Shown here: one piece after another, positions 1 to 22,419 of the stretch
Position numbering within the stretch: position 1 is the stretch's first letter
Layout: each line of letters opens with the position of its first letter
Origin: a virus
Length of the DNA stretch: 22,419 nt
Virus record (IMG/VR): IMGVR_UViG_3300001748_000033
Span: 1 to 22,419 of that record
Reading direction: 5' to 3' (one strand)
Program-made: the position numbers and the translations under genes
Notes under the pieces: generated by a model
The model's input: the letters and a program-made list of their open reading frames with translations, nothing else
Database searches by the model: none
What the model was told of the DNA's origin: nothing

Positions 1-1353
1 GGTGCAGACGAAACCGGTAACGGCGGGCAGTATGCTACAGCCACAGAATCTGTTATTCTTGCTAACAACTTCAGTATTCTAATTGATGCTGTTACGGCAG
101 GAAATCTTGACAGTGTTCCTGCAGTTGTTTTGCCAAATCTAACTTCTAGAGGTGTTGGATCTGATCTTGTAGCAGCTATCAATTCTATAAACGATCAAAG
201 AGATTTGTTTATTCTGCAAGGGGTGAAAAGAGCAACTGCAACTGGCGACGCAACAATTTTCTTGAAGAGCGGCGATTATGTAGTTAACAATCCTCTGACA
301 CTGCCTGCCAAAACTTCTGTGATTGGTGACAACTTAAGAACAACTACTATTCGCCCGCAAAACGTCGATTCAGATATTTTCTACGTTAATACAGGTTGCT
401 ATATTAGAGACATTACTTTTAGGGATCATCAGAATGGTGCTGCGTGTGTTGCGTTCGATCCCAATGTAGATAGCCCTGGTGCAGGTCCTTTTATTATTCA
501 GTCACCCTATATTCAAAACTGCACATCTATTACCACAAATGGTACTGGTCTGAAAGTAGATGGATCTAAAGCGACAGGGCTTAGATCGATGGTTGCTGAT
601 GCATTTACTCAATACAATGCAGCAGGAATTGGGGTTCATATTCTCAATCGGGGTTATGCTCAGCTAGTTTCTATCTTCACAATTTCTACACAAACTGGAA
701 TTCTAGCTGAAGATGGTGGGCAATGCTCACTGACTAACTCTAACTCTAGCTTTGGTGATCGTGGGCTTGTTGCAACAGGTAGTAGTAAAGTTCTTTATTC
801 TGGTACTTTGGATTCTGATTATTTCATATTTGACGATGTTATGATCGTTAATGAAATTACAAATCTGGATTCTACAGATTACTTAAATCCATTTGGTCAG
901 TATAAGCGCCCGAACTATGGTGACGCAATACTTTTCGATTCAGAAAATTATTACTACACAGTTCTTGATGTTGATTCGGTTGCTCCTGGGAAATATACAA
1001 TTACATTTGAGCCACCTTTGAATCAGGACAAGTTAAGAAATCAAACGATTTCTTTTAAACAAAGATCAAATATCGTTACAAGTTCTCACACTTTCGAATT
1101 TGTGGGTGCTGGTACGAACACGTTTACAGCAATTCCTCAAAATGGTGGTATACCAGATCAAACAAAAGAAGTTGTTTTTGATTCAGCAAATAACGAAGGG
1201 CTTGTGGTATTCACAAGTACCGACCAACTTGGTGATTTTAGAATTGGTAGTGAATTGACAATTCGTAGACAGCTCGGTCGAATCGAAGGTGAAACTTTCG
1301 AAAGATCGCTGTATCAAATCTTAACTCCGTATATCCTAGCACTTGAGGGTTGA
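1..1353 (+). CDS. Virion structural protein with a right-handed beta-helix-like body, 5' truncated
   Basis: The reading frame is open from base 1, so the gene begins upstream of the window; the TTG at 130 lies inside it and is not the start. About 450 residues are visible. The segment reading SGDYVVNNPLTLPAKTSVIG, followed by short turn-rich strands (TGCYIRDITFRDHQNG, then repeated G-x-x-V/L-x-x-S/N rungs to about base 800), is the pattern of pectate-lyase-like beta-helices used in phage tail spikes and fibres. The C-terminal third is beta-rich and ends in a charged stretch. It lies immediately upstream of two more surface proteins and gene 13, where T4 has baseplate and short-tail-fibre genes (9 to 12, wac). 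I infer a baseplate or tail-fibre surface role. No catalytic residues of a lyase were identified, so an enzymatic activity is not claimed. Confidence 0.7.
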   Translation, partial: GADETGNGGQYATATESVILANNFSILIDAVTAGNLDSVPAVVLPNLTSRGVGSDLVAAINSINDQRDLFILQGVKRATATGDATIFLKSGDYVVNNPLTLPAKTSVIGDNLRTTTIRPQNVDSDIFYVNTGCYIRDITFRDHQNGAACVAFDPNVDSPGAGPFIIQSPYIQNCTSITTNGTGLKVDGSKATGLRSMVADAFTQYNAAGIGVHILNRGYAQLVSIFTISTQTGILAEDGGQCSLTNSNSSFGDRGLVATGSSKVLYSGTLDSDYFIFDDVMIVNEITNLDSTDYLNPFGQYKRPNYGDAILFDSENYYYTVLDVDSVAPGKYTITFEPPLNQDKLRNQTISFKQRSNIVTSSHTFEFVGAGTNTFTAIPQNGGIPDQTKEVVFDSANNEGLVVFTSTDQLGDFRIGSELTIRRQLGRIEGETFERSLYQILTPYILALEG

Positions 1354-1356
1354 TAA

Positions 1357-1725
1357 ATGGCTATTCCATTAAACGTATTTAAAACGACAACTGCGGTTAT
1401 TGCAGAAGAACCCTCTGGTGGGTTCATCGGCGATAGTGATCTTGTATACACTGTGCCTTCTGGAATTACCACAATTGTTCTGATGGCTCAGGTTGCTAAC
1501 ACTGATAGCGCTGAGCATACAGTTACATTCCAACATTATAATAACGTAAGCCTTGTTGCGACAGAGCTTGTGAAAGATTTTCCTATACCTCCAAAAGATG
1601 CAACTGGCTTGATTACAGGAAAATTAATTGTCGAACAAGGCAACAGAGTTCGCGCTTCTGTATCTGCAGGATCTGGCAGCACGATGAAACTCACATTAAG
1701 TTATCTGGAATCTCTAAATGGCTAG
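1357..1725 (+). CDS. Small beta-rich virion protein
   Basis: This 122-residue protein starts at an ATG three bases after the previous stop; a GAGGG stretch in the upstream coding sequence (about 1345) can serve as ribosome binding site. It contains the segments LVYTVPSGITTIVLMAQVAN, HTVTFQHYN and GKLIVEQGNRVRASVSAGSG, and ends KLTLSYLESLNG. This is the pattern of a small all-beta protein that I recognise as recurring in marine T4-like phages next to fibre or neck genes; its exact role is unknown. No signal peptide or membrane segment is seen. Its last 8 bases overlap the start of the next gene, implying coupled translation. A decoration or fibre-accessory role is inference from neighbours and fold pattern. 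Confidence 0.65.
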   Translation: MAIPLNVFKTTTAVIAEEPSGGFIGDSDLVYTVPSGITTIVLMAQVANTDSAEHTVTFQHYNNVSLVATELVKDFPIPPKDATGLITGKLIVEQGNRVRASVSAGSGSTMKLTLSYLESLNG

Positions 1726-2926
1726 ATTGATAAGGACCCTTAGTGGTCGAGTAAAAAGAACTGATCCAACTCAGTTAGACTCTGGCAGATTTGAGTATCT
1801 AACTCTTGATCAGGCTGAACCGGGCTTAGGTGTTCCTGAGTCAGACGGGGCCGTTCTTATTTCTAATACGGATGGAACACGTTCTTTTACTAACGAACTT
1901 ATCATCAAGGGTCTTGCATTTCAATCTGGTCAGCTAGATTCTGCTGATTCTTCAAGTCTTTATGCGTTGTTTGTTAAGGGCAATCCTTTTGATGCTTCGG
2001 TTGATAGCATTGGGTTTCGTCGGATTAGCGACACTATTTTTGAAGCTGACACTCTTGACACAGTAACAAGTCGCGGCGCACAGACAGGAAATAATATTCA
2101 AGTCGGTGGGCTTATTGCTGACAGTGTGTCGATTCTAGGTAATCTTACCGTTCAAGGTACGACTACCACAATCAATTCGACAGTTCTGACAATCAATGAC
2201 AAGAATATTGTTATTGCGGATGGTGCAGGAAGCGCAGCAGCAGCAGACAGCGCTGGTATTACCGTTGCGGGCGCAAACGCAAACATCTACTATAAAGCAG
2301 GTACGAATAGCTGGAATATTGATCGGGCGTTAAATGTAGATTCGAATGTTGTTGTTGGTGGTAAACTTTTTATTAATGTTACTGAAACACAGCAAACTTC
2401 GCTGGCTCTTTACATCGACGAAGTTACAGGTGAAGTGTACGCAGGAGCTCCTACGGGTGACAGTGCTGGTGAAGCGACATTTGCAAGACAAATTCAAATT
2501 ACAAAAACTGATGACAGCGGAACATTCTATCCGCTGTTTGCTGGTGTCAATGCCGGCATTGATAGTGTAAATGCTGATTCGAATTTCTCTTATGATCCTT
2601 CTATTAATCAGCTAACACTTGGTAGACTTGTTCTAAATCAACTTGCAAACTATCCTACAGCAAGTAACTTCCTTGTCATTGACTCAAGCAACAATGTTGG
2701 ATTTAGAGACGCAGGAAGCCTTCCGTTCTTAGACTCTGAACAAGACACTCTTGATACAGTAACGACAAGAGGGGACTCTACAAACAATGCTATTACAGTG
2801 GGTAAAGTTACCACTGTTGACAGCGTGAGTGTAGGCAGCACACTTCAATTTGCAGATCAATTCTTAGATGGTTCGGGTAGAAGATTGGTAATTTACGATT
2901 CTACAGGTTCGGTTCTTTGGGGTTAA
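1718..2926 (+). CDS. Modular fibre-like virion protein
   Basis: This 402-residue protein has a short basic N-terminus (MARLIRTLSGRVKRTDPTQL) that may anchor it to the virion. Known phage-fibre modules follow: a DTLDTVT-x-RG...NN-x-VG unit occurs twice (residues about 111 and 343), the middle carries GTTTTINSTVLTINDKNIV (about 145 to 165), and a FYPLFAGVNAGIDS...LSYDP-like unit (from F270) is also found in the fibre gene at 7030. The protein is unusually rich in Asp-Ser pairs (16 by my count). It overlaps the preceding gene by 8 bases and ends six bases before gene 13. In T4 the place just before gene 13 is held by wac (fibritin); this protein is a positional counterpart, but I see no sequence evidence that it is fibritin. 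A trimeric fibre or whisker role is inferred. Confidence 0.7.
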   Translation: MARLIRTLSGRVKRTDPTQLDSGRFEYLTLDQAEPGLGVPESDGAVLISNTDGTRSFTNELIIKGLAFQSGQLDSADSSSLYALFVKGNPFDASVDSIGFRRISDTIFEADTLDTVTSRGAQTGNNIQVGGLIADSVSILGNLTVQGTTTTINSTVLTINDKNIVIADGAGSAAAADSAGITVAGANANIYYKAGTNSWNIDRALNVDSNVVVGGKLFINVTETQQTSLALYIDEVTGEVYAGAPTGDSAGEATFARQIQITKTDDSGTFYPLFAGVNAGIDSVNADSNFSYDPSINQLTLGRLVLNQLANYPTASNFLVIDSSNNVGFRDAGSLPFLDSEQDTLDTVTTRGDSTNNAITVGKVTTVDSVSVGSTLQFADQFLDGSGRRLVIYDSTGSVLWG

Positions 2927-2931
2927 AATAA

Positions 2932-3687
2932 ATGGCATCACCAGCATCAAGACAAGAACTGATTGATTTTTGCTTGCGCAGACTCGGAGAGCCTGTCATT
3001 GAAATTAATGTCGATACTGATCAGGTAGAAGATAAAGTAGATGATGCAATTCAAAAATATCAAGAGTTTCACAGCGATGCGACCATTCGCACCTATCTGA
3101 AATATCAAGTGACTGCGGACGATGTTACGAACGGGTATGTTCCTATTTCGTCGAACATTATTTTTATTTCGAAAGTGTTTCCGTTCTCTTCTACATTTGG
3201 TTCCTCTGGTAATCTGTTTGACATTCGTTATCAGATGTTTTTGAATAACATGGGCGACTTCATTAACTTCGCCGGCGATCTTGCGTATCTGTATCAGATG
3301 GAGCAATATCTGAGCATGATCGATCTTCAGCTTCACGGGCATCCTACTGTGAAGTTTTCACGCCGTCAGAATCGTCTGTATATTTGGGGCGACTTTGAAG
3401 ACAAAGACCTGCAAGCTGGTGACTATCTGGTTGCAGAAGTTTTTCAAACAATCGATCCTGAGACGCACACAAGCATCTACAATGACATGTTTATCAAAGA
3501 CTACACCACCGCTTTAATCAAGCAGCAATGGGGTGCGAATCTTAGCAAGTTTGAAGGAATGCAATTACCTGGTGGTGTAACGATGAATGGTCGTCAAATT
3601 TTTGAAGATGCGACCGCTGATATTGAACGTCTAGAAGAGAAGCTGAGAACAGAGCAAGAGCTACCTGTCGACTTCTTCGTGGGTTAA
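2932..3687 (+). CDS. gp13: Neck protein gp13 (head completion)
   Basis: The 251-residue product matches the T4-like gp13 family, especially the N-terminus, which reads RQELIDFCLRRLGEPVIEIN and then DQVEDKVDDAIQKYQEFH. T4 gp13 is somewhat longer (309 residues). In T4, gp13 and gp14 form the neck that seals the packaged head at the portal and provides the docking site for the finished tail. The C-terminal half (KDYTTALIKQQWGANLSKFE, then GRQIFEDA and ERLEEKLR) is helical and also typical of the family. The start ATG at 2932 gives the family-typical beginning MASPASRQELIDFCL. It is followed after one base by gene 14, so the two neck genes are expressed together. Confidence 0.93.
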   Translation: MASPASRQELIDFCLRRLGEPVIEINVDTDQVEDKVDDAIQKYQEFHSDATIRTYLKYQVTADDVTNGYVPISSNIIFISKVFPFSSTFGSSGNLFDIRYQMFLNNMGDFINFAGDLAYLYQMEQYLSMIDLQLHGHPTVKFSRRQNRLYIWGDFEDKDLQAGDYLVAEVFQTIDPETHTSIYNDMFIKDYTTALIKQQWGANLSKFEGMQLPGGVTMNGRQIFEDATADIERLEEKLRTEQELPVDFFVG

Positions 3688-3688
3688 C

Positions 3689-4579
3689 ATGGCTATAAAT
3701 CGATATTTCAGTCAAGGAACAGCATCAGAACAGCGACTCTACGAAGATATTATAATTGAGTCACTGAAAATCTATGGGCAAGATGTTTACTATTTACCTC
3801 GTGAAATAGTTAATCGCGATACTATTTTTAGCGATGACTCTACTTCTAGATTCAAAGATGCGTATCGTATTGAAATGTACATTGAAAACGTCGAAGGTTT
3901 TGACGGTGAAGGCGATCTGTTTACCAAGTTTGGTGTAGAAATTCGTGATGCTGCTACATTTATTGTAGCGCGTCGTCGATGGAATTCTAAAGTTGCTTTT
4001 TATGAAAACACTGACACTCAGTCATTTTATCGCCCGCGCGAAGGTGACTTGATCTATCTTACTTTGTCAAGGTCTTTCTTTGAGATTACAAAAGTCGAAA
4101 CAGAAAATCCGTTTTATCAATTGAAAGACTTGCCTGTGTTTCGCATTCGCGCAGAGTTGTTTGAGTACAATGATGAAGATTTTGATACGAGTCTCAATCT
4201 TGATACCATCGAATCTAATCATGCTTATCAAACAATTCTCACATTTGATTTAGCACAAATGACAGGCAAATTTGAGATTGGTGATACAATTACTCAGACA
4301 AATCCAAACGGATTTACAATTACAGGTGATGTTGTTAAGACTGACGCAACCGTTTCAAGCGCGTATAAAGTTTATGTTGCTCACGCTGGAGCGAGCGATG
4401 GCGAGTTTCATAACTTTTCGACATTGTACAGAATTGAAAATGAAAATGGAATTGGTGGTAAGCCGTCAGCAGTAGGCGAAGAAGATTTGCAAGACAGTCA
4501 ACAGAATGCAGACTTCGATACTGAAGCAACAAATATCATTGATTTCAGTGAGCAGAATCCCTTTGGAGATCCAGTCTAA
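3689..4579 (+). CDS. gp14: Neck protein gp14
   Basis: The 296-residue product carries the gp14 signature near its N-terminus: QDVYYLPREIVNRDTIFSDD, then FKDAYRIEMYIENVEGFDGE and GDLFTKFGVEIRDAATF. T4 gp14 (256 residues) joins gp13 in the neck that closes the head and mates it with the tail. The region around residues 120 to 170 (REGDLIYLTLSRSFFEITKV, then FYQLKDLPVFRIRAELFEY) is also family-typical. The C-terminal 90 residues are less familiar and acidic. The start is one base after the gp13 stop, and the stop overlaps the gp15 start by one base (TAATG), consistent with tightly coupled translation of 13-14-15. Confidence 0.93.
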   Translation: MAINRYFSQGTASEQRLYEDIIIESLKIYGQDVYYLPREIVNRDTIFSDDSTSRFKDAYRIEMYIENVEGFDGEGDLFTKFGVEIRDAATFIVARRRWNSKVAFYENTDTQSFYRPREGDLIYLTLSRSFFEITKVETENPFYQLKDLPVFRIRAELFEYNDEDFDTSLNLDTIESNHAYQTILTFDLAQMTGKFEIGDTITQTNPNGFTITGDVVKTDATVSSAYKVYVAHAGASDGEFHNFSTLYRIENENGIGGKPSAVGEEDLQDSQQNADFDTEATNIIDFSEQNPFGDPV

Positions 4580-5961
4580 TGTTTGGCACTTATTTTTATC
4601 ACCAAAGGATTCGCAAAGCAGTAGCGGTGTTTGGCTCTCTGTTTAATAACATTAATGTTGTTCGAACAAACAGCGCTGGTGCTGTAATGAGTCAAGTTAA
4701 AGTACCTTTGTCTTACGCACCAAAAAGAGATTTTCTAGCTAGAATCGATGCAACACAAGATGGTGAAGAAGCAGAGCGTCAGGTAGCAATTAAATTGCCA
4801 AGAATGTCTTTTGAAATTACGAATATGCAATATGATCCTGCAAGACAATTGCCTAAGATGAATAAGTGTGTGACTTTTCCCACGAACTTCGAAGGTGGTG
4901 CGCGAGAGCTTTACACACCCGTTCCTTATCTAATTGGCTTTCAGTTGAATGTTTATGCAAAATCACAAGATGATGCATTACAAATTGTCGAACAGATTTT
5001 ACCATATTTTACACCACAGTATACGGTGACTGTCAAGCCTTTATCTGATTTTGATACAAAAGAAGATACGCCAATTTCTTTGGTAGGTATTACTTTTAGT
5101 GATGACTATGAAGGGTTGATTGAGGCAAGAAGATCGATCATCTACACACTTGACTTTGAAATGAAACTCAGTCTCTATAAAAACATTGCTGCAACAAGTG
5201 CGGTTATTACTTCTGCCGATGTTAATATCTACGACTATGACGACACAGATAATTTATACTCTACAGTCGAAGTTCGAACATTTTCGAAAGCGGGTCTTTC
5301 AGGTTCTCTTCTGTTCGAAGACGGTGGCACAATTACCAATTCCAATTTCAAAATAGATAATGTACCAGCAGAAGTTTCTTCGCTTGAAATATTGACAGCA
5401 CCGTCAAACGGTACAGCAACAGCAACTTTGACTACGAACACTACAACAGCGCTTGGTAAAATTACGTCAACAGGCACTTGGACGTATACGCCAAACGCAG
5501 ACTGGTATGGATCAGATTCGTTTGTGATCAAAGCTAATTTTGTTGGTGGTGGATCGATCAATTCTACGATTACTGTCTCTGTACAGAATCCTGAAAAAGA
5601 TGCGATCAATGATGCATTTACGTTTGATCTTGCTTTCGACAATTATATTGATTTCAACGTAGCATCAAACGATGATTTTGAAACAACAGGCGGTGTTACA
5701 TATTCTATTTCTGCTGGCGGTTACCCATCGAATGGTTCGGTGCAAGTTTTAAATGCGAATACAGGTGCGTTTAGATACACTCCAAACGCAGGATTTACAG
5801 GAACAGATACTTTTCTTTACAGGGCAACACCAGCAACGGGTCAATCAGAAACGGGAATTGTCACGATAACAGTTAATGATACTGCAAGTACTATGATTGC
5901 AGAATCTGGTGCATTAATTGCAATAGAACAAGACATTGACACTATTATCGCTTACGAATAG
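4579..5961 (+). CDS. gp15: Tail terminator / sheath stabiliser gp15 with two C-terminal Ig-like domains
   Basis: Residues 1 to about 213 match T4-like gp15 (T4 length 272): it begins MFGTYFYHQRIRKAVAVFGS, with PRMSFEITNMQYDPARQLPK and the stretch through LDFEMKLSLYKNI. gp15 caps the tail tube and sheath and mediates head-tail joining. The protein does not stop there. A linker (about 216 to 260) leads into two tandem beta-sandwich repeats, each ending in the same signature: YTPNADWYGSDSFVIKANF around P305 and YTPNAGFTGTDTFLYRA around P402. This is the cadherin-like/Big_9-type signature of tandem adhesion repeats. The extension adds about 245 residues. The core assignment is firm; that the extra domains project from the neck and bind a surface is inference. 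It starts on the last base of gene 14. Confidence 0.9.
   Translation: MFGTYFYHQRIRKAVAVFGSLFNNINVVRTNSAGAVMSQVKVPLSYAPKRDFLARIDATQDGEEAERQVAIKLPRMSFEITNMQYDPARQLPKMNKCVTFPTNFEGGARELYTPVPYLIGFQLNVYAKSQDDALQIVEQILPYFTPQYTVTVKPLSDFDTKEDTPISLVGITFSDDYEGLIEARRSIIYTLDFEMKLSLYKNIAATSAVITSADVNIYDYDDTDNLYSTVEVRTFSKAGLSGSLLFEDGGTITNSNFKIDNVPAEVSSLEILTAPSNGTATATLTTNTTTALGKITSTGTWTYTPNADWYGSDSFVIKANFVGGGSINSTITVSVQNPEKDAINDAFTFDLAFDNYIDFNVASNDDFETTGGVTYSISAGGYPSNGSVQVLNANTGAFRYTPNAGFTGTDTFLYRATPATGQSETGIVTITVNDTASTMIAESGALIAIEQDIDTIIAYE
5226..5907 (+). repeat. Two Ig-like (cadherin-like/Big_9-type) repeats appended to gp15
   Basis: Within gene 15, two protein repeats of roughly 90 residues share the closing motif Y-T-P-N-A-(D/G)-(W/F)-(Y/T)-G-(S/T)-D-(S/T)-F, with the prolines at residues 305 and 402. 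Each is preceded by an N-G-(T/S)-(A/V) turn (SNGTATATL and SNGSVQVLN). The match is at protein level; the DNA of the two copies is clearly diverged. Confidence 0.75.
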
Positions 5962-5969
5962 GAACGATC

Positions 5970-6284
5970 ATGCCAACTATAAAAATTTCTCAGTTAGACG
6001 AGTTTTCTGGAACACCAGATAGTTCTGATTTGCTTCCACTTGTAGATTTAAGTGAAACGCAAACTAAAAGAATCTCAATACGAGATTTAGCCTCTTATAT
6101 GGACAGCGCAGAAAACGCGACTAATGCAATTGTGGCTTTAAGAGCAGACACAACTGAAAATGCAATTTATGTTTCAGGAGACTCGTCTGGCATCTGGAGT
6201 GGTGATCCACCAGAAACTGTAAATGATGCAATTGATAGACTGGCTGCACTTATTCAATCTTTGAATGGTGGTACTGGCGCATAA
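5970..6284 (+). CDS. Minimal fibre-family protein (shared N-terminal domain, short tail)
   Basis: This 104-residue protein begins KISQLDEFSGTPDSSDLLPL and continues VDLSETQTKRISIRDLASY. The same arrangement (K/R-I-x-(Q/D/E)-L ... D-(D/L)-x-L-x-(V/I)-x-D-x-(S)-x-x-T-K-(R/Q/K)-I) opens the next three proteins, so this is a shared fibre attachment or assembly domain. After it come a single Ala-Asn segment matching the repeat of the gene at 7030 (residues 45 to 59) and a helical tail, TVNDAIDRLAALIQSLNGG. There is no fibre shaft or receptor-binding tip. A ribosome binding site (AGGAAC) overlaps the end of gene 15. It could be an adaptor, a stunted paralogue or a fibre inhibitor; the data do not decide. 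Confidence 0.6.
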   Translation: MPTIKISQLDEFSGTPDSSDLLPLVDLSETQTKRISIRDLASYMDSAENATNAIVALRADTTENAIYVSGDSSGIWSGDPPETVNDAIDRLAALIQSLNGGTGA

Positions 6285-6288
6285 TCAG

Positions 6289-6296
6289 TATAAATA
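6289..6296 (+). promoter_or_regulatory. T4-type late promoter box TATAAATA
   Basis: An exact TATAAATA, the T4 late promoter -10 consensus, lies in the 37-base gap between the genes at 5970 and 6322. A GAGGAA ribosome binding site starts at 6311, leaving room for a normal short leader. Confidence 0.75.
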
Positions 6297-6321
6297 AAGA
6301 AAACTCTTTTGAGGAATTACG

Positions 6322-7026
6322 ATGGCTATAGCAGGCGTACCAATATCGACTCTTAGGGAACTTGTCATACCCGCGAGCGATGATTATCTAGTCATTAATG
6401 ACCAAAGCACTTTTACAACAAAAAGAATTACATTCGCTAATCTTTTTGCTGATTATGCTAGCAATCTTAGAGATTCTGCTACGGGTGCGTTCGTCGATAA
6501 TTTTACAACTAACAGTCTTAACGTAAAAGGAAATGCGTCAGTTACGGGTGATGCTACGATCTTAGGCACAATCAATTTCGAAAATCTCTATGATGTTGTT
6601 GAAGGTATTACGATAAGTAAGTTTGTTGATGAAGCTGATGGTATTGCAAGTAATGATAATGATACTTCGATCCCAACATCAGCAGCAATAAAAGCATATG
6701 TTGACGGAGCTGTTTCTGACTATCGTGCAAAAGAAAACATCAAGCCATTTGGTGAGGCGTTAAAAAAACTAAATGGTATTAAAGCGTATGAGTACAACCT
6801 GATTGCAGAACCTGGCGTCACCGAAGTTGGTTTCATTGCACACGAACTACAAGAAAGATTGCCTACTTTAGTCAATGGCGAAAAAGATGCAGTTTACGAA
6901 GGTGGTAAGCCGAAATATCAAACAGTGAATTACGCTAAAATGGTTCCCATTTTGTTCACCGCAATTCGTGAACTAGAAAAGCAAGTAAGAGACTTAAGAG
7001 ATCAACTTGCAGAGATTAAAGGATAA
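6322..7026 (+). CDS. Fibre protein with C-terminal S74-type self-cleaving chaperone domain
   Basis: The 234-residue protein has three parts. Residues 1 to about 45 are the shared fibre N-terminal domain (ISTLRELVIPASDDYLVIND, then TFTTKRITFANLFADY). Residues about 55 to 130 are a module also found in the gene at 8512: a LNVKGNASVTGDATI strand block, DVVEGITISKFVDEADGI, then IPTSAAIKAYVDGA. Residues 132 to 234 are a Peptidase_S74 intramolecular chaperone: it begins SDYRAKENIKPFGEALKKL and contains EVGFIAHELQERLPTLVNG, then VNYAKMVPILFTAIRELEKQ. In the endosialidase family this domain trimerises the fibre and cuts itself off just before the serine of S-D-x-x-x-K; here Ser132 and Lys137 have exactly that spacing, so cleavage between 131 and 132 is expected. 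The protein is short for a fibre, so the mature piece would be only about 131 residues. Confidence 0.85.
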   Translation: MAIAGVPISTLRELVIPASDDYLVINDQSTFTTKRITFANLFADYASNLRDSATGAFVDNFTTNSLNVKGNASVTGDATILGTINFENLYDVVEGITISKFVDEADGIASNDNDTSIPTSAAIKAYVDGAVSDYRAKENIKPFGEALKKLNGIKAYEYNLIAEPGVTEVGFIAHELQERLPTLVNGEKDAVYEGGKPKYQTVNYAKMVPILFTAIRELEKQVRDLRDQLAEIKG

Positions 7027-7029
7027 ATC

Positions 7030-8484
7030 ATGGCTGGAGTAAAAATAACAGACTTAGATCAGCTGATTGGTCAACCTGCGGATGATGATGTTCTTATTGT
7101 CGTAGACACAAGTGATAATGTCACAAAACAGATTACTGTTGCTGATCTTATTACTGCAACCGAAGATGCTACGACAGCACAGGTCGCTGATCAATTTAAA
7201 GTTGCCACAGAAAGTACGAATGCTTCTTTTTATGTTACCTTCGTAGCTTCTACTTCTGGGCAAGATTCAGCTAAAGTCGATACAGCTTTAAGTTATAATC
7301 CTGCTACGAATATTCTGACTGCTGGTCAGTTCACTGGAAGTGGTGCTGGGCTTACAAACGTAAATGCTGACAGCGCTCTGAATGCGGCTAATGCTGTCTT
7401 AGCGACCACTGCAATTACTGCTTTAAATGCTCTAGCAGCTGACAGTGCGACCACAGCAACTTCTTCTATTACTGCTTTGCGCGCCACTTCTGCAGATAGT
7501 GCTACTAATGCCACGAACGCAATTGTTGCCCTTCGCGCGACAACTGCTGACAGTGCAGCAAATGCAACAAATGCATTGTTTGCAACTACTGCCACTTCTG
7601 CTCTGACTGCTGACAGTGCCACTAACGCCACAAATGCCAATAATGCAATTAGAGCATTGACTGCTGCTGGTGCTGATAGTGCTGCGTTTGCTACTTCTGC
7701 TTTGACTGCTCAGACTGCGCAAATTTCTATTTTTTCTGACAGTGCAGGAAATGCAACCAATGCGCTTCATGCTTTAAATGCTGATGCTGCTTTGATTGCA
7801 GATAGTGCATTTAATGCTGCAAATGCTTTGCTCGCAACTCTTGCTATAGAATCTTTGGGCGATTTGGACAACATTAGAGATTCTGCTAATGGTGTAACAG
7901 CGACTGGTGATCTAACCGTTGATAGCGATCTTATCGTTCGCGGTGTTTTGTTCGGTGATGGTTCAGGTCTAACAGGTGTAACAAGTACTTCTGTCGCAAC
8001 TGCTGCAGAAAAAGTCGATGCGAAAGCTGCGGATTCGACCGGTACACACTATCTTATGTTGCGTACAACGCAAACTGGTTATGATAGTGTTTCAACTAAA
8101 GCTAATTTAACTTATGATCCTGTTACTGGTATTTTAGCGTCTGGTGGATTTTCTGGAGACGGGTCGAACATCAGCAACGTTGCTGCCGTTAGCGCAACAA
8201 ATGCGTCAAACGTTGTAATTACAACAGTAGCAGACAGTTCGACATATTTCCCTTTGCTTTCAAGCACATCTTCTGGTAATGATAATGTTCATGTTAGTGT
8301 GAATATGCAAGTCAATCCGTTTAGGGGAAGATTAAAGCTTAATATTTTTGCCACAGATAATTGGGAAATGTTTGAAAGCGCAAACGAACTATTCTTCTCA
8401 TATAACGGAGTTAAGAAAGTTAAATTTGATTCGTCTGGCAATGTGTTCATGACAGGAACCCTTACTCAAAGCGCTTCGTTATAA
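7030..8484 (+). CDS. Alanine-rich repeat fibre protein
   Basis: This 484-residue protein opens with the shared fibre domain (VKITDLDQLIGQPADDDVLI, then VDTSDNVTKQITVADLIT). Residues about 113 to 277 are eight imperfect repeats of 18 to 27 residues, each starting (A)-D-S-A and rich in Ala, Asn and Thr; this resembles fibre shafts built of regular trimeric repeats. Around them are three copies of a phage-fibre module that starts at an aromatic pair (F67-Y68, H340-Y341, Y406-F407); the first two end in a G-x-F-(T/S)-G-x-G-x-x-(L/I) turn. The C-terminal 60 residues (RLKLNIFATDNWEMFESANE, then VKKVKFDSSGNVFMTGTL) form a possible tip. The stop codon is embedded in the next late promoter. A host-contact role is inferred. 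Confidence 0.75.
   Translation: MAGVKITDLDQLIGQPADDDVLIVVDTSDNVTKQITVADLITATEDATTAQVADQFKVATESTNASFYVTFVASTSGQDSAKVDTALSYNPATNILTAGQFTGSGAGLTNVNADSALNAANAVLATTAITALNALAADSATTATSSITALRATSADSATNATNAIVALRATTADSAANATNALFATTATSALTADSATNATNANNAIRALTAAGADSAAFATSALTAQTAQISIFSDSAGNATNALHALNADAALIADSAFNAANALLATLAIESLGDLDNIRDSANGVTATGDLTVDSDLIVRGVLFGDGSGLTGVTSTSVATAAEKVDAKAADSTGTHYLMLRTTQTGYDSVSTKANLTYDPVTGILASGGFSGDGSNISNVAAVSATNASNVVITTVADSSTYFPLLSSTSSGNDNVHVSVNMQVNPFRGRLKLNIFATDNWEMFESANELFFSYNGVKKVKFDSSGNVFMTGTLTQSASL
7366..7860 (+). repeat. Eight ADSA repeats inside the fibre gene
   Basis: The encoded protein repeats a unit like ADSATNATNAIVALRATT eight times with drift (starts at ADSAL, ADSATT, ADSATN, ADSAAN, ADSATN, ADSAAF, DSAGN, ADSAF). 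The DNA copies use many different synonymous codons, so the repeat is much clearer at protein than at base level. Confidence 0.8.
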
Positions 8485-8487
8485 ATA
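8480..8487 (+). promoter_or_regulatory. T4-type late promoter box TATAAATA
   Basis: An exact TATAAATA contains the TAA stop (8482-8484) of the fibre gene. It precedes the gene at 8512, which has a GAGGAA ribosome binding site at 8501. Spacing suits a normal late transcript leader. Confidence 0.75.
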
Positions 8488-8511
8488 TTGCTAGATTGCT
8501 GAGGAAACAAA

Positions 8512-9273
8512 ATGGCAGACATTAGAATTTCAGAGTTGTCCGAACTAATAAACATTGCGGCAGACGATGTTCTTGTCGTCAATGATGTTTCGGCTGCGAC
8601 GACGAAAAAAATCACTCGTGCAAACTTCTTAGTCGGTGTAACACAAAACGTTACGGACTCTGGCGATAATGCTGTTGTTGCTCAAGATTTAACAGTAAAC
8701 AATGATCTTTTCGTCGGTGGAAATATTGACACCACTGGTGATGTCAAGTTTGGTTCTTTAACAGATGCTGTTTCCGGTCTGACCGTAAATCGTATAATCA
8801 AAGATACCGATGGTTTGCAGAATCACGATAGCAACGGCGCTCTTCCTACTACTGGCTCTGTGATTGAATACTTAAATTATTACAACACTGACATTAATGT
8901 GCGCAATTCTTTTTCAGTGACTACGGCTTCACTTGCAAATAGTGATTCTGCAGAAGCGCTGATTGCTGGATACAAAGGCTACGCTCTGTACAAAATTCAA
9001 ACAGACAAAGCTGCTTGGGTAAGAGTTTATACGGACTCGGCTTCAAGAACGGCTGATGAAGGAAGAGCTAAAGGAGTTACACCAGCAGACCACATAGGTC
9101 TTGTCTCTGAAGTTGTGACTTCTGGTGCGCAAACAATTAATCTTGCTCCAGCACCCGTTGGCTTTAATAATTCTTCACCTGTGAAAAGTTCGATCCCGCT
9201 TAAGATCGTGAATCTCAGCGGCTCTACGGACACTGTTCAAGTTACTCTTACGGCTATGAAGCTTGAAGGGTAA
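8512..9273 (+). CDS. Fibre-family protein with C-terminal beta domain
   Basis: The 253-residue product starts with the shared fibre domain (IRISELSELINIAADDVLVV, then AATTKKITRANFLVG). It continues with a strand block (NNDLFVGGNIDTTGDVKFGS) and a D-G ... LPTTGSVIEYLNYY segment equivalent to the module in the gene at 6322. The C-terminal 110 residues (YALYKIQTDKAAWVRVYTDS, then RTADEGRAKGVTPADHIGLV and LKIVNLSGSTDTVQVTLTAM) form a beta domain that I recognise as recurring at fibre C-termini in marine T4-like phages; its ligand is not known to me. It differs from its sister at 6322 by having this tip in place of the S74 chaperone. It is likely a tail or neck fibre component and is transcribed from its own late promoter. 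Confidence 0.75.
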   Translation: MADIRISELSELINIAADDVLVVNDVSAATTKKITRANFLVGVTQNVTDSGDNAVVAQDLTVNNDLFVGGNIDTTGDVKFGSLTDAVSGLTVNRIIKDTDGLQNHDSNGALPTTGSVIEYLNYYNTDINVRNSFSVTTASLANSDSAEALIAGYKGYALYKIQTDKAAWVRVYTDSASRTADEGRAKGVTPADHIGLVSEVVTSGAQTINLAPAPVGFNNSSPVKSSIPLKIVNLSGSTDTVQVTLTAMKLEG

Positions 9274-9290
9274 AAAACAAGAAGATTGTA

Positions 9291-12200
9291 ATGCATAAAG
9301 GCTTTCTCGACAAAAGAAGAAGATTCCTTAATCTGCGAGAAATGCAGATCGAAAATGTTTTGCCTGAACATTTTACACAGTCATATCCAAAATTTATCAA
9401 TCTTCTTTCTCGCTACTATGAGTGGCAAGATCAAAACAATCCTAATGAATTATTAAATCATCTTTTTGCGACTCGTGATATTAATGAAACTGATATCACG
9501 CTTCTCTCGTTTATTGAAGATGAGTTTCTTTTAGGCGAAGCATACTTCGAAGGCTTTGGTGACACCGAAGCAGAGAAAAGGGCTGCTGCAAATTTTTCAA
9601 ATCAGATGTTTCGTTCAAAAGGCACAAAATTCGCAATCGAATGGTTTTTCAGATCATTCTATGGGCTAGACGCAGAAGTTCGTTACACAAAAGAAAATGT
9701 ATTTACGCTCAACACACAGTCTTCTCAGATAGGACCAGATTCGCTACGCTATCTTACCAATGACGAACTATATCAGACATTTGCGCTTCTTGTTCGCGTA
9801 GGTGTTCCTATTGCAAAGTGGAGAGATATCTTTAAACTCTTTGCACATCCTGCGGGAATGTATCTCGGTGCTGAAGTTTCTATAAATGATGCTGTGACTT
9901 CTGCCGTAAATTCTTTGATGCTTGATTCTGCAGTTGAACAAAGAGCCAACGAATCATATACAATTCTTGCAACGCCTGACAGCACAAACGAAGGCGCTAT
10001 AATTAATTTTAAAGTTAACGGAACAAACATTCCTAACAATACTGGTTATATTTACTATCATGTTCTTGATCTCACTACAAGCGATTCAGATTTTGTGGGA
10101 ACTGTTCCTCGATTAGACAGTTTGCAGTATCTTCCCATAAACGATAGTGCTGGTCAAGCGGTTGGAAGATTTACGATTACCACCAAGCTTGATAGTGTTG
10201 AAGGTGAAGGTGTTCATTCGTTTAATGTTATTTTGCGTGACGATGATTTGAGACCTCGAGGTGTTGAAAGAGTCAACTTAAACGATGTTATTTCTTCGTA
10301 TGTTATGACTCCTACGGCAACTACTATCGCTGAAGGTTCGCCTGTTACTTTTAATGTTGTGGGAACAAATGTCCCAAGCGGCGGTAGCACAACATTATAT
10401 TATTATGTACAACACGTTACTACAAGTGATTCTGATTTTAAAGTTGCACCTCCAAGTGCTGCTGCGCCTGCTTCATTTTTTATTCGAGGAAGTACAGGGT
10501 CGTTTTCTATAACGCCTCAAATTGATAATGATCTTGTTGACAGTGACGAACAGTTTAAAGTAATTATTCAGACACTTGACGCTATCAAAAAAGATTCAGC
10601 AACAATTACAGTTTCACAGACCATTCCTCCCTTTGCTGTAAATGCAATTGATTCTGCGATTGAAGGCACGAGTATTGTTGCACCTCTTACAATTTCAGAA
10701 CAAGATTTTGGCGACACTTTAACGTGGGCAATTACAGGCGCTGCAGCATCCGATAGTCGACTAGCTTTCAATACTTCAGGCACAATTGTAGCGACTTCTG
10801 CAAGTCAAAATCTAGTAATACCTTTGGGCACTACTAAAGAATACACAGGTCCAGTTTCGGGAACCCTTACGGTCACAAATTCGAACTATACTCCTACACC
10901 GTTAAGTACGAACAATACTTTCACGATTTTTGATTCTGCACCTACATATTCTATTCTTATGAATCCTGCAGTTGCTGGAGAAGGCGACACCGTAACATTT
11001 AAACTAGCTGGCAGAAACATTCAAGACAGCACTTTTTATTTTTATATCGACAATGTAACAACTAACGATTTAGATTTTCTTGGTGGGCGACCAAAAAACA
11101 CTAGCAGAGAAGCAGTCTCAGTTGTTAACGACTCTGGTACCACCAATTCAATCACTTTTGCTGACAGTGGTGAAGTTGTAGATCAAAATTTCATTGCTTA
11201 CATGTATAATACAGTATCTGGTGGATCGGTGCTTGCGTCGAAGCAATTTACGATTGCGGGCATTACTTATACACTTACACCAAATACGAGTTCTGTTAAC
11301 GAAGGCGGTACAGTAACGTTTACGTTTATTGGTCCGGACGGAACTTATTATTACTGGCTTGAAGGGCAGCGGCTACCAGGACAGACTCAGCTTTTCTCAC
11401 AAGGCGATTTTACTAGTGGTTTTGCAAATATAAACAGTCGTTTGGCATTTAACGTAACCGGAGGCAGTGGATCTTTTTCAGTAACACTCGCAAATGATAT
11501 TCGATCAGAAGGTACAGAAGCTTTCATTGCAAGCGTGTCAACAAGCCCAACAAGCGGAGCTATAGCTGTTTCGCCACAGATTACAATTAATGATACTTCT
11601 AAGCAAGAATATACGATGACGATTCAAAACATTCTTGAAGGTGACGATTTGCTTGTTAATGTAGCATCAAATGCAGGACCTTCAGAGCCTTTGTTTTATG
11701 AAATTTCTGGGGCGGCCGCGGCTAAATTCAGTTCAACACAAATTTATAGATTATACACTGGGGCTCAGACTTCTTTTAATGTAAATCTTGGAACTTCGAC
11801 AACAAACTCAGCTTTTGATGGTGTGTTATCTGGTACTGTAACACTGTCGCGTGGCGGTTATGTTGGAAGCGGCGGTACACTAATCGACACCGCGAACTTT
11901 ACTTTAAGCGATCTTGCTGCTACGTTTACGCTTGCTGCAAGCACAACTACACCAAACGAAGGCGGAACTATTACTTGGACTGTAGGCGGCTCAAGTATTG
12001 AAGACGGCACTTACTATTATAGAGTATCTGATGTTAAAAGAGCATCAGTATCTTCGGCTGTTTCATCCGGAACTTCTGTTATTAATCTTGCAAGCACAGC
12101 TGGAATTACAGTTGGCATGGCATGCGATAACGCTTCAATATCTGGGACAGTCACAGGTGTTTGGGATACTCAAGTTACAATGAGTTCACCAGTCACATCT

Positions 12201-13373
12201 ACGATAGGCGCAGGAACAATTTTGAATTTTGCAAATCAATCGGTGTTTGATGATTTTACAAGTGGCTATGCAGGATCAGTCAGTGTGACATCGAATGCAG
12301 GTGCTTTCAACACTGTCACTGCAATTAACGCAGACACTAAGAACGATGCGTATACGATGGGATTATACACCACATCAACTGGTGCTTCTCCTGTAGCGTC
12401 TGTAGGATTTACGACAACAGATGCAACTCCAGCTTCGATAGTTAATATTCTTATCGATGCTGGTAAAGACTTTGTTTACGATATTAATCCTGATCCACCT
12501 GCGTATGATGCGGGCGTGGCAAGATCGATTATCAGATTTGAAAACGATGGTAAAGTATATGCTATTGGCAGCGAGAATCCAGGAGGAGGTGACCGCAGCA
12601 GTGGCGAGTTGATTGGCACTTGGGTGTCTAGTGGGCCCGTTGGTAACTTTAACATATCAGCACAGGTCGTTTCAGGACCTACACCAAAAGGCACGTTTAT
12701 TGGTTCTACAGGAACGCAATTGTCTCTGTCGACGAACAGAGGCTGGTATCTTGAAGTGCCAGCGCCGACATCTGGTAGCAATGAAGGAACGTTAAGAGTT
12801 GACATTACAATTACAGACGTAGAAGATCCTTCGAACACAGACACACAACGCTTTGAGCTATATGCCGTTGCGAATGCTTTGCCTGTAACAGCACCTGTTG
12901 ATCCGCCTCCTCCAGGCTCAAGTAGTCAGCTTGACGAAGACTGTTTTACAGAAAATTCTTTTGTCACGTTAACTGATGGAACTAGAAAAGAAATTCGATT
13001 AATTGAAGTTGGTGATAAAGTACTTGGTGCAGACAAGTCGATCAATGAAGTTACGCGCAATCATTCTATCGAAAAAACTTCTGCTCTGTATGGATGGGGC
13101 AGCACAGTACCGTTTGTGACTGGCGCTCATCCATTCTTAACAACACAAGGTTGGAAATGTTTTAATTTAGAAGCAGGGCGTAAACTACATCCTGAGCTTG
13201 ACCTGACAGAAATACAAGAAAACGATAAATTAATTGTTTGGAATGGAACAGAATATACGACTTCGACAGTTCAAAATATTGCCATTGAAATCAAAAACGT
13301 TAAAATCAATAGCTTGAGTGTGACGGGTAATGACACTTACATTGCGAATGGATTTGTTGTTCACAACAAATAA
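9291..13373 (+). CDS. Giant Calx-beta-repeat virion protein with C-terminal Hint autoprocessing domain
   Basis: The 1360-residue product has a helical N-terminal domain (about 1 to 215), including VLPEHFTQSYPKFINLLSRY and FRSKGTKFAIEWFFRSFYG, of a type found in large structural proteins of marine T4-like phages. Residues about 222 to 1044 are beta-sandwich repeats with the Calx-beta-like signature NEGGTVTFT ... DGTYYY (starts near 222, 337, 553, 660 and 879). A second module type starts near 445 and 774 (ITGAAAS / ISGAAAA). The fifth Calx-like repeat holds a foreign insert (917 to 983). A distinct beta domain (about 1045 to 1200) and a Pro-rich linker follow. Residues 1218 to 1360 are a Hint domain: Cys1218 (block A, CFTENSFVTLTDGTRKEI), T1277-x-x-H1280 (block B, TGAHPFLT) and a final V-H-N-K with His1358-Asn1359. 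Hint domains cleave themselves through the Cys. The ribosome binding site is weak. A long adhesin is the likely role. Confidence 0.8.
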   Translation: MHKGFLDKRRRFLNLREMQIENVLPEHFTQSYPKFINLLSRYYEWQDQNNPNELLNHLFATRDINETDITLLSFIEDEFLLGEAYFEGFGDTEAEKRAAANFSNQMFRSKGTKFAIEWFFRSFYGLDAEVRYTKENVFTLNTQSSQIGPDSLRYLTNDELYQTFALLVRVGVPIAKWRDIFKLFAHPAGMYLGAEVSINDAVTSAVNSLMLDSAVEQRANESYTILATPDSTNEGAIINFKVNGTNIPNNTGYIYYHVLDLTTSDSDFVGTVPRLDSLQYLPINDSAGQAVGRFTITTKLDSVEGEGVHSFNVILRDDDLRPRGVERVNLNDVISSYVMTPTATTIAEGSPVTFNVVGTNVPSGGSTTLYYYVQHVTTSDSDFKVAPPSAAAPASFFIRGSTGSFSITPQIDNDLVDSDEQFKVIIQTLDAIKKDSATITVSQTIPPFAVNAIDSAIEGTSIVAPLTISEQDFGDTLTWAITGAAASDSRLAFNTSGTIVATSASQNLVIPLGTTKEYTGPVSGTLTVTNSNYTPTPLSTNNTFTIFDSAPTYSILMNPAVAGEGDTVTFKLAGRNIQDSTFYFYIDNVTTNDLDFLGGRPKNTSREAVSVVNDSGTTNSITFADSGEVVDQNFIAYMYNTVSGGSVLASKQFTIAGITYTLTPNTSSVNEGGTVTFTFIGPDGTYYYWLEGQRLPGQTQLFSQGDFTSGFANINSRLAFNVTGGSGSFSVTLANDIRSEGTEAFIASVSTSPTSGAIAVSPQITINDTSKQEYTMTIQNILEGDDLLVNVASNAGPSEPLFYEISGAAAAKFSSTQIYRLYTGAQTSFNVNLGTSTTNSAFDGVLSGTVTLSRGGYVGSGGTLIDTANFTLSDLAATFTLAASTTTPNEGGTITWTVGGSSIEDGTYYYRVSDVKRASVSSAVSSGTSVINLASTAGITVGMACDNASISGTVTGVWDTQVTMSSPVTSTIGAGTILNFANQSVFDDFTSGYAGSVSVTSNAGAFNTVTAINADTKNDAYTMGLYTTSTGASPVASVGFTTTDATPASIVNILIDAGKDFVYDINPDPPAYDAGVARSIIRFENDGKVYAIGSENPGGGDRSSGELIGTWVSSGPVGNFNISAQVVSGPTPKGTFIGSTGTQLSLSTNRGWYLEVPAPTSGSNEGTLRVDITITDVEDPSNTDTQRFELYAVANALPVTAPVDPPPPGSSSQLDEDCFTENSFVTLTDGTRKEIRLIEVGDKVLGADKSINEVTRNHSIEKTSALYGWGSTVPFVTGAHPFLTTQGWKCFNLEAGRKLHPELDLTEIQENDKLIVWNGTEYTTSTVQNIAIEIKNVKINSLSVTGNDTYIANGFVVHNK
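12942..13373 (+). other. Hint (intein/hedgehog-type) domain at the C-terminus of the repeat protein
   Basis: Residues 1218 to 1360 carry the Hint landmarks in order: a Cys nucleophile at the start, a block-A-like sequence (TLTDGTRKEIRLIEVGDKVL), a T-x-x-H block B (T1277, H1280), and the terminal block (DTYIANGFVVHN) ending in His-Asn plus one Lys. There is no C-extein and no homing-endonuclease insert. Self-cleavage before Cys1218 is predicted from the family; it has not been shown here. Confidence 0.8.
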
Positions 13374-13380
13374 CGGTTAG

Positions 13381-13388
13381 TATAAATA
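13381..13388 (+). promoter_or_regulatory. T4-type late promoter box TATAAATA, abutting the gene 16 start
   Basis: An exact TATAAATA ends only five bases before the ATG of gene 16 (13394). Transcription from T4 late promoters begins a few bases past this box, so the message would have almost no leader. Confidence 0.7.
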
Positions 13389-13393
13389 ACAGT

Positions 13394-13750
13394 ATGAAAG
13401 ATGATGATCCGAATATCAAGTCAGACTACGATTATTCCCGCGCAACCTATTACGAACTAATAGACAAGGGAAGAGAGTCACTTGATCTGATGATTGAAGT
13501 CGCTCGCGAATCAGAACATCCTCGCGCGTTCGAAGTTCTTTCGAACATGATCAAAAACATCTCTGATGTTAATGATAAGCTTATGGAGCTTAACAAAAAG
13601 ACGCGAGAAGTTACTCAACACGAAAAGAAACAAGACCAAAAGGCAATCACCAATAACAATGTGTTTATTGGCAGCACTACTGACTTGCAAAGATTATTAA
13701 TGAAACATGATGATGAAAAGGTGATTGATGTTAGCCCTGCGGATGAATGA
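13394..13750 (+). CDS. gp16: Terminase small subunit gp16
   Basis: The 118-residue product matches the T4-like gp16 family (T4 length 164). The N-terminal helical part reads DYSRATYYELIDKGRESLDL, then VARESEHPRAFEVLSNMIKN, and the C-terminal part carries ITNNNVFIGSTTDLQRLLM. gp16 forms a ring that recognises or presents the concatemeric DNA and stimulates the gp17 ATPase and nuclease during head filling. It lies directly before gene 17 and overlaps it. No Shine-Dalgarno sequence precedes the ATG; instead the upstream bases are occupied by a late promoter box, so translation may be leaderless. No alternative Met occurs before the conserved helical region. Confidence 0.92.
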   Translation: MKDDDPNIKSDYDYSRATYYELIDKGRESLDLMIEVARESEHPRAFEVLSNMIKNISDVNDKLMELNKKTREVTQHEKKQDQKAITNNNVFIGSTTDLQRLLMKHDDEKVIDVSPADE

Positions 13751-15344
13751 TCAAAGACACTACTTAGGCAATATCAATGTAAAAGCGGACGGTGTTCAAC
13801 AGCAATGGACTGAACACGAAGTTCGTGAGTATGCGAAGTGTATGCGTGATCCTGCATATTTTGCAAGAAATTATGTAAAGATTATATCACTTGACAATGG
13901 TCTTGTCAATTTCAACTTGTATCCTTACCAAGAAAAGATGTTCGATCACTTCAACGGTAATCGATTCTCTATTGTTCTTGCTTGTCGTCAGTCTGGTAAA
14001 TCTATCTCTTCTGTTGTCTATCTGCTTTGGTATGCAATCTTTCACCCCGAAAAAACTATCGCCGTGTTAGCAAACAAAGGTGCTACTGCGAGGGAGATGC
14101 TTGCTCGTGTTACATTGGCTCTGGAAAACTTACCCTTCTTTTTGCAACCAGGTTGTAGGGCTCTTAACAAAGGTAGTATTGAGTTTTCAAATAATTCTCG
14201 GATTATTGCTGCTGCTACTTCTGGCAGTTCTATTCGTGGTATGTCTGTTAACTTACTATTTCTTGATGAGTTTGCTTTTGTTGAGCGAGCAAATGAGTTT
14301 TATACTTCGACGTATCCCGTTATATCGGCGGGTAGAGACACCAAAGTTATTATCACATCTACGGCGAACGGAATAGGTAATACTTTTCACAAGATTTGGG
14401 AAGGTGCGGTTCAGAAGACAAACGAATACAAAGCGTTTACAGTCAACTGGTGGGACGTACCTGGAAGAGACGAAGAGTGGAAGCGTCAAACAATCGCGAA
14501 CACTTCACAAATGCAGTTTGACCAAGAGTTTGGTAACACCTTCTTTGGGACAGGCGATACTCTGATCAATGCAGAAACTCTGCTTGGTCTGAGAGCAAAA
14601 CCACCTAAGAAAATTCTTGAAGGGGGTGATGTAAAAATCTACGAAGAGACCAAAGAGAAGCACGAATATCTCATGATGGTCGACGTAGCGAAAGGAAGAG
14701 GACAGGACTATTCGACATTTAATGTCATCGATATATCTGAGCGACCTTTTAAACAGGTAGCAGTGTATCGGAATAACCGTATCTCTCCAATACTCTTCCC
14801 TGATATTATCTATAAGTTTGCGAAAGTCTACAATAATGCATATGTGATCATTGAGTCAAACGATCAAGGTTCCGTAGTGTGTAATGGATTGTATTACGAC
14901 CTTGAATATGAGAATGTTCACGTTGAGTCTGCTGTCAAAGCAAACGCAATTGGTATTGAAATGAATCGTAAAGTCAAGCGGCTTGGTTGCTCAGGTATTA
15001 AAGACTTACTTGAAGAACAGAAACTTGATATATGTGACGAGGAAACTATTCTAGAAGTCTCTACTTTCGTCTCGAAAGGGCAATCATACGAAGCAAGTGA
15101 TGGCAACCATGACGATCTGATGATGAATCTTGTCATGCTTGGTTATTTTGTCGCCACTCAAATGTTTGCAGATATGACAGACATCAATCTAAAACAAATG
15201 ATGTTTGAAAACCAAATGAGAGAAATTGAAGACGCAATCGTGCCTTTTGGTTTTGTTGATGACGGAAGCGATGCGATAAAAGAAATTGAAGAGCAGGATA
15301 AAATGAAATACGATCCATGGCAAATATGGGAAGATGTGTACTGA
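13728..15344 (+). CDS. gp17: Terminase large subunit gp17 (packaging ATPase/nuclease)
   Basis: This is the motor that cuts and pumps DNA into the prohead. With the ATG at 13728 the protein has 538 residues (T4: 610). Walker A is CRQSGKS (86 to 92, Lys91), Walker B is LLFLDEFAF with Asp180-Glu181, and the RNase-H-like nuclease has Asp319 (VDVAKGRGQDYS), Glu376 (IIESNDQGSVV) and Asp462/463 (DGNHDDLMMNLVM), matching the T4 D-E-D triad. The YLGN...VK start region is family-typical. I chose ATG 13728 because AAGGTGA lies six bases upstream; ATG 13743, which overlaps the gp16 stop by eight bases, would fit the family length but lacks a ribosome binding site. The frame is intact, with no intein. It ends before the largest intergenic gap (82 bases). 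Confidence 0.96.
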   Translation: MLALRMNDQRHYLGNINVKADGVQQQWTEHEVREYAKCMRDPAYFARNYVKIISLDNGLVNFNLYPYQEKMFDHFNGNRFSIVLACRQSGKSISSVVYLLWYAIFHPEKTIAVLANKGATAREMLARVTLALENLPFFLQPGCRALNKGSIEFSNNSRIIAAATSGSSIRGMSVNLLFLDEFAFVERANEFYTSTYPVISAGRDTKVIITSTANGIGNTFHKIWEGAVQKTNEYKAFTVNWWDVPGRDEEWKRQTIANTSQMQFDQEFGNTFFGTGDTLINAETLLGLRAKPPKKILEGGDVKIYEETKEKHEYLMMVDVAKGRGQDYSTFNVIDISERPFKQVAVYRNNRISPILFPDIIYKFAKVYNNAYVIIESNDQGSVVCNGLYYDLEYENVHVESAVKANAIGIEMNRKVKRLGCSGIKDLLEEQKLDICDEETILEVSTFVSKGQSYEASDGNHDDLMMNLVMLGYFVATQMFADMTDINLKQMMFENQMREIEDAIVPFGFVDDGSDAIKEIEEQDKMKYDPWQIWEDVY

Positions 15345-15356
15345 AAACATACATTT

Positions 15357-15364
15357 TATAAATA
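15357..15364 (+). promoter_or_regulatory. T4-type late promoter box TATAAATA upstream of tail sheath gene
   Basis: An exact TATAAATA lies in the 82-base gap after gene 17, followed by a leader of roughly 55 bases that contains an AAAGGA ribosome binding site (about 15414) before gene 18. This is the most conventional late promoter in the window and suits a gene needed in high amounts. Confidence 0.8.
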
Positions 15365-15426
15365 AATAATGTGAATCTTCCGTATTATGTTCTCTTATCA
15401 TATGTTAACGAAAAAAGGACACGACC

Positions 15427-17151
15427 ATGGCATTAATACCATCTGAGTCTCCCAACATTATCGTAAAGGAATTCGACCTGTCAGGTGTTGTGCCGGCAGT
15501 GACAACCACTACGGGCGCGTTGGTAGGAGACTTCAATTGGGGTCCTGTTGAACAGCCTATTCGTATAGGTAACGAAGCAGAGCTTGTTTCAACTTTTGGA
15601 TCTCCTTCTACAGATTCTGCAGCAGATGTCTCTGACTTTCTGTCTGCGGCTATGTTCCTCAAATATTCTGGCAGTTCTTTTGTCACTCGCGTAATCGGCG
15701 ATTCTGACACCAATGCGTGTGCTGCTGGTTCTGCACCTGTTGTCAGGAATCTTGATAACTGGAACGCTCAGACTCTGACGGCTAACAAGATTGTTGCTAA
15801 GTATCCTGGCACACTAGGAAACAGCATCAAGGTTTCTATCTGCCCGCAGTCTACAAGCGACAGCGCGTTTGAAAACTGGACTGTCGACGGTGTGAATATG
15901 TTTGCACTCTTTGATGGTGCACCATCAACATCTTCTTATGTGTCTGCGCTTAGCTCTGCTACAGCATACGACGAAGTTCACGCAGTTGTTTACGACGAAG
16001 ACGGTAAAATCACAGGTACTCCTGGCACGATTCTTGAAACGTTCCCTTACCTGTCTCTCGCAACTGACGCGAAAAAATCAGATGGTTCTACAAACTATAT
16101 TTTGGATGTTCTGAACAACCAATCTGATTATGTTTGGGGAGCTAGTCTCGCGACTGAGTTTACGGGCATTACTGGAGCTGCTTCTTTTAGTGGGCCTGGT
16201 TCTACAAATGTTCAAAACTACTCGCTGGGCGGTGGTGTTCATGTTGCACTAGATGTTGGCGATTATCAAACTGGTTTTGATCTGTACAATGATCCCGATA
16301 ACATTCAGGTAGATTTCTTGATTGCTCCTGGTTTGCAAGCAGACGCTGATCAAACAACGATAATTAACTATCTTGCTACAATCGCTAGCACTCAGAGAAA
16401 AGACTGCGTGGTGGTAGCATCGCCTTCTCGTAACATTGTCGTGAATCAGACAAATACTAATACACTTGTGACAAACACGAAGACATGGTCTAGCACAATA
16501 AATTCTTCTTCATATGTTATTCTAGACAATAATTACATTAAAGTCTATGATAAGTATAGAGACCAATATGTGTTTATCCCTGCTGCTCCCGCAACTGCTG
16601 GTATTATGGCTGCTTCTGACAACAGTAGCGCACCATGGTTCTCGCCTGCAGGTCAGCGTCGTGGGCAATACTTCGGTGTAACTTCGCTTGCGTACAATGC
16701 TTCTAAGTCTCAAAGAGACACGCTGTACAAAGCGGGGGTCAACCCGATTGTGAATCTGCCTGGTCAGGGTATTCTGCTATTTGGTGATAAGACTAAACTT
16801 GGTCGCCCATCTGCATTTGATCGCATCAACGTTCGTCGCCTGTTCTTGGTGATGGAACGCGCAATCAAAGCAGCTGCACAGAATGTTATGTTCGAATTTA
16901 ATGATGAATTCACAAGAGCAGAGTTCGTTAACATTGTCGAGCCTTTCTTGAGAGAGATTAAGGGTCGACGCGGTATCACTGATTTCCGTGTGGTGTGTGA
17001 TGAAACAAACAACACACCGAATATCATTGATAACAACCAATTTGTCGCTTCGGTCTTCGTGAAGCCTGCACGTTCTATCAACTACGTTACTTTGAACTTC
17101 GTAGCGGTTAGAACTGGCGTAGACTTCGATGAAGTCGTCGGGATTGTTTAA
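15427..17151 (+). CDS. gp18: Tail sheath protein gp18
   Basis: The 574-residue product begins MALIPSESPNIIVKEFDLSG, followed by GALVGDFNWGPVEQPIRIG, typical of the T4-like contractile sheath. The conserved C-terminal domain contains FDRINVRRLFLVMERAI, then EFVNIVEPFLREIKGRRGI and RSINYVTLNFVAVRTGVDF, which builds the inter-subunit mesh and contacts the tube. T4 gp18 has 659 residues; the shorter length is most simply explained by smaller outward-facing domains. The start is supported by AAAGGA nine bases upstream and a dedicated late promoter. It is followed after 19 bases by the tail tube gene, the usual pairing. Confidence 0.96.
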   Translation: MALIPSESPNIIVKEFDLSGVVPAVTTTTGALVGDFNWGPVEQPIRIGNEAELVSTFGSPSTDSAADVSDFLSAAMFLKYSGSSFVTRVIGDSDTNACAAGSAPVVRNLDNWNAQTLTANKIVAKYPGTLGNSIKVSICPQSTSDSAFENWTVDGVNMFALFDGAPSTSSYVSALSSATAYDEVHAVVYDEDGKITGTPGTILETFPYLSLATDAKKSDGSTNYILDVLNNQSDYVWGASLATEFTGITGAASFSGPGSTNVQNYSLGGGVHVALDVGDYQTGFDLYNDPDNIQVDFLIAPGLQADADQTTIINYLATIASTQRKDCVVVASPSRNIVVNQTNTNTLVTNTKTWSSTINSSSYVILDNNYIKVYDKYRDQYVFIPAAPATAGIMAASDNSSAPWFSPAGQRRGQYFGVTSLAYNASKSQRDTLYKAGVNPIVNLPGQGILLFGDKTKLGRPSAFDRINVRRLFLVMERAIKAAAQNVMFEFNDEFTRAEFVNIVEPFLREIKGRRGITDFRVVCDETNNTPNIIDNNQFVASVFVKPARSINYVTLNFVAVRTGVDFDEVVGIV

Positions 17152-17170
17152 GCGCACAGGAGTATAAGAA

Positions 17171-17698
17171 ATGGCATTACTAGGAATTGATGATTTTAAA
17201 TCAAAGCTGAGAGGTGGTGGTGCGCGCCCGAACATGTTCAAGGCGACCATCAACTTTCCAGCATATGCGGGGGGCGATGTCGAATTGACATCGTTCCTTT
17301 GCAAAACTGCTCAGCTTCCGCAATCTCAGACTAACTCTTTTCCCGTACCGTTTCGCGGTCGTGAACTGAAGGTAGCAGGAGATCGCACGTTCGAAGATTG
17401 GACAGTCACCATCATTAACGATACTGACTTCGAAGTTCGTGACGCAATGGAGCGCTGGATGAATGGTATCAATGCTCACGCAGCAAATACCGGTCTGACG
17501 AATCCGATTGACTATCAAGCGGACCTGCTTGTTGATCAACTGGATCGTGACGAGTCTGTAATCAAGCGTTACACTTTCAGAGGTGCATTCCCGACCACTG
17601 TTGGTACTATCGCTCTTGACTATGACACTCGTGATCAGATCGAAGTTTTTGATGTTACGTTTGCTTACCAGTATTGGGAAAGCAATACCACATCTTAA
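17171..17698 (+). CDS. gp19: Tail tube protein gp19
   Basis: The 175-residue product (T4: 163) starts MALLGIDDFKSKLRGGGARP, the usual beginning of T4-like tube proteins, and contains FLCKTAQLPQSQTNSFPVPF, GRELKVAGDRTFEDWTVTI and a conserved end, QIEVFDVTFAYQYWES. It stacks as hexameric rings forming the inner tube through which DNA is ejected. An AGGAG ribosome binding site lies nine bases upstream of the ATG. A strong hairpin terminator follows the stop by 12 bases, so the 18-19 unit appears to be closed before the portal gene. Confidence 0.96.
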   Translation: MALLGIDDFKSKLRGGGARPNMFKATINFPAYAGGDVELTSFLCKTAQLPQSQTNSFPVPFRGRELKVAGDRTFEDWTVTIINDTDFEVRDAMERWMNGINAHAANTGLTNPIDYQADLLVDQLDRDESVIKRYTFRGAFPTTVGTIALDYDTRDQIEVFDVTFAYQYWESNTTS

Positions 17699-17710
17699 GG
17701 TCGGTCTAAA

Positions 17711-17748
17711 TACTGAGGAGTCTTCACGGGCTCCTCAGTATATTTTTT
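17711..17748 (+). terminator. Intrinsic terminator after gene 19
   Basis: A perfect 10-base-pair inverted repeat, TACTGAGGAG (17711-17720) and CTCCTCAGTA (17731-17740), encloses a 10-base loop. It is followed by TA and six T residues (17743-17748). It lies in the 60-base gap between genes 19 and 20. Confidence 0.88.
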
Positions 17749-17758
17749 AGGGAAAATC

Positions 17759-19345
17759 ATGGCAGAATACGATAATGGTATAAGACTCTTTGGTTTTGAA
17801 ATCAAAAGAGCGAAAAAAGATGATAAGGGCAAACAGGAGCTCCAATCTGTCGTGCCCCCAACTGACCCAGACGGTTCTGGATATGTCACTGCGACAGCCG
17901 GACACTTTGGGCAGTATATTAATATGGAAGGTGATGAGGCGAAAGATAACCATCATCTAATTTCGCGTTATCGTGGTGTTGCAATGCATCCCGAAGTCGA
18001 TATGGCTATCGACGAAATTGTAAACGAAACTATTTCGGCATCTGAACTTCAGTCATCTGTAGAAATTTCTCTTGACGATATCGAAGCAGGCGAAAAGATT
18101 AAAGATCAAATTCGCGAAGAATTTGAAACCATTGTAGGTATGCTTCGCTTTAATGAAATTGGTCACGAGATTTTTAGATCGTGGTATGTTGATGGAAGAA
18201 TCTATCACCATCTGCTTGTTAACGAAGCAAGCCCCAAAGCGGGTATTCAAGAAATTCGTAACATTGATTCTGTCAAGATTCGTAAGGTTCGCCAAGTCAA
18301 GTACAAAAAAGATCCGCAAACTGGTGTAAAGATTGTTGACAGTGTTGATGAGTATTATATCTACGAAGACAAGCCTGGTCAGACACAGACAGGTGTTAAG
18401 CTGTCGAACGATTCGATTAGCTATGTAACTTCTGGTCTTCTAGACGAAACTAAAAAGAAAGTTGTCTCGCATCTGCACAAAGCGCTGAAGCCTATTAACC
18501 AGCTTCGCATGATGGAAGACTCCTTGGTCATCTATCGTCTTGCTCGCGCACCCGAGCGTCGTATCTTCTATATTGATGTCGGTAACTTGCCTCGCGGTAA
18601 AGCTGAGCAGTACATGAAAGATATCATGACTCAGTATCGCAATAAGCTTGTGTATGACGCGACGACTGGTCAGATTAAAGATGATCGCAAGCACATGTCA
18701 ATGCTTGAAGACTTCTGGCTACCTCGCCGTGAGAACGGGCGTGGCACTGAGATTAGCACACTGCCTGGTGGTGAAAATCTTGGGCAGATTGATGACATCA
18801 TTTATTTCCAGAAAAGATTATATCGTTCTTTGAATGTGCCTGTCAATAGGCTAGAGCAAGAAGCCCAGTTTTCGCTTGGTCGTTCTACTGAAATTAGCAG
18901 AGACGAAGTAAAGTTCCAGAAATTTGTTGATAGACTTCGTAGACGATTCTCATGGGTTTTCCTTGGAATTCTTAAGAAGCAACTTATTCTCAAGGGTGTT
19001 ATCACTGAGCAAGACTGGGAAGAGTGGAAAGATAACATCTATATCGACTTCATAAAAGACAATCACTTTACTGAGTTGAAAGAGATGGAAATTCTTCGTG
19101 AGCGTATTGGTGTGATGAACGAAATCACACAATATGTTGGCGAATACTACTCAAAAGATTGGGTAATGAGAAATGTTATGCGACTGTCTGACGAAGACAT
19201 CGATAACATGAAAAAAGAAATAGACAAAGAAATGAAGTCTGGTGAAATCCCAGACGAAGAAGAGAAGGCGCAGCAAGCGGCTCCACCCGAGCCCAAGCCT
19301 GTTCCCGTTCAAGTAGTACCTGATGATAACAAAAAAGAGGAATAG
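17759..19345 (+). CDS. gp20: Portal protein gp20
   Basis: The 528-residue product is nearly the length of T4 gp20 (524) and contains family segments HPEVDMAIDEIVNETISA, LHKALKPINQLRMMEDSLVI, YRLARAPERRIFYIDVGNLP and GRGTEISTLPGGENLG. The dodecameric portal initiates prohead assembly, holds the terminase motor during packaging and later connects to the neck. The acidic, Pro-rich C-terminus (after about residue 490) is likely flexible. An AGGGA ribosome binding site lies six bases upstream of the ATG, directly after the terminator hairpin. Readthrough or a promoter not evident to me must drive it; a TCTAAATA sequence at 17705 is a weak candidate. It is followed after two bases by the acidic core gene. 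Confidence 0.96.
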   Translation: MAEYDNGIRLFGFEIKRAKKDDKGKQELQSVVPPTDPDGSGYVTATAGHFGQYINMEGDEAKDNHHLISRYRGVAMHPEVDMAIDEIVNETISASELQSSVEISLDDIEAGEKIKDQIREEFETIVGMLRFNEIGHEIFRSWYVDGRIYHHLLVNEASPKAGIQEIRNIDSVKIRKVRQVKYKKDPQTGVKIVDSVDEYYIYEDKPGQTQTGVKLSNDSISYVTSGLLDETKKKVVSHLHKALKPINQLRMMEDSLVIYRLARAPERRIFYIDVGNLPRGKAEQYMKDIMTQYRNKLVYDATTGQIKDDRKHMSMLEDFWLPRRENGRGTEISTLPGGENLGQIDDIIYFQKRLYRSLNVPVNRLEQEAQFSLGRSTEISRDEVKFQKFVDRLRRRFSWVFLGILKKQLILKGVITEQDWEEWKDNIYIDFIKDNHFTELKEMEILRERIGVMNEITQYVGEYYSKDWVMRNVMRLSDEDIDNMKKEIDKEMKSGEIPDEEEKAQQAAPPEPKPVPVQVVPDDNKKEE

Positions 19346-19347
19346 TT

Positions 19348-19659
19348 ATGAGTGAAGCACAAGATACTGTAATTGATGAACTTGAGGCAGAGCCTATCCA
19401 AACCGATTCGCAACCAATTGCTGATCTAATAAAAGCAATTGAAGATCAAAATTTTACACAAGCTGAGCGTCATTTTAACGATGTCGTTGGCGACCGTTTG
19501 CAAGATACGCTTGATCAAGCAAAATCAAGAATTGCCGCTTCACTGGGTCAAGAACCTGAAGAAGCGTCTGCTGATGAGTATGAAGTTGAAAATGATGACG
19601 AAGAAATCGATCTTGATGATGAAGACTTCGACGACGAAGAAGAAGACACTGAAAAATAA
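19348..19659 (+). CDS. gp67: Acidic prohead core protein, gp67-like
   Basis: The 103-residue product has a helical segment (ADLIKAIEDQNFTQAERHFN, then RLQDTLDQAKSRIAASLGQE) and a strongly acidic C-terminal tail (about residues 73 to 103, mostly Asp and Glu). T4 gp67 has the same plan (LIEAIKSNDLVAARKLF... followed by an acidic tail) and the same position just after gene 20. gp67 is part of the prohead core and helps set head shape. A GAGGAA ribosome binding site overlaps the end of gene 20. The assignment rests on architecture and position more than on long identity. No clean gp21 site of the form (I/L)-x-E/(A,S,G) was found in it. Confidence 0.8.
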   Translation: MSEAQDTVIDELEAEPIQTDSQPIADLIKAIEDQNFTQAERHFNDVVGDRLQDTLDQAKSRIAASLGQEPEEASADEYEVENDDEEIDLDDEDFDDEEEDTEK

Positions 19660-19664
19660 ATTTT

Positions 19665-19672
19665 TATAAATA
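19665..19672 (+). promoter_or_regulatory. T4-type late promoter box TATAAATA, close to the start at 19685
   Basis: An exact TATAAATA in the 25-base gap after gene 67 ends 12 bases before the next ATG. The expected message leader would be only about six or seven bases and contains no Shine-Dalgarno sequence. Confidence 0.7.
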
Positions 19673-19684
19673 ATTAATAACATT

Positions 19685-20332
19685 ATGAATATAGATGAAA
19701 AATTTATAACTAAAGTTGCCAATGCTCATATGTACGAAGTTATGGCAAATAAAAGTCGGTATCTTGAGCCCGACAACTTTAGTACAGTTCAATATATGAA
19801 TCCTCGTGTACATATTGATCTGATTAAATTTAAAGAAATGGTAATTAGAACGTTACATAAATTTGACAAGGCGGGGGCTTACTTAAATATAGGTAGTGCA
19901 GCAGGTCATTTAGAATATGTGAACAATCTAATTCCTTCTGCTCCTCACAGAGCTTCAAGAATTATCATGAGTTCTGTTGAGTGGGTTGATCAGTATGATT
20001 GTTGTAAAGCAATCAGAGAGCAACTTGGGGTAGATATACATTACATTTGCAATGACGTTTTACAAGACGATTTTGAAATTTTCAATTGTAAAACTTATTT
20101 TGATAATGTAATTTTAGAAAGATTTTTTCCTGTGTATAGAAGTATGACTTATCACAGGATAGAAGAAGTTTTAAGAAAGTTTGTGCCATATGGAAGAAAT
20201 GCAGTTGTAGTCGAAAGTGAAGGTAATTTGAGCAAAGATCAAGTAAATTACTTTAACAGAATTGCAACAGACAAAATGCATATTTCTGGAAAATGGCATT
20301 GTTTTGTAGTTAAACTGGAACAATTTAAATGA
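19685..20332 (+). CDS. Possible SAM-dependent methyltransferase-like accessory protein
   Basis: I do not recognise this 215-residue protein as a standard T4 head gene. Residues 66 to 78 (YLNIGSAAGHLEY) look like the glycine-rich motif I of class I methyltransferases. A V-E-W-V-D segment about 25 residues later could be the acidic motif II, and the hydrophobic stretch NVILERFFPVY (about 140 to 150) suits motif IV. Part of the usual C-terminal strand pattern (NAVVVESEG, then WHCFVVKLE) is also there. The gene is more AT-rich than its neighbours (two hand-counted 60-base lines, at 19801 and 20101, give 27% GC, against 45% for the line at 21841 in gene 22). It has its own late promoter, no visible ribosome binding site, and a 4-base ATGA overlap with the next gene. 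Function and substrate are unknown; the methyltransferase reading is tentative. Confidence 0.45.
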   Translation: MNIDEKFITKVANAHMYEVMANKSRYLEPDNFSTVQYMNPRVHIDLIKFKEMVIRTLHKFDKAGAYLNIGSAAGHLEYVNNLIPSAPHRASRIIMSSVEWVDQYDCCKAIREQLGVDIHYICNDVLQDDFEIFNCKTYFDNVILERFFPVYRSMTYHRIEEVLRKFVPYGRNAVVVESEGNLSKDQVNYFNRIATDKMHISGKWHCFVVKLEQFK

Positions 20333-20535
20333 AGACATTTAAACAACTTCGCGAAGCAAAGGGCAAAATGCCGCCAGGCGAACATGTCTTCGATAAAAAA
20401 GTGAATCGTCATTCTGTGATGGTTCACAAAGATAGTAAAGGATTCACTGTTTATATTGACGGTGACAAACTGGACACCTATCGTTCTCAAAAAGAAGCAG
20501 AGAAGATGGGTGTGGCTTTTGCAAAGGAAATGTAG
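20329..20535 (+). CDS. Small head protein with capsid-targeting-like N-terminus
   Basis: This 68-residue basic protein begins MKTFKQLREAKGKMPPGEHV. The N-terminus resembles the T4 internal-protein capsid targeting sequence (MKTYQEFIAE/A in IPIII), and L7-R8-E9/A10 fits the gp21 cleavage rule (I/L)-x-E/(A,S,G). The rest (SVMVHKDSKGFTVYIDGDKL, then DTYRSQKEAEKMGVAFAKEM) predicts a small beta-hairpin plus helix domain. It sits where T4 has gene 68, another core protein, but I cannot show homology to gp68. Its start overlaps the stop of the previous gene (ATGA) without its own ribosome binding site, so translation is probably coupled; its stop is directly followed by the gene 21 start. Packaging into the head with removal of nine residues is inferred. 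Confidence 0.7.
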   Translation: MKTFKQLREAKGKMPPGEHVFDKKVNRHSVMVHKDSKGFTVYIDGDKLDTYRSQKEAEKMGVAFAKEM

Positions 20536-21201
20536 ATGAAACTCATTGCTGAATACATTGACAACGGACTAGAAGTTATTACCGAAGCGAAGAGCGACGG
20601 TACTAAGTCCTATATGATTGAAGGCATCTTTGCACAAGCGGAACAAAAGAATCGTAACGGTCGTGTATACCCTCGCACAATCATGGAGCGAGCAGTAGAA
20701 AAATACATGACCGATCAAGTTGCTAAAAAGCGTTCGGTGGGTGAGTTGAATCACCCCGACGGACCTACTATCAACTTGGACAAAGTTTCTCACCTCATCA
20801 CTGGGCTTCAATGGGAAGGCAATGATGTGGTTGGAAAGGCACAAATATTGGATACTCCAATGGGTAAGATTGTAAAAGGTCTACTTGATGGCGGTGTTCA
20901 ACTAGGTGTGTCAACTCGTGGTATGGGTAGTCTTGAGCAAAGAAATGGCACTATGTATGTGCGTGACGACTTTATTTTAAATACTGTCGATATCGTACAA
21001 GATCCTTCTGCACCTGCAGCCTTTGTTAATGGAATTATGGAAGGTGTCGAATGGGTATGGAATAACGGTGTCATTCAAGCACAAGAAATTGAGAAGATGG
21101 AGACTGAAATTAAAGCCGCTCCGAAAAAGCATCTCTACGAGACGCAAGTTCGCGAGTACAAGAATTTCCTCTCACAGCTCAAATCAAACTTTAAGGAGTA
21201 A
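20536..21201 (+). CDS. gp21: Prohead protease gp21
   Basis: The 221-residue product matches T4-like gp21: YMIEGIFAQAEQKNRNGRVY, then PRTIMERAVEKYM, GELNHPDGP with catalytic His73, and GVSTRGMGSL with nucleophile Ser126. The spacing of His and Ser is like that of T4 gp21. It is a serine protease that assembles in the core, activates itself, and trims core, scaffold, portal-associated and capsid proteins after prohead assembly. Two sites fitting its own specificity are visible: I15-T16-E17/A18 near the N-terminus, suiting removal of a propeptide, and I167-M168-E169/G170 after the catalytic core. The start ATG directly follows the previous stop, with AAAGGAAA upstream. Confidence 0.94.
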   Translation: MKLIAEYIDNGLEVITEAKSDGTKSYMIEGIFAQAEQKNRNGRVYPRTIMERAVEKYMTDQVAKKRSVGELNHPDGPTINLDKVSHLITGLQWEGNDVVGKAQILDTPMGKIVKGLLDGGVQLGVSTRGMGSLEQRNGTMYVRDDFILNTVDIVQDPSAPAAFVNGIMEGVEWVWNNGVIQAQEIEKMETEIKAAPKKHLYETQVREYKNFLSQLKSNFKE

Positions 21202-21206
21202 AACAT

Positions 21207-22235
21207 ATGTCTGATCAAGACCAACATGTTGAGCTTCCGGTCGATGAGTCTATCGAGGAAGCTAGTGCTGCGAAGATGCCTGTAGGTACTGAGGCAGATT
21301 CAATTGCGTCTGTAGACAAGACGGATACTACTAAGAAGGCTCCCGCTCGTAAAGGGGATACCGGAAAGCAAGATCCGATGCCGAAGACCAAAGCAGGAAT
21401 GCTCAACGCTATGTATGGCAAGATGGCTGGTATGAAAAAAGACCAACTGACTGCTATGTACAGCAAGATGCAAGAAGAAGTCGATCTGGATGACGAAGAA
21501 GCCATTGAGCTTCCTGAGTTCTCTTACACCGACGAGCTTGATGCACTTGTTGAAAGCGAAGCAACATTGTCTGATGAGTTCAAAGCGAAGACTGCTGTGA
21601 TCTTTGAAACGGCTATTCGTTCTAAGCTGTCTGAAGAAATTCAGCGCTTGGAAGATGAATATCAAACTCGCCTCGACGAAGAACTGGACGCTACGCGCAC
21701 AGACCTTGTTGAGAAAGTTGATAGCTACCTCAACTACGTTGTTGAAAATTGGATGGAGCAAAACAAACTCGCTGTTGAGACTGGTCTGCGCACTGAAATC
21801 GCTGAAGATTTCATGGGCAAACTGAAGGACCTGTTCCTTGAGTCTTACATCGAAGTGCCTGAGTCCAAGATTGACCTAGTTGATGAACTTGCTGAGCAAG
21901 TTGAAGAGCTTGAAGAAAAACTCAATGCTCAAACTGCTGACGTTCTTGCAATGAACGAAACGCTTGAGGCTTACATGCGCGAAGCTGTAATCCGTGAAGC
22001 TGCTCGTGACCTTGCAGAAACTCAAGTAGAAAAACTCAAGTCTCTTGTTGAGTCTCTTGACTTTGAAGACGAAGAAACTTTCGCACAAAAGGTGAAAACT
22101 GTGAAAGAGTCTTACTTCAAGAAAGAAGTGAAGAGTGAAGAAGAGATTGTTGAAGATTGGGAAGCAGATCAATCGCGCGAAGTTTCTAGCGTGATGGATA
22201 TGTACCTTAACGCAATTAAGAAATCCAATAAGTAA
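21207..22235 (+). CDS. gp22: Scaffold (prohead core) protein gp22
   Basis: The 342-residue product (T4 gp22: 269) lies between genes 21 and 23. It is acidic, almost wholly helical and rich in coiled-coil-type Glu/Leu stretches (LSEEIQRLEDEYQTRLDEEL; LVDELAEQVEELEEKLNAQ), as expected for the major scaffold. It forms the core on which gp23 assembles and is then cut to peptides by gp21. Fitting cleavage sites can be read at I16-E17-E18/A19, LVE116/S117, IRE264/A265 and LVE282/S283. A conserved KTKAGMLNAMYGKMAGMKKD segment (from about residue 58) is typical of marine T4-like gp22. AAGGAG lies eight bases before the ATG. Confidence 0.92.
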   Translation: MSDQDQHVELPVDESIEEASAAKMPVGTEADSIASVDKTDTTKKAPARKGDTGKQDPMPKTKAGMLNAMYGKMAGMKKDQLTAMYSKMQEEVDLDDEEAIELPEFSYTDELDALVESEATLSDEFKAKTAVIFETAIRSKLSEEIQRLEDEYQTRLDEELDATRTDLVEKVDSYLNYVVENWMEQNKLAVETGLRTEIAEDFMGKLKDLFLESYIEVPESKIDLVDELAEQVEELEEKLNAQTADVLAMNETLEAYMREAVIREAARDLAETQVEKLKSLVESLDFEDEETFAQKVKTVKESYFKKEVKSEEEIVEDWEADQSREVSSVMDMYLNAIKKSNK

Positions 22236-22246
22236 GGAGTACAACA

Positions 22247-22419
22247 ATGACTGTACAAGTGTCTTATGACAAACTGATGGAGAAGTGGGCTCCCGTTCTG
22301 AACGAAGAGTCTGCTGGCGCCATCAAAGATAACCATCGTCGCGCTGTGACGGCTGCTATTCTTGAGAACCAAGAAATGGCATTCCGTGAAGAAGCCGGCA
22401 TGCTGGCCGAAGCCCCCAC
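22247..22419 (+). CDS. gp23: Major capsid protein gp23, 5' part only
   Basis: Only the first 57 codons are inside the window; the frame is open at the right edge. The start ATG follows AAGGAG (22234-22239) by seven bases and gives MTVQVSYDKLMEKWAPVLNE, comparable to the T4 gp23 propeptide (KAELLNKWKPLLEGEG). Near the edge it reads MLAEAP, so L53-A54-E55/A56 is an excellent gp21 site at nearly the place where T4 gp23 is cut (after E65). The visible part is therefore essentially the delta-domain that is removed on maturation; the capsid fold lies beyond the window. Position after gene 22 supports the call. Confidence 0.92.
   Translation, partial: MTVQVSYDKLMEKWAPVLNEESAGAIKDNHRRAVTAAILENQEMAFREEAGMLAEAP

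Follow-up and report, generated by a model that had tools for sequence, protein, structure and literature searches.

A 1360-residue protein encoded by an uncultured T4-like phage ends in a 143-residue Hint domain like those of the A-type bacterial intein-like (BIL) domains, and we think it reasonably likely that this domain cleaves itself off before Cys1218, as a late step in the maturation of the tail protein. Relatives with the same ending (His-Asn-Lys and a stop codon, here called HNK-stop) form one clade, and sequence comparison makes it most likely that a single Hint module has spread to tail proteins that are otherwise unrelated. Hint domains that process themselves have been described in inteins, hedgehog proteins, and bacterial BILs.

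Genomic setting and architecture of the carrier protein

Profile searches identified the window (the whole stretch of DNA analyzed; 22,419 nt) as the neck-terminase-sheath-tube-portal-prohead region of an uncultured T4-like phage. Its closest cultured relative is Phage C48C1 (Kyanoviridae), with 76% identity in the large terminase; identity to the large terminases of cultured cyanophages was below 50% among the matches listed. The genes for gp15 (4579-5961, tail sheath stabilizer-like) and gp16 (13394-13750) form the 5′ and 3′ borders of a five-gene insert (5970-13373, plus strand) that has no counterpart at the same place in C48C1. The last of the five genes encodes the 1360-residue protein. 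The same insert encodes a 234-residue protein with a Peptidase_S74 domain (self-cleaving chaperone of endosialidase; 6322-7026), and a 484-residue protein (7030-8484) matches the chlorovirus glycoprotein repeat PF06598. The gp15-like protein has an additional C-terminal Big_9/cadherin-like region that the shorter C48C1 protein does not have.

The Hint-carrying ORF (9291-13373, plus strand, as are all features within it) consists of a baseplate-wedge-like N terminus, repeats of ~110 residues, a linker, and the C-terminal Hint domain. In the N-terminal region (residues 1-203; 9291-9899), residues 104-190 matched PF23786 (phage baseplate wedge) with 44.1 bits, above the cut-off of 27. This region also matched PHROG 26741 (5.7e-17) and is 32% identical to a C48C1 protein whose gene stands among baseplate-wedge genes; by sequence, it resembles a baseplate-wedge anchor. 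The degenerate repeats (residues ~222-1038; 9954-12404) gave off-register self-matches with E values down to about 1e-14, which are optimistic because the composition correction was off. On homology and gene neighborhood, the basis of the labels "virion" and "tail" used here, the protein is probably a virion or tail protein. A sequence-only reading of this DNA had called it a "giant repeat adhesin"; the repeats are indeed there, from residue ~220 to ~1040, but "adhesin" is not supported as worded, the N terminus being like a baseplate-wedge anchor, and a role in adhesion is putative. The Pro-rich linker of that reading was borne out by both sequence and predicted disorder: residues 1196-1217 (12876-12941; ALPVTAPVDPPPPGSSSQLDED) are rich in Pro and Ser, end in SSSQLDED with Asp1217 as the last residue, and are predicted to be disordered (pLDDT of <50 over model residues 1-19 in AlphaFold2).

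Identification of the Hint domain

Profiles, an alignment of 40 relatives, AlphaFold2, and Foldseek agree on a complete Hint domain at residues 1218-1360 (143 residues; 12942-13370), as had been proposed. The proposed span, 12890-13373, was right from 12942 onward; positions 12890-12941 still belong to the final repeat, of which they encode the end, and to the linker. The residues named earlier are in place. Cys1218 (12942-12944), the putative block A nucleophile, and T1277-G-A-H1280 (13119-13130) supply two marks of the Hint superfamily, a Cys or Ser in block A and a TxxH motif in block B. His1358-Asn1359 (13362-13367) form block G, and Lys1360 at +1 is directly followed by the stop codon (13368-13373), as in 10/10 HNK-stop representatives used for the tree. 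In the 40-member alignment, whose columns are on average 33% identical, the Cys at position 1, the Phe at position 2, the block B His, and the terminal V-H-N-K are invariant. Part of this set had been collected with patterns containing HNK, and the Lys was therefore tested in a separate scan.

Matches of the single sequence to Hint-type profiles were weak; the family as a whole was clear. The Pfam Hint profile matched the window domain alone with an E value of 4e-6, under the curated cut-off, and TIGR01443 (intein C-terminal region) scored above its cut-off. Pfam, PHROGs, and NCBIfam hold no dedicated model for the HNK Hint family. The sequence-only reading had suggested comparing a predicted structure with Hint structures, and this comparison came out in its favor: AlphaFold2 gave a pLDDT of about 97 over the domain and a pTM of 0.82, and both the model and Foldseek showed the horseshoe β fold of the superfamily, with matches to BILs, inteins, and hedgehog. 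Such geometry is not proof of catalysis. Foldseek placed Tetrahymena BIL2 first, inteins next, a Clostridium BIL third, and hedgehog lower (E values down to 1e-9). A profile search of PDB sequences ranked BIL2 (2.7e-15) and the Clostridium thermocellum BIL (2.3e-12) above every intein. By profile, the window Hint thus has its nearest neighbors among A-type BILs, with true inteins and hedgehog farther away.

Between the window and a near relative, L003, dN/dS was 0.063 for the Hint domain and 0.09 for the upstream part; against a second relative, L010, the value was 0.256, with synonymous sites saturated. Purifying selection (dN/dS of about 0.06), together with the invariant catalytic residues, argues that the domain is catalytically active.

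Comparison with known Hint systems

A-type BILs are defined by a +1 residue other than Cys, Ser, or Thr, and B-type BILs by the lack of block G, the terminal His-Asn (PMC4031507). A-type BILs, with His-Asn but without Cys, Ser, or Thr at +1, mostly undergo cleavage (PMC4031507, PMC7765530). The window Hint ends in His1358-Asn1359, in a region where TIGR01443 exceeds its cut-off, and has Lys1360 at +1. Its carriers are variable and not conserved: relatives sit on six unrelated carrier groups, and the insert is missing in C48C1. With A-type BILs such as that of C. thermocellum (PDB 2lwy), it thus has in common size, fold, Cys1, TxxH, terminal His-Asn, a +1 residue that is not Cys, Ser, or Thr, and variable carriers; unlike them, it is found on a phage tail protein, has Lys at +1, and has nothing beyond that Lys. 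The best match in both fold (TM 0.73-0.79, E value of 1e-9) and profile (E value of 2.7e-15) was BIL2 of the Tetrahymena BUBL1 locus (PDB 6y75/6tmm). BIL2 is flanked by ubiquitin-like domains, and its crystal construct carries Met at +1, whereas the window Hint has Lys; no ubiquitin-like Pfam match was found in the 1360-residue ORF, which sets it apart from a BUBL with its flanking ubiquitin-like domains. BIL2 has been reported to form isopeptide bonds and to transfer a ubiquitin-like domain onto other proteins at their lysines (PMC8616854).

Mini-inteins (gp41-1, Ssp DnaB, and Mtu RecA) have the Hint fold and blocks A, B, and G in common with the window Hint, which differs from them in having no Cys, Ser, or Thr at +1, a C-extein of one residue, and an accessory tail protein as carrier. 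We rejected a self-splicing class 1 intein on the grounds that +1 is Lys. We likewise rejected a class 1 intein with its C-extein in a conserved host protein that has intein-free alleles; the C-extein is a single residue, and it is the whole insert that is missing in C48C1. Hedgehog (1at0) shares the Hint fold and the C-terminal position, but no further domain follows the window Hint, the hedgehog-type Pfam profile fell under its cut-off, and 1at0 was only rank 31 by fold. A Hog autoprocessing domain was rejected for want of a sterol/adduct recognition region, the ORF stopping after Lys1360. Hence, the label "hedgehog-like" gives way to a closer affinity with A-type BILs, with which the terminal His-Asn also agrees. 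Also rejected were a B-type BIL, since block G is present, and a pretoxin Hint (PT-HINT), with no toxin domain downstream and a score of 19.8 bits against a cut-off of 27.7. Among fold matches (E value of 6e-14) were BFVD "Hint domain containing protein" entries from uncultured Caudovirales phages, such as A0A6J5KSY2, which, going by their models, probably belong to the same phage Hint family; in the literature searched, they have a name but no described function.

Relatives on unrelated tail proteins

Relatives came from pattern scans of IMG/VR and are mostly metagenome contigs, many of them incomplete. We compared the HNK-stop proteins with the Hint domain removed and found six carrier groups with no cross-matches at a threshold E value of 1e-3. 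By sequence, we place HNK-stop Hints on at least five unrelated tail-protein backgrounds. The groups include the window-type repeat protein, a gpI-like tail assembly protein (phrog_32, 1.6e-37), the ORF for which stops about 10 bases before a gpJ-looking ORF begins, and a gpJ-like protein (Phage-tail_3). Among the members of the largest group are a DUF4815 protein and proteins of ~500 residues, one of them encoded a few genes upstream of gp15. In one virus (L286, IMGVR_UViG_3300017719_000030, a contig shared with L014), adjacent genes encode two distinct HNK-stop Hint proteins.

On a maximum-likelihood tree with ten HNK-stop representatives, the HNK-stop state arose by a single change. Support for the clade was 93/74, which we grade as moderate. 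One clade on unrelated carriers points to one module that moved among tail proteins.

In wider HNK relatives, the Hint domain may open a gpJ-like protein, the Asn then being followed by K-GGGG, or be internal to a tail protein, or occur in tandem; in one (L241), the Hint domain is just upstream of a borderline Peptidase_S74 domain. HNK endings on phage proteins, which had been stated for fiber proteins, are real and broader than claimed, spanning at least five unrelated carriers in addition to these N-terminal, internal, and tandem forms. Hint-less gpJ proteins, compared with the gpJ-type insertions, have other starting sequences and no KGGGG stretch. The gpJ-like tail tip proteins of L140, L142, L157, L176, L189, L194, L198, and L041 open directly with a Hint, and K-GGGG comes next. 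Tandem Hints, two to three per phage protein and joined as HNK-G...-CF, occur in L165 (8841-10028), L158, L185, L098, L100, L109, and L138. A further Hint group has ends like DTYFAGGLLVHN, mostly 5 to 21 residues before the stop, with varied +1 residues (L282, L307, L271, L226, L283, L277, and L284).

Eight virus records were searched for further copies; six had one match and two had two, and no split-intein partner was seen among them. A tblastn search of cultured phages with six family Hints returned true inteins, pretoxin-type Hints, and Hints without His-Asn; no HNK member was among the matches listed, and distant members could escape such a search. Achromobacter phage 2-1 (L205, 3083-4525) and Providencia phage PSTNGR1 (L206, 3554-4507) encode structural-looking proteins with a C-terminal Hint-like region that has no His-Asn end. 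Three genomes searched for the HNK Hint family, without a positive control, gave no match.

The residue at +1

We scanned IMG/VR with a pattern ending at His-Asn that left +1 unspecified. Distinct Hint-like ends had at least 27 Lys, at least 11 Cys, at least 3 Arg, and at least 1 or 2 each of other residues. Among the matches listed, almost every end with Cys belonged to a large intein, in which TxxH lay >200 residues upstream. At least 13 matches with Leu and at least 1 with Asp were rejected as not being Hints. Lys, the commonest residue but not the only one, is thus typical of +1 without being universal. The tree has 10 changes between Lys and other residues at +1; only within the HNK-stop clade does Lys never vary, and around that clade it is nearly constant. 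The occurrence of Arg argues that an amine nucleophile at +1 is not always required. The ends with Arg continue as DPL[CS]QTF (L225, L248, and L266), and L225 is a DUF4815 protein.

Discussion

From the fold, the catalytic residues, the selection, the clade, and the unrelated carriers, all of them observed, we infer a chemistry and a role. Domain shuffling would have brought the module, from a phage clade with HNK-stop ends throughout, onto the end of a T4-like phage's repeat protein that is anchored in the baseplate. Cys1218, aided by His1280, would convert the bond after Asp1217 to a thioester, and Asn1359 would be able to cyclize, releasing Lys1360; this course is taken from the established chemistry of A-type BILs (PMC4031507, PMC7765530). 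For the most part, water or a small amine would then resolve the thioester, and the Hint domain would depart, leaving Asp1217 as the new C terminus of the repeat protein. Its role would be in late maturation of the tail protein, as a terminal module present in folding or assembly and later removed.

It had been held that there is no C-extein and that splicing is impossible. We disagree on both points: Lys1360 is a one-residue C-extein that all HNK-stop relatives found have retained, and in wider relatives genuine sequence continues past HNK. Asn cyclization is chemically possible, as is ligation to Lys1360. Splicing would nevertheless have little visible use, because the proposed BIL splicing route, in which the freed amine attacks the thioester, would add one lysine. 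Simple N-terminal cleavage, for its part, leaves the invariant +1 Lys unexplained.

In a second reading, conjugation, an amine (the side chain of Lys1360, or a Lys or the N terminus of a neighboring tail protein) would attack the Cys1218 thioester, so that the repeat protein becomes amide or isopeptide linked and not merely cut. The thioester could pass to an amine, by analogy with BIL2, which is the nearest solved fold and is reported (PMC8616854) to make isopeptide bonds with the lysines of other proteins. Lys was the commonest +1 residue among the matches listed with a pattern that did not specify it, and it is invariant in the HNK-stop clade. However, +1 can also be Arg, and Arg is not an amine nucleophile. 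Since BIL2 has Met there in the crystal construct, its acceptor lysine must be placed elsewhere, and the likeness lies in the chemistry and not in where the lysine sits. No partner or acceptor motif was found, and most virus records (6/8) have a single copy. We therefore regard conjugation as rather unlikely. In its more general form, the idea is that phage Hints with +1 Lys carry out lysine-directed ligation: amide or isopeptide bonds would connect one virion tail protein with another, or with a target, and neither ATP nor a separate enzyme would be needed. This form draws on the same analogy and seems to us quite improbable.

The fold might instead act as a structural cap that stabilizes or trimerizes the protein end, with cleavage slow or irrelevant. 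A C-terminal module on unrelated tail proteins recalls tail-fiber terminal domains, the Hint of L241 precedes its borderline Peptidase_S74 domain, and the window has an S74 chaperone gene close by; a cap would, however, need no invariant Cys1, block B His, or His-Asn, and we give it little credence. Least credible, and in our view very improbable, is a decaying remnant of a selfish intein that has lost its C-extein and endonuclease. The superfamily is the same and, among the matches listed, the nearest cultured-phage matches of the window Hint are inteins, but a remnant fits poorly with strong purifying selection, with one clade on many unrelated carriers whose stop always directly follows Lys, and with carriers that are not conserved enzymes; nor is there an endonuclease. 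We thus rank cleavage first, followed by conjugation, a structural cap, and a decaying intein.

In the literature searched, we found no paper describing a Hint domain on a phage tail protein and no earlier account of Hint as a shuffled terminal module of such proteins. HNK Hints could serve for making protein thioesters. If active, they would add maturation or cross-linking chemistry to the assembly of phage tails.

Follow-up and report, generated by a model that had tools for sequence, protein, structure and literature searches.

A 68-amino acid protein encoded directly before the prohead protease gene of a marine T4-like myovirus is probably an internal head protein with a T4-style targeting leader. 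Its sequence is MKTFKQLREAKGKMPPGEHVFDKKVNRHSVMVHKDSKGFTVYIDGDKLDTYRSQKEAEKMGVAFAKEM, beginning with MKTFKQLRE/A (the slash marks the predicted cleavage site). Some two dozen unrelated proteins of related viruses bear the same tag, and the 68-amino acid protein therefore probably belongs to a group of proteins packaged alongside DNA that has largely escaped recognition. The window (the whole stretch of DNA analysed; 22,419 nucleotides) is part of the structural-gene region of this virus. The earlier note had proposed both a T4-style targeting leader and association with the head, and this part of its interpretation was supported by four observations: the slot before gp21, a late promoter, the occurrence of the leader on unrelated proteins, and a single LxE site.

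Gene, head operon and distribution

The open reading frame proposed in the earlier note was confirmed exactly: plus strand, from ATG to TAG, 68 amino acids (Table 1). Searches with PHROGs and Pfam identified the tail tube, portal gp20, gp67-like acidic protein, gp21 protease, and gp22 scaffold in the window, and the genes followed the order of a T4-type head operon: portal, gp67-like protein, a 215-amino acid accessory gene, the 68-amino acid gene, gp21 protease, and gp22 scaffold. Since the stop codon of the 215-amino acid gene overlaps the ATG of the 68-amino acid gene by 4 nt, and the ATG of gp21 begins at the base next to the stop codon of the latter, the 68-amino acid gene is probably translated together with the protease.

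Table 1. Features of the head operon around the 68-amino acid gene (positions in the window).
Feature	Position	Strand	Basis or remark
gp67-like acidic prohead core protein	19348..19659	+	phrog_1064 prohead, E=1.8e-7
TATAAATA, T4-type late promoter element	19665..19672	+	upstream of the 215-aa and 68-aa genes
215-aa accessory gene, between late promoter and 68-aa gene	19685..20332	+	ORF
Gene for the 68-aa leader-bearing, candidate small head protein	20329..20535	+	ORF, IMG/VR family, pN/pS
9-residue leader MKTFKQLRE, targeting-sequence-like	20329..20355	+	F4, I/L7, R8, E9 conserved; common to unrelated proteins
Predicted mature part, residues 10-68	20356..20532	+	AlphaFold; without further [LIM]xE site
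gp21-type prohead protease (Pfam Peptidase_S77), presumed cutting enzyme	20536..21201	+	PHROGs/Pfam
gp22-type scaffold/core protein, presumed leader-binding partner	21207..22235	+	phrog_237 and T4_CASP

Relatives of the protein were found in hundreds of IMG/VR viral contigs (153, 368, and 493 confirmed by tblastn; these sets overlap). In the close set (37 variants), gp21 started 0-4 nt past the family gene at every locus whose flank reached gp21, and in the distant set it lay within a few nt at most loci. Distant members included those of Phage C48C1 (Kyanoviridae; 45.6% identity) and, at 40% identity, of a phage contig placed in the bin of a Sphingobacteriales MAG. The gene was absent from the corresponding slot of cyanophages S-WAM1, P-TIM68, ACG-2014f, and S-B68 and of pelagiphage HTVC008M, where the slot was empty or held other small proteins. 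The accessory gene was missing in many relatives; since only some of them contain it, it appears to be an insertion at the slot before gp21. PHROG and Pfam scans gave no match for its 215-amino acid product, in which one stretch (YLNIGSAAGHLEYV) resembles methyltransferase.

The late promoter element TATAAATA was present at most 60 nt upstream of the family gene in 27 of the 37 close variants, with a chance expectation of approximately 0.3% per gene at the given base composition. When relatives were fetched by the mature part alone (see below), the same element was found within this distance in 36 of 37 leader-bearing variants. The pN/pS ratio, calculated with ten same-length homologues, was 0.19 for the whole gene, which therefore evolves as a conserved protein; the ratio was 0.17 for the mature domain, corresponding to strong conservation.

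Conservation and cleavage motif of the leader

In the close set, residues F4, I/L7, R8, and E9 were kept, R8 being invariant, while the length of the stretch just past E9 varied. To avoid circularity, relatives were also fetched with an alignment of the mature parts alone (41 variants), and M..F..[ILF]RE was recovered in 37 of these; two others had a T4-like 10-residue form (MKSYKEILSE), and in another two Asn replaced Glu at the end of the leader. Translation of the window in six frames gave the stricter core [KR]xFxx[IL]RE[AGS] a single time, immediately behind the start codon of the 68-amino acid gene; no protein start carried it in lambda, T4, or T7, or in the parts covered of HTVC008M (80 kb) and T5 (50 kb).

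The comparison with T4 internal proteins made in the earlier note was correct: IPII and IPIII start with MKTYQEFIAE/A, and IPI starts with MKTFKEF and has its site at ITE19/A. The M-K-T-aromatic start, the hydrophobic residue 7, L/I-x-E at the leader end, the following Ala, the single cleavage site, small size, and basic character are common to IPI, IPII, IPIII, and the 68-amino acid protein. The leader lengths, described in the earlier note as mirroring each other, are not equal: 10 or 19 residues in T4 and 9 in the 68-amino acid protein, where an invariant Arg precedes Glu. The T4 gp21 cleavage motif is L/I-X-E, and in the T4 leader targeting depends on residues 4 and 7 and processing on residues 8 and 10 (PMC9026906). 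The proposed agreement with the T4 cleavage rule also held, LRE9 fitting this motif, and an L/I-x-E motif closed the leader in all 37 close variants. The 68-amino acid protein and each of these variants contained only one [LIM]xE site. One [LI]xE was similarly found in each of T4 IPI, IPII, and IPIII (in the sequence part compared), whereas gp22, gp67, and gp68 contained several. The single motif, as in T4 internal proteins, therefore favours survival of the mature domain.

The residue just past the leader (P1') was less uniform: A 23, S 3, K 10, and E 1 in the close set, and A 19, L 8, S 5, G 4, and K 1 in the mature-only set. At the major capsid cleavage sites of the same phages, P1' was mostly A, T, V, G, or S, with no K or R (read by eye). 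The [ILV]xE motif at the N-terminus of gp21 itself (20536-20600 of the window, and relatives) was followed by K or R in 10 of 31 variants, a pattern like that of the 68-amino acid family; K may therefore be tolerated, or may mark uncut forms. Cleavage of the window's own form (LRE/A) is likely, and cleavage across all forms of the family is doubtful.

Mature domain

The mature part, described in the earlier note as 59 basic residues, indeed comprises 59 residues, but is only mildly basic (12 Lys and Arg versus 9 Asp and Glu; pI 9.3). AlphaFold predictions with two alignments (pLDDT of 81 and 78) gave the same secondary structure: a helix at residues 4-11/12 with low confidence, four strands, and a C-terminal helix; a variable linker (residues 10-16) opens the mature part. 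Thus, the structure prediction suggested in the earlier note yielded a four-stranded sheet plus helix, but no convincing relative. The best Foldseek match in the PDB was spermidine synthase (E of 0.07, 44 columns), which was not convincing. In the VIA fold search against the PDB, the highest Z (5.2) was obtained with 6d7k_D, a methane monooxygenase inhibitory subunit (51 residues, rmsd of 2.0), followed by tyrosinase caddie proteins (Z of approximately 5); none of these PDB fold matches stood out from common arrangements. The fold matches listed did not include T4 IPI, an absence that carries no weight. Searches of the PDB with sequence profiles likewise found no convincing relative, and the best match in BFVD was the unnamed D6PIQ5 (31% identity, E of 0.0026).

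PHROG, Pfam, and PADLOC scans assigned the 68-amino acid protein to no accepted family, and by sequence criteria it founds a family of its own, without an accepted Pfam or PHROG match. Weak matches to ArdcN (E of 0.05), Y01A, TS_C, and DUF2188 were not used because they were under the cut-offs and inconsistent among members. The similarity to Pfam PF25693 (Phage_Y01A; T4 dda.1) covered approximately 33 residues of strand-strand-helix; it was under the curated cut-off in the window protein, with a best E of 0.0007 among the 41 members, and T4 dda.1 has no leader, unlike the 68-amino acid protein. The mature part had no detectable sequence relation to T4 internal proteins and was strongly conserved, whereas the latter are variable; furthermore, unlike the genes of T4 internal proteins, the 68-amino acid gene is in the head operon and adjoins gp21.

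Leader on unrelated proteins

In Phage C48C1, the core [KR]xFxx[IL]RE[AGS] was found three times in approximately 300,000 six-frame residues, each time immediately behind ATG or GTG, and the carriers were three unrelated proteins: MRTFKELREAKD, MKKFTEIREARR, and MKDFFELREAYR. Adjacent leader-bearing genes were clustered at 66771-68408 of this phage (L151, 16771-18408). For the CDS at 66970, translation probably starts 51 codons further upstream than annotated, at GTG 66817, which gives MKDFFELREAYRK.

Viral contigs were then searched at the DNA level with patterns for MKKFxx..(R/S)EA and MKTFxx..(R/S)EA, retaining proteins of at least 45 residues and removing the first ten residues before clustering. 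The 158 distinct proteins formed 27 clusters, unrelated at E of 1e-4, one of which was the family of the 68-amino acid protein; chance probably accounts for a few of the small ones. Because the patterns themselves impose the leader on this set, its presence there was given no weight as evidence of conservation. A reversed control pattern had no match in any searched record. Among 15 long records searched, an S77 protease was present in all six of those longer than 100 kb. A looser count of the leader motif per genome (observed versus expected) gave 6 versus 1.3 in C48C1 (P of 0.002), 4 versus 0.9 in genome G003, and 4 versus 1.2 in T4, with no excess over expectation in genome G001 or the MAG contig; this enrichment was only modest, and the stricter tests took the place of the count.

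Unrelated leader-bearing families were located just upstream of gp21 in different phages: the 68-amino acid family, a family of approximately 190 residues (approximately 390 nt before gp21), and a very basic 122-amino acid protein (15 nt before gp21; contigs L307 and L318). Large leader-bearing proteins were also found. One of them, with 709 residues (contig L213, 1748-3874, minus strand), contained a cytidylyltransferase-like domain and DUF5824, and proteins of 650-820 residues with the same domain type were present in L235, L219, L274, and L276. The later modules of the L213 protein are found on their own, each with a leader, in other phages (47%, 59%, and 44% identity), which points to a polyprotein or to packaged proteins that have fused.

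A broader proposal is that the common leader (MKxFxx(I/L)RE and related forms) is a modular tag loading dozens of unrelated proteins, including the large cytidylyltransferase-domain protein, into the heads of marine T4-like phages for delivery with DNA, the head serving as a general vehicle for protein delivery and the site beside the protease gene as an exchangeable slot. We put forward this proposal tentatively, at slightly under even confidence. If it is true, the nine-residue tag would make it possible to list, from sequence alone, the proteins that abundant marine phages package and perhaps inject, most of which are now "hypothetical", and the 68-amino acid family would be a marker of the tag system at a conserved place; semi-tryptic peptides beginning just past the leader Glu would be predicted in purified virions. 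A search of the open-access literature found no paper on targeting leaders in marine T4-like phages.

Possible function and alternatives

As an internal head protein, the 68-amino acid protein would be expressed late, and its leader (F4, I/L7, and R8) may dock the precursor on the scaffold core, the putative partner, during prohead assembly. gp21, made from the next gene, would cut past E9, and the freed 59-residue, mildly basic sheet-plus-helix domain would then remain in the head with DNA and probably exit with it. The leader may, however, serve only for docking, to gp21 or to the core, without obligatory cleavage; the family would then be partly uncut and act in assembly, not after ejection. 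Some members have K, E, or L at P1' or have lost E9, while F4, I/L7, and R8 mostly stay; the T4 rule prescribes no residue at position 8, yet R8 never varies, and Asp at position 10 of the T4 leader stops processing but not targeting (PMC9026906). Since nearly all members nevertheless keep E9, and the L/I-x-E rule applies throughout the close set, we regard docking without obligatory cleavage as unlikely, albeit deserving of some weight. It is highly improbable that an ordinary small protein has an N-terminal helix reading like the T4 leader by chance: the leader is just nine residues with a loose cleavage rule, and both AlphaFold models show residues 4-11 as a helix, but its recurrence at the starts of unrelated proteins, the promoter, and synteny argue against coincidence.

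Within the preferred reading of an internal head protein, the earlier note had offered two roles: an ejected effector or a core component. An ejected anti-defence or host-takeover effector, a special case of this reading, would have a precedent: T4 IPI, similar in size and equipped with a CTS leader, inhibits a restriction enzyme upon injection (PMC3012670). This role gained no support from PADLOC or from the fold, which was not informative; hhalign with T4 IPI aligned leader residues 1-9 alone (probability of 4.7%), and the strong conservation of the mature domain differs from the variability of T4 internal proteins. An effector is thus a rather unlikely assignment. Replacement of T4 gp68, which as part of the prohead core contributes to head shape and would be largely removed once cleaved, is very unlikely. 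The position between gp67 and gp21 is that of T4 gp68, and the very basic 122-amino acid leader-bearing protein in the slot of other contigs is compatible with such a role. However, T4 gp68 is longer (141 residues), and its several LxE sites and very basic tail have no counterpart in the 68-amino acid protein; no sequence resemblance between the two was visible, and the predicted domain also appears compact. Taken in the sense of gp68, the core component of the earlier note is less likely: several LxE sites are present in core proteins, against one in the 68-amino acid protein.

Other genes in the window

Two further features were noted. A 1360-amino acid structural protein (9291-13373) has at its C-terminal end what looks like a domain of the Hint type (intein/hedgehog-like; CFTENSFVTLTDGTRKEI ... 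IANGFVVHNK), and the C-terminal part of the product of 6322-7026 (DYRAKENIKPFGEAL...GFIAHELQ) resembles an S74-type intramolecular chaperone domain.
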